Positions 1 through 64,000 of a stretch of DNA of 64,000 nt are shown here, piece by piece. Each line of letters begins with the position of its first letter. The first letter of the stretch is position 1. The notes beneath the pieces are model-generated. The model had not been told where the DNA came from, did no database searches, and saw only the letters and a list, made by a program, of their open reading frames with translations. The position numbers were made by a program, and so were the translations under genes. This DNA is from Polytrichum commune. Taxonomy: Eukaryota; Streptophyta; Polytrichopsida; Polytrichales; Polytrichaceae. The DNA lies in contig OX485806.1 of NCBI GenBank assembly GCA_950295325.1, positions 6,822,001 through 6,886,000 on the forward strand, written 5' to 3'.

Positions 1-1090
1 TCCATCAAACCAATAGGGGAAACTCACGTTCCCCCATTGGAATAGCTATTCCGCCATCATGAGGTGTGTTTGCAACCAGTAATCTGAATTCCATTGTGCA
101 TGCTGTCATGTTACACATTTCAAAAATAAACGTTCCTAGATATATATATATATATATATATTTATGACTTGCACATGTTACAAACAATAACATGGCGTAC
201 AACCACTGCACGTACCACCATATTTCACATGCTAGCAACTGAAAGTACGTTTTAAAGTAATCATCATAGGACCGGAGGCAATATTTCAAATGGAAGTGCA
301 ATTCAAGTAGGCAAACATGCGGTTTGCATCTACTTAATTAGTAGACAACAACTAAGTAGCCAGCGTTTCAAAGTATGAAAAACTTGCAGAATTCCTCGCA
401 TGGAAACTCTTTCAGTTGATAAACACTCAAGCAATGGCATTCTTACGTAATGTTTTGATGTAGCTTTGAAGTACAATCAGAGCTGAATTTCTAGCAGTCT
501 ATGGAGGAATTTTTTTCAAGTTAATCATCAGAAGCAACTCTTATAATTAGAAACCTCGAATTTTTGAGACAATTATAAATTGAAGAAAGAACAAGGCTGG
601 ATATTCTACAGTATTCAATCAGCCATTGCCCATGGGAAGATAGAGAACAACCAGACATCGCAAGCCAATGCCAATTGGAAGCAAGAAGCCAAATCAATTA
701 AACTTACACAGAGGGACACAATAACAATAGTAGTTATAACATTGGACCAAAACAATATATAAACTTAATACTTGGAATTCCAGAATCTCATAAAGTTGAA
801 GACCGTAACTAGATTGAACAGATCATCCTAAAATTGAAGAGTGCAATCTCATGTCGAGATTTTCTGGTAAGAAATTAAGACTTTCTACAATTTAATTTAC
901 TCATTGAAGGGGCTGCTTAGGCAACCTCTAAATTATGCTCGCTTTCAAAAATCTACACATAGCCATACCAAGAACAAAGAAGCCGATCAAAATTTTGCAC
1001 CCACTTTAAGGATAGGGTTGATCTGGTCAATGTGACCTGTTAAAACCCTAATACGTCAATGCTTGCACAGCCTGGGCGTGCCTGGCGCTA
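1..1090. other. Gene-free stretch with a TA microsatellite
   Basis: No credible gene is visible: the reading frames are short, lack recognisable motifs and overlap on both strands. A TA dinucleotide tract of about ten units lies at 140-161. The rest looks like ordinary AT-rich plant intergenic DNA. Confidence 0.6.
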
Positions 1091-1146
1091 TGATCGAAGA
1101 GAACCGGCAATTAGTTACAGATGAACCGGTTAAGAAACCCTAAACA

Positions 1147-1310
1147 ACCGGTTGAAGTTCAAGATTGCAGGAAAATTACCGATCATTTTAGAGGAATTTG
1201 TAGAATACAGTAAAGGAGAATCGGAGGACCTCAACCTATAACCGGTTGGACTTGCAAACACTTTGATCTCAACCGGTTATGCCCAAAAATCTCCCCGATC
1301 ACTGGCCTGG
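1147..1310 (+). repeat. Relic related to the 3' end of the PIF/Harbinger element
   Basis: This stretch aligns with the reverse complement of about 8700-8860, the sequence just after the transposase stop in the intact PIF element. The shared blocks are GATCATTTTAGAGGAATTT and CCGGTTGGACTTGCAAACAC, with divergent DNA between them. It is probably an old fragment of the same transposon family. Three of the four AACCGGTT palindromes of this area lie in it (1146, 1240, 1271; the fourth is at 1124). Confidence 0.5.
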
Positions 1311-1439
1311 CGTACCTGAGGGGAGGAGTTGTAACATGCTATTCGGCAGCTAAATGCCTGGCGTCACCGACGTGCCTGGCGTCTCGGACCACCCTGCCCA
1401 GCAGTTTCTCCTGCTGAATTTGATCCGAAAGAAGTCTTG

Positions 1440-3110
1440 CACTGGCAGAGCTCTGCGACATGGCAACACAACTTTGTTACATAGAAGACATTCCATTCTG
1501 GCAACAATCTACAGTCGAACTACAATACCACTTGCAAAGGTTGCACATCAGATTCGTGAGGAAATTAGACCTCTAGTAAAGATCTCACACTTGCAATTTT
1601 CAGGAGTTTGATACTTGAATTGAGGTAAAATTCACCTAATGCTACAACTATTGTGATCTCATGACCAACTTCCCTCAGGCTCTCAATAACAATTTTTTCT
1701 TCTGAAAGCTCTCAGCAATTTGAGCAAATGTAAAGTGCCAATATCAGAAGTGAGACATCAATGGGGAGTGGTACTAAACAAAGGTCTAGCATTATTGACA
1801 AGCCGAAGAATACTTAAATCTCCCCAATGGCATGGAACCCACAAGACGAAAGCTCAATCTGTCGAAGTGTGAAGAGAGGTTGCAATTCCGGGAGTTCGGT
1901 AATTAGATTAGACAAGCTTTCATCCACATCTCAAACTATTGATAGCCTCAGTAGTCCTCAAACTCTCAAAGTTTCTGAGGCTCCCTAGTTTGAATGAGTG
2001 AAAGTGAGTATCCTGAAAATGAGATACAGAGGGCAAAATGGTCATATAAGCAAAGGAGAAATCAACACAAGCCAAGAATGCTTGGAAGCCCATCGTCCAG
2101 TACCGCTCCACAATCGCCACCAACGTTGAAAGCATGATCGGGTGCAAGCATGGTAAAGTGGACAAAAAAAATGCTTTGGTATACTAAAACCATAATTTTT
2201 TTGGTCAAAGGCCTAAAAGTAGTAGCAAAGAGTTATTTAAATTGGAATTTTTTTTATGATGACCTCTATTGTTGTGTTAAATACTCAAATGTAGAATATC
2301 AAATTGAGATCTTCAATACTTAACATCAAAAGTGATGCTCAAAAACAAATGGTTGAGTTTGGTTTTGGATGTAGATTTCATGACCTTAACTATTTTGAAG
2401 TTAGAATTTTTTTTATATTCCTTGAATTCATTATCTACTTGAGGGCATCACCACAAAACTTTGTAAAAAACCATCAATTTAATGTAATTTTATCATATTT
2501 TAAACAAATTTTAGACAATCACTTATTCAATATCACCTACTTGCACGCCACTTGCACTGTCTTCTAAAATAGGTAGACTTTTCTTGGAATTCTTTTTGTC
2601 ATCATAAATTGCTTGGCTTTGTAGATCAAGATGTTTTTAAAATGTCTATGGTTTATTTCTTCACAAAATTCAAAGTTAGTACATAAAATTGAATCACTTT
2701 CACTTAACACTAGGTAGGGATAAGGAGTTGTCCACTTTACCGTGCTTGCACCCGATCGCCTTCTCCGACTCCGAAGGAGTCAAAGCCAAAGAGGAGTGTA
2801 GCCCTAACCCTGGGCGGCATTTCGGGAAAGCACCTCGCAGGCTTGTTGAGACTACTTCTTCTCCATGCGAAGTTGGATTTACATTTAGTAACTTTAGTAA
2901 CATTACAAATGGCACCACAACTTGTTACATAGAAGACAATCCATTTTGGCGGAAATCTACACTCTTTGCTAAATGCCTAGGTTATGATCAATGAGAGGCG
3001 TGGTTACGATCCCTTCAGCGCATCATTGTTGCAATCGCATCACTTCATGCAAGACAGTCCATTGCGGCAAAAATCCGGAGTGTGTAGGTTACAATGATTC
3101 AGCAGCCATG
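1440..3110 (+). repeat. Diverged short direct repeats
   Basis: A block around 1455-1515 (containing TTGTTACATAGAAGACA) recurs at about 2905-2965 with scattered differences, and a weaker third version sits near 3040-3090. No reading frame is shared between copies, so this looks like non-coding repeat DNA. Between the copies (2166-2727) the DNA is AT-rich and holds nothing recognisable. Confidence 0.4.
2136..2757. repeat. Inverted 30-bp repeat pair flanking 560 bp
   Basis: 2136-2165 and the reverse complement of 2728-2757 match over 30 bp with one mismatch (core GATCGGGTGCAAGCA). The enclosed DNA has no gene. The arrangement resembles a small TIR element, but no target duplication is obvious outside the arms, so it could equally be two inverted fragments of one repeat. 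Confidence 0.4.
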
Positions 3111-3159
3111 GCTGGATGGAGGTCTTCCAAAGAGGCACCCCAAAACACAGTCCCCGAGG

Positions 3160-3410
3160 GTGATTAGGTTACCTCGGTGGGTGGATGTCGGCCATGGGCC
3201 GCATGGTCCTCATGGCATGGAGATGCCATGATGGAAAGTGAAGTTGGGCACGGGCAGCATGGCGTGCCACCCTGGTGCGCCACGGTGTCGTTACGGCCCG
3301 GGCCAGCAGAGGCTTGGCTGCATGCATGCCATGACCCGACCCTCGAGGGGCTGACCCATTGCCATTCCTCAATTTCAACACAATAATAAACACCATTGGG
3401 TTGGGTAATG
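3160..3410. other. GC-rich stretch without a supported gene
   Basis: This short GC-rich block has open frames on both strands simply because stop codons are rare in GC-rich sequence. No domain or splice logic is visible. Confidence 0.4.
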
Positions 3411-3520
3411 TTAGGGGGGGCCGTGGGCCTCATGTCTTTTTTCGGGGAGGCCGGCTTTAGGGTGGTGTCGGGCCTAGTGGCTAGGTGGGCTCGGTGGCTA
3501 GGCTTACTTACTAAATAACT

Positions 3521-5139
3521 AGTTGGTTATCCTTACTTGCTAAGTGGCAAGGGACGGCTGAGGCTGTGTCGCTTCTTTTACGTACTCACACATGAATTTA
3601 CAACTTCAAAGCAATGTGGGCACTTCCAACTTCCCCCAACATTGTAAGGTTTAGGGTCTTAAATGGACATTTTCTTTTTTCACCCACTTGTACTAAGATA
3701 CTAGGATGCCAAACATGCAATTAGTGCGAGATGATTAACACATCCAATTTGTGCCCGTGCCCACTTTCCTCATAATTTGAGGAGCTCATGTGTATATTCT
3801 ATTCACTATCAAAATGAACATTCCATAAGTTAAAACAATTACCATTTAGGCATCCCCAATTATGAGATTTGTTCCATTTAGCATGGTTAATAAGTTCTCA
3901 ACATGATGTCCTCTATCTTTTCAAGACATGCATTTTGGTGTCCGTTCTTAGATTGACACCCAAGCTCTATCCATACTTCATCCAACCATAGGTGTTCGTT
4001 TAAGATCACGAACCAAATTATGCACATCTACCCTATTGGATTGGAAATGGTTTCCTATACTTATTTATTGTGAGCATTTTCATTTCAAGTTTTCAAATAC
4101 AAAAGTGATAATAGGCCTAAATGGCGACTCCTTTATAAAATAAAGTAAGCCCTCCCAATCGTGCCAAATGGGCTTAAATATAATCATGTTATACTTGAAG
4201 TACATAGTGTAATCTTATTATATCTCAACACTTATTGGTGTCCATGCCTAACTTCAAGACTTGCACATATACCACTCAAATATACATGTCCAATTAAGAA
4301 GAGTGACCATAAAAGGCCCATATACATTTGTAAATAATTGTATCATACTTAGTGTTACCTACATTACATAATCTATGTATTATGCCTATTGTCAAGCAAA
4401 TCGAATATTTTCATCTGGAAATGTAATGCCTCTAATGACATTACCATTATGTTGTAATTCTATGCTATATGATTGTGGATAGTCTCCCTCCTTGCAATGG
4501 TTGTAATATGATAGCCTACCAATATACCATTTGTTTGTTTCGCCATTGAAAATCTCCACCAACTTTCCAACCAATGACCCATCAATGCCAATTGTTCCAA
4601 ATTCTAACTCGCCTCTAGTCACTTGCGAAGCACAATTCCTACATGAGGTGGAATCATAACTAGATAAAATGGTATTATAGTCTCCGCACACACGACATTT
4701 TTGCTTGAAAACCTTTGGAAATTGTACGCGCTTTCGTTTTCGGGCAACATTTTGTCGTTGGTGTTTTTCCCTTGTATTTTTTGGCCTTGGTAAACCTTGT
4801 GTACTTATCTTGGTTGTAGTAGAAGGTTGGGTCATATCATCTTCCATGGTAATTGTAATTGGGCCTAAATTTGTTCCATTTAGCATGGTTAATAAGTGGG
4901 CACGGGCACAAATTGGATGTGCTAATCATCTCGCACTAATTGCATGTTTGGCATCCTAGTATCTTAGTACAAGTGGGTGAAAAAAGAAAATGTCCGTTTA
5001 AGACCCTAAACCTTACAATGTTGGGGGAAGTTGGAAGTGCCCACATTGCTTTGAAGTTGTAAATTCATGTGTGAGTACATAAAAGAAGCAACCTAGCCTT
5101 AGCCGTCCCTTGCCACTTAGCAAGTAAGGGTAACCAACT
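3521..5139 (-). mobile_element. Long-TIR element W, copy A
   Basis: Arms at 3521-3764 and 4896-5139 (about 244 bp each) are inverted copies of each other with few differences. Outer ends read AGTTGGTTA(T/C)CCTTACTTGC. The interior carries one intact reading frame (4392-4886, minus strand) and about 600 bp of non-coding DNA that includes a second copy of the ORF start area (TTTGTTCCATTTAGCATGG at 3869 and 4871). No transposase is seen. Long TIRs suggest a Mutator relative, but the target duplication could not be resolved because the flanks are themselves repeated. Confidence 0.65.
4392..4886 (-). CDS. Element W protein with zinc-ribbon-like and Tudor-like segments (copy A)
   Basis: 164 residues from an ATG. 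A basic middle (ARKRKRV, about 50-56) could be a nuclear signal. It is followed by two CxxC pairs (CRVC about 62-65, CRNC about 81-84), a zinc-ribbon-like arrangement. The C-terminal half (LVGKLVEIF, KWYIGRLSYY, ending GITFPDENIRF) has the spacing of plant Tudor/PWWP-type readers, which usually show W-Y-x-G-x-(I/V) followed by a Y-x-(I/V/E) strand. The fold assignment is an inference from pattern, not a search. It is the only gene of its element. A second copy at 15232-15726 differs at four residues and is also uninterrupted. Function unknown; a chromatin- or DNA-binding role is plausible. Confidence 0.6.
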   Translation of the reverse strand: MLNGTNLGPITITMEDDMTQPSTTTKISTQGLPRPKNTREKHQRQNVARKRKRVQFPKVFKQKCRVCGDYNTILSSYDSTSCRNCASQVTRGELEFGTIGIDGSLVGKLVEIFNGETNKWYIGRLSYYNHCKEGDYPQSYSIELQHNGNVIRGITFPDENIRFA

Positions 5140-5164
5140 AGTAGTTATTTAGTAAGTAGAGTAA

Positions 5165-5674
5165 TGCCCCCTCCCCACTTGACATTAGCTAAGCCTAAAA
5201 GCGGGTTCTTAAAAATGAGCGTTCACACCATCGACATTATCTAGTGCCGAGCCTAGTTGGCAAATGATGTGGCATGGGTTAGAAGTGGAGGTTTTAAGCT
5301 AAATTACCGACCCTCCCATCGGTACCTAGACATGAGGCAAGAATGTAGGACCTCTAAAAGTGTTGCCTCTCGCTCTTGTGATTGGTTGCTTTTAGTCTTA
5401 GCTATGAGGGCACGAAGAGCTCCATTAACAAAAACCGATGGTAAGTATTAAGGCATTTGGGGATAGGACAAAAACTATCCAACATTCATTGGTTGGTAGA
5501 TAAAACAATGAACATGTGTGAAAGCTACTTAACTAAAACCTACTTGGAAATCTCAGGAGCAAGTTCTTGTAGGTGCATTGGGATAGCCGGTCGTGTCCGC
5601 TATAACCGAGGGAGCTTTACCCGGGTTTTAGGGAAGTCTTTGGTTATTTGCTAATGTCAAGTGGCGAGGGGGCA
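5165..5674. mobile_element. Harbinger-type MITE Y
   Basis: The ends are inverted: TGCCCCCTCCCCACTTGACA at the left and its near complement at 5650-5674. Both sides carry TAA (5162-5164 and 5675-5677). The uninterrupted target is visible elsewhere in the window (reverse complement of about 14953-14968), which shows a clean insertion with a 3-bp TAA duplication. No coding capacity. Part of its interior (about 5303-5590) recurs inverted at 56690-56982. Confidence 0.7.
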
Positions 5675-5691
5675 TAAGGGTAACCAACCAA

Positions 5692-5985
5692 CTACACTAA
5701 ATATGATATTTAGTGTTTGATTAGATTTAGTGTTTTACCACCCTACTATGCTCAACACTAATTTTCAATTCTTTGATAATTAGTGTTAGACATAAATGCG
5801 CCGCCACCGCCTTCCTTGTTGCCACCTCTTTCCTACTAAACACTAAAATTCGTGCATGTAACTTTCACATATTACCATAGATGATATTTAGTGTTTGAGT
5901 TTACATTTAATGTTACTTACTTTCATAGGGTTAGTGTAGTGTTCGTATTTAGTGTATCTAACACTAAATATCATATTTAGTGTAG
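5692..5985. mobile_element. CACTA-like MITE, copy 1
   Basis: The ends CTACACTAAATATGATATTT and its inverted match (ATATTTAGTGTAG) bound about 294 bp with repeated TTTAGTG(T) motifs near both ends. The family recurs at 27381-27707 and, more diverged, at 13765-14108, 23731-24086 and the ends of 29260-30278. No coding sequence. Confidence 0.6.
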
Positions 5986-6206
5986 TTATTTAGTAAGTAG
6001 GCCTAGCCACCGAGCCTGCCTAGCCACTAGGCCCGCCACCACCCTAAAGCCGGCCTCCCCGAAAAAAGACATGAGGCCCACGGCTCCACCCCGCCACCTA
6101 GGATCATTGAGGCCCTTGGATGGGCCTTGGTAGATCAACGGTCCGGATGCACCATGCTCGCGAAATCAAGAGGCTCATTCACAGCGCCTCACTGACACGG
6201 CTACAC

Positions 6207-6532
6207 TTTCCCCCAAAAAATATCGAGATCTTAAATGAGACCTCATCACTTTCCATGTGACAAGGTTGGGGCTGCAAAAAAATGATAAAGTTGGGCCTTA
6301 ATTACACATGAATCACAGGCTCAGGCCGGCCCCAAGCCATGGCTAAAGTGGGACACACGCCCAACGTCAGAACTTTAAATTGAAGACTTCAATCAAGTTT
6401 CAAAAAAATCCTGCATAATTAAGTTACCTGACCCTTTCATCTGACAAAGTGCATCTGAAAAACTTGCACACAACATGCACAGAAATTACGAGTCTGTCTG
6501 TTGCAGGTCGCCTGCAGGAATTACTCTCAACA
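6207..6532. other. Spacer between element X and the duplicated gene block
   Basis: No gene or repeat family recognised. The tandem duplication begins near 6533, where CAGCCACCTGCCCCCTCATC also occurs at about 13470. Confidence 0.5.
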
Positions 6533-6959
6533 GCCACCTGCCCCCTCATCCAAGGGCCCCGGTGCCGACGCGATCAAAGCTCAAACTTCATCCTGCTGCT
6601 AATCACACCTAGTTAATTGGCAAAGCATCGGTGGTTGCTTCCACACCGCAATGTGCAGTGAGTGAAGCCCATGCAAACTTAATCCTCTCTTAAAACCTTC
6701 TCAATTATACAGCCCACAACCATCACAAATTGGTTGCTTGTAACTGAGCCGCCATAGCCATCTCCTGTATGAAGTAGCTATTGTCACTTTCACATGTGTC
6801 CGTGCTGTGGTGATATGCAATTTCTTGTGGCAATACCGTATTGTTTTGTAGACAGCATCTGTGACATTTGCGAGGGATAGAATTTTCGCATATATAGTCA
6901 TTGGAATGATAGCTAGTGCAGCTTGCTTTTGCAACTGAGCCTTGCAGCAAACTGCCATA
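6533..6959 (+). promoter_or_regulatory. Upstream region of hydrolase copy A, with TATA-like box
   Basis: This region matches the upstream region of copy B (16168-16560) almost base for base. A TATA-like box CATATATAG lies at 6889-6897. In copy B the equivalent box (16502-16510) is 165 bp before the ATG. In copy A the PIF transposon interrupts the match 60 bp after the box, so box and ATG are 3.7 kb apart. The core-promoter role is inferred from position and sequence. Confidence 0.5.
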
Positions 6960-7461
6960 TGGCTCACGCACATGGACCAAAAACCTGCCGCCCAGGCTGC
7001 GCCCCCGTCCCACTGCACATAGAAGCGGCGCTTCTTTGGGGGCTCGGGAGAGAGGCCTCACGCGAGCTGCCTGGGCATGAGGCGTAGCACATCCACAGCC
7101 CAACCTGCGGGCAGCCACGCCGGGTTGTGGGAAAAAAAGCAAATTCAACGAGCATGTCAAAAAATTTGTGAGCTGCCCCTCTGTACCTCTCTATACAGAC
7201 TCCAGAGGCCGGGAGCTACCTCATTTGTGCCATTTTCGCAGCCAACTTCAAACGCTTCCTACAAGGTGAGTTTTTAAGCTTTTTCAATTTCGTTTTTTGG
7301 GTGTGTAAGTTCTCTAGATCTACTTTATATTTATATGTTCATGATAAAAATGATTTTACTAATCATGCCTTTTGTCTAGGAAAAGATTTCTTCATATTTT
7401 GAGGTTTCAATTTTGTGGATTTCTCAAATCTTAGGGTTCATAGTAAGAGTTTTGTTGTTAG

Positions 7462-8478
7462 ATGGGGGATGAATTGCCAGGGTCATTCATGGAGTTTATG
7501 ATGGAAGGAAGTAGTGCTAACGTAGCACACGTGGAGCGCTTCGAACCAGTTCCTCCAGTGGTTTTAGTGACAACTCCGAAGCCACGACGTATACAATCCA
7601 ATTCTAAACCAAAGAGGGTGCACAAAAAGAAGGTTGTTGTTGCTTCTACATTGGTAGATGACGAAGCTACCGTTGGCGGGCGGTGGAGCGACGATGCCAT
7701 CAACAACATTTTGGACTTGTATCAAGAGGAGTGGATTCGCATAGACAAAGGTAATCTAAAACCTAAACACTGGACACACATTCGTACTGAGCACCATAGA
7801 CAAATGCCACTAGTTGTGCGTCGTAAGGAAGAACATGTCAAGGGGAAGATTGAGAATCTCAAGGCTGAATGGAGAGTTCAAAAAAACTCTTCAGAGGATG
7901 CCATAGGTAGAGAAGGATCTTCGTGGCATTGGTTTGAGCGAATGTCCGAGATACTCACTGGATCAGCAAAAGGGGAAGGAGTTCCTGGTGGAGTGGATAT
8001 GGGAACTAGTGTGTTATTGTCAGAAGATGAGGAGGATACTGTTGTTTTGGAAGACGGGAGAATTCCTAAGACGCCAATGTTTACAGCTAGTGGAGAGCAA
8101 TCTTTTAGTATTCCCACAACAGTTGCCTCGGAGAAGAGTGTTTCTCCCAAGATTGCTTCATACATGAAGCCAAGGGTGGATGAGAAACCAAATTCTCGTA
8201 AGCGTGCACTCACTGGGAATGCAACATATATGGCAGATGCAATCACTAAGTTTGCTGAAGGTTCTTTCCAAATAGAACAGCACAAGATGGAGGCCCAAGA
8301 ACGGATGCACGATATCCATATGAAAACTAATAAAGCCATTGTAATAAAACAGATGGACATGGAGATGGAGACAAGGCGACTTGATATGGAGGCTCGGCGT
8401 GAAGCTGTTGTAATGCAACTCAGGATTGCAGAGTTGTTTAGCAACAACCTCCATAGTGCGCGCAATTCAACACCGTGA
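7462..8478 (+). CDS. PIF/Harbinger ORF1, trihelix (Myb/SANT-like) DNA-binding protein
   Basis: 338 residues, uninterrupted. A trihelix-like domain lies at about 73-165: RWSDDAINNILDLYQEEW, then NLKPKHWTHI and a basic helix ending in W. In Harbinger elements the Myb-like partner binds the transposon ends and helps bring the transposase into the nucleus. The C-terminal third (about 250-330) is a charged, Met/Glu/Arg-rich helix likely to form a coiled coil. A basic patch (KPRRIQSNSKPKRVHKKK, about 39-56) looks like a nuclear signal. The ATG directly follows a good acceptor (TTGTTAG at 7461), and a donor AAG-GTGAGT sits at 7263-7271. A 5' exon therefore likely exists; its frame is open from an ATG at 7077 and could add 63 residues. 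Confidence 0.75.
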   Translation: MGDELPGSFMEFMMEGSSANVAHVERFEPVPPVVLVTTPKPRRIQSNSKPKRVHKKKVVVASTLVDDEATVGGRWSDDAINNILDLYQEEWIRIDKGNLKPKHWTHIRTEHHRQMPLVVRRKEEHVKGKIENLKAEWRVQKNSSEDAIGREGSSWHWFERMSEILTGSAKGEGVPGGVDMGTSVLLSEDEEDTVVLEDGRIPKTPMFTASGEQSFSIPTTVASEKSVSPKIASYMKPRVDEKPNSRKRALTGNATYMADAITKFAEGSFQIEQHKMEAQERMHDIHMKTNKAIVIKQMDMEMETRRLDMEARREAVVMQLRIAELFSNNLHSARNSTP

Positions 8479-8847
8479 TAGTTTGATGTCATTGCCAATG
8501 TTTCATTTATATGTTTGTTTTTACATCTATAGTTATTGTTATTCATGATTATACCGTGATATATATGCTTTGTCTTCATACATATTAGTATGATCTGTGG
8601 TATTGAGCACTACCAGTGATATGTCATTTAAAGAGTTTGTCTAAAATGTTACAAAAAATTGCTCATAATAATCAAGCAGATGATGTAGGCAGTAGTGTTC
8701 CGGGAGATTCCTGGGCATAACCAATAAGATCCTAGTGTTTGCAAGTCCAACCGGTAACATGTTCACATCCTCTGGATTTCCTTTACTAAATTGGGGTATG
8801 TTATATAAATTCCTCTAAAATGATCATAACAATCAAGTTTCAAACAG

Positions 8848-10167
8848 TCAAGATGTTGGTACAACCTCTTGCACATCCAACCAATTTTGGAACAAAACAT
8901 CACGCATCTCTTCTCCAGTCTCTTTAGCTGCACGACCTTCTCTGATAACTGGCCGTCGGCCTCTCATCATGTGTAGTGGAACCAGATCCGTTCTCATAAG
9001 TGGTTCCTTCATGAACTGACAAAAGTTGTGTAGAACACAACAACCTACAACTATAGATGGTGTAGTATCTACCCTAGAATTTACAGAATTAAGAATGCGC
9101 CATCGCATTTTCAATAATCCAAAAGCATTCTTAATGCTTACTCTACCACCATTTATTTGTCTATCAAACCTTATTTTGTCTACATCTCCATCTGCCGGTT
9201 TGTAATTTCGAAGCAAGTAGGTTCTGCTAGGATACCCTGCATCACCTAGTCAAAAATGCTTGATATGTGTTCCATCGACGATGACAACTGGTGTAGCCAA
9301 TATTTCTCTCTGTGGAATCTGCTCATAGATCTGTGAGATCTTAAATTGACCTCCATCAGCAGTTCCACCGGGTACCGAATAACATACAATCCAAAACACC
9401 TTGTCCATGTCACAAACAGCTTGTAGAACTACGGAGCTAAAACTTTTTTTTCTACACCAGAAATTTGCCACTACAGCTGTTTGACGTTTATCGGGCCTTC
9501 ATTGAAGAGGAATGTGGCTCCCATCTATACTCCCGCACACATTTGGTAATCCACAACTCTGAACATACCCTGCTAATATCCTATCTTAACGAGCACCTGA
9601 AGGCACCGAAATGTACTTCCCAAATAACTTGTCTCTAGATACTAAAGCATCCAAAACAATTCTCATATATTTACGTACTGTTGAAACACCTACATTAAAC
9701 CTATCCGCTATAATTTCTGCAGTGATTCCATGAGCAAGACGGTATAATACTATACCGACAACTTTTCTAATTTCTAAAGGAGCACGTCCAAAGTGAATAG
9801 AAATAGATTGCAAATAAGGCTCAAGCTCAGAGACCAAATACATAAAAGATGCATAAGACATATGATATGTTTCTAGGTATTTTCTATCTCTCATCTCTGG
9901 TGAAGTGTGCCATACCAAGCCTTCAATGATGTCCCATTGTGTTGATTGTCGAGGCTCCTTCCACCACACACGTCCATGTTGCGGCTCAAACAATGAGAGA
10001 ATGGCTATAATAATTGGGAATACCTTCACCATGAAAGGACGTTCTTCCAAAATTGAAGAACTTCCCAAAAGAGCTCTCTTTCTCTTCCTTGACATACACC
10101 GTAATGTCACTCCATTGAAAAGAAAAAATGACGAAATAAGTGCCCACATCTTGTCATGTGTATGCAT
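8848..10167 (-). pseudogene. PIF/Harbinger DDE transposase, inactivated
   Basis: The frame starts at ATG 10167 and holds 439 codons, a normal PIF transposase length. It is broken by three in-frame stops (TAA 9586-9588, TGA 9499-9501, TGA 9250-9252) with no frameshift. Recognisable parts are the helical N-terminal domain ending KYISVPSGAR, the first catalytic Asp in SIDGSH between stops one and two, the second Asp in LGDAGYP after stop three, and the conserved RFDRQINGGR block. The third catalytic Glu of the DDE triad is expected in RVSI-E-NAFG; here it is Lys (codon AAG at 9130-9132). The element is dead unless a relative supplies transposase. Confidence 0.85.
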
Positions 10168-10645
10168 TCCACTACTCTTACAAGACCCGTTCCCTCTACT
10201 ACACCCTAAAACACTAAATAATGTAACTAAAAATCACCACAACAAAAAATTCCTTAAAAACATACAAACTCAAGAAATGGTAGCAACTAAACACTCACAA
10301 GTATCCTCGCAGCCACCCTCCCAGTTAAGCTCACATATTAGGTCTCTAAAATGTTTAGTTGGGCTGCCCCAAAAGCGGCGGGCACGAGAATAAAAACCTA
10401 AATATAAAAGCCTCGTGGTGGCCGGGCTGCAGCATCCATCCGCTGGTGGATGGGGTGGATGTAAACCCCACATCCATCCGGAGTCTGTGGCAGACCTGCA
10501 GGCTGCGCCCCCTGCCTGAGCCCGGCCATGTGCTCCCGCCAATAGCCATTGTATCTCTATGAAGTAGCCCATTGTCACTTTTACAAGTCTACAATTTCCA
10601 TTTCTTGATGAATTGTTAGGTCTGTTGAGCTCCCACAGTTTGGGC

Positions 10646-12167
10646 ATGCAAATGGTGGCACTCAGTATGTCTCCGAGATTGTGTTGTTTTCTGGTCATTC
10701 TAGCTTTCTGTGAGCTTCTCTGCCTAAGCCAATGCTCCTCCCCTGCATTGCTCACATCGGAAGCTACTTGCAACCACGATAAGAGGTTTAACCCCGTGTA
10801 CAAGAAACTTTACAACACAGACGTCCTCTGGCAAATACCGGAAAATCCAAGAGCAATCCTGTACATTGCCAATGGCCGGACCTCGGACATCTTCAGCTTC
10901 TTCGACAAGTCCCCCGGCTGTGAGGTATGCTATGGACTTCCTGAAGACAGGACCATTGTGCTGGAAGCTTTGGACCGGAAGTACGCAGTGATTGTGGTGA
11001 AGAGTTTGGGAGACGAGTGGGTGTCATGGCCAGTGGAAACCTCGCAAGACAAAATGGTGGTGACGAGTATTGTTACGGAGTGGGTTAAAGAGAATGGTCT
11101 GGGTGATCTTCCCATGGTTGGGTTTGGCTATTCATCCGGTGGAAACTTCACCTCCATGATGTCGCAGTATTTGGGAATGAAGTCCATTGTGAGTTAACTC
11201 TCTCTGAATACCTTCTGAAATTGTGCTGGTCACATCGCATTTGGTTGTTTGATCCTAAAGATGCAGCAATAATCGTCCTCCTTTACAAACTTGCACGATA
11301 ATTGTTGCATGTGATGAATTGAGTATCCGCTCCAAAAATGTTTATGCTGTTAACTATTGCAATTTCACCTGGTTGCAATTCTGGGGAAACCGTAGAGCTC
11401 TGTTTTTGTTATTGCAAACTCAATTTCATTTGATTTAGTGGTTCTCTAGTAGGTTGAATGGCAATATTAAGGGTGTAACAAGAATTTTGCAGAAACTACA
11501 CCCTAGGCATCCTTAGCAATGCCTAATGTAGCGGTGCTACATTCACGAACTCACCTACCCTCGCGAGTTTGCATAGGAGGGAGATTGTTGCTGGATGTGA
11601 TTAATGAAGTCTTCATTCTAAAATGTTTGTGCTATATTCTGTTGCTTGCAGGTGATTTTGGACTCACCGGGAGTATACGAAGTTCTCGAGAAGGCAGATG
11701 AGAATTTCCCTCCAACTCTCTACTTCTATATGCCCAAGGATCCATTCTTCACCTCCCAGATCCTCCGAAACGCAAAGATGATGAAATCTCAAGGAGTGCA
11801 AGTGAGTCTCATCCCCATGTACGAGTTTCCGGTCACTCCGCACTTGTTTGCTTTCCGCAACCCGTGCATCAGCAACCAAACCTCAGAGGGAATCTTCCTC
11901 AGTCTCCTTGCAGCAGGGTTGCTGGATGAGAATCACCTTGTCAAATTTAGTCCTGGGTTATTTGACTACAATCTCTGGCTGAGGGCAATCGATTTACTTG
12001 GCCAATGTCGAGACTTGTGTTTGACAAAGCAGGTTGTGCAGGAGCTCGGTGTTGCATACGCGTTTCATTCGATGAGCAGTTACAAAAACAAGGCCATGTT
12101 TGAATGGTTTGAAGCTTCTCTGCCATTTAATGGACTAGATCTCGCTCCTAAATATTTCTCCAGATAG
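10646..12167 (+). CDS. Secreted alpha/beta-hydrolase, copy A
   Basis: Two exons, 10646-11188 and 11652-12167, joined in phase 0 (ATT-gtgagt ... cttgcag-GTG), giving 352 residues. Residues 1-29 form a signal peptide (hydrophobic RLCCFLVILAFCELLCL). The nucleophile elbow is GYSSGG (161-166, Ser163 by the GxSxG rule). It belongs to a plant alpha/beta-hydrolase family with conserved DKSPGC and GLPEDR blocks; the substrate is unknown. In copy B residues 76-77 are HG, the usual oxyanion-hole motif after the first strand; here they are NG. With 79, 80 and 82 also altered and a second patch of changes near the C terminus, this copy may be catalytically impaired. Its 5' region is split by the PIF insertion 104 bp before the ATG. 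Confidence 0.75.
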
Positions 12168-13262
12168 AGAATAGTGCAGTGGCATTAACCATCAACATGA
12201 AGTGATTTAGTTCTGCAGTTGTTGAGGCATTCGAATTTGGAGGTTGGAACTCCCTATTTGATTTTGCAAAGTAGCCAACAGCAAGCAAGTTTCGTGCATA
12301 CAGCAGCTACCCCACAAGCCTTGAGGAGATTAGTCTTGCTGTTTTTGGAAAACTCCCTGTATATTAGTCAAATGACAACCTGTGCAGGTACAGTAATCTC
12401 CCACTTGCGCAAATTATTTGACAAAAATCAGGGTTCATATTTTATTGTCTCAGCATGTCATGCAGAGTCATTTGCCGCGAATGCATGAATTTTTTACGCT
12501 TCACATTCAATGTTAGTTTGTTGACATTTTGCCGAAATGTCTCAAACGGTTGTCACAGTTCATCATACATTTGTCGAGCTTCCGTTTCAACATTGGAGCA
12601 AAGCAATTGGTTGTCGATGTCAAGGAGCTTCAAAGCCTTTGAAGTCGGTAGCACTTTCAGATTCAAGAACTATCTCGGTAGGTTGGATTTGGTCATTGAT
12701 AGGTGGTATATCTTCTGAGGTTGTTGAAGCTTGTCCATCAACATCAAGCCTCAATGGGAAGGGGATTGAACAAAACCAGTGGTTTCATTAGCATCCTAGC
12801 ATGTATTCTTTAGGGGTAAGCTAGATGGGTATTAAACAATTAGTTTTTCCGACTAGCCCAGTCTGGAACATTGGCGATATGAGTAAAGTACGCACCTACC
12901 AACTAAGTGTGCACCAGCGGCTCCGGTGCAAAGTGCGTACTTAAGGGGGAGATTACTGTAACATAACTACATTTTCTAAACAAACACCACATCCAACTAG
13001 GATAGAATCTCGTCTTACAATCCTCGATTTTCCTCCAGATAGATGGTGCGGTTGCAATATTCAACATTCAAGGAGATCTAGTTCTGCAGGGGTCGAGTCA
13101 TTTGAGGTTGGAAGCTGGAACTCCCTATTTGATTTTGCAAAGTTAGTGACCAGCAAGCAAGTTTGTGCACACAGTAGCTACCCCACAAGTCTTGAGGAGA
13201 TTAATCTTGATGTTTTGTGTGATTCCCTGTATCTTACTCAAATGACAACCTTTGGAGGGTTA
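12150..13262 (+). repeat. Reiterated 3' end of the hydrolase gene, copy A side
   Basis: The last codons and 3' region of the gene (from TTCTCCAGATAG at 12156) are followed about 870 bp later by a second partial copy at 13033-13260. Both contain CCCTATTTGATTTTGCAAAG and the run ending CAAATGACAACCT. No reading frame is preserved. Between them (about 12480-12960) the DNA matches 18500-18990 downstream of copy B. Confidence 0.65.
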
Positions 13263-13764
13263 ATGCAATTACTTTCTTGACAGACAATATCCCTATTCTG
13301 TAAACAGTTAATGTAATGTGCTTGATTCACCATAAATGAGCTGTGTTGTTGTCCCCACGAGATTTGACCATTGAGATGACTCACTAAGACCTGACTTCTA
13401 ACTCTCTTCAAGTGTGAAGAACAGCTCCTAGTGGACAAACAAGAAATAGTCCACTTCAATATCAAACAGCCACCTGCCCCCTCATCCAAAGGTCCCAGTG
13501 CCGTGTCACTGAGGCGCTGTGAATGAGCCTCTTGATTTCGGGAGCATGGTGCATCCGGACCGTTGATCCACCAAGGCCCAACCAAGGGCCTCAATGATCA
13601 TAGGTGGCGGGGGGTGGGGGTGGTGCTTGCCACCAAGGCGGGGTGGGGCCGTGAGCCTCATGTCTTTTTTCGGGGAGGCCGGCTTTAGGGTGGTGTTGGG
13701 CCTAGTGGCTAGGCGGGCTTGGTGGGCTGGGCAACTAGGTAGGCTAGGCCTACTTACTAAATAA

Positions 13765-14108
13765 CTACACTAAATAGGTAGATTAGTGTTAGATGAAGAT
13801 TAGTGTTAGATGCAATAGTTACCTAAAACACGAATTTTCAACTGATATTACAATTAGTGTTTGAATATGGTTTGAACAAATTATACCTTTTACGAGGTTC
13901 TCATATTCTTCTTCCTTCAATTCTTCATTCCAAGATTTACAAAATATCATCTAACACTAAATGCGCTCATGTAAATATTTAAAGTTAGTACTTGGTACAA
14001 ATAGCGTTAGAGTTGACATTTAGTGTTCTAACACTATAGAGACAATTTACATTTAGCGTTTTCGCCGACTATTAGTGTTTCCAACACTAATCTACCTATT
14101 TAGTGTAG
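13765..14108. mobile_element. CACTA-like MITE, diverged subfamily
   Basis: Ends CTACACTAAATAGGTAGATT and the inverse, about 344 bp, with several ATTAGTGTT motifs. It sits at the same junction (CTACTTACTAAATAA / TTGGTTGG) as the MITE at 5692-5985 in copy A of element X, but its interior is different. Confidence 0.55.
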
Positions 14109-14139
14109 TTGGTTGGTTACCCTTACTCTACTTACTACA

Positions 14140-14930
14140 CAGTCCACCCTCTATAAATGTTACACCTATAAGTGTTAACCCTCTCTAAATGTTAACTTTC
14201 TTCTACTCCCCATATATTGCACACTATAAATGTTAATTGTGTTAGCTGTTAACAAAATGGTACTCCCTTCTTTGTAAATTTGACTCTATAAATGTTAACG
14301 AATGAAATACAACCATAATATGGATGATAAAAACTACACATCCAGTTACGCAAACAGTGATGGAAGTTCAAGAATGGAGGCACAAGAGTATGTGCAATAC
14401 AAATTAGACTTTGATTTGAACAATCCATATGAGGTCACCGAAGAGGATGTATGGGATGTTTTAGGCTCTATTGGTAGGATTTCTAATGTCTCAGATGATG
14501 ATTGTGAGGGAGAGAAGTGTGAGGTGGAACCCATTCCATCTTATAGTGACTTGCAATCTAGTTTTGGTACCATTAGAAGGTACATGGAGTCACGTTCATG
14601 TGATGTGTCCAAGTATGTGGGTTTATTGGTGCAGATTGAGAAATATTTGCAAGTTGTGCATGCAGATGAATCTCACCAAAGAACCATTGATTCATACTTC
14701 ACCCGTGATTTGTAAACTTGATATTGAATAAAGTTTTGATTGGGTTTGCAATTTTATGAATGGTATTCTCTCACAAGGACTCTTCACAATTGCTTACATT
14801 TATAAATGTTAAGATTTGTATATTGCTCAAAAAAATAATTTTATAATTTTATAATTGTTAACTGTTAACACCTCTATGAATGTTAACTTTGATCCACTCC
14901 CGAGGGTTAACATTTATAGAGGGTAGACTG
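14140..14930. mobile_element. Pogo/Emigrant-like (Tc1-mariner) element
   Basis: Termini CAGTCCACCCTCTATAAATG and the inverse CAGTCTACCCTCTATAAATG are of the plant pogo (Emigrant/Lemi) type, which begin CAGT and contain CTCTATAAAT. TA flanks the unit (14136-14137, 14931-14932), and the intact target CTTACTAAATAACTA occurs 30 bp further on. Several CTATAAATGTTAA-like motifs lie near both ends, as expected for transposase-binding repeats. Only a fragment of transposase is encoded. Confidence 0.7.
14302..14715 (+). CDS. Pogo-type transposase C-terminal fragment
   Basis: 137 residues from ATG 14302. The first half is acidic (ISNVSDDDCEGE). The last part, GTIRRYMESRSCDVSKY followed by LLVQIEKYL and the terminal RTIDSYFTRDL, resembles the C-terminal tail of pogo/Tigger transposases, which often end in a Q-x-T-I-x-S-F-F motif. 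The DNA-binding and DDE catalytic domains are missing, so it cannot transpose. The intact frame could be chance or a retained regulatory protein. Confidence 0.45.
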   Translation: MKYNHNMDDKNYTSSYANSDGSSRMEAQEYVQYKLDFDLNNPYEVTEEDVWDVLGSIGRISNVSDDDCEGEKCEVEPIPSYSDLQSSFGTIRRYMESRSCDVSKYVGLLVQIEKYLQVVHADESHQRTIDSYFTRDL

Positions 14931-14977
14931 TAAATAACTACTTGGTTGGTTACCCTTACTCTACTTACTAAATAACT

Positions 14978-16060
14978 AGTTGGTTACCCTTACTTGCTAA
15001 GTGGCAAGGGACGGCTTAGGCTGGGTCACTTCTTTTACGTACTCACACATAAATTTACAACTTCAAAGCAATGTGGGCACTTCCAACTTCCCCCAACAAT
15101 GTAAGGTAACCGGGTCTTAAACAGACATTTTCTTTTTTCATCCACTTGTACTAAGATACTAGGATGCCAAACATGCAATCAATGCGAGATGATTAGCACA
15201 TCCAATTTGTGCCCGTGCCCACTTATTAACCATGCTAAATGGAACAAATTTAGGCCCAATTACAATTACCATGGAAGATGATATGACCCAACCTTCTACT
15301 ACAATCGAGATAAGTACGCAAGGTTTACCAAGGCCAAAAAATACAAGGGAAAAACACCAACGACAAAATGTTGCCCAAAAACGAAAGCGCGTACAATTTC
15401 CAAAGGTTTTCAAGCAAAAATGTCGTGTGTGCGGAGACTATAATACCATTTTATCTAGTTATGATTCCACCTCATGTAGGAATTGTGCTTCGCAAGTGAC
15501 TAGAGGCGAGTTAGAATTTGGAACAATTGGCATTGATGGGTCATTGGTTGGAAAGTTGGTGGAGATTTTCAATGGCGAAACAAACAAATGGTATATTGGT
15601 AGGCTATCATGTTACAACCATTGCAAGGAGGGAGACTATCCACAATCATATAGCATAGAATTACAACATAATGGTAATGTCATTAGAGGCATTACATTTC
15701 CAGATGAAAATATTCGATTTGCTTGACAATAGGCATAATACATAGATTATGTAATGTAGGTAACACTAAGTATGATACAATTATTTACAAATGTATATGG
15801 GCCTTTTGTGGTCACTCTTCTTAATTGGACATCTATATTTGAGTGGTATATGTGCAAGTCTTGAAGTTAGGCATGGACACCAATAAGTGTTGAGATATAA
15901 TAAGATTACACTATGTACTTCAAGTATAACATGATTATATTTAAGCCCATTTGGCACAATTGGGAGGGCTTACTTTATTTTATAAAGAGACAAGGAGTTG
16001 CCATTTAGGCCTATTATCACTTTTGTATTTGAAAACTTGAAATGAAAATGCTCACAATGA
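14978..16060 (+). mobile_element. Long-TIR element W, copy B, right arm lost
   Basis: Only the left arm (14978-15221) and the interior up to about 16060 remain; the copy ends in a short duplicated GAAAACTTGAAATGAAA stretch and runs into the arm of element X. Overall it is nearly identical to copy A at 3521-5139 in opposite orientation, so the two are recent relatives. Confidence 0.6.
15232..15726 (+). CDS. Element W protein with zinc-ribbon-like and Tudor-like segments (copy B)
   Basis: 164 residues from ATG, uninterrupted, differing from the copy at 4392-4886 at four positions: TK to IE in TTTKIST, R to Q in ARKRKR, and Y to C in LSYYNH. The last change hits the Tudor-like half at a normally aromatic position. 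All four Cys of the CxxC pairs are kept. The element around it has lost one arm, so the intact frame may only reflect recent age. Confidence 0.6.
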   Translation: MLNGTNLGPITITMEDDMTQPSTTIEISTQGLPRPKNTREKHQRQNVAQKRKRVQFPKVFKQKCRVCGDYNTILSSYDSTSCRNCASQVTRGELEFGTIGIDGSLVGKLVEIFNGETNKWYIGRLSCYNHCKEGDYPQSYSIELQHNGNVIRGITFPDENIRFA

Positions 16061-16169
16061 AAACTTGAAATGAAACTGGGCCTTTCTGGATCAACGGTAC
16101 GGATGCAGCATGCTCGCGAAATCAAGAGGCTCATCATTAACAGCGCCTCAGTGACACGGGCCCACGGGC

Positions 16170-16673
16170 CCCGGTGCCGACGCGATCAAAGCTCAAACTT
16201 CATCCTGCTGCTAACCACACCTAGTTATTAATAGGCAAAGCATCGGTGGTTGCTTCCACACCGCAATGTGCAGTTAGTGAATCCACGCAAACTTAATCCT
16301 CTCTTTAAACCTTTTCAATTATACAGCCCACAACTAGCACATTTGGTTGTTTGTAACTGAGCCGCGATAGCCATCTCCTGTATGAAGTAGCTATTGTCAC
16401 TTTCACATGTGTCCGTGCTGTGGTGATATGCAATTTCTTTTGGCAATACCGTATTGTTCTGTAGACAGCATCTGTGACATTTGCGAGGGATAGGATTTTC
16501 GCATATATAGTCATTGGAATGATAGCTAGTGCAGCTTGCTTTTGCAACTGAGCCTTGGAGCAAACTGCCATAGCCATTGTATCTCGATAAAGTAGCCCAT
16601 TGTCACTTTTACAAGTCTGCAATGTCCATTTCTTGATGAATTTTTAGGTCTGTTGAGCTCCCACAGTTTGGGC
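16170..16673 (+). promoter_or_regulatory. Promoter region of hydrolase copy B
   Basis: A TATA-like box (CATATATAG, 16502-16510) lies 165 bp before the ATG. A 45-bp motif beginning ATAGCCAT and ending TTGTCACTTT occurs twice, at about 16370-16415 and 16570-16615, with small differences. The region lies just downstream of the Mutator-like insertion, so about 500 bp of original upstream DNA remains attached. Confidence 0.5.
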
Positions 16674-18195
16674 ATGCAAATGGTGGCACTCAGTATGTCT
16701 CCGAGATTGTGTTGTTTTCTGGTCATTCTAGCTTTCTGTGAGCTTCTCTGCCTAAGCCAATGCTCCTCCCCTGCATTGCTCACATCGGAAGCTACTTGCA
16801 ACCACGATAAGAGGTTTAACCCCGTGTACAAGAAACTTTACAACACAGACGTCCTCTGGCAAATACCGGAAAATCCAAGAGCAATCCTGTACATTGCCCA
16901 TGGCCGGTTCCTGGACGTCTTCAGCTTCTTCGACAAGTCCCCCGGCTGTGAGGTATGCTATGGACTTCCTGAAGACAGGACCATTGTGCTGGAAGCTTTG
17001 GACCGGAAGTACGCAGTGATTGTGGTGAAGAGTTTGGGAGACGAGTGGGTGTCATGGCCAGTGGAAACCTCGCAAGACAAAATGGTGGTGACGAGTATTG
17101 TTACGGAGTGGGTTAAAGAGAATGGTCTGGGTGATCTTCCCATGGTTGGGTTTGGCTATTCATCCGGTGGAAACTTCACCTCCATGATGTCGCAGTATTT
17201 GGGAATGAAGTCCATTGTGAGTTAACCCTCTCTGAATACCTTCTGAAATTGTGCTGGTCACATCGCATTTGGTTGTTTGCTCTTAAACATGCAGCAATAA
17301 TCGTCCTCCTTTACAAACTTGCACGATAATTGTTGCATGTGATGAATTAAGTCTGCGCTCCAAAAATGTTTATGCTGTTAACTATTGCAATTTCACCTGG
17401 TTGCAATTCTGGGGAAACCCTAAAGCTCTGTTTTTGTTATTGCAAACTCAATTTCATTTGATTTAGTGGTTCTCTAGTAGGTTGAATGGCAATATTAAGG
17501 GTGTAACAAGAATTTTGCAGAAACTACACCCTAGGCATCCTTAGCAATGCCTAATGTAGCGGTGCTACATTCACGAACTCACCTACCCTCGCGAGTTTGC
17601 ATAGGAGGGAGATTGTTGCTGGATGTGATTAATGAAGTCTTCATTCTAAAATGTTTGTGCTATATTCTGTTGCTTGCAGGTGATTTTGGACTCACCGGGA
17701 GTATACGAAGTTCTCGAGAAGGCAGATGAGAATTTCCCTCCAACTCTCTACTTCTATATGCCCAAGGATCCATTCTTCACCTCCCAGATCCTCCGAAACG
17801 CAAAGATGATGAAATCTCAAGGAGTGCAAGTGAGTCTCATCCCCATGTACGAGTTTCCGGTCACCCCGCACTTGTTTGCTTTCCGCAGCCCGTGCATCAG
17901 CAACCAAACCTCAGAGGGAATCTTCCACAAACTCCTTGCAGCCGGGTTGCTGGATGAGAATCAGCTTGTCAAAATTAGTCCCTGGGTTTTCGACTACAAT
18001 TCCTGGGTGGGGGCACAGGATGTGCTTGCCCAGTGTGGAGACTTGTGTTTGACAAAGCAGGTTGTGCAGGAGCTCAATGTTGCATACGCGTTTCATTCGA
18101 TGAGCAGTTACAAAAACAAGGCCATGTTTGAATGGTTTGAAGCTTCTCTGCCATTTAATGGACTAGATCTCGCTCCTAAATATTTCTCCAGATAG
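16674..18195 (+). CDS. Secreted alpha/beta-hydrolase, copy B
   Basis: Two exons, 16674-17216 and 17680-18195, with the same splice sites as copy A and an intron of identical length (463 bp); 352 residues. It has a signal peptide at 1-29, HG at 76-77 (oxyanion hole), GYSSGG at 161-166 with Ser163 as likely nucleophile, Asp in YMPKDP and His in TPHLF as possible remaining triad members. The product should be secreted or enter the endomembrane system and act as an esterase-like hydrolase on an unknown substrate. Unlike copy A it keeps all expected motifs and its promoter is contiguous, so it is the more likely functional member. It lies tail to tail with the lectin receptor kinase. Confidence 0.8.
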
Positions 18196-19715
18196 AGAAT
18201 AGTGCAGTGGCATTAACCATCAACATGAAGTGATTTAGTTCTGCAGTTGTTGAGGCATTCGAAGTTGGAGGTTGGAACTCCCTATTTGATTTTGCAAAGT
18301 AGCCAACAGCAAGCAAGTTTCGTGCATACAGCAGCTACCCCACAAGCCTTGAGGAGATTAGTCTTGCTGTTTTTGGAAAACTCCCTGTATATTAGTCAAA
18401 TGACAACCTGTGCAGGTACAGTAATCTCCCACTTGCGCAAATTATTTGACAAAAATCAGGGTTCATCTTTTATTGTTTGAGCATGTCATGCAAAGTCATT
18501 TGCTGCAAATGCATGAATTTTTTACGCTTCACATTCAATGTTAGTTTGTTGATGTTTCGCCGAAATGTCTCAAATGGTTGTCATAGTTCATCATACATTT
18601 GTCCAGCTTCCGTTTGAACATCGGAGCAAAGCAATTGGTCATCGATGTCAAGGAGCTTCAAAGCCTTTGGAGTCCGTAGCACTTTCAGATTCTAGAATTG
18701 TCTCGATAGGTTGGATGTGGTCATTGATAGGTGGTTTATCTTCTGAGGTTGTAGAAACTTGTCCATCAACATCAAGCCTCAATGGGAAGGGGATTGAACA
18801 AAACCAGCGGCTTCGTTAGCACCCTAGCATGTATTATTTAGGGGTAAGCTAGGTGGGTATTAAACAATTACTTTTTCCGACTAGCCCAATTTGAAACACT
18901 GGCGATATGAGTAAAGTACGCACCTACCAACCAAGTGCCCACCAGTGGCTCCGGTGCAAAGTGTGTACTTAAAGGGGAGATTACTGTAATATAACCACAT
19001 TCTCTAAACACACCACATCGAAGTAGGACAAAATCTCATCTTACTATTGTGTTCAAAAACATGTATGATTTTGTCCTCACCAGCAGACCACTTCCACCTA
19101 ATGGAATTAGAGCTCAATCCTCGATTTTTCTCCAGATAGATGGTGCGGTTGCAATACTCAACATTCAAGGAGATCTAGTTCTGCAGGGGTCGAGTCATTT
19201 GAGGTTGGAGGCTGGAACTCCCTATTTGATTTTGCAAAGTTAGTGACCAGCAAGCAAGTCTGTGCACACAGTAGCTACCCCACAAGTCTTGAGATTATTC
19301 TTGATGTTTTGTGTAATTGCTTGTATCTTACTCAAATGACAACCTTTGTAGGGTTAATGCAATTACTTTCTCTAAACACATATCCAATTAGTACTAGACA
19401 TCTTTGTTCTACTACTGTGTTAAAAAACATGTATGATACTGTCTTCACCACCAGCTCTAATGGATAAGATCTCACTCAAGTTTTCTCCACATAGATGGTG
19501 CAGTGGCATTATTCAACATTGAAGAGATTTAGTTCTGCAATGGTTGAGGCGTTTGAGGTTGGAGCTTGAATCTCCCTAATTGATTTTGCAAAGTTAGTCG
19601 AGAGCAAACAAGTTTGTACATACAGTAGGTACCCACAAGCCTTGATGGGATTATTCTCACTGTTATTTTGTAATTCCCTGTATGTTACTCAAATGACAAC
19701 CTTCGCAGGCTAATT
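18178..19715 (+). repeat. Reiterated 3' end of the hydrolase gene, copy B side
   Basis: Three copies of the gene-tail unit start at about 18184 (the true gene end), 19127 and 19484. Each begins CTCCA(G/C)ATAGA, contains GATTTTGCAAAG and ends near CAAATGACAACCT. The copies lack coding capacity. 19720-20300 holds nothing else recognisable. Confidence 0.65.
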
Positions 19716-20301
19716 CAACCACATTCTCTAACTACTTGTTACCCCACATCCAAGCAGGAATAGTTTTTTTGTGTTTTAAAACTTGAATGATTGTCTGCAG
19801 TCACCAGGACCACCAGATCTAACTTAGTAAGAGGACAAAGTTCTCTAATATGCAAGAAATGTGCCATTCATTTTTCTCAAGATTACGTTTGCAAGGAGAA
19901 GTGTCTCACTCACTATGGTAATTGGGGTTTGTTAACACAGGTTCTCGTCCACTATACAGGTTTGAATCTTCTGACTATAGATTAAAAATCTACTATAGCA
20001 GTTGATCATAACACCATCCAGTGGAAGAGAACGAGTGGTTAGGAACAGCGATTCTTGTAACGACTACTGGATATTCATGCAGATAGAGATGTAGCACTAT
20101 TTTTTCTTTTGCAATGGTTGCGACTACCTGCAATCGAAACGCAAAAACACATGTCATGCATGGGCAACAATGCAAGTAAGCATAGCCATTTGTTCACCTT
20201 TCACATGAGATGAATCATGCTTACCACACCAACAGAATTTGTACAAACTGTATACAATCTCAATTGTGCTCTTCATTACCTTTACTTCACATGCTCGATG
20301 C

Positions 20302-23300
20302 TTACGAATCCACCTCCATGGACGCCATGTCCTCATATATTACACAGTTTGGTGGCTCGTAGGTGGTTGTATTTGGTGGGTTGGGTGGTTCTCCTTCCTC
20401 TCTAATCGGTGTTTTCAAGGATCCCAGAGAGATAGGACTTGAGAAAGAATGCATGATTTTTGCAACCATTCTTTGAGTTGTCTCCAAAAAATCAAAGTTG
20501 ATTGGTGGCTCATGCACCTCCATATGGCCTTCCAGCATTTGAACCACGGATCCCATTGATGGTCGAATTGTCCCATCCTCTTGAATGCACCAAAACGCAA
20601 TTCGAAGAACTCTTTTCACTTCTTCTTTGGATGGACGCTCATATTCAAGTCTTTTGTCGACCAAATCCATAACATCCCCACAAGTATACATTTTTGAAGC
20701 CCATGCAGGGAAGAACCACCTCTCAATGTCCAACGCTCTCTCAATGTTTCTTCGACCACTTATCAACTCTAACAACACCATTCCATAGCTATACACGTCC
20801 GCCTTCTCTGTCACTGCACCAAGGAGTAACCATTCGGGAGCAAGGTACCCAGGTGTCCCTCGCATTTGAGTCAGCACCAACGACTGGTCTCGCTTGGTCA
20901 ACTTGGCAAGGCCAAAGTCTGCAACTTTGGCAACAAAATTCTTGTCCAAGAGAATGTTCTGGGGTTTGATGTCCAAATGTAATATTTTCTCCCTACACTC
21001 TTCGTGCAGATATGCCAATCCCCGTGCTGTGCAAATGGCAATGTTCAACCTGTTCAACCAATCCAAGGAGATCGCATCCTCTCCTTCTTTAACAGGAATT
21101 TTCTTGAAAAGAAGGCGATCTAAAGACCCATATTCCATGAACTCGTATACCAACATACGATAAGAACCCTCCACACAAAACCCACACAAACGCACCAGGT
21201 TGAAATGGTGAATGTTGCCGATGGTAGCTACTTCTGCTCGGAATTCTTTCTGACCCTGACCCCTAGAGTCACCTTCAAGTCGTTTCACTGCAACTTCAGT
21301 GCCATCCGCTAGAGTCCCTTTGTACACAACACCAAATCCACCTTGGCCAAGTTTGTGAGTAAATTTATCAGTTGCAACCTCAAGCTCTTTAAAATGGTAT
21401 CTTGGAGGCAATCCAGGAAGTGTCTCAAGGAATATATCTTCCTCAGTGAGACGTACCCGAATGGATTTCCCCCACCACAGTAAGCTCAAAAGAACGATGA
21501 GCGCAATAACACCTACGACTCCCCCAAGAATGCCAACAAGCCATCTCCTTGTCCTATCCCTAGCTGAAGAGGAGTTCAATGCCTTTGTAGACACTTTCTG
21601 AAGCTTGATAAATGCGACGTAGTTGGAATCAGACTGATTTATAAGGGTCATGACAGGTTGGAATGTATGAAAACATTCAGCAGAGTTTATGCGATAAAAT
21701 GCGGCATAACATTTACAATTCTGCAAACATGTTTGTTCACAATTGTTCATCGTGATCTGTAACGGCTCCATGAAGTCATTTGCAAAATAGTCTATCGCAC
21801 TAAGCCTCACAAGGTACTGCTTTGCAGTGCTCCCATTTTCACAGCTCACATGTTCCCCGGGGACTGAACAACCTTGTGATAAATCTGATGGGGTCCTTGG
21901 GGTAAAGCTTTCACTTGCATTCGAAGAGCTCGGACACGAGCATTGGGTTGTCGACATGGGGTTGCACACCCCATATTGGTAACAAATTTTGGGGAGTTTG
22001 CAAGGTTCATCGTCACCAAACAAAGGTTGGTTGATGGTCACCGCACCATGTGGCGAGTTCCACAACATGAGCACTAATTGTCCTTGAAAATCAACCTTCA
22101 CGGCTTTTTTAACACTTGCTCCCCCGACAACCTCTGGATCGAGCTTAAAAAGTCCTTTCGGCGGCAAAGATGTCACATTTATTGCCCCCGAAGAGCCACA
22201 TGCATATGTGCTATTATTAGTGACATTTGAAGGAGATTGTCGTAAAACAACTGCATATTGTGTACCTGTGAGGTTAGTGAAAAACTCGGCGTGAATTGGG
22301 AGATTGCACGTGGACATGATGGATGATGTATAATTACTACCATAATATCCATATACCCAATAGGGTAGAGGGTTTGATTTGTTTTCCAATACTACGTAGA
22401 GGATTAATCCAGCTGCACCCATTACTAAGGAATAGTTTCCAATACCTTGGGTTTGGCTGTTTTCATCTAAACTTGAATAAACGGGGTCTCCATTGGGGAG
22501 CATACTCTGGCCTTGGAGTATCTTGTTCGTTGGGTGGTCAAAACTTTGCCATACGGTGTCATTGTCTTTATCCCATAACATAAGATTTGCAATGTCTGTT
22601 TGAAACACCAAGTTTTGTACTCCTGTACCGTTTGTATGCGTAGACCACACCTACACATGGAGAAGCACACGTGGTGTGATTTTTCAAATGGTAAGTGTAC
22701 ATTGTCATCCTAAATCGTGAATAGTAGACATTGAGTACAACTTGTTTAACATCATTATTCCAGCTACATTGAGAATCGCTCAAAATTTGGCTCATGCATG
22801 ATGAGAGAACTTGAGAGATCTTAGTACCAAGTTGCCATGAGAATCTCGGAGCTCAAGGACGCCAGTTGTTAAGTAGCTCATTGTAGCATTTTCGTCCACA
22901 TAGTGGTCACGATTAGCTCTCCAAACCATTCCACCAGTTGAATCACCTGAAGTTAGGACAAGTTGGAACAATTGAGTTAGCTTTGAAACATCACTTGCGT
23001 ATTCTAAACCCTTGAGGGTAAGAGACTGTTATGATCAGGTTTCTATGTTTCTCAATTTGAAAAATTCACAATACATACATTATGTGTCCATAAGTTATCT
23101 ATCTACTTGTGTCAATTTAGATTCCTCCTGCAATTGTCTTTCTTAAAAAGTTGATGCATTTTGAAATTACAAAATATGAATATATCATGTTCAATTGCTT
23201 AAAGTGCATGAAGTAGGTGCATGTAATGTCCTTACTACGTTTCAACATTCGTGATTTTGTAAGAAGGGTTTAGTGGGTACTCACTAGGATAGAACCAATA

Positions 23301-23618
23301 GAGGGAAAGACAAAATGCACCCGGGTTAACTTGCTCAAAACCTAAACTTGCGAGGCCATCGGAGTTGTATGATATAATGTTGCGGAAGTTGTCACTTGAT
23401 CCGGCCGTACTCATGGCATATGGTGGCGTGTTTGTGCATGGGATGTGGCCCCCAGTGATATTATTCCCGTTGTTTGTGCAGATCATGTTGATAGAAGGGA
23501 GCGGGAGCCAAAAGGAGGCATTGTTTGTGGTATATTGCGTGCTTTCACAAAGCCCAAAAGTGGAGATTGCACCCAATGCACATATGAGATTGGCCAAAAA
23601 GTTTGCCATCGTGGGCAT
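20302..23618 (-). CDS. G-type lectin S-receptor-like serine/threonine kinase
   Basis: Three exons on the minus strand: 23618-23285, 22946-22828 and 22650-20302. Donors CCTA-gtgagt and CTTG-gtacta, acceptors cttcag and gtgtag, and phases 1 and 0 join correctly into about 933 residues. Order: signal peptide (1-25), lectin domain (MVWRANRD, LVWSTHTNG, WQSFDHPT), EGF-like Cys cluster (about 367-391), PAN-like domain (CEQTCLQNCKCYAAF), transmembrane helix (521-543) and kinase. Kinase motifs: GQGGFG (586-591), VAVKR (Lys606), HLDIKPQN, DFGLAK, GTPGYLAPEW. HLD in place of HRD marks a non-RD kinase, a type often used in immune perception. All key catalytic residues are present. Exons 1 and 2 were inferred from splice logic. 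Confidence 0.85.
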
Positions 23619-23730
23619 ATTTCTTGCATTCAAATCTTCATTGTATCCTCCATCTCCAATATACTTCACAGTTGGTACAAGCCTACAATACACATCAACA
23701 TATAAGGGTAACTCTTTTAGCTCTTGGTTA

Positions 23731-24086
23731 CTACACGAAATATTGTATTTGGTGTAATATGGTATTTATGTCACTGTGGTAACTTTTCTAATGACACTTC
23801 TTATGAATAACCTCACAAATAGTGTCATCCCAACTTACGTTTAGTTCGTCCACTTTTGGAATACTTTGCATCCTAACATTTCTATGATGAAATATTGTCA
23901 TGGGTGATTGAAGTTAGGATGAAATGGAACCTAAAATGTGACAATTGCAACATTATAAATCTAGAATTCCAAAATACTTTTACAAGGAATGACAAATAAT
24001 GTTGGTGACACTACACAGGCAGTTTACAAATTAGTATTGAGCAAGACAAATGGAATTGGTGGCACTAAATACAATATTCAGTGCAG
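23731..24086. mobile_element. CACTA-like MITE upstream of the receptor kinase
   Basis: Ends CTACACGAAATATTGTATTT and the inverse of AAATACAATATTCAGTGCAG, 356 bp, no coding sequence. It lies about 110 bp upstream of the start codon of the kinase gene, so it may overlap the promoter. Confidence 0.55.
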
Positions 24087-25940
24087 TTCCTGAACTTGAG
24101 GTAGTATACTGCAACCAAAGCAGATCTCCATGTATCGTTCTTTCCTTTACGAGTCAGTGCATATATCCATCTCAGTACCCAAGACTAACAAGAACAAACA
24201 CAAACCATCAAGATTGACATATAGATTAGATAAATTCGTGGTGTCAGTCAACTATCAAGAACTTTGAAATGTTACGATGAAAAGGGTCTCCAAATAGTGA
24301 TAGATCTAGATAGATAGATAGATAGATAGAAAGAACCACCCTATTCCCTATGAACTTTGTAAGAAACAAGTATGAATGAAGAGCCTCTTCGTCCGCAAGC
24401 TGAGGGTTTCCAATGACAGACAATTTAGGTATGATAACTCACCCGATCCAATAGAAATCTTCATAGCTCAAAGCTTCATCGTGCGTTTCTCCACCCTCTT
24501 CTCCATAGATGGCAGTGACACAAAGCTGGTAGTAACTATTACTGTCACGCATCTAAAACTCTATTTTTCCAAACATAAAATTGATGCAACAAACTTTACA
24601 AGAAGTATACTCAATCCTGTTTCCTTGAAATGAACATCTAATTGAAAGTCGTGTCGCGAAGAACACAGTTTTGAACAGCCAACTCCAAAGAATGGTGACT
24701 AGAACCTCAAATACATAAATGAACTACCAAAATATCCACAAGTCAGATGCCTATGAGAGGTTGCAAACTATTGTAAACTCCCTCCTTGCATGGTAGCACA
24801 CAAATAGCAGTTCAACTAACCAATACTGTGTGCTACAAGTCTAGTGTAAGGCCTTCTATGATAAGTTTCCTTCGGGCATTTCAAACGTAATTGTACGGTA
24901 GGTAGAGTAGTAGAATGTACTAGGGGTCGTGTAGTACTTTCCTTCTTTTTTGAGTGGTCCCACTCCACACTCATGGTCAAACTCATGGACACATAGGAAT
25001 CTAATGCGAAGTCTAATGAGTGTATATATATAAGGGTCCAACGAGAAGACCTTCAAGCCACTAAGTTGGACGTCCGGTGAAGGAAAAGGTTTTAAAGTCC
25101 TCGCATCCGTAGAAAATATTCAAACTTTGTATAAAGACAATGAAGCCCCCCATCATCTCTCAAATAAATGAATAACCAACGTCGAGTAATCCGACGTGAA
25201 TTTGAGCTCGTTGTCTTTATCCTGCTCACAATTGGAGGGGCCTATGTGATTGCTTAAAGAGATTTTTTATTTTATTTTTTCATTTTTTTCATTTTGACAT
25301 GTCATAAGTTTTACATCTCAATTCCATGGTGACAAGATTGTGTAGGTCATTATTACTGGCTCTTGCCTCAGTACATTGTTTATGGTAAATATTGTGGGCA
25401 TAAGCTTACTTATAGTGACATGACTTACCCTTGAATGCATTATAATGTGATCCACATTATATATATATATATCATATTCACGAGATCTAAGAATAGTATG
25501 GAACCTTATATTTGAGAATTTTTTTTTGCATTTGTTTTACATACTTGTCCTATCTAGGAGGCTTTGATGAAAACTTTCTCATTTTACAAGTCACCTTCAT
25601 GTACGGAAATCCTCTATAAGATTAATAACACTTGACAAAGATTTTTTAGTATGACAATTCTCAACTTTTTTGAAGTCAATTTTTAGAAATAAGATTAAGT
25701 ATGAAAATCTTAGATTGAAAACCTCTCAGGTGTAGGACATGTATAAATTGGATCTCACTTTGTTGAAAATCTCTCATCCACATTATCTTTTGTCCTATAG
25801 GGATATATTGTAATCTACAACGTAGACCTTCGATGTTATATACCGTGGGTTGGAATATAATGTGCACCCACAGTAATTTCCTTGATGTTTTTAGTGTTGG
25901 TTTCTTTGTTTATAGTGTGGCCACAATATTTGATCATGAA
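24087..25940. other. Gene-free stretch with a GATA microsatellite
   Basis: No credible gene. A GATA tetranucleotide tract lies at about 24306-24330. The remainder is AT-rich with short, unsupported frames. Confidence 0.5.
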
Positions 25941-26066
25941 CAATGTAGCAAAAAACATGGTCCCAAACAACAGTTAAAAACACAAGCAACCCATGAGGGA
26001 TCTAGATTGGGCATGCCCAACAATTATATGAAACCAAATTGTGTGGGACCATGTTTTCTACTAGTG
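25941..26066. mobile_element. Small CACTA-type MITE
   Basis: The right end, read inward, is CACTAGTAGAAAACATGGTC, a typical plant CACTA terminus. The left end CAATGTAGCAAAAAACATGG is a degraded match. Length 126 bp. No clear 3-bp duplication. Confidence 0.5.
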
Positions 26067-26403
26067 TTATAGGCGTTATGTTACACAACCTTTTTTGGCT
26101 TGGCCATAGTCGTATAAGAATCAAAAGTCATCGGCACATACCTTGAATGATCATACATACACTTCATGCTTGACCACAAGAGTCAAAGTCAAATACAACT
26201 GAATTTCACAAAACCTTAATTGTCCAAGATTGGATTGAGAAATGTCTCATCCAACAAGCAACTATGAATCACACAATTTGTGTTTTACAAATTTTAAAAC
26301 CAGACTCATTGAGATGCATAAGTTACCAAAACTCAAAGTAAAGATTCTCTTTCCTTTGAAGTGATCACATTGGCCGTCCCAATTGTATCAACAATCAAAC
26401 TTA

Positions 26404-26787
26404 GGGCCGGTTCACACTATGCCCAAGTCAAGAGGAGAAGCGTCACTTTTCTGGACCAAACTATGTGGAGAGGAGAAGCCTTTGGGCTGAAAAAGTATAT
26501 TAAAATAATCCATTGTTAGATTTTGAATATTTTAATGAAAAAAAAGTTCGGCCTCTCGACGGAAGTTTGGGTCGAACATTTTGCTCGACCCAAACTTTGC
26601 TCGAGAGGCGGAACTCTTGGCCTCATAAATTCCTAAAAGTGCTGCCACCTAGGCTCTTTTGGAGGCGATGTCCTTTGGACTTCGGCCTCTAGTGTGAAGG
26701 CCGAGAGGACGGACTTTGCACATTTCTGCATTTTCATTAGTCCAAATGCTTCTCCTCTAGAAGTTTGGCCATAGTGTGAACCGGCCC
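26404..26787. mobile_element. Tourist-type (PIF/Harbinger) MITE with internal hairpin
   Basis: Perfect 18-bp termini GGGCCGGTTCACACTATG in inverted orientation, flanked by TTA on both sides (26401-26403, 26788-26790). A second inverted repeat in the middle (about 26549-26613, GGCCTCTCGA ... GCTCGAGAGGC) would make a long hairpin. No coding capacity. Confidence 0.8.
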
Positions 26788-26790
26788 TTA

Positions 26791-27380
26791 GAGTGTTGTT
26801 TGTTTTGTGCAAATAGTCCAATCTCTTTTTAACGCATGCCTTGTTGGTGTGTTCGCTCAAACCAGACAAATAACCGGCTGTGAAATCTCCTCTCTACTTG
26901 ACGAAAAACTTGCCAAGTGGTCAACTGCCTCCTGTGCTTGGCGTTGGCTTGTCGGCCTTCTGTCTCAAACAAAAAAAACAAAAAAACAAACCAGACAAGT
27001 AAACGTGGTCAATAAAGAAGAGTGACCACGTAATGTCCACATATATACCTCACTTGATGTGAAGTTTCTGAAACTTATAATGGACATAGGCAGACAAAAA
27101 GCACGTGTTGAAATGAGAGGATTAAAGTGGGAGCATAGAAGGCTTTGATGGTATCACGCAACCCATCCACTCTTTTTGAAAAAGGAGAACAAAATTTTCT
27201 CTATGGACTTTGGTGGTGACGATCTCACTTATATCTAATTTGAACGGATGGCTAATTTTTTTTATATGGATTTTCCAAAGGAAATGTAAAGATAATATTT
27301 GAAAACATTCAGAAATCGTCCACGGGCACGAGGTGATATGAGCGTATCATCGAATTTTACACTAATATGTGTGCAACTAA
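26791..27380. other. Gene-free stretch
   Basis: Contains an A-rich low-complexity tract at about 26970-26995; nothing else recognisable. Confidence 0.4.
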
Positions 27381-27707
27381 CTACACTAAAAGAGGTATTT
27401 AGTGTCTGATTATATATACTGTTGTTACCACCCTGCCTTGCTCAACACTAATTTTCAATTCTTTGATAACTAGTGTTAGACATAAATGTGCCATCACTTT
27501 CCCTACTGCCACCTCTCATCTTGTGAAGCATGGATTTCATATTCTTATTAACACTAAATTTAAACATATAACTGCCACATATTACCATAGTTGATATTTA
27601 ATGTTTGAGTTTACATTTAATGTTAGTTACTTTCATAGGATTATCGACATTTAGTGTATGTGTTTGTATTTAGTGTATCAAACACTAAATATCTTTTTTT
27701 AGTGTAG
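27381..27707. mobile_element. CACTA-like MITE, copy 2
   Basis: Same family as 5692-5985: the interior block ACTAATTTTCAATTCTTTGA is shared, as are the TTTAGTGT subterminal motifs. The right terminus reads CACTACAC inward. About 327 bp, no genes. 27708-28480 beyond it holds nothing recognisable. Confidence 0.6.
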
Positions 27708-28879
27708 TGAATATTGGTATGGATATTAAAGGATACGATATCATTTGGGTAAGGTATTTATTACCTTTATATGTTCCCTCATTGAGTCATTGACACCCAG
27801 GTTGACTATTGAACCTAGATACCTGCACAACATTGGTAAAAACATATCCCCTACAGTTTTATGGTCTAATCAATTTAATTTAATCTCATTGAATTAATAC
27901 ATGGTTTGTGAACCTACCTGTAGAGTTGGTTTTTTGAAATAGAACTTAAATATTTCCCACCAAAACAAAACTAGTTTATATATTTATATTTATAGAGTTA
28001 ACAACTAATGAAATGTTTTGATGGCATATGCAAGTCCAATTGGCTGCATTTCTATATTTTTTGGACATACCTTTGAGACATGTGGGTTAAGCGTGGGTTT
28101 AGGAGTTCTTTTTAGTCTCAAATTGCTACGAGAACATGTGACACATATGCACTTACTAGCAAAAGTCTAAAGATGATCTTAAAAATATGGAGCTAAGGGC
28201 TTGAAGTGGTGTTTTCTGGTTCCATCCAAATTGCTGTGTGCTAGTCATGTACATGTATTTATTTCAATCTTAGATTTTCCATGGAAGCTAGTCAATATCT
28301 TTGTACCTATCTATTGGCTCATATGGATGTAGTTCTTGTCTATGCTAAAATTTTGGATGGATGGATGAACTTAACAATCTACTTGTTGTTTATTAGAAAC
28401 AGACAAAAGCATTCAATGAGGTTTTCATGACTTGATCATCATGAAATTTTGTTACTTATCTTCAATATAATGCCCATATTAGCCTCTAAAACCATGGAGG
28501 GTCATTTTTTTAGTCGAATTATTTTTTGTGCACACAAGTTGTTTTGTTTGAGATAGAAGGCCAACACTAGATGCAAAAAGAACTAGGAAAACACGACAAC
28601 TTCTAGGGGAGGCGAAACCCTCCGACACGTTATACCGCCATGTAAGGAGAAACCAGTGATCCAATAATAACAACCCATCATGGACATCCCACCAAGCCAT
28701 CAAATCAAGGATCACCCCCACCCTAGTGGCCAAGGACCACCCCAGTGCCAAACTAACTTTTATATTTTGACGCTTCCAAATCCAAGTGACTCTCATCCTA
28801 TCTTGTCTATAAAGGATATCCTCCCACCCCCCCCCCCAAAAGAAAAAGAAAAAGAAAAAGAAAAAAATAGTTTGGACAA

Positions 28880-29240
28880 AAACCTCTAATGAGAGCCTTG
28901 GCCGAGTAGGCATTAATATTAACCAATCTGACCACCCTAGCCCAAGCCAACTTGGCATACACAATAAGGCCATCCCAAATAAAATGTTTGACCTTGGACT
29001 CATGCCATTGTTCTTTGGTTGAACATCCTTTCATTGTGCTCAAGCCAAATCATCCATAAAGTAATGCCACGAATGAGGTGCCCAATCTTGATTTTCTTAA
29101 CAAAGTCTTTAGGGATCCTTTTCCCAAATAAAGCTTGAGTCTAATTAAAATTGTCATGGTTGCCTATTCTAACCCCACAAAGCCCATGCATGATGAAAGT
29201 CGCCCAATGCCACGTTCTCCAGGCTTGGATGTAGTCTCAA
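28880..29240 (-). pseudogene. LINE reverse-transcriptase C-terminal relic
   Basis: The minus-strand translation between about 29140 and 29010 reads IRGITLWMIWLEHNERMFN, the W-x-I-W-x-E-(R/H)-N-x-x-x-F signature of the region after the reverse transcriptase in plant L1-type LINEs. The frame then hits a TGA and frameshifts. A C-homopolymer and AAAAAG repeats at 28826-28870 follow. It is a dead fragment. Confidence 0.6.
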
Positions 29241-29259
29241 AGCTTCTACTTAACCAATT

Positions 29260-30278
29260 CACTACACAAAATGTGATATTTAATGTTTGATTATATTTAA
29301 TGTTACCACCCTACCCGAAAAATGAAAATGTGACCAATGCACAAATCTCCCAAACATTAAAATTCAAATATGCTCAATACATGGGTAACCAGCGGAAACA
29401 TATCTTCCGGCCCCACACACACCAAAATCCCAATTGCACATTATGCCATAAAAATGATAGAGACACATGGCCACACCTCCTTTCAACATGTGAAAACCCA
29501 TATCTAAAAGGCCTAAGAATTGCACGGCACAACAAAGCGGTACACCTTATTACTCAGACACTCCAAGCCAATAAAAATACCATGTTCTTCACACTAGCCA
29601 ACACAGGGAAAATTAATAATAAAACGCCTGAGAAAACAATCCGAGATTGCATACTCAAATGCACATGCCCAAAAACACAATGCAGATGCCATGCCAAACT
29701 TAGACTAGGCATCTTATACATAATAGGATCCCCAAACCAAACACAAACACCTATAACACCCTCCTCCACACGCACAATCCAACTCATCGAATTCACATGC
29801 TGCCATGATAGATTCCCTGGACAAGCCCTCATGCACAAACACACCAAGTATGACCCCACTAATTACCACCATACAAAACAATGGATGGAAGACCAACCCT
29901 CTCATTACCATCATGGCAGGAGTTAGAGAAGCCATACATGAACGCTCTATAAATAAGCTGACCAAATTAAAAATCCCCAAAACTAACATCAAATTCCTCA
30001 TGAAAAACCTACACCAAAAATGCCATCAAATACCTCACATACGTAGTCCTAAACAAAAGCTAACTAGAAAACAAACAAACACCTATACCTCCACCCTAAA
30101 GAAAAGGGATAACAATTACACCATCAGAGCCCACCTCCTAAAGGAGGCAAAACTCCTTATGCTACATCACGGAATATTGTGATTAGCACAAGGACAACGG
30201 GCTCACATTCATGCCGGTACTTTGATACGTATGCTTTCATATTTAGTGTATCAAACACTAAATATATATAGTGTAGTG
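29260..30278 (+). mobile_element. Composite unit: CACTA-like ends around a non-LTR retrotransposon fragment
   Basis: The left end CACTACACAAAATGTGATAT and the following TTTGATTATATTTAATGTTACCACCC block match the MITE family at 5692 and 27381. The right end (30244-30278) carries TATCAAACACTAAATATATA and the inverse CACTACAC. Instead of the short MITE interior, the unit holds about 0.88 kb of non-LTR coding sequence. It looks like a MITE into which a retroelement fragment was inserted or captured. Confidence 0.5.
29300..30182 (+). pseudogene. Non-LTR retrotransposon C-terminal fragment (zinc motif plus restriction-like endonuclease)
   Basis: First frame (29300 to about 29850): CTLCHKNDRDTWPHLLSTC is a C-x2-C-x8-H-x4-C motif, followed by LRIARHNKAVHL, the Arg-His-Asn signature found after the reverse transcriptase of R2-like elements. 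Then IQLIEFTCCHDRFPGQAL and HKHTKYDP resemble the E...T...K-x-x-K-Y core of a restriction-like endonuclease. A frameshift near 29850 moves the continuation (NPLITIMAGVREAIHE ...) to another frame ending at 30182. No reverse transcriptase domain is present. The domain calls rest on motif recognition. Confidence 0.5.
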
Positions 30279-30660
30279 TTAGGGAGGCTGAAGATACATT
30301 ATATGGAAATAGATGTTGGGGCAATGCGTGCTCTCCATTTGGGGAGTGCTATCTTGTGAGCAGTGAGCAATGAGTGGTGAGCGATGAGCGGTAACTTGTG
30401 AGCAGTGAGGAAGGTGAAATATTTGGTAATATGGCCACTAGTATCCTATAACCGTGGAATTTTGGCCTAAAGAATTATGATTTTAGGGTTTAGTAATAAG
30501 AGGGGTGGGGAGAATAAACAACATAAAATCCAAATATTTATTCTTCGCTAGTAGCACTGGAATGAAATTCATCAAATATGTAATAAATTTGAAGAAATAA
30601 AAATCAACTAATGAATTTAATGAAATGAATCAATTGAATCAATAATGATTGTATTCAAAT
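30279..30660. other. Gene-free stretch with short tandem motifs
   Basis: 30345-30415 holds iterated GAGCAGTGAGCAATGAG-like units (period about 14 bp). Nothing else seen. Confidence 0.4.
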
Positions 30661-32362
30661 TTACTCACACTCAAATTCAAACATCTCTTCATCTAATAGG
30701 TCATCATCTTCTCTTATAAGATCTTGAATATTCTCCTTAGATGACCCCTCTTTCGGAGCCTTTTCCAAAAGTGGTTTCAATATGTGCTCAAACATGTCAT
30801 TATCACCCTTGAATGCAAGAAGATGCATGTCACATGCGCGTGTTGCCAGGATAGAAGCTCTAATGGAACATGTCAAATCAACAATGCATTCATTTGTTGG
30901 TGTAAACAATTCAATAAGGTCTAGAAAAAAACGTGGCGATTTTTTATAAGGTCTTCCTGATTTTTGAAGAAACATGTTTTTTTCAACTAAAAAACGTGGA
31001 TTTTGGTTGTCTCGTGGATTTTGTGGTAGTAAAATCCCTTACCAAAACATGAGCCATAAATGCTGGAATCTACAAAAAAATATAAATTGTGTCTAAACTT
31101 TATACAATACAAAGAACATCAAAATAATTACATAGAAACCATTGTAATGTGCAATACTTATGGTGTAGGTGGGACACTCTGGATCCATGAAAACCATGTA
31201 CGAATTCAGGAAAATAAAACAAATTAGAGGCCGCTCTTCCGGATGGTCTTGCTCCCAACCATCGTATGAGAAACCTTCAGCATCTCGTGCAGCAATACGT
31301 TGTCGTTCAACTTCCTTCCAAATGCGAGCCTCTTGAAGTTGTGGCTCCATATTTCTCCCACTCCATCCTAGAGCTTGCCGGGCATATGTTAGGGCACTCC
31401 GGAGCCTTATAGTTGGTCTAATTTCATTCGCCACTTGAATTTCTCGAGCGAGATCATCGAACGCCCTTTGGAAGTTGGCTACAAAATTTTGAGTAGTAAA
31501 TCATGTCCCGTCGAATTGCCCTCCCAGTGCTCGTTCTATGCCCTCTAGTTGAAATAAATGAAGTTCACTGCAAATTCGACGGCCATCCTCGATTTTTTCT
31601 ATTTGGACAGTGATTTCCAACCTAATGCCTTGAAGTCGACGTTCACGCTCCTCTGGTGTCATGGCTGTCCAAATAGCTAACAGTGTTCTCATTTGCTTGA
31701 GTCTTGTCCGCACCGTGAAGATCGTTGTAGGCATGTCGTCAAGAGTTTGTTTTTGTATCACTGAAAGTATTTCATGACATAATAATTGATAAATTTTAAT
31801 CTTCCGAAGGCGCCAATCAAATTTTGGCATGAAGGACAAGGATCCATAACCTTGTACATGACACATCTCATGGACACGCCCTTCGACAAAAAATTTGGCT
31901 GCAACCTGATCTGCACTAAATTTGTACAAAATCATACCCCCTTCAGAAAACGCAACTCCGTAATCAAATAGGTTCCGTGCGACAGGAATTAGGTCACCCA
32001 TTTCGGAACGATAACGTTCGATGAAACTATCAATTATTGGCTCGGCCTCCGAAAGTTGCCATTTCATCCCAAAAAATTGTACTCGACATATCTTTGCACC
32101 TAATGAAACCAGCGTTTGTGACATGGCAGAGACAACAATGTTCACTTGATTTTTAGATAAGGTCATACTGTCGTTATTAGTACTCAGTGTCATGCCAAAT
32201 CTTGACCTTAAGGTCCTGACAATCTCATCTTTAAAGGCGTTCCTTTGTTGTTGATTAGTCCCTCCATAAACTTTCACGACTACCGGGTCAGATATAACGT
32301 AAATCCAGCACGCGAATTCTTCAAGATCCTTGATTTTGACCTTCCTATTAGATGGACGGCCT
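30661..32362 (-). pseudogene. 3' half of a split gene with a methyltransferase-like end
   Basis: This is the downstream half of the ORF broken by the LTR retrotransposon. The frame runs from 32362 (GRPSNRKVKIKDLEEFACW) to 31501, where a TGA interrupts it, then stays open in the same frame to about 31160 (QNFVANFQRAFDDLAREI ... WSGRNMEPQLQE). A possible 27-nt exon (about 31033-31059) and a last segment (30975-30661) follow. That segment, KKSPRFFLDLIELFTPTNEC then IVDLTCSIRASILA and FEHILKPLL, is laid out like the SAM-binding end of DNA N4/N6 methylases, but the expected G-x-G is replaced by SIR. The identity is tentative. Confidence 0.45.
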
Positions 32363-32367
32363 ATCTT
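32363..32367. repeat. 5-bp target-site duplication, left (ATCTT)
   Basis: ATCTT directly precedes the 5' LTR and is repeated at 49738-49742 directly after the 3' LTR. Confidence 0.85.
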
Positions 32368-35112
32368 TGTGGTACAACTTTTTGGTCTCAGAATAGTCAT
32401 TTTAGGATTTTGATAGGATGTGAATTCATATCGACACTTGCAATGTGAAATGGACACTAAAGTAAGTTATTAGTGATCAATTATCCGAAATGAGCTAAGG
32501 GTGAGACATTTAGTTCATATGAAACAGTTCCAAGAGGAAGAGTCTTTTGGGCAGGGCAATACACATGTGACCAAGTCGAAGAGACTTATGAAATCTGGCC
32601 CCAAGAGGCAAGGAAGCTAGTTCAGGGGATATAGAGGAGAAGAGGGGGGGGGGGGGGAGAAGTTAGTTCCTCTCGAAAAGAGAGTCTCCCTCGTCTTGCA
32701 GTTTTTGAGCGAGTCTAACTTGGGTGTGAAGCCCTTTTAAATGTACATTTTACTCTACATAATATAAGCGTGAAGCTATTTTGTCAATTCTATGTGAGAA
32801 GATTGAATTTGTTGTGTGGGTATACGTTGTGAATTAATTGAGTCAGAGTATATTTCCTGGTTTCGGGAAGAATCCAGAGTGAAGTTGCGACGTCTTACTT
32901 CTGTGAAAGAAGTAAATTAATTGTCGTGTGATTTCAATGGTGAAAGTCTATCAGTCACCGGGTTTGAATGTGAAATTCCAACGTGACTGATTGGTAGTGG
33001 TCCTCTCGGGAAGGGAGAGACAATCTCTCTACAGTTGCTGGAGTCTACCTTGTTTAATTACTCTTGGCGTGAAGCCTATTGAAGATTGTAAATCGTGTCT
33101 TATGATTCACTCCCGGTAATGGAAATGTAAGTTCGCATTGTGAACTCATCATGTCGTCATCGGGTGAATGGGAAATTTGTCCCTTCAGTGTGTATTCGGC
33201 CATGAGAATTGATTGGATTAATCCCACTCTATCTGATGTGAATTCAGGGTAGAAGTTTGAGAAACATCCTGTCTTCTCTTTGGAAATTCCTATACAGGTG
33301 CAAGTTGAAATCAAACATCGGTGAAAGAAGTGAATTCTATTTACCTTTGTCTTGTGATTGTCTGAGGTGAAACTGTGCGAAGCAGTTTAACCATATTATA
33401 TCCTTTGGGCTTATCTATGTGCATGAGTGGAATGAGGAATGTGAAATTCCGTGAGAGCCACTTTATGTCTTAATTCTGTAAATTTAATCAGGAGACTCCA
33501 AGCCAAATAAGTAAGTGTGTCTGGACGCCTGAGGTGATAAGTGTCTTAATTGAATGCAAGAACTTATTTCAGTGAGCAAACCCCCTTCCTTTCATGGTTG
33601 TGATGGTCGTGGTTAACTTACCGTGAATGATTGAAGTCGAACTCTCGATCAGAATGAAAATCCAGTGTCGAAAACTCATCAGCCAAAGGGAAGAGAGTAG
33701 TGGAGATTACTCGAGATGAATTCAGTATAGAAGATATCTTGAAGTCAAATCCTTAGATAACATACTCATTTGATAACTAAGGTGCTATTTGAGTGAAGGA
33801 AAATACCTGTCCACACAAAGTTTGTTTGTAACTCCAAACGGATAACAACGTTATGTTTTCAGAGTAGAGATTCGTCGGTGGAAATCACTACTGAATTAAG
33901 TGTCGAGTGAGCAGGTGTAATGAGGCTCTGAAAGTTTGCCGCGATGGAGTTTGCTAAGTGGTAGTAGCAATTATCACCTTGAGAGAGAGTGCGAAGATTG
34001 TTCTGTCGAAGCACTTTGTCTGATGCACGGAATCGGTGTAGTGATTACTCACCATAATGATGTGGATAAGCTCAAATGCATTCAAAGGAAGAAGTGTTGC
34101 TGTGATAAACTTGTCGCCAATTGCGAAGAGGGGGAACGAAAAGCGTAGATGTGGCCGATCGGAGAGGAAGTCGCGCGCGCGGGAGTGAAGACTGAAAAGG
34201 AAGGAGTCGCGGGAGAAGCGTGGGTATTTAACCCATATCGTTAGGGGGAGCACTCAAAGGCAAGCATAAAAGGAGGAGGAGCCTGCTCTTTAGCCGAGAA
34301 CAAGACGTTGACTTGGTTACTGGTTACTAGTTACTGGCTACTTGTTACTGGTTACTGGATACTAAGACTATGGCCCTCTCTATGAGACGTGACTTGACAC
34401 TGGTTACTTGTGACTAGACTATGGCCGTGCCGTGCAGACTATGGTCCTACCGATTAGACTCTTACGGTCCCGGTCCGGTTCAGTTCGCTTCGCTTAGACT
34501 CGGTCACTAGGTTTCTGTCACACGTTAGACTTTTGTTAATTTTAATAATTAATTTTAATGCATTCAATTCCACTGAGATAGTGTTAAGTCTAAAACTGAC
34601 TACGGAAATAATTCATTACTGTGGTCTATAACTAATTTAATTAAATCCATCACTTAACCATAGGAGGAGTCAATTGTGAACATAATATCCTTACTGACTG
34701 TGGTGTGGCCTTTCGATACTTGGCTACTTTACTGAAGAGACTATGGTTCACCTCAAGGAGTTTTTGCCTTGGGTTTCTGAGACTATGGCGTACTCAAATG
34801 TCTATGGCTGAGCTGTGACTCCCTGAATTGCAAAACACATTATAAGAGTGATGTTACTGATGAGAGTGGGTTGTGAGGGAGTGACTGATCAATTGCATGT
34901 ACTGCTGTGAGTGACCCTCAACCTTAATTAAATCAATCCTAAAACTCATTCTAGAAGTCTTTTTCCCTGTGTTTGTTGTCCTAAATACATCTTAATTCTC
35001 TTGTAATCTATCAATTAACTCAATGGTGATCCCTAGATGCAACACCTGACACTCATTTGGCCTTCCCTGTGTGGTTTTCTTAATTGGAACCCAATCTAAA
35101 AACCTATCTACA
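32368..35112 (+). repeat. 5' LTR
   Basis: 2745 bp. A TATA-like CATAAAAG at 34265-34272 lies in the last third, followed by a GAGGAGGAGCC box and iterated TTACTGG units (34315-34361). Short frames inside occur identically in both LTRs and show no motifs. Confidence 0.9.
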
Positions 35113-35115
35113 TTT

Positions 35116-35133
35116 TGGCGCCGCTGCCGGGGA
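35116..35133 (+). promoter_or_regulatory. Primer-binding site
   Basis: TGGCGCCGCTGCCGGGGA starts three bases after the LTR. It closely resembles the TGGCGCCGTTGCCGGGGA site of plant Athila/Tat elements, taken to be primed by tRNA-Asp. Confidence 0.8.
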
Positions 35134-35339
35134 AGGCTACGGTCGTCAGAATCTAGAAGATTGAGTATTGATAGAAATTACAAATTTACTTGTAGCTTGA
35201 ACTAAGACATATCTGGTGAATGAAGAAGTCAAGTTCATGAATTGAGAAATAAGTCTTGGGCTATTCCTACAATTCATTCACAGCTAGGCTAAGCTAATGA
35301 CCAGATATAACCTTAGTGATTACCTACAAGTCATAATTA

Positions 35340-35816
35340 ATGTGGCCCTGGGAACCGGGCCTTGAAGATTCGTGGCAGTGTTCGGTGGCAATTTTTTCCC
35401 TCATTGTGAAATTAAGCGATCAAACACAACCAGTTACTAAACCATTAAGTTTAAAATCGGACCCAATTTACAACTGTAGGATCCCAAGGGAAACTAACCT
35501 CTACAAGTGGTGTCGGTTTCCTCGGGAAAGATTCTTAATCGAAACAGTGTTTGCTAGATCTCCATTAGAGGCCCGGATTAAAATCTTACCTCTGGACGTC
35601 CAGCAAATCATTGTTACTAAAGTGTGGCAGAATAGAACTGTGTACACTTCTGACATCGAAATTAGAGACTTTAGTAATTTTATTGAAAAAGATTACATGT
35701 TGAGTCAATATCTTGAAAACGTTTTGTTAACACCTCAAGGTAACGAATTGATTGAGGAGGCTAACAAAGCATTGAAGAGAATTGAAAATGTGGCCATGGG
35801 AATCTACACCACTTGA
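35340..35816 (+). CDS. Retrotransposon leader ORF 1a
   Basis: 158 residues, ATG 35340, starting MWPWEPGLEDSW. No known domain is recognised. The middle contains LEARIKILPLDVQQIIVTKVW. The next ORF also begins MWPWE and contains a matching FLKLPHHLQEKIFEKIW, so the two look like diverged duplicates. It overlaps the next ORF by 29 bases in another frame, which suggests coupled translation or reinitiation. Such ORFs before gag are uncommon in Ty3/gypsy elements. Confidence 0.55.
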   Translation: MWPWEPGLEDSWQCSVAIFSLIVKLSDQTQPVTKPLSLKSDPIYNCRIPRETNLYKWCRFPRERFLIETVFARSPLEARIKILPLDVQQIIVTKVWQNRTVYTSDIEIRDFSNFIEKDYMLSQYLENVLLTPQGNELIEEANKALKRIENVAMGIYTT

Positions 35817-36333
35817 GTCGGATTGTTCTGATAGTTGGTTGTACGAAGGTCCCCATTTATTTGCCGCATTATACCGTTTCTATAAGGCTTCCTTTTGGGG
35901 AGTCGGTATCCATATTGGACCAAACCACCCTATTTACCCAAAAGGATTCCGAGTTAATTTCCTTAAATTACCCCATCACCTTCAAGAAAAGATTTTTGAG
36001 AAAATATGGAATCAGGGTGAGGGTTTTAACGAAATTATTATTAACCATGGTCATCCACGATTGAGAGTGGACCTCAGATTTATGTTCCTAGTTTATAGTC
36101 AACATAAAGCTGATAATTTTCCAATCAACAAATTTGGTTATGGTTGTTGGAATGGTGGACTTTTTACTAAGAATGAGGCCCGTTTTAATTACGGACCTTT
36201 TGATCCATGTGCTAGTGTAAACATACCAGATTTTTCCGATTCTCCTCTTAAAGACACAAACTTTCTTAATTTCGAGAAACTGTGCTTAAACGGGAGAAAA
36301 CGGTTTACCAAGAAATTGGGTAGAGCATATTAA
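35788..36333 (+). CDS. Retrotransposon leader ORF 1b
   Basis: 181 residues from ATG 35788, starting MWPWESTPLESD. An aromatic-rich stretch (LFAALYRFYKASFWGVG) and PINKFGYGCWNGGLF are notable; no domain is recognised. After its TAA a different frame stays open from about 36336 to 36690 without an ATG, encoding a very charged stretch (KAREDRAIARDYRRKKAE). That may be a former continuation lost to a frameshift. Confidence 0.55.
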   Translation: MWPWESTPLESDCSDSWLYEGPHLFAALYRFYKASFWGVGIHIGPNHPIYPKGFRVNFLKLPHHLQEKIFEKIWNQGEGFNEIIINHGHPRLRVDLRFMFLVYSQHKADNFPINKFGYGCWNGGLFTKNEARFNYGPFDPCASVNIPDFSDSPLKDTNFLNFEKLCLNGRKRFTKKLGRAY

Positions 36334-36738
36334 AGATATATGCATCTTTCATACTGGAACCTGCGCATGCGAAGTCTCATGCACAAACAGCCTCAGTAAG
36401 AAAGGCAGCCAATGATAAGGCTAGAGAGGATCGTGCTATAGCAAGAGACTATCGGAGGAAGAAAGCGGAGAGGAATAGGGGTTGGTTAAGGTCGGTCATA
36501 AAATTACGCCAAGAACAAACCGATAGTGAAGCAACCGAGGGAGATCACATTCCTGTAGAGGATAACACCTCATCAGGCATATTATCACCTCTTAAACCCC
36601 AACGTACAATTAAATTTTGGCTCAACTTCGGGAGAATCACAAAATCAACCGATACAACCCTCTCAAGTTTTATTAACTCCGCCCCCACCACCACCATCTC
36701 CACCGCCTCCACCACCTGCGGTACCACCGCCATTACTA

Positions 36739-39700
36739 ATGGCGCAGCCACCACCACCTAATCCAAATCCTCGTATTACTAATGTAGTACACATTCCTTA
36801 TTTTTTAGGACGGCCAGGTGCTGATCCTGATACACATATTGCTAAATTTGAAGTAACATGTGCCGCGAATAGCATCCCTCCTGCTAAATTTCAAGAGGTC
36901 TTTGCCGCCTCTTTGCAGGAAGATGCCTTCGCATGGTATTTAAGGCAACCCGCATTCGCGGATTGGAATGCATTGAAAAATGCCTTCCTAGATCATTTCC
37001 GACCCTTAGGTTTTGCTAGTAGTTTAAAAGAGAAACTACGAACCATAAGGATGGGGATAAATGAACGGGTGGACAGCTATTACGGGCGGATGCAAGACAT
37101 CTTGCAACGTATGGGGGTTCACCAAATACCGGATAACTTCCTTATGAGCATTTTTATTGGAGGATTGTATCCAATAGAGTTGAAAACGTATGTGAAGGAA
37201 GGTCGTACGGCAACATATGGGCAAGCATATGCTCGAGCCAAAATTTGGGAGGAATGCCGTTTAGAAGACGATTTAGTCATCTATACGGACAACACCTACT
37301 CAAATAATCCTATACCTCCCCATATGGGGACCTTCCCCATAACTAATCAAAATCAACACTATATAACGGATGTTCATCCTTCCACCACTTTCACCACCCC
37401 TATATTTTCTAAACCGGCTGGGATGACGCCCTCTACCCATGACCCCACTATAGCTAAACATGAAGATGCTATCATGAACTTAACCAAACAATTGACAGAA
37501 TTGTCGGTCAAGGTCATGAAAGGTGCACCAAAACGACCTCAAGTTACCAATGAGCGTACAAATGTATGGTGCACTAATTGTAAAGGGCATGGTCATGTGG
37601 CTAATGAGTGTCCTACACCCCAAGGCATACGAATCAAATGCACTTATTGTGGGGGTAGCCACTCGGTGAGCGAATGTTGGAATTTAAGACCCCAGCACCC
37701 GGTTAATCAAGTTGACGATAATCGGAGTCGACCTTGGCAAGAAGAGAGAACCGGGCCAGGCCCAAATGCCAATTATAATCCTCGAAGGAATTTTAATAAA
37801 CGGCCGGTCCCGATCAATTTCCCTAACCGACCTAGTTGGGGTAGAACCAATGGTCCACCCAACTGGGACGGGCCTCCTTATAATAACAATATGCGAAATT
37901 ACAATTCTAACCCCAATGATAAAAGGAAAATACCCGTATGTTATAGGTGTCAAGAGTTGGGACATTATGCTAATGAATGTCCTAACCCAAAAAAGTCCCA
38001 AGACTATGTTCCCCTATGTGGAAAGTGTAAAACGGCAGGACATCCTACGGATGAGTGCCCCGAACCTAAAAAGGATTACCAACCTAATGATAGGGACTGG
38101 AAGAAAGGCAAACATGTCCGTATTCAGGAGGATGGGGACGGCGGGTCCAGAAATGTGCATCACATTCAACATACCATCTACCAGCACTCCTCATATCCTG
38201 AATCCAAAGTCAATGCCGTCACTACTCGGTCAAAACGGATAGTTGAACCACTGCCGCTACCGGATGACAATAGTGACGATAAAAGTCTTGGTTATGACTC
38301 CCCCATAAATTTAGACACCAATAACTCTAATTCGCAGAACCCCATCACCCCTGGAAGTTCTCAACAAGGAAGTATTCCGACCCAGACGGTACCACCTACA
38401 AAGGTAGTACAGCCTGTACCGGCGCCTACCCAAAATCTTCAACCACAACCGGTAGCAGTTCCTCATATGAATCGAACTACTAAATTACCTACCACTGTGA
38501 CACGGATCAATCATCCACCGATTAGGATACCTAGTTACAGTGTGTTGAATTCCGGAAGTGCTCATCGGAAATCCTCGTCTCAACGGACACGAGTGATGGA
38601 ATTAGCTAGCGGGCTTCAACACTATGACATTATAAATGATTTGGATAATATAAAACCCCAAATTACTATGAGGCAATTGCTAGCGATAGCACCCCATTGT
38701 AGGAGTAAGTTAAGTTCGTCTATGATCAGAAAGAAACCAAAGACGGTGGATATACATGACGTCACACTAAGTAAGGATCCCGGAGCTCCTGCGGTGGATG
38801 TCATTATTGATGGGGTATTAATACCCGGATTCCAGGTTGATACAGGGTCAAGTGTTAACCTAATGAGTATGGAAACCTTAAATGAATTGGGAATAACTAA
38901 AATGATCCCCACACCCATTATATTAAAAATGGCGGACCACACCCGTGCTAAACCATTGGGAGAACTTCCCCAAGTGTCAGTAATAGTGGCTGGGAAAGAA
39001 TATAAGATTGACTTCATTGTTTTCCGAACCTCGGATGCCGTGCAACCAATACCTGGCATCCTAGGACGTCCATGGTTAATTCTTGCCCAAGCCAAAGAAG
39101 ATTGGGGCAAAGGAACCTTAACCTTAGGACGTGGTTCGGAGAAAATGATTTTACCTCTATTTCCTACCAAATACCAGGGGGAAACCCAAGACGATGGTAC
39201 GGAATTTTCATCGGATGGATCCGATTCGGAAACTGACCACGCACTTAGCGAACCCATACATAATGTTAGGAGTCATTCCGGTCCAATTTCATTAGGCATG
39301 GGAGAATATTATTTTCCATTGGAGGATGGAGATTCGGATGATGCCATCCTCCAGTGGCAAAAATCTGTATGTAATATTGTCACTACTATAGCTCCCAAAA
39401 CAGACCATCCACCCCAACCTTTGGGTAGAAAACAATCCACGGTTCGTAAGAAATCCGAACCACTACCACCTGCTTCTGAAGAGGATTGGGAAGATGCTAT
39501 GTTTTCATCTGCCACTCCGATCAAAAGCTATGTTTCTAAGGACGTGTGTAAGGAAATGAATTTGGGCACGGAAGAAGTTCCTAAAATAATTAAAGTTTAT
39601 GAGAAAATTTCTCATACCGAATGGAAATATTGGTATAATTTCTTTAAAAGAAATATACACGTATTTGCATGGACCTATAAAGACCTACGAGGTGTCCCAC

Positions 39701-42330
39701 CGGAGCTATGTGAACACAAAATTGTGTTAGAAGAAGGTGTGGCACCCGTAAGACAAAGACAATATCGAATGAATCCTAAATATTCCCTTTTAGTTAAAGA
39801 AGAAATTGACAAATTATTAGAAGCAGGGTTCATTTACAAAGTCCCTTATAGTGAGTGGGTTTCACCCATCGTTGTTGTACCCAAGAAAAATGGGAAATTA
39901 AGAATTTGTCAAGACTTCCGTAGATTGAATAGTGTCACTCGGAAGGATTATTTTCCACTCCCTTTCACTGACACTATGTTAGATGCGGTATCGGGCCACA
40001 AAACATATTCTTTTATGGATGGGTTCTCGGGTTACAATCAAATCCAAATTTATGAACCCCATCGATGGTACACAACATTTACTACGGATTGGGGGATCTT
40101 TGCATATATGGTTATGCCATTTGGTTTATGCAATGCTCCCGCGACCTTTCAATATGTTATGACCGAAGCATTTCAAGAATATTTACGTAAATTTATGGAA
40201 ATATTCTTGGACGACTTCGCGGTGTTCGGAACTATGGAACAACATGCCGATTACCTCCAAAAATGTTTTGATAAATGCATGGAGTTCGGTATTTCCATAA
40301 ATGCGGCCAAATCCGTATTTTTAGTTCCCTTCGGAAAATTGGTGGGACATATTGTATCGGAGAGGGGGATAGCTACAGATCCCGATAAGGTAACTATTAT
40401 AGCATCATTACCCATTCCTACCACAGTTTCTGAAGTTAAAGGATTTCTTGGTCATACAGGTTATTACCGTCGTTTCATTCATGGTTATGCTACCGTAGCT
40501 ATGCCCTTAACTGAATTACTAAGGAAAACTGAAACACCACCCGTATGGACCTCAGCATGTACTCATGCTTTTAACGTCCTTAAACGGAAGCTTGTGACAG
40601 CTCCTATTTTAATACCACCAAATTGGGATAAAGATTTTCATATCTATGTGGATGCCTCAAATGTGGCCTTAGGCTCTGTTCTTAGCAAAAAAGATGAGAA
40701 AGGACGTGACCATCCAATATATTATGCAAGTAGACAACTAGTCCAAGCCGAAAAGAATTATTCGGTAACGGAACGAGAGGCCTTAGGCATGATATTTTCG
40801 GTGCAAAAATTTCGCCATTACCTATTAGGGAATAAAGTGGTTTTTCACGTTGATCATGATGCTTTAAAATACATGGTGAATAAACCACAATTGAGCGGTC
40901 GTATTGCTCGATGGGTCTTACTTTTACAAGAATTTGACTTCACGGTTGAAGTACGTCCTGGTAAAAGCCATGCCAATGCCGACCATTTGTCTCGCTTAAA
41001 TGAAGAAGTAGGCGAGGAACCCATTGACGATTCATTCCCCGATGCTCAATTGTTCTTTGTGGATGTTATACCTCCGGAATATGCTAAAATAATTAATTAT
41101 CTACAAACTAATACTTTTCCGGAAGGCTATACCGAAAAGCAAAAGAAACGCTTAGCATATAAAGCGGGACCTTATACTATTATTGCTAACACTTTATATA
41201 AACAAGGTAAAGATGGCGTTCTTCGTAGATGTGTAACGAGTTCAGAGATCCCCCACATCTTAAAAGAATGTCATGATAATCCCGCCGGTGGCCATTTTGC
41301 GGGTGATGTTACCGCCCGTAAAATACTCCAATCAGGTTATTGGTGACCTACGCTATTTGCGGATTGTGGTATTTACACGAGGCAATGCGACATGTGTCAA
41401 CGTATCGGTAAGCCTACTTCTTCTTCCGCAATGCCTTTAACCCCAATTTTAGCGTTAGCCCCTTTTGAAAAATGGGGTATAGATTTTGTTGGTCCTATAA
41501 ACCCACCAAGTCGTCATGGTCGTCATCGCTATATTTTAGTAGCTACGGATTACGCCACAAAATGGGCGGAGGCCGAAGCCACTAAAACTAATGACAAAGT
41601 AGTTGTTGCCAAGTTTTTACGTGAAAATATTATGGCACGGTTTGGATGTCCTAAAGAACTTGTGAGTGATAGAGATACACATTTTGTCAATGATGTTATT
41701 GAGGAGTTAACAACAAAATACAAAATTAAACATCGATTGACTACCCCTTATCATCCACGAGCCAATGGTCAGACCGAGAAGACCAATGGGATCCTTTGTA
41801 AAATAATTACTAAAACAGTGCAAGGATCTATGACTGATTGGGATACTAAATTGATTGACGCATTATGGGCATATCGGACTGCATATAAAGTCACAACTAA
41901 ATTCACTCCCTTCCAATTAGTATACGGGCAAGAGGCAATCTTACCTATTGAATTGGAGTTACCATCATTAAGAATCGCCGTAAATGAGCGTCTTGGTGAC
42001 GCGGAATCATTAGAAGTTCGTATTAATATGCTTGAGAAATTAGATGAAACTCGGAGTCAAGCATATTTAAATACGGCCGCCATACAAAAATGGCGCAAGT
42101 CCTATTATGATAGCAAAATGAAAGATAAAAAGATTGGACCCACGGATTTAGTATTACTTTATGATAGCCGATTTCAGAAATTCCCGGGCAAATTTCGATT
42201 ACATTGGTTAGGCCCTTATAAAGTACGGGTAATGCATACCAATGGTTCTTTTGAATTAGAAGATTTTGCGGGAAACGTTCTACCCACCCGACTTAATGGA
42301 AATCGTTTGAAAGTATATCGAAGTAACTGA
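36739..42330 (+). pseudogene. gag-pol polyprotein with one internal TGA
   Basis: From ATG 36739, 1863 codons in a single frame except TGA 41344-41346. Gag domain about 20-165. Four Cys-His boxes at about 277-440 (CTNCKGHGHVANEC, CTYCGGSHSVSEC, CYRCQELGHYANEC, CGKCKTAGHPTDEC). Protease DTGSS about 700. Reverse transcriptase with FLDDF as the YxDD box about 1155. RNase H (YVDASNVALGSVLS) about 1304. Integrase HHCC, interrupted by the stop just after SGYW, then the DDE core (GIDFVGP, SDRDTHF, GQTEKTNG) and a GPY module (WLGPYKVR), without a chromodomain. The stop lies where the family usually has Trp. It cuts off integrase, so either it is read through or the element needs help in trans. Confidence 0.85.
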
Positions 42331-44381
42331 GGACAGTTACTAAGTTAAAGAAGGGGGGAGGTTATAATAAGCTACTTAATATATTGAAAATTATAAGAAT
42401 AATAAAAAGTAATATTAAACCTGTGTATTAATAAAATTTTCAGAATTTTTTCACAATCACATTAACTCTTTTAAGAAACTGAAATCAGGCTTATGGAAAG
42501 TACCTAGTGTCATAATAAGGAAGAATCCTGGACCATAGTCTAATGGAGCTGAAAAGAAGTCTCTTGGGAGAGTAATCATGAATAGTTAGGGATGGAACAA
42601 CCCCCGTGTGAAAAGAATCGCTTCAAACCAGGAGTGACGGTTGGGTTATGAGCCGTCAGAGTGTCACTCGACAGTGGCCGAAGCGAAGTGCCTCCACTCT
42701 TCCAGACTATAGTCTCTTCGGCGCCAGGTACTTCGAAGCGTTTTGGCCTAAGATCTCAAGTGCACCTATTGGGGGAGCAGTTAGGGCTGAGAAAGAGAGA
42801 GGAAGGTGATTGCGGAGAAGAGACTGTAGCTAAGTGAGTGTGAGAGAGAGAGACTTGGAACAGAAGCGGAGTGCGGAGCGCGGAAGAGATTCTAACAGCA
42901 AGGAATTGTCGGAAGAGGAGACGAATTGTGGGGCAAGGAGTGAAGAGGGAGCTGAAGAGACAACCCTTACTTGTTCAGGTGAAACTCTTCTCAGGTGCAT
43001 TGCATTGCTCAAATAAGAATGTTAGTTGTTTGTAATTAACACATCGAGTTGAAAGAATTTCATCACTTTCCAATGCAAGCTGCCGAGCAATTCCATACTT
43101 CAAATCAGGCTTTAGTTCCAGTTTCAAGCTCTTTTCAACTGTGTGATAAATCTGTTCACATCATTGATCATGTAACTTAAAGAGTTGAAGGTTGGTTGTT
43201 CACATTCTATGGACGCCATAAGGTTGCAAAAATCTCTCTTAACATAGATGAACCCTAATGAACCTAATGGGTGAACTGAAATGTGTAACAGATTGTAACT
43301 CTGAGAAGAAGTAGGATAGAATTGCCAGAGAGAAAAGAAGAATATTTCCGAGAGATTGAGGAAAGTGGAGAGACATTCGAGAGATCAGTAAAGAGACCAT
43401 AATAGTGATCCAACTCTCAAAGGAGTGAATACAAGAAACAGAATGAGAGATAGATAGTTTCATATTGTGAAAGAAAAAGGGTGGATAAGAGTGAGATCAG
43501 TGCGAAGCAGTAGATTTATGCCCTGAGAGATAAAAATGTTGCCGCTTGAACAAAGAAAGATCCAGTATCAAACTCTTTACTCTTCACAGAAGAAAGTGTA
43601 GGTAGAATCAACCTCCAAAGAGAGATAGGAAAGAAAATTCCAAGTATGAATTTCTGAGTGTAGCAAGGACTTTCTGAGAGGAGACTACCAAAGGAAAGAA
43701 GAAAAAGAAAAGACATCAGAATCAGAGAAGAGAATGTGGAAACATGCTGGAGTCAAGAAAACAGATTCAGAGGAGTGGTAGTTAATACTTATCAGTAGGG
43801 TAGAGAATTTTGTTATACAATGTCACAATTAGTGAGCTCTTTGATGATCTCGGATGTGGTTCCCTATCTTGCTTGTCTCTTTATGCAAAATGCTCTTAAA
43901 TATTTCTTCTGGTAGAGGGATCCTAATAGGTATACAAAACTCTTTCATCTCTCTGAACCTTGTCTTTCTCTAAAAGAGCTTAGTTTCTCCTGGAAGAGTC
44001 AGAGTCTAAGGATTCAAATTGACTGAGAAAGAAACTGGCAGTAGGGATAGGTCCTCTGTGATTGTCTTTTTATACAGAGTCTTGGCTGTCTTAGGGAACT
44101 CGTCCTTGTTCAAACATCTGTGCACCCTGTAGCTGATACGTCCAAAAGGGACAGAAATGTGTTAGCTTTGATTTCAGATCTTTTCGAATGAGTCACCCAG
44201 AAAGAAGGTTTAGCTCAAGGGACTATAGTCTTGACAGAGTGCTCAATTGTCGAATGAAGGAGTCCCAAAAGGTTCCTTGCTGAGTAAACTGACCAGGTTC
44301 AAGTGTAGTTACTGCAGGGTTCTCAACGGACTGCACACAAATTAGGACAGTGTACTGCCAGGAGTCACTTAGGAGTCAGAA
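42331..44381 (+). other. Retrotransposon spacer after pol
   Basis: No supported gene. A purine tract AAAGAAGGGGGGAGG lies at 42346-42360, just after pol, and resembles a polypurine tract although the real one is 4.6 kb further on. The rest is GA-rich and echoes short LTR phrases (GTGCGAAGCAG at about 43500, GACTATAGTC at about 42704 and 44221). Confidence 0.5.
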
Positions 44382-46981
44382 ATGGCCCCAATCCCTACAG
44401 TTTTGGCAGTGGTCCTCCCCGAAATTCCTCGGAAACTGCAACAAGCCATGGCGAAGAATCGAAGCCAATTGGAGCAGGCAGGGCTCTGGGAATTTTTACT
44501 ATGGATACAGGACGTGGAAAAAGAAGTCAACATTGCGAAGGTCACCCAATTCGTCAATACCTACCAGCTGAAGACGAAGTTTGCACAGGTGGCAGGAGCG
44601 ACAGTGAACTTTCCACTTTATCAATATCTCAGACCTTGGCTTTACCTGATCATGGGGTGAGTATGGAAGCTTTGCCAGATCTGAAGAAGGCGGAAGCAGA
44701 GGAGATTTTTGATTATAAGTTCAAATGGGGGAAAGACAACAAGTGGAATTTTGAAGCAGCTCGAAGCCATTGGAAGGAATGGTTCGATTTTGTGAACACA
44801 TACTTGCTGTTCAGACCGGAAGAACATAAGATGGAGCAGAAGTACATTGTAGCAGCCATCCGAACTTGGGAAGGAAAGGAAGTAAGGTGGGCTAAAGTGG
44901 TGCAGAACCGAATAAATGAGGAGATCCAAACTCGAAAGGCCCAATCACCAACGAATATTTGCTTGATGTCGGCCTTTTTCATTTCCTGTCTGTGTGAAGG
45001 GAATAGGATTGATGTGACCCCTCCGTGGAACGCTTTACCTACGCCACCGAAGTCCCCTGATTCACCAGAATTAGAGGTGCAATTAGGACATACCAGAGTT
45101 AGACTGCGAGAGTTAGAGATTCAGTTGTCCGAGAAGAAGGACAAATTGGTCGAGGTTCAGGAGAAAAGTGCGGGGTACTTGCAGCAAATTAATCAATTGT
45201 TGCAAGACAAGTTTAATGACCATCGTCGCTTCGAGGAGTTACAGGCTCAGAACACGGAGTTGAAGAGGCAGCTTGATGAGCTCTAGCCGAAAAAAGGAAA
45301 GGGCGTGGAGATTTCACGAGGGAAGGAGCCTGTGCGGCCCATGATGGTGGATAGATCCAGTAACACCGAAGAGCTGATGGTCCCACAAATGGCACTGGTA
45401 CCCGTGAAACAAGAGCAGTCTGCACCTATCTCCATCAAGCTACCTTTGGAGATTTGTACAAGGCTGTGGGATGTGGAGAAGAAGGTTATTCCTAATTTTA
45501 ACCTTCATCAGTTTTACATGTTTCAACGTGACCTGTTTTTGACTATGGTCGGATTAGAATTAGAGGCGTGTCTTACTCCGGAGCAATTTGAGGAGCTGTG
45601 GGATTTTTCTGTGAAGTGCACAGCTGAGAATTTGTTCACAGAAATATTAGCTAGGAAGCACCTGAAATTGTTAGATCCCTTTCAGGCTTATGTAGTGATA
45701 GGGGATGTGGGAGCTCGAATTTACCTGTACTATGCAGATTGTGAGGAGCAGCTACACGTTAGACGCACTGTAGGTCGCCGAGTGGAAGAGAGAGTGGTAG
45801 ATTGGACAGATTATGGGACCCAAATGTCACAGCAGTTCTATGGTCAGAATCGTGAGACTCGGGCGAAGTGGAAGAGGAATATGGAAGAGTTGTTACCCAT
45901 AATGAAGCATGACGAGTTCTTAGCCAGAGTCGTGAGTTGTAACCTCAAGAGGACCTATAGAATGGTAGAAAATGAGGACTTTACAGGGTCACACTACCTT
46001 TACAATAGGGATAGGTCTTTAGAAAGGATCGAGAGGTACATTCAGGCTGTGGAAACAAGGAAGCCTCCAGTGTTTACAATGAAGGGACAGGTCTAGTTTT
46101 TGGTGGCCCCACCCGGGTATGTATCGACATTTTCCAAGATTATAGTCATCCCGGAAAGAGGCAATGTGGCGGATCAGAGGTACTTGGGGCGGTACGAGGA
46201 GTTGTTCGACAATGCGCAAGAGCAGCCTGTTCCAACTTGGGCAGCGATAGCTTGGATCTTGCAAGACTATGGTCTCTCCCGAGTGGAACAGATGGCTGCA
46301 GATTTGGTATACAAACAGATTAGTGGGCCATGGTCTTTCGAACCCCCACCAGCAGTGCATTTGCATCCTCAATTTTGTCCGTGTGCTCGACGTCACAAGT
46401 GGGCACCTGATTCGACCATAGCGTCGGTGGAGTACATTTGGCCTCAAATTCAAGGTGCACCCGGTTTTAACACGCCAGCTCAATGCCGAGAGGCGTACCA
46501 GAGATTTTTTGATGAGCACAAGACGCACAAGGTTCCAGTGTGTTTCAGAGCGGCAATTTTTTGTGCAGCATTGGCCGATTGGTGTCCCCGATGGAATTTC
46601 GCAATCAACGTGAACGTGCATAATGAGTCGAAGCAGGAGTTTTTGATGCTTCTAAAATTACAATACAGGCCATCCCGATGGATCCGAGTTGTGGAGGCTA
46701 TGGCGTTGACCCATTTCATCGAAGGAGTTCATGTCTCCTTGATTAATGAGTTTCCTTTCACCCGAGCTGGACCTTTTGAGCGTTTCCTCAAGTGGCAGAG
46801 AAAGAATAATCCTTAGGCTGTGGAGCGAGACGAGGATCTTCAACGAGCCATCATGCGGCTGGAAGCTAAGGAGAGCAGACACAGAGGCTCGGGAAGTCAA
46901 GATTATATGGACGTCGATGAAGGCGAAGAGACCGAAGGCTCGATGAAGAGACTTAGAGTTGGCAGGGACGCCAACAGATAA
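44382..46981 (+). pseudogene. Retrotransposon third ORF, broken by one frameshift and three TAG codons
   Basis: Starts at ATG 44382 (MAPIPTVLAVVLPEIP). Near 44608 the sense moves from frame 3 to frame 2, consistent with a one-base deletion. Frame 2 then stays open to TAA 46979-46981 except for TAG at 45284, 46094 and 46814, with coding character before and after each. Features: helical first part (SHWKEWFDFVNTYLL, CLMSAFFISCLCEGNRIDV), coiled coil before the first TAG (LRELEIQLSEKKDKLVEVQE), and an acidic-basic tail (YMDVDEGEETEGSMKRLR). The first part vaguely recalls the helical putative plant transposon protein domain found in retroelement extra ORFs. Role unknown. Confidence 0.6.
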
Positions 46982-46993
46982 AAGAGGGGGCTA
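46979..46993 (+). promoter_or_regulatory. Polypurine tract
   Basis: TAAAAGAGGGGGCTA lies immediately before the 3' LTR and overlaps the stop of the third ORF. This is the expected start site of plus-strand DNA synthesis. Confidence 0.8.
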
Positions 46994-49737
46994 TGTGGTA
47001 CAACTTTTTGGTCTCAGAATAGTCATTTTAGGATTTTGATAGGATGTGAATTCATATCGACACTTGCAATGTGAAATGGACACTAAAGTAAGTTATTAGT
47101 GATCAATTATCCGAAATGAGCTAAGGGTGAGACATTTAGTTCATATGAAACAGTTCCAAGAGGAAGAGTCTTTTGGGCAGGGCAATACACATGTGACCAA
47201 GTCGAAGAGACTTATGAAATCTGGCCCCAAGAGGCAAGGAAGCTAGTTCAGGGGATATAGAGGAGAAGAGGGGGGGGGGGGGAGAAGTTAGTTCCTCTCG
47301 AAAAGAGAGTCTCCCTCGTCTTGCAGTTTTTGAGCGAGTCTAACTTGGGTGTGAAGCCCTTTTAAATGTACATTTTACTCTACATAATATAAGCGTGAAG
47401 CTATTTTGTCAATTCTATGTGAGAAGATTGAATTTGTTGTGTGGGTATACGTTGTGAATTAATTGAGTCAGAGTATATTTCCTGGTTTCGGGAAGAATCC
47501 AGAGTGAAGTTGCGACGTCTTACTTCTGTGAAAGAAGTAAATTAATTGTCGTGTGATTTCAATGGTGAAAGTCTATCAGTCACCGGGTTTGAATGTGAAA
47601 TTCCAACGTGACTGATTGGTAGTGGTCCTCTCGGGAAGGGAGAGACAATCTCTCTACAGTTGCTGGAGTCTACCTTGTTTAATTACTCTTGGCGTGAAGC
47701 CTATTGAAGATTGTAAATCGTGTCTTATGATTCACTCCCGGTAATGGAAATGTAAGTTCGCATTGTGAACTCATCATGTCGTCATCGGGTGAATGGGAAA
47801 TTTGTCCCTTCAGTGTGTATTCGGCCATGAGAATTGATTGGATTAATCCCACTCTATCTGATGTGAATTCAGGGTAGAAGTTTGAGAAACATCCTGTCTT
47901 CTCTTTGGAAATTCCTATACAGGTGCAAGTTGAAATCAAACATCGGTGAAAGAAGTGAATTCTATTTACCTTTGTCTTGTGATTGTCTGAGGTGAAACTG
48001 TGCGAAGCAGTTTAACCATATTATATCCTTTGGGCTTATCTATGTGCATGAGTGGAATGAGGAATGTGAAATTCCGTGAGAGCCACTTTATGTCTTAATT
48101 CTGTAAATTTAATCAGGAGACTCCAAGCCAAATAAGTAAGTGTGTCTGGACGCCTGAGGTGATAAGTGTCTTAATTGAATGCAAGAACTTATTTCAGTGA
48201 GCAAACCCCCTTCCTTTCATGGTTGTGATGGTCGTGGTTAACTTACCGTGAATGATTGAAGTCGAACTCTCGATCAGAATGAAAATCCAGTGTCGAAAAC
48301 TCATCAGCCAAAGGGAAGAGAGTAGTGGAGATTACTCGAGATGAATTCAGTATAGAAGATATCTTGAAGTCAAATCCTTAGATAACATACTCATTTGATA
48401 ACTAAGGTGCTATTTGAGTGAAGGAAAATACCTGTCCACACAAAGTTTGTCTGTAACTCCAAACGGATAACAACGTTATGTTTTCAGAGTAGAGATTCGT
48501 CGGTGGAAATCACTACTGAATTAAGTGTCGAGTGAGCAGGTGTAATGAGGCTCTGAAAGTTTGCCGCGATGGAGTTTGCTAAGTGGTAGTAGCAATTATC
48601 ACCTTGAGAGAGAGTGCGAAGATTGTTCTGTCGAAGCACTTTGTCTGATGCACGGAATCGGTGTAGTGATTACTCACCATAATGATGTGGATAAGCTCAA
48701 ATGCATTCAAAGGAAGAAGTGTTGCTGTGATAAACTTGTCGCCAATTGCGAAGAGGGGGAACGAAAAGCGTAGATGTGGCCGATCGGAGAGGAAGTCGCG
48801 CGCGCGGGAGTGAAGACTGAAAAGGAAGGAGTCGCGGGAGAAGCGTGGGTATTTAACCCATATCGTTAGGGGGAGCACTCAAAGGCAAGCATAAAAGGAG
48901 GAGGAGCCTGCTCTTTAGCCGAGAACAAGACGTTGACTTGGTTACTGGTTACTAGTTACTGGCTACTTGTTACTGGTTACTGGATACTAAGACTATGGCC
49001 CTCTCTATGAGACGTGACTTGACACTGGTTACTTGTGACTAGACTATGGCCGTGCCGTGCAGACTATGGTCCTACCGATTAGACTCTTACGGTCCCGGTC
49101 CGGTTCAGTTCGCTTCGCTTAGACTCGGTCACTAGGTTTCTGTCACACGTTAGACTTTTGTTAATTTTAATAATTAATTTTAATGCATTCAATTCCACTG
49201 AGATAGTGTTAAGTCTAAAACTGACTACGGAAATAATTCATTACTGTGGTCTATAACTAATTTAATTAAATCCATCACTTAACCATAGGAGGAGTCAATT
49301 GTGAACATAATATCCTTACTGACTGTGGTGTGGCCTTTCGATACTTGGCTACTTTACTGAAGAGACTATGGTTCACCTCAAGGAGTTTTTGCCTTGGGTT
49401 TCTGAGACTATGGCGTACTCAAATGTCTATGGCTGAGCTGTGACTCCCTGAATTGCAAAACACATTATAAGAGTGATGTTACTGATGAGAGTGGGTTGTG
49501 AGGGAGTGACTGATCAATTGCATGTACTGCTGTGAGTGACCCTCAACCTTAATTAAATCAATCCTAAAACTCATTCTAGAAGTCTTTTTCCCTGTGTTTG
49601 TTGTCCTAAATACATCTTAATTCTCTTGTAATCTATCAATTAACTCAATGGTGATCCCTAGATGCAACACCTGACACTCATTTGGCCTTCCCTGTGTGGT
49701 TTTCTTAATTGGAACCCAATCTAAAAACCTATCTACA
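46994..49737 (+). repeat. 3' LTR
   Basis: 2744 bp, identical to the 5' LTR except one T/C difference and one G fewer in the G tract near 47270. The ATCTT duplication follows at 49738-49742. Confidence 0.9.
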
Positions 49738-50360
49738 ATCTTCCCGAATAATGATGGCAAATCCTCAGTCAGCATCATGAAACAGGCTAAATCCACATCC
49801 ATATACTTTGGATCATTTAAATATGGGTGTTGGTCGAGGTCGGTGCAGGGTCCCACACATAGGCCAAAACGGGTTAATGGTTCACCAAAAGGCTCTTGAA
49901 TCGGAACTCGTGGCCACCTATGATTCAAAGTAGACACACTGTGTAGTTCTGGCAGCTGCACATGCTCTGCTTCTGGAAGTGGAGCGTCATGTGAAATATT
50001 TAGACCTTCTGCGGCTCCAACATCATGGCTTTCAGTAGCTAGGACAGGCTCTTCTTCTTGGACTTCCTGTTCTATTCCTTCATCCTGTATATTTTCGCGG
50101 TCTGCATTACGTCCACTACTAATGGTTTCCCAAGAAGGCATGTCACTGTTTATAGAATTGGATGGAATTGGTTCTGCGTCTTGGAGTTGAGTGCTTGAGG
50201 TTTCCTCATCTTCAGGGAGCCACGTATGAAATGTAGCTGAACTCCTTCTTGACCTGACTGTGTCCGAACTGCTCTCCGACGTATATTCAGTGTATGAACT
50301 GCTCTCCGATGTATATTCGGTGTCGGAATTGGTCTCTGGCCAAAAAGTAGTTGCCTCATT
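49738..50360 (-). pseudogene. 5' half of the gene split by the LTR retrotransposon
   Basis: The minus-strand frame is acidic and Ser-rich (DTEYTSESSS repeated, LPEDEETSS, EQEVQEEEP), then conserved-looking DPKYMDVDLACFMMLTEDLP ending SLFGKI. Removing the retrotransposon and one ATCTT copy joins this in frame to GRPSNRKVK at 32362. The open frame extends to 50615 only through the GC-rich repeat unit and a G tract, so the true start is uncertain; an ATG in INSDMPSW (about 50140) is possible. No domain is recognised in this half. Confidence 0.5.
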
Positions 50361-50363
50361 GAA

Positions 50364-51415
50364 GGGTTTAGGATTACAAGGGCGTTCTTTCAGTTTGGGG
50401 GGGTCGGAGTGTCGAGCCGAGGTTTTGGCTACCCCCCCATTCTCGATCCTCGTGATCGCGGTGGTGGAGTCGGAAACTGATACACGTTTCCAGATTGGTA
50501 GATATGCAACCGCGACACGCGCGGTGTTCGTGGTTACATGGTTACATGGGTGTTCTATGGGTTTGGGGGGTCGGCATTTCGAGCCGAGGTCTTGGCTACC
50601 CCCCCCCCCCCCCAATTCTCGACCCTTGCGATCGCGATGGTGGAGGCGGAAACTTATAGAAGTTCTAGGGTTGACGGGGCCCGCAACGTCGCGGGCCCGC
50701 GAAACCCAAGTCTCGCGGGCGACTCATGCTTTAAAATGTTTGGCCTTCACGTTATGGACCCCGTCGAGGGCAACCTGAAACAACTTTGCACTCGACGTTC
50801 GGACGTGGGTTGTAGAAGTTACGAGCAGATGAAGTCATGACGTTGGGCGCCTCATCCATCCGTAGCATGTGCGTATTCTACCGTCCCGACGACCGCTACG
50901 AGAAGTACGGACACCTGTGTGAGGGTGACACGTGGCATTCGGGATCGGCGGTCTAGGGTTTAGGTAACTTTTAGGGTTTTCGTTGACCCTAGAAGGTAGC
51001 TTGTAGGGTTCGCGATAAAATACAGGAATAGATTTTAGGATTTCCGATAAAGTCGAAATTAATGCAACCTCTAGGGCTAACGGCAAAGTAATAAGGTAGC
51101 CTCTAGGGTTTACTGTTGCTTTTAGGGTTTTGTGGGGCTTAGGGTTACAAGGGTGTTCTTTCAGTTTGGGGGGTCGGAGTCTCGAGCCAAGGTTTTAGCT
51201 ACCCCCCCATTCTCGACCTTCGTGATCGCGGTGGTGGAGCAGGAAACTGATACATGTCTTGGGGTTGGTGGATGCGGGACCTGCAACGTCGCGGGCCCGC
51301 GAGACCCGAGTCTTTGTAGCGACTCATGCTTTAAAATGTTTAGCCCTCACGTGGTGGACCCCGTCGAGGGCAACCCGAAATGACCTTGCACTCGACGTTC
51401 GGATGTGGGTTAAAA
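50364..51415. repeat. Three diverged GC-rich repeat units and telomere-like motifs
   Basis: Units at about 50364-50490 (partial), 50541-50815 and 51131-51415 share GGGGGGTCGGAG-like starts, a GGCTACCCCCC tract, GATCGCGGTGGTGGAG and the tail GACCCCGTCGAGGGCAACC. Units 2 and 3 carry the perfect palindrome TCGCGGGCCCGCGA (50689-50702, 51289-51302). Between them (50945-51150) TAGGGTTT-like motifs recur many times, as in degraded telomeric DNA. Frames through this region are GC-driven and not credible genes. Confidence 0.65.
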
Positions 51416-51590
51416 CCCTTAAAACATTCATTGGTGCATGATGAATAGCGTCATAGGTGCTCGAGTAATGAAATTTCAATACATCGCACCTAGATTTTGA
51501 TCCTTCGCCTTGGAGTGTATTATTATCGAAACCATTGGAAAGAACAAGCAGTTCATCAAGTTGTCAAATTGCAGGTTGTAAAATTTTTGA

Positions 51591-51943
51591 TTAAGTTTGC
51601 ATTTTGCTTTCATGAATATGTTCTCTCTTACAACGTTTTGTCTCTCTTGGTTCTGGCTCTCGAAGTTTGAGCTGTACAATTTGAGCTTGCAGGATTGCAA
51701 TATCATAAGGATCTACTTTCTTTGTATTATTTATCTGACAAAGTGCCTTATCATTTGACGGGTATGCATCCTCGAGACAATCAAAATACCAACCACAATC
51801 CTCATACAGTGGGTGTGACCAATCCAAACAAATCTTAGTAGTGTACATGGATGAATCTTTTGTACCAGTGCTACGCCAATTTGAAAAAAGATAAAGATTC
51901 CCTGTAACACACTTGTATGGAATCAAAACATATCGGAAATACC
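51591..51943 (-). CDS. Possible exon of an unknown gene
   Basis: A good acceptor (TTTGTGTTTAG) at about 51944 opens a frame of roughly 115 residues (YFRYVLIPYKCVTGNLYLF ... WSHPLYEDCGWYFDCLEDAY) to a stop at 51591. Amino-acid composition is protein-like, and the part upstream of the acceptor is T-rich as in an intron. Not recognised. It could belong with 54100-54591 on the same strand. Confidence 0.3.
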
Positions 51944-52049
51944 TAAACACAAAAACATTAGGAGCCAAATTTTGGATGATTATAAAAAATGTAATGAAAA
52001 ACATCAAAGTACAAAGTAAAAAATAGGTTGTACCTGTATAATACAAATT

Positions 52050-54090
52050 TTAAAGCAATGTCAATATTGGGTTGCTCATCCCAAGTGTAGTATTTTTTAT
52101 TTTTCCGCTTTTGAATTCACTATAAAATATTGAATTGAAAGCCGCAAACTTCTAGTTTTGGATATACTTGGAAAGTGTAGGAACATTTGTTGGAAAATGA
52201 AGACGAGATGAAATAATATTGTAGAGTTCTTCAATTTTATTTATTTATAATTGTGCCCAAATTGTAGACTTCGATAACCAATTATAAAGTGTAGTATCAG
52301 AGGGGAGCGATTTCAAAAATTATAATATATCTTTATCAAACTCTATTGTCATTTCAAAGTTTGAGTCATCCGACTTTGATTTTTGCATCTACATTACTGA
52401 TAGTAACACAATGGAGTTTCTATTGTAACATTTCAGGTACCGAAAGGGTTCTAAATGGCGCTTAACTTTTTTTTTTTTTTAAATGTGAGGTTGATGTCGG
52501 CAATCGCTAGTTATTTTGTAAAACTAGAAGACAACATTGCACGTTTTTTGTTGACAACTGTTGACATTGCTTTTAAAACCCCTGATGGTATTTTTTCAAA
52601 GGGACGAATTTCATTGTAATGGTTGAGAGCAATATCGTTGGTCTCAGCAAATTCTTGCTGAACAATGAAACAAAAAAATCCCACAAATTATGAATACATA
52701 TAGATGTAAAGTGAAGATGAATAGACATAAAATACATAGTATGAAAAATTTGGTGAACTTATACTACACATGTAATCCAAATAAATTGGGCGTGTCAAAG
52801 AATATCAAGTCTCGACCGACTTTTCTTCATATTGTTTATAACTTTTTGGATCCAGTTATTTTTTTGAAGGAAGTCAAAAACATAGTGCCAATGTTTTGCA
52901 TCTAATATAAGTGTGCACCAAATTGGTAGAAACGTGAGAAATCTTCATTAATTTAAAAAAAATTGAATTAATCATATCTATAATAATATAAGTTACCAAA
53001 TAAAATATAAACTACAAAAAAATAAAATAAAACCAGTGGTTAAGAACATTACTTGTTAATGTCGTGCATAATAGTCAACAAATTTGAAATGTCATCAGGC
53101 TAGAAATCCAAATTGATGGAAGTCACAAAGACGTGATATTCATAATCATTAGTATGTACGCAGTCACTATTATTTTTCCAACCAAAAAACCTGTAATTAC
53201 CATCTCATATAAAGAATAATTTGTTCTTGTATAATATAAATGAAGGATCTGCATGTAATTGAAATTCAAATATGACATTGGCTTTAGTGCAATTGGGCTT
53301 TAAGATGCACGAACTTCATCATCCACAAATTAAAAGTCTTCCTTAGATACAATGGAGGATATGCAAAACATACGGTCACCATCACGATAACCGTGGAAAA
53401 AATCAGCTTTCAATTTAGTAATATCACCTTTTAACGCATGGCGCACAATACACATAGCAATCATACGACACAAGGGCACATATAAGCGAAACTTGGGTAA
53501 AGCACGGATTGAATAAATTGTGGCAGTTGAGTCTCAAAAACAATTTGAAATTATATCACTGTTTGGTACATGATGGACATTGTAAATTGCAAAATTATTA
53601 AAAGGTATAGTTGGCCAACTACATATGAAAGTATTCGTTTACAATAAAAGTCATTGATTGAAGAAAAAAATTGCATTTAAAATGTGATATATGAAAGAAT
53701 GTTAAATCCTAAATCCTTACATTAACAAAGAATATAAAAACTATCCCATAATCATCAAAAAATGTAATTATAATAAACTTAAACATATTTGGATTCCTAT
53801 GAATATGTTTACATCATTCCTCATTGTTGTCTTCTTTATCTTGATCGTCTTCATCATTATTTTCTCGTTTTTTTTCTTTCGCCTCTTATTCTTCCACTTA
53901 TTCTTCTATAACTTATTCTTCTTCAATATCATTAAGTTAATTTAATTTCTAATTCTCACACGCTACCTCTCCATCATAGTGACATTTTCCATTTTATAAT
54001 TTTTCGTGTGAAGATTTCTGTATTGAGAATCTACTTATCTTTCCCTAACATAGTCATATTAACAAAAATGTAAACATTAGATACAAAGAA
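52050..54090. other. AT-rich stretch without a supported gene
   Basis: Very AT-rich with many stops in all frames; a T tract at 52469-52480. It could include decayed introns or exons of a minus-strand gene, but nothing can be stated. Confidence 0.4.
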
Positions 54091-54099
54091 AAAAAACAA

Positions 54100-54591
54100 A
54101 ATTGAAATGTAAACCGATATGTTTGTTGTCAATGTTTTTGGCTTCTAACTTTTCTCATGTTGTCTTTGCTCTTGCCTCCCATTGTTTGGATTTTTTCCAA
54201 TATTCTTCTTTTGCCCGCTTCAAGGAATTTGACATTACTTTGAAATTCATCTTTTTTGTATTGACCACCCTTGAAAGTTCTTTTTGCACCTTTCTTGGTT
54301 GTAGTTGCAACTTTCGGCCCGGGCTTTTAGATGGGTTTTCCTCATGTAATCATTCAAATGAAATCGATATTTGATTGGACCATATGGGTACTTCTTTTTT
54401 CTTGTCTTTACAAAACAATAGAAAGACACTTGGTCATTGATAACTTGTATCCAATCTTGCTTCTCAACGGCCTCCTGGAAAGTTATCTCTTGGAAAGTTG
54501 TCTTCTCCAAAGTTGTGTCCTCCAAAGTTGTGTCCTTCAAAGTTCCCTCTGTTAGTGCCACATCTTCACTTTGACATGTCTCCTTCGTCAT
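54100..54591 (-). CDS. Possible gene fragment with a short tandem peptide repeat
   Basis: From ATG 54591 a frame of 114 residues has TTLEDTTLEKTTFQE-type repeats encoded by 15-bp DNA repeats (about 54480-54550), then a basic part (KTRKKKYPYGPIKYRF). After the stop at 54247 a further frame (SLKRAKEEYWKKSKQWEARA) continues to about 54100. Unknown; may be a decayed transposon gene. Confidence 0.3.
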
Positions 54592-54609
54592 GACTAGACA
54601 TTTCAAAAC

Positions 54610-55529
54610 ACAAAATAAATAAATAAATCAGTTCACTAAAACTTGAAATGAAATAATGTGACCAATGTTAGTTACAGATGAACCGATTAAAGGCCACTAG
54701 ATTGTGAAATTGCGAAAAAAAACACCTAACCCATAATTGGACACTACAAAGTTTCATAAAATCTCTTGGTTAGACCAGAGTTCATGTTAATGAATTGGTC
54801 AAAATGGTGAAACCTTCCTTAAACAAGAAAAGTAAAACCACATGAAGCATACTTCGAATGTACACAATTTTATTCGGTTAGCCATATAATGTGAGACCAT
54901 AAATTGTGGCGCTCAAAAGAGAAAAACAATAACATCTCTGGGATTGAAAAACATACTCTTATCCAAAAGCAAGTCACCTCGAGAGATTAAGTAAATCAAA
55001 GTGAGGTTTTCTGATGATGACCCATGGCGAGATGTAGCAATCAAGATGCAAGTGGCCTTCGAAGCTTATTAACATCAAAAAATCTTTCAACCATTGTTGG
55101 GTGAAGGAGACGACCGAACCGAACCGAATATGGGTAGACAAAGGCGATACATGACATGACAAACCAAAGATAAGAGAAAGTGAGCAGAGGCAAATTGCAT
55201 CACTGGTGGCGTCTAAAGCCGATCAAACCTCAGTCGAAGTCAAATGCGCAGCAAATCTAGTAGTTGCACTGAGAATGGCTCTAAATACATTAGATCAAGA
55301 ATAACACCGCTTCCATTATATAATTGACTTCCTTCATACAAACACCTGTACATGCTAGTTTCTATGCGAAACTTGTGAAACTTGTCTTTTAATTTCTCAA
55401 TTCGGCGCCAAAGGTGTAACCACATTGATTGAAAAGAAGGAAAATTGAGAAAGACAATTGACCGCAGGCTTCTTTCATCTTTCTAAGATTTGTACAGCCG
55501 AGTGTCTACCTAGTTGCGTTTGTACAAAT
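54610..55529. other. Gene-free stretch
   Basis: Only short, motif-free frames. The phrase GTTAGTTACAGATGAACCG at 54666 also occurs, slightly changed, at about 1110. Confidence 0.4.
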
Positions 55530-55862
55530 GTTGCTCTCATAATAATGTGTTGAATTCCATTTGTATTCCACACCCACCTTGATACCTTAGTGTGTTGAAT
55601 TCCATCAACTATAATTCAATCAAATAGTTGCTCTCATAATAATGTGTTGAATTCCATTTGTATTCCACACCCACCTTGATACCTTAGTGTGTTGAATTCC
55701 ATCAACTATAATTCAATCAAATAGTTGCTCTCATAATATAGTGTTGAATTCCATTTGTATTCCACACCCACCCTGATACCCTAGTCTGTTGAATTTCATC
55801 AACAATAATTCAATCAAATAGTTGCTCTCAAAATAATGTGTTGAATTCCATTTGTATCCAAC
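55530..55862. repeat. 97-bp minisatellite
   Basis: Units start at 55530, 55627, 55724 and 55821, exactly 97 bp apart, each beginning GTTGCTCTCA. Three full units and one partial. Each contains GTGTTGAATTCCAT twice, so the unit may itself derive from a shorter repeat. Confidence 0.85.
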
Positions 55863-56689
55863 GATAGCTACTGCTTGTGGAAGGTTGACAAGAATCGTAT
55901 CTGCTGATGGCAAAGAACTACATGGCCACCTGAAACATGGGAATGAGGTTGGAGGTCTACTCACGGATCGAAGATTTCATCTGCAGAGCTAATGGCTGCA
56001 TTCTTACTTTGCTGTGGGCCTTGAAATGCCTGGAATCCAAGTGTGCAGGCTGGGATAAATTCCAGCAACATAGAGGTTGCCTTCGACAACTCCGTAAGTC
56101 TCCTCGTGCAAATTATGTGCGTTATTGGGTTGCTGCCAAGTGGCGGTTATTGGTGGAAGGCCTGGGAGGTGTTGCAGCTTGAGCTGCCGAATGATGCAAC
56201 GAGGCTGCTGCAGGCACAGTTGGTGGTTGCTGGCTCCAGGGGCCTAGAGGTGGGCTGAGCCAAACATGGGAGTGAAAAATCTGGATGGGCAGAGTTGAAG
56301 CATGGGTTTGGGCAGCTGTGAGTGGAAGTAATTAGGTATTAGAGGGATGGTTAATTAGTTTAGTAGAGGGACTGTGGGGATAGGCAGCTGAGCCAAGCAT
56401 GAAGTTGCATTAGTTTGATCTTACTTAGTGATAGGCGGGTGGTAGTTAGGAAATTAGTTGGTGTGGCATTATTCACAAGCAAAGAGGTCATTAGTATTTC
56501 TTAATGCCTGTGACCTTGTTCTCTATAAGTAAAATCGTGAGACTAGTCACATTAGCTGTGCCTTGGTGGTGGAAGTTTATTGCTGTGAGGTGCTACTGAG
56601 ATATGTGTGAGCTACATGCCTTCCCCCGGATTACGACGCATAAGGGTGGGGGTTTGTGGTTGACAAATGTACATGTTGGTTCGCCCCAG
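55863..56689. other. Unassigned, possibly retroelement-derived
   Basis: GC content is higher than the surroundings and there are short frames, but no domain. 56520-56640 has a TATA-less transcript-like character. Nothing supportable. Confidence 0.3.
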
Positions 56690-56982
56690 GCATCCCAATG
56701 CACCTACAAGGACTTGCTCCGGAGATTTTTGAGTAGGTTATAGTTAAGTAGCTTTCACACATGTTCATTGTTTTATCTACCAAGCAATGAATGTTGGATA
56801 GTTTTTGTCCCATCCCCAAATGCCTTACTACTCATCTATCTTACCATCGGTTTTTGTCAATGGAGCCCCTCGTGCCCTCATAGCAAAGACTAAAAAGCAA
56901 CCAATCACAAGGGCGGGAGGCGGCACTTTTAAAGGTCCTATATTCTTGCCTCATGTGTAGGTACCGATGGGAGCACGGGTAG
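56690..56982 (-). repeat. Fragment of MITE Y, inverted
   Basis: Reverse complement of about 5303-5590 with scattered changes; shared words include ACTATCCAACATTCATTG. The terminal inverted repeats of the element are absent here. Confidence 0.65.
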
Positions 56983-57799
56983 ATCACTCCATTGTCAAGT
57001 TGAACACCACGTGCGATGTGAGCCCAAATTCGTGCTCATATTGGTTTTTAAATCTTAAAAATTATATAACAGTTAGGTTTGGTTGGCATGACATGTTCAA
57101 AATCAATAAAAAGAGTGAGGTGTGGGATCAAACTAGTAATTTAACACTATATTTGTTAATTGGAGACTTTGGAAAGTCTCAAAATAAATTGGACCCGTAG
57201 TTTCGGATGCGAATATTGTGAACGTAGGGAACATGGGGAACACTGGCAACATAATGTTCGAAAGATCCATATGTGATGAATATATATGTTTCTAAATATA
57301 GTAATTAGTTGGGGGATAATCAAAACTACGCCAACACAATATTCCAATGTCACAAATTCACAATTATTTTGTATTTTTGATTTTGTATTGAACAAAATTA
57401 ACGAATCTATAAATAGCCATCTGATTTTATATCTAGGGACTCTTGGATGCGTATCCCAAACATAACATCTTAGCCAATTGTGGGTGAATTGAACGGCACA
57501 TCCCAAACGCAACAATATTAAAATAATTTGACAGTGTGTATAAGAAATTGCAAATTAGCATCTGCAATATAATTATATAGTTTGGACTCCACATCCGTAA
57601 ACACAAACATATAAAAAACATTTGATAGCGCATGTGAAGTTGGATTCCACATCCTTAAATCAATACAATCATGATATATAATTGTAATCTATAAAATTGC
57701 TATAAAATGTGTCTAATATAGTATTCGACCCCAATGTCATATATTTCATGAAAAACCAAGACACATTTCAAATAATTGTGGTCCAACCCTACGTCAATA
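56983..57799. other. AT-rich flank downstream of the DUF7869-like gene
   Basis: No gene. Two related words, GACTCCACATCCGTAAA (about 57583) and GATTCCACATCCTTAAA (about 57640), lie 57 bp apart and contain part of the palindrome half-site found upstream of the gene. Confidence 0.4.
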
Positions 57800-60700
57800 T
57801 CATTCTCCATCTTCATCTTCAGCTTCATTTCCATTCTCGACATCGTTTTCTGCAGCAGCAATACGTGCCAAGTTGTCTTTGGCAAAATCTATATGTTTTT
57901 GGGGGATGGTCATTGTCTCTGATTTGGAACCTTTGCGTGGTTTCCAAGCACAAAGTATGGTATCTGTGTTTATCCATATTGGTTCGTATGCTGAGTCCAT
58001 TGTCCATTTGAAACCTTTTTTGGTGTCCCACCCTAAATATGTGCGGAGCACATTTTGATCTTTGGTGCTAGGACGGCAATATTCCACCTCAATTTGATGA
58101 AAATTTGGGCTAGTTGGAACAAAATTTGGTGATGACAATGCTTTTACCAACCAAATCGGTTTAGGGTGCTCCTCATCTCCAGGACGTACGAGGATCATAT
58201 ACCCTTCGTAGCAATCAACAGCCACACGAAATGATGGAGCCGGACGATTACGAGCTGGGCCAACATAATGGTCGTCCGCTGCGAACTCTTCCCGGATGTC
58301 CCCATTGTCGAAGAACATGGCCTCAGATTCCACGATTGTCACTCGGCTTTGTGGCCAAAAACCTTGTGTCAAACATGAATGTGTTTCGACATCGGGTGCT
58401 AGCAATGCTGAGCGAATGCGATCCCAGTACGTAATCAATGGTTCGTGGGTATCCCGAACACGCCTTGTGATGTCTTCCTCGCACAATTCTTTCCAATATT
58501 GGATGAATCCGGATATACCTTTGATGATTTCTGGTCCATTCCTCATGGGGTTGGGTTTGCAAGGCTTCGGCTCCCCGTCAGGTAGCATACATTTGCCCTC
58601 TTCGTTTTGGTGCCATACGAGTATCCCTTCCTCTGGACCCCAATCCGGGGAAGTGCACAAAACTTTGAATTGCATGGCCGGCAGACCATCATCACGCATA
58701 TAGAATCGGAATTGTTGAGCCTTGGTATGGCCCACTAAACGGTCACCTCCCTTAAGAATGAATGGTTCGATAAACGCTTTGAAATCGGGCACTTCTTCAA
58801 TCAAATGCGGGATGACTGGCACATTATCCAAATCCATGTATGATTTCATGAGAAGAGGAATCGTTGGAAAATCCTCCTCGTGCAACTTCATACTCCAACG
58901 TCCAAATGAAGCGTCAATGTCATCATGCGTGTGGCCAACAATAAAAAAAGACACAAACACTTCTTTGAAAATGCCCTTGGCTACGAGCAATGACCAAAAA
59001 CAAAACACGTATCGACATTTGTTGTCTTTGGCACAATTGTCCAGTTGCACATGTAGAGTTGGAGGCAAAGGTTTAGCAAGAACGGTTTGTTCAGGCGGTT
59101 CTTGCAGTGACGATAGACATACTTCTTTCCCCTCTAGCACAGCCTCATAAATCGGTGTTGTTCCACATCCAACAAAAAGAGCGCGAGAGGATGATGTTGG
59201 CGGACTCTCAAGATCTCGTAGAAGTTTTGCAAAAGACCCTACGGTATGATTGGCGTCGCCTGGATAGAAATCCAAGCCATAATGTGCATACTTGACGTCC
59301 ACATGGCCATGTGCAATCATACCTGAATTAAGACATACAAATGAGAAGTACATTCCAATATCATTTATGATAAGGAAATTCAATTTTTCCGCAAGCAGGC
59401 CAAGAAAATGAACAAACACTTACGGATGTACATCCGTAACTCTTAACGATGAGTATGTGGGTTCGCAAAAAAAATGTGAAAACCAACGAACGTGTGACAG
59501 ATATTGGGAGCTTGAAATATCCATCTGTAGCCTTTATTTTCCGTGCATAACAAGGGCACGCAGTCTTCGCATGGTCCACTTTGTCATGAATGATTGTCAA
59601 AACCTCATTCGGCCTCATTATCGATAATGCGCGATTCTTGTAGTAGTCTTGACGGTGTGCCTCTTGGTTGTTGACATGCTCAATGTATTTCCGTTGATGT
59701 CTATTGTGCGACTTAGTCCCTATGGGATGTGCATCTCGAAGGCCCTTGTATTTCTCACAAGCAGAACGCCTGACAAACTTATCCCCAGGCCTCTTCGTAA
59801 TGTACTCTGCAAATTGTTGATTCTTGATCACACTCAATTTTGACAACGAAATCGGCCCACATCCAGCCTTTTCGCCAACCTCATTAACATCCATAAGTAT
59901 GTTCTTCCATTTTGTCCTTGTAGGCAAAACCATCTGGACAACCTTTTCCCCCGACGGCAGAGTCCGTGTCTTGTGTGGCATCGCATCTGCTAATGGCATA
60001 ATGATGGTTGATAGTGTTGCAGCCGCTTGGAGTGTTGCCTCCCTGGGCTTCTTTGTACCAGAGTTGCCATGGAACCGAGAACGCCGTCCTTGCAGCGAGT
60101 AGTTCCGGAACCTATAAAAATCTGCCTTTGAAACTGCATGTATAATGTACCATGCCGTGCAGCATACCTCTATATTTTCCAAGGTCACAACCTTACGACC
60201 TTCGGCATCAAAATGCATGTTGCGATGGACTTCAAGTTTCTTTGCAGATCGCATCCGAAAGTCCGCAAGCCACATCTCTTGTCTCAAAGATTTGATTTTG
60301 TCACGGGGAAATAGTTGGCAACACATTTTTGCACAACAATCCTTTGTTGCTACGGACCTAATAGATGTGTCTCCCAATGTTAGATCTCGACGACGTTGCG
60401 TGGGTTCACGGGGCACGCGAACGGAATCATATTTACACCGACCTTGTCTAGGACGCATTGTGGCGAACAAAGTCTTTTGTATTTCCTCAAAACGACGTGC
60501 ATGATTCCACAAGCTGACACCATCGTGAAGAACACTTCGCAACGACCATCGACGAAGAGAGAATCTCCAACCAGGAGGTACTTCCAATGGATGTAAGGAG
60601 TTCAAAATGCACACCCCAACATCTTCCTCCCCAAGGGGATTTGCATCAATACAGTCCGTAGGATTTGAGTTCCTACAAACACCATTGGCCACGGGGACGC

Positions 60701-60896
60701 CGTATCCATTGACTATGACAACATCAAGATCAATCCATTGTTCCCGCGAATAACCCTCACATGTTGGTATGAAATCATCCTCTGCATTGGCGACACCAAT
60801 TGTAGTTTCATGTTCCATGACACCTTCAAATTCGCTAGCATAGCTTGACGCTTCCGAAGAGAACTCGAATGCACTATCTCGGACGTTGGAATCCAT
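57800..60896 (-). CDS. DUF7869-like protein, putative transposase of an unassigned element
   Basis: Two main exons. Exon 1 runs from ATG 60896 (MDSNVRDSAFEF; an ATG at 60956 adds 20 residues) to about 59500, donor not fixed. Exon 2 starts at 59322 after a strong acceptor (TTAATTCAG) and ends at TGA 57800. Exon 1: acidic N terminus, a Cys cluster (CCAKMCCQLFP), then GRRSRFHGNSGTKKPRE. Exon 2: LHVQLDNCAKDNKCRYVFCF and FFIVGHTHDDIDASFGRW, the D-N-C-x-x-(N)-K and G-H-T-H-x-D-I-D signature I associate with DUF7869 proteins, often repetitive in eukaryote genomes. Asp and His spacing hints at an RNase H-like nuclease, unproven. The last 20 residues are acidic. No stop or frameshift is seen. Confidence 0.6.
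59420..59439. repeat. Palindrome inside the DUF7869-like gene
   Basis: TTACGGATGTACATCCGTAA is a perfect 20-bp palindrome in the likely intron. Its arms (TTACGGA-TCCGTAA) are the outer part of the palindrome arrayed upstream. Confidence 0.8.
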
Positions 60897-61240
60897 GGCC
60901 ACTACAAGTAACCCACATGAAGAGTATGTCAAAATATCCCATTCAATAAATGTCATGGATAGTCCTAACGCTTATTGTCAATGAAACATAATGTCAACAA
61001 TAGTGGATTTCATGGCCTGGAAACAAAGACACATTGGTATACGAACGCGCGTACGTATATCTCCATGTAACAACATTATCAGTGCAAGCACGCGCATACA
61101 TATGTCTTTATTTGTTCATAGTCGGCGGAAAGGTCCAGACAACAAAAACATGACAGTTTTATGGGCGCGCACCCGTAAATCTCTTCGTGGTCAAAGAGGT
61201 CAATATCATGCGCAAATGTTTTCGCAAACTATACAACATA

Positions 61241-62083
61241 GGTATACGGACGTGCGTCCGCAAACATCCGAATGTCAAAAGTCAGTGTTATGCAAGACAC
61301 ACAGAGGTTTAGGAAACCAAGATGTCCAGGTGCCAGGTTCCTACTGTGTATTATGAATGTCAAAATATTATACTATGACATATAGGGTGATGTAAGCTTA
61401 GGGTTTAGGGATCTTATACCTCCATTGACCGTACAGTCTCAATGTAATATTCTACATGGCACATAGTGAAAAGTATGGAACCAAAAGTTTGCAGGTTTAC
61501 GGACGCGCGTCCGTAAACCTCTCTGTACCTCATTACTAGCACAAATAGGTTTAGGTTACTGGACGTGAGTCAAAAAAATTTCATGACAATACAGTCTCGT
61601 TGGTATACTATACATGGCAAGTGGTCATGATGTCAGCTCAGGTGCAATACCGAACAATGGAACAAAAAGGTGCAAAAGTTTACGGACGCGCGTCCGTAAA
61701 CCTCAATGTAGATGAAATAGGTCAAGTATAATTCTCACTGCAATAGATATCCAATCAAGCAAGAGGTTAAAGGTTTACGGACGCGCGTCCGTAAACCTCA
61801 ATGTACATGAAATAGCTAAAGTATAATTCTCACAACAATAGATATCCAATCAAGCAAGAGGTTTAAGGTTTACGGACGCGCGTCCGTAAACCTCAATGTA
61901 AATGAAATAACTCAAGTATAATTCTCACAGAAATACATATCCAATCAAGCAAGAGGTTTAAGGTTTACGGACGCGCGTCCGTAAACCTCAATGTACATGA
62001 AATAGCTCAAGTGCAATTCTCACAGAAATAGATATCCAACCAAGCAAGAGGTTTAAGGTTTACGGACGCACGTCCGTAAACCT
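61241..62083. repeat. Array of 28-bp palindromes with 95-bp period
   Basis: The 28-bp palindrome is AGGTTTACGGACGC followed by its own reverse complement. Perfect copies start at 61493, 61771, 61866 and 61961; a 24-bp core copy is at 61678-61701 and a one-mismatch copy at 62056. From 61676 the spacing is exactly 95 bp five times over, and the linkers (CAATGTACATGAAATAGCT ...) are also similar. Degenerate copies occur nearer the gene at about 61241, 61161 and 61040. The array lies about 0.6-1.2 kb upstream of the DUF7869-like start codon, the layout of subterminal transposase-binding repeats. Confidence 0.85.
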
Positions 62084-63295
62084 CCGTGATTTGCGGCGCC
62101 ATAATAGGACCATTTCACCAGGAACGATACTTGCCATAAACAAAAATCAATCACTATAAGGATCCAGACAGTGCAATCCACATAAAAATTGGCTCCACTA
62201 ATGGGTTTATGGCTTGGAATTTAGTGTTTAGGGTATAAAAGGTCCATTGCAATAGGATCTGTACCTGCACGAAATAAACATCCAGAACACTACAAGGGTC
62301 CAAGCAGCGCAACCCACATCTGAGATGCAAAAATACTCCCTTGGTGGAGGGGTGTCCCCTTAAGTACTGATCGTTTCCCTTGGATCCGTTTTCCAACATA
62401 GGATACTAGCCACCATCTACGTCCTATAAATAAAAACCTAACATTACTACATTCCGTGTGCCAGCCTTACAATGGAATGTGTATTCATAGTGGACAACAT
62501 GCATAGACGATGAGTCCACATAATGACAAAGCAAAAGGCATCTACGTATTTATGGTGGACAACAAAGAAAACAGGCTAATAATATATGAGCATTGAACAT
62601 TGTTGAGGGGTGGTTTATAATATTGAAGTACCTAATATTGAGAGGTCATTGTAGAACTAGGAGACAGAAAATTATAGTGTCGTGTGAAACATCAACCACA
62701 ACAACAATAGTACATGGAGTATAAAAATACGTGTCATTCAAAATTAAACTAGCATCTATTTTATTGTTTTGCATACGATGTAATGATATTCACTCCAATA
62801 TCATGTTATCTCCTCTCATCTAGCATTTAAACTAGTAATTACATTTGCCACCACCCTACCATCCAACCCGTTTAATTTACCCACTTTTACACACCTATAC
62901 ATAATTATATTAATACGTACACAAACTTTGAGCGCCTAGATGCCATGAAAATAGCACATCTATTGTCATAGGCACTATGGGTTGCTTTAAAATCAATATT
63001 CTCAATTTCCTCTCTTAACCTTAGGGCCCCCTTCAATACATCAACATTTATTTCAAAAAAAATCATACTAGCATTCTAAATGTACTATACGTGAGACAAA
63101 AAACAATTTTTAGTACCCCATGTACATTATCTACAATATTGACTCAAACAATAGCAGTTGTTGTTCTAAGTAACATTATGAGCCCAACAAAGCATAATGG
63201 AGAGAAGGGGAGGGTAGGGTATCCAAATATTATAAAGGCAAGCAATTTTAAGTTGGTGACAGAAGGGGGATACTCTCATTAGTTCATACGTGGTA
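62084..63295. other. Gene-free stretch beyond the palindrome array
   Basis: No gene or recognised transposon end. AT-rich, with short motif-free frames. Confidence 0.4.
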
Positions 63296-63353
63296 CCCTA
63301 AATCCTAAACCCTAAACCCTAAACCCTAAACCCTATACCCTATACCCTATAAC
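63296..63353. repeat. Interstitial telomere-type repeat
   Basis: One CCCTAAAT, then several CCCTAAA units, then three CCCTATA variants. CCCTAAA is the Arabidopsis-type plant telomere repeat. The short degenerate tract with normal DNA on both sides indicates an interstitial site rather than a chromosome end. Confidence 0.75.
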
Positions 63354-63694
63354 CGCCCACCCCTGAACAAACACGACGACATACAGTACGCATGGTTAAC
63401 TGAATAACTCCCAATACATGTGTAGCCTTAAGTGGAAGTAATTCAAAACTATATGACTACCTTTAAATTTTGTAAAATAAAACCATAAACATTTCAAATG
63501 TGAAGCAAATTTAGGGGTAACCTTACCTTTCATTTTTTTAAATCTTTCTTTGGCTTTAAACCATTTTCTTTAAACATATACTTTTGATGAAAGGTTTTGA
63601 AGATCGTATATTGGTATTCTATAATCGAGTCCTAAACACAACTCACCACCGAAAGAAAACTCCAAATATAAACAAGTTTGCTACTACTTATAAG

Positions 63695-63875
63695 CGATAA
63701 TACAAGCTGAGGCCTATGTGTGGAAGGATTGGATGGATCCGAAAGGTTGTTTAATGTACAAGAGGGATGTACATTCAACACATACCCATGCATTTTGTTT
63801 TAATACAAGCTTAGACCTATGTGTGGAGGGATTGAATTAATCCGTAATGTTGTTTAAGGTATTACAAGCATATGA
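63695..63875. repeat. Diverged 70-bp direct repeat
   Basis: AATACAAGCTGAGGCCTATG (about 63700) recurs as AATACAAGCTTAGACCTATG (about 63802), and similarity continues for about 60 bp. No coding sequence. The final 120 bases of the window hold nothing recognisable. Confidence 0.55.
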
Positions 63876-64000
63876 ATTCTCCCCATATCTCGATGTTTCG
63901 GTTTTGTTAATTGCGTCTCACAACTTATTGCGATAATTGAGGGATTCACAAGTATTTCTTGGCAAAGTTTCATGAGAATTTGTGGCCAATTGGTATATTG

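What the first reader, a model, noticed from the sequence alone, without database searches (positions are those of the whole stretch)
57800..62083. Candidate undescribed DNA transposon: intact DUF7869-like gene with a phased palindrome array
Seen: an uninterrupted minus-strand gene with the GHTHDDID and LDNC-K signatures, preceded by perfect 28-bp palindromes at exactly 95-bp spacing, with degenerating copies toward the gene and a related 20-bp palindrome in its intron. Known: CACTA and Mutator elements carry clustered subterminal transposase-binding repeats. Inferred: the protein binds the palindrome as a dimer and this is an autonomous element, or a self-regulating gene, of a family not assigned to a superfamily. 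I could not find its terminal repeats.
Basis: partly seen in the sequence, partly recalled or inferred. Interest (0 to 1): 0.85.

Follow-up and report, generated by a model that had tools for sequence, protein, structure and literature searches.

The report
Giant transposon with family-specific palindrome tags
This is a complete, apparently recently active 17-kb jumping gene in what looks like a plant genome; it carries some two dozen copies of a DNA palindrome before both of its genes and inside introns, and related jumping-gene families each carry their own different palindrome, which suggests that each family makes a protein that reads only its own tag.

Summary
Gene and palindrome array are part of a complete 17,407-bp DNA transposon (window 57143, running past the window end to 74549) with inverted ends AACACTATATTYGTTA. 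All 21 copies examined have an exact 4-bp target duplication; most scored copies are 97-100% identical. The minus-strand gene is DUF7869 (E 9e-39). Two other DUF7869 families in the genome (16 and 25 kb) share the two-gene layout and 4-bp duplications (10 of 10 and 8 of 10) but have their own palindromes (GTTTGGGTCG-NN-CGACCCAAAC; CCACGGGTG-NN-CACCCGTGG); one has unrelated ends. Between two families the DUF7869 protein is 66-69% identical in its main parts (46% at its N terminus), the partner 28-43%. This resembles the VANC anti-silencing system of Arabidopsis VANDAL elements, without detected homology. Best reading: an apparently undescribed lineage of large DNA transposons with a fast-changing, palindrome-based self-recognition system. 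Which protein reads the palindrome, and to what effect, is inferred.

The parts
57143..64000 (.). Left 6.9 kb of a 17,407-bp DNA transposon; it continues past the window to position 74549 (L001, L002:1-749)
   Evidence: Copies stop matching at 57140-57143 in 32 of the 39 other places listed, 57129-57139 in the other 7, and at L002:749-759 in 39 of 39; termini and 4-bp TSD in 21 of 21 copies examined
57139..57142 (+). Target site duplication ATTT (second copy follows the right end, at 74550-74553)
57143..57170 (+). Left terminal inverted repeat AACACTATATTTGTTAATTGGAGACTTT; the right end reads AACACTATATTCGTTATTTGGAGACTTT on the minus strand and ends at 74549
   Evidence: 225 exact matches of the degenerate 28-mer in the genome, reversed control 0
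57800..59322 (-). Exon 2 of the DUF7869 gene (putative transposase), with the LDNC..DNK and GHTHDDID motifs
   Evidence: PF25273, E 9.3e-39; exon limits from comparison with two other families; no RNA evidence
59323..59491 (-). Intron of the DUF7869 gene; absent from the 692-aa family, whose frame runs straight through
59420..59439 (.). Intronic palindrome TTACGGATGTACATCCGTAA
59492..60896 (-). Exon 1 of the DUF7869 gene; contains the putative first catalytic Asp region VLTIIHDKVDHAKTACP
   Evidence: open frame 59361-60971; 69% identical to the 502-aa family over its C-terminal 306 aa
61038..61520 (.). Three degenerate palindromes (61038, 61158, 61243) and one perfect 28-mer (61493-61520) between array 1 and the DUF7869 gene
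61678..62083 (.). Palindrome array 1, five copies at 95-bp spacing, upstream of the DUF7869 gene
   Evidence: the region 61400-62083 matches over its full length at 98-100% in 28 of the 40 places scored genome-wide
63295..63354 (+). Telomere-type CCCTAAA repeat between the two divergent genes
   Evidence: similar repeats in the two other families

Best explanation
Shown: the finding is the left part of a 17.4-kb DNA transposon with inverted ends and 4-bp target duplications. It carries two divergent genes, a DUF7869 protein and a multi-exon partner whose last assigned exon has an NIF-type HAD domain. 24 copies of one palindrome lie in arrays upstream of both genes, in introns and at one exon site. 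Three such families live in one genome, each with its own palindrome at the same kinds of places. Inferred: DUF7869 is the transposase and moves the element by recognising its ends. One element-encoded protein, most likely the fast-changing partner, binds the palindromes as a homodimer and keeps its own family's copies transcribed, as an activator or anti-silencing factor, in the way VANC does in VANDAL elements.
For: Transposon: 21 of 21 exact 4-bp duplications, shuffled mean 1.5; an unoccupied tandem unit beside copy L003/L013 shows a single ATTT (read by eye); 10 of 10 and 8 of 10 in two more families. DUF7869 as transposase: present in elements with two unrelated termini, with GHTH.D.D invariant in 7 of 7 aligned sequences and a preceding DN..NK motif. 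Self-recognition: 713, 9,731 and 819 exact palindromes, reversed controls 0; of the 50 window-type places listed (the list is cut, all on C1) 45 lie within 20 kb of a terminus listed, by hand count; similar layout with a different sequence in each family; in five further regions spacing differs while the core stays. Partner: HAD exon in 3 of 3 families by Pfam; 28-43% identical between two families where the main parts of DUF7869 are 66-69%. A VANC-like role fits the VANC paper: motifs in introns and upstream regions, tandem repeats that vary between related elements, transposase more conserved than VANC (PMC5735166, abstract and Results read).
Against: No binding, expression, methylation or transposition data. 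No known DNA-binding domain was found in either protein. In the third family only the HAD exon of the partner is clearly recognised; exon 2 matches weakly (27% over 102 aa, E 1.5e-6) and exon 1 not significantly (E 0.33), though a (D/N)GQH motif is shared. The HAD domain reads DxNG in 3 of 3 families where active phosphatases are recalled to have DxD. Bases just outside the fixed core are complementary site by site with varying sequence (position 11: 19 of 25 against 10.4 shuffled; 9 of 11 against 3.9), which a homodimer site does not need. 2 of 10 copies of the 25-kb family lack the duplication.
Confidence: 0.55

Rival explanations
1. The palindromes are binding sites of the DUF7869 transposase itself, used to assemble the transposition complex, as subterminal repeats do in CACTA and Mutator elements.
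For: The three long elements read in full carry them; single sites also lie near the ends of the 25-kb element (about 0.2 and 0.6 kb from them) and in the DUF7869 intron of the window family; the N terminus of DUF7869 is variable.
Against: The arrays are central, beside the starts of the two genes, and other sites are in introns. A 4,780-bp derivative with intact ends and a CACT duplication has no palindrome of the three types; it is one copy and its deletion could have followed insertion. The window and 502-aa families have nearly the same termini and 66-69% identical main transposase parts but different palindromes.
Confidence: 0.18
2. The palindromes act as RNA hairpins in transcribed leaders and introns, for example in splicing or small-RNA production.
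For: Several sites lie within the first 50 nt or so of introns; complementarity extends past the core with varying sequence; the 2-nt centre takes eleven forms in the 502-aa element.
Against: No G-U preference on the presumed sense strand: 21 sense-wobble against 19 antisense-wobble and 27 other mismatches over 77 unique sites, L064 left out. The half-site sequence itself is fixed, which a hairpin alone does not need. In the window type the centre is mostly CG (64 of 86 sites).
Confidence: 0.15
3. The palindromes are satellite-like repeats without function, perfected by replication template switching and multiplied by unequal crossing over.
For: Tandem arrays, and site-specific extension of arms beyond the core.
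Against: Nearly one core at 24 dispersed places of an element, including single sites in introns and matching exon sites, with a different core as a set in each family; neutral drift would hardly keep dispersed single sites in step.
Confidence: 0.1

Closest known systems
VANDAL21 (Hi) and its anti-silencing protein VANC, Arabidopsis (PMC5735166)
   Same: Large element with a conserved transposase gene and a faster-evolving second protein; short motifs in upstream regions and introns, often as tandem repeats, that differ between related families.
   Different: VANDALs are Mutator-like (recalled: 9-bp duplications, MULE transposase); the VANC21 motif is the 9-base YAGTATTAY, arrayed in one orientation, not a palindrome; VANC has DUF1985/DUF287 domains, none found in the partner exons scanned here.
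CACTA/EnSpm elements and their relatives (Mirage, Chapaev, Transib, Plavaka)
   Same: The ends of two of the three families contain CACTA; a 4-bp duplication lies within the 2-5 bp range given for the whole group in PMC12730594; repeated binding motifs inside the element are known for CACTA (recalled).
   Different: Ends start AACACTA or ATGGGGA, not CA; no Pfam hit but DUF7869; no CxxC or H(3-4)H between DN and the GHTH motif; arrays are central.
Lanisha (Repbase Reports 2020, proposed superfamily; seen only as cited in PMC12730594)
   Same: A cut-and-paste lineage proposed by authors whom I recall as moss genome workers, so host range may overlap.
   Different: Said there to share the C(2)C and H(3-4)H motifs of the EnSpm group, not found here.
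Pfam DUF7869 (PF25273)
   Same: The minus-strand protein is a member.
   Different: Listed as of unknown function; no paper in the held library holds the name.

Membership tests
Cut-and-paste DNA transposon (generic) | Terminal inverted repeats | tested here: met
Cut-and-paste DNA transposon (generic) | Target site duplication of fixed length | tested here: met
   4 bp in 21 of 21, 10 of 10 and 8 of 10 copies examined
Cut-and-paste DNA transposon (generic) | RNase H-like DDE/D transposase core | tested here: inconclusive
   Single-sequence fold of exon 2 failed, mean pLDDT 32; profile of 7 sequences finds nothing in the PDB sequences; conserved acidic residues seen, one copy (L051) reading QASN where others read Q-DN
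DUF7869 (PF25273) | Score above the Pfam cut-off | tested here: met
   133.4 bits against 26
CACTA/EnSpm | Terminus CACTA/CACTG with 2-3 bp duplication (recalled) | tested here: not met
   AA precedes CACTA on the left and TT follows TAGTG on the right in 20 of 21 copies read (the 21st has TAGC at its right end), so a 3-bp duplication directly outside CACTA..TAGTG is impossible; 3 bp outside AACACTA fits 0 of 21
EnSpm-Mirage-Chapaev-Transib group incl. Lanisha | C(2)C and H(3-4)H between the second and last catalytic residues | tested here: not met
   0 of 10 sequences with both motifs (10 of 20 inputs had no such pair to test), between DN and 12 residues past GHTH.D.D; a catalytic residue further downstream was not tested. 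Definition from PMC12730594 passages
EnSpm-Mirage-Chapaev-Transib group incl. Lanisha | CA..TG termini in most cases, 2-5 bp duplications | tested here: inconclusive
   Duplication length fits (4 bp), termini AA..TT and AT..AT do not
Zisupton/KDZ | 8-bp duplication | tested here: not met
   the 8 bp is given for Zisupton in PMC12730594
piggyBac/Kolobok | TTAA target (recalled) | tested here: not met
   None of the 21 duplications is TTAA; ATTT, AGGT, ATGG, GTAG and others
VANDAL/VANC | DUF1985/DUF287 domain protein | tested here: not met
   Pfam scans of partner-gene exons in three families
VANC-like anti-silencing (function) | Protein binds the motif and removes methylation | not testable with these tools
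   needs ChIP, EMSA and bisulfite data

The most novel reading that the evidence does not exclude
DUF7869 defines an undescribed superfamily of giant DNA transposons, each family of which runs a private addressing code: a partner protein reads a family-specific palindrome at some twenty or more sites per element and hundreds to thousands per genome, and reader and sites are rewritten together whenever a new family forms. The site-by-site complementarity beyond the core would mean that palindromes are copied arm to arm, so that a new code can spread through one element quickly.
Probability: 0.35. Interest if true: 0.9.

Novelty: new variant of a known kind. Interest (0 to 1): 0.8.

Why it matters
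It would give a domain of unknown function a role as the transposase of a lineage of large transposons. It would also supply a second, apparently unrelated case of the arms-race logic known from VANDAL elements, with a clear readout: three different palindromes in one genome, 11,263 exact sites in all, ready-made tests of protein-DNA co-evolution and possible tools for sequence-specific control of silencing.

Tried and rejected
Single-copy or self-regulating host gene: rejected, because ends and internal regions recur on C1-C7. CACTA membership: considered when the end read CACTA; rejected because of the two constant bases outside it and the 4-bp duplication. Relatives on viral contigs (query: exon 2 of the window gene) and in phage records (query: the 692-aa frame): none confirmed. 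Fold of exon 2: failed, so no fold search was run. Sequence searches of solved structures gave nothing that I take as real: none for the HAD exon, interleukin-2 at E 0.0055 for partner exon 1, E 0.37 and worse for DUF7869, none for the profile. One search was aimed outside the element by mistake and is not used. One search used too strict an anchor and was replaced; one search crashed and was replaced. In one search three of the six query slices (exon 3, HAD, DUF7869 exon 1) were out of frame, so their lack of hits says nothing. Literature searches listed no paper that appeared from title or abstract to describe such an element; Repbase was not available. Whether palindrome-free deletion derivatives move rests on one copy and stays open.
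Full report
What was checked. The palindromes and the gene are as described. The window lies at C4:6822001-6886000 of a 408-Mb genome in 64 contigs; the seven contigs met here are 42-78 Mb.

The element. A search with the array found 31 places matching over its full 684 bp among the 40 scored (the window's own included), 28 of them at 98-100% identity and 3 at 94-95%; the other 9 match in part at 94-98%. Searches on either side showed where copies stop matching: on the left at window 57140-57143 in 32 of 39 other places and at 57129-57139 in 7; on the right at L002:749-759 in 39 of 39, that is about window 74549. I fetched both ends of 20 of these copies. In those 20 and the window's own, the element starts AACACTATATTYGTTA (one copy differs at one base), ends with its near complement (one copy differs at one base), and is flanked by an exact 4-bp duplication: 21 of 21, shuffled mean 1.5; other lengths from 2 to 8 bp fit 0 or 1 of 21. 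The duplicated sequence varies, with A/T preference. One copy sits in a local tandem repeat whose unoccupied unit shows a single ATTT. The element is 17,407 bp.

Genes. On the minus strand lies a two-exon gene, about 975 aa as I model it by comparison, without RNA data; its second exon matches DUF7869. On the plus strand, head to head with it, lies a gene with exons at about 67749-69038, 69171-70490, 70760-72142 and 72483-73250; the start of the third is one of several possible, and later exons are possible. Its last assigned exon has an NIF-type HAD domain (PF03031, E 4e-13), with DxNG in 3 of 3 families. Its first exon has a (D/N)GQH motif in 3 of 3 families that I recall from ParB/DGQHR proteins; no library confirmed it.

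Palindromes. The scan found 24 sites in the element; that, with another criterion, also 24, not all the same. They are a 95-bp array before the minus gene, a 135-bp array before the plus gene, a site or cluster in 3 of 3 assigned introns of the plus gene, one in the minus-gene intron, one inside exon 3 of the plus gene, a degenerate one after exon 4, and scattered ones near the arrays. In the window and 502-aa families the plus-gene start codon directly follows a TTGCAG-type acceptor, so the array before it may lie in a spliced leader (inferred). In five further regions with this palindrome (L061-L065) the spacing differs, for example 53, 97 and 110/130 bp, but the core does not.

Other families. 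The genome search for DUF7869 scored 150 of 1,491 candidates, all over the cut-off, and found none in 14 control genomes. Two families were followed. The 502-aa family (one full copy read, L058+L047) is 16,030 bp with termini like the window's and the palindrome GTTTGGGTCG-NN-CGACCCAAAC, whose centre takes eleven forms in that element; in the window type the centre is mostly CG (64 of 86 sites) and in the 25-kb element AA or TT (22 of 23). The 692-aa family (two full copies read) is 25.2 kb, with unrelated termini ATGGGGATATTAACT and the palindrome CCACGGGTG-NN-CACCCGTGG, 21 sites in each copy, including single sites near both ends. Duplications of 4 bp were found in 10 of 10 and 8 of 10 further copies, picked as neighbouring pairs of facing ends, and in the three copies read in full. 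The partner's HAD exon is present in both. Its exons 1 and 2 are clearly alignable between the window and 502-aa families; in the 692-aa family exon 2 matches weakly and exon 1 not significantly, the order being the same. In the 502-aa element the palindromes sit at matching places: both arrays, introns 1, 2 and 3, and the same stretch of exon 3; the site after exon 4 is degenerate in both. Exact palindromes number 713, 9,731 and 819 genome-wide, 0 in each reversed control. Exact termini number 225, 672 and 80, again with controls of 0, so roughly 490 elements and about 2% of the genome (my estimate from these counts and the lengths).

Evolution. Between the window and 502-aa families the DUF7869 protein is 66% and 69% identical in its two main parts and 46% over its N-terminal 180 residues; the partner is 28% (first 190 aa), 40%, 37% and 43%. 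Between the window and 692-aa families DUF7869 exon 2 is 50% over 258 and 33% over 257 residues, and the partner about 20%, 18% and 37% in forced alignments.

A result that does not fit simply. Sites chosen by their inner 12 bases only, with near duplicates removed, are complementary just outside the fixed core more often than when flanks are shuffled among sites: position 11 from the centre 19 of 25 (10.4 expected; 0 of 1,000 shuffles reach it) in the window type and 9 of 11 (3.9; 5 of 1,000) in the 502-aa type. Positions 10, 12, 13 and 17 are weaker and in the window type only; the 692-aa type shows nothing clear at 7 sites from part of one element. 42 position tests were made without correction. 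Palindrome shape, not only one sequence, seems to be renewed locally. RNA hairpins are not favoured by the mismatch pattern.

Reading. That this is a transposon is as good as certain. That DUF7869 is its transposase is very likely. That the palindromes are read by an element-encoded homodimer is likely. Statements about other superfamilies come from passages of PMC12730594, which gives 2-5 bp duplications for the EnSpm group, so that duplication length alone does not separate the two. No paper in the held library holds the name DUF7869. Earlier description under another name, for example in Repbase, cannot be excluded.

Noticed in passing
window 63295-63354; also the 502-aa and 692-aa elements: Short telomere-type repeats (CCCTAAA) lie between the two divergent genes in the copy examined of each of the three families, possibly a promoter element.
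   Followed up: partly
L108 (C1:42393117-42397976): A 4,780-bp internal deletion derivative of the 502-aa family with intact ends, a CACT duplication and no palindrome; its break joins the DUF7869 exon 1 region to a piece of the HAD region.
   Followed up: partly
L049-L053: A separate group of DUF7869 genes closer to the Pfam consensus (IIDGMDQ, QADNCGRENKN, GHTHEDIDQ), some with stop codons; their ends were not sought.
   Followed up: no
partner gene, HAD exon (about 72483-73250 in window numbering, beyond the window end; L001): The HAD motif reads DLNG or DVNG in three families, which suggests loss of phosphatase activity.
   Followed up: partly
L001:1723-2248 (65523-66048 in window numbering): A 0.5-kb pyrimidine-rich low-complexity stretch between the genes; not explained.
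   Followed up: no
L062:8016-8057: One window-type palindrome is perfect over 42 bp around its centre, well beyond the fixed core.
   Followed up: no
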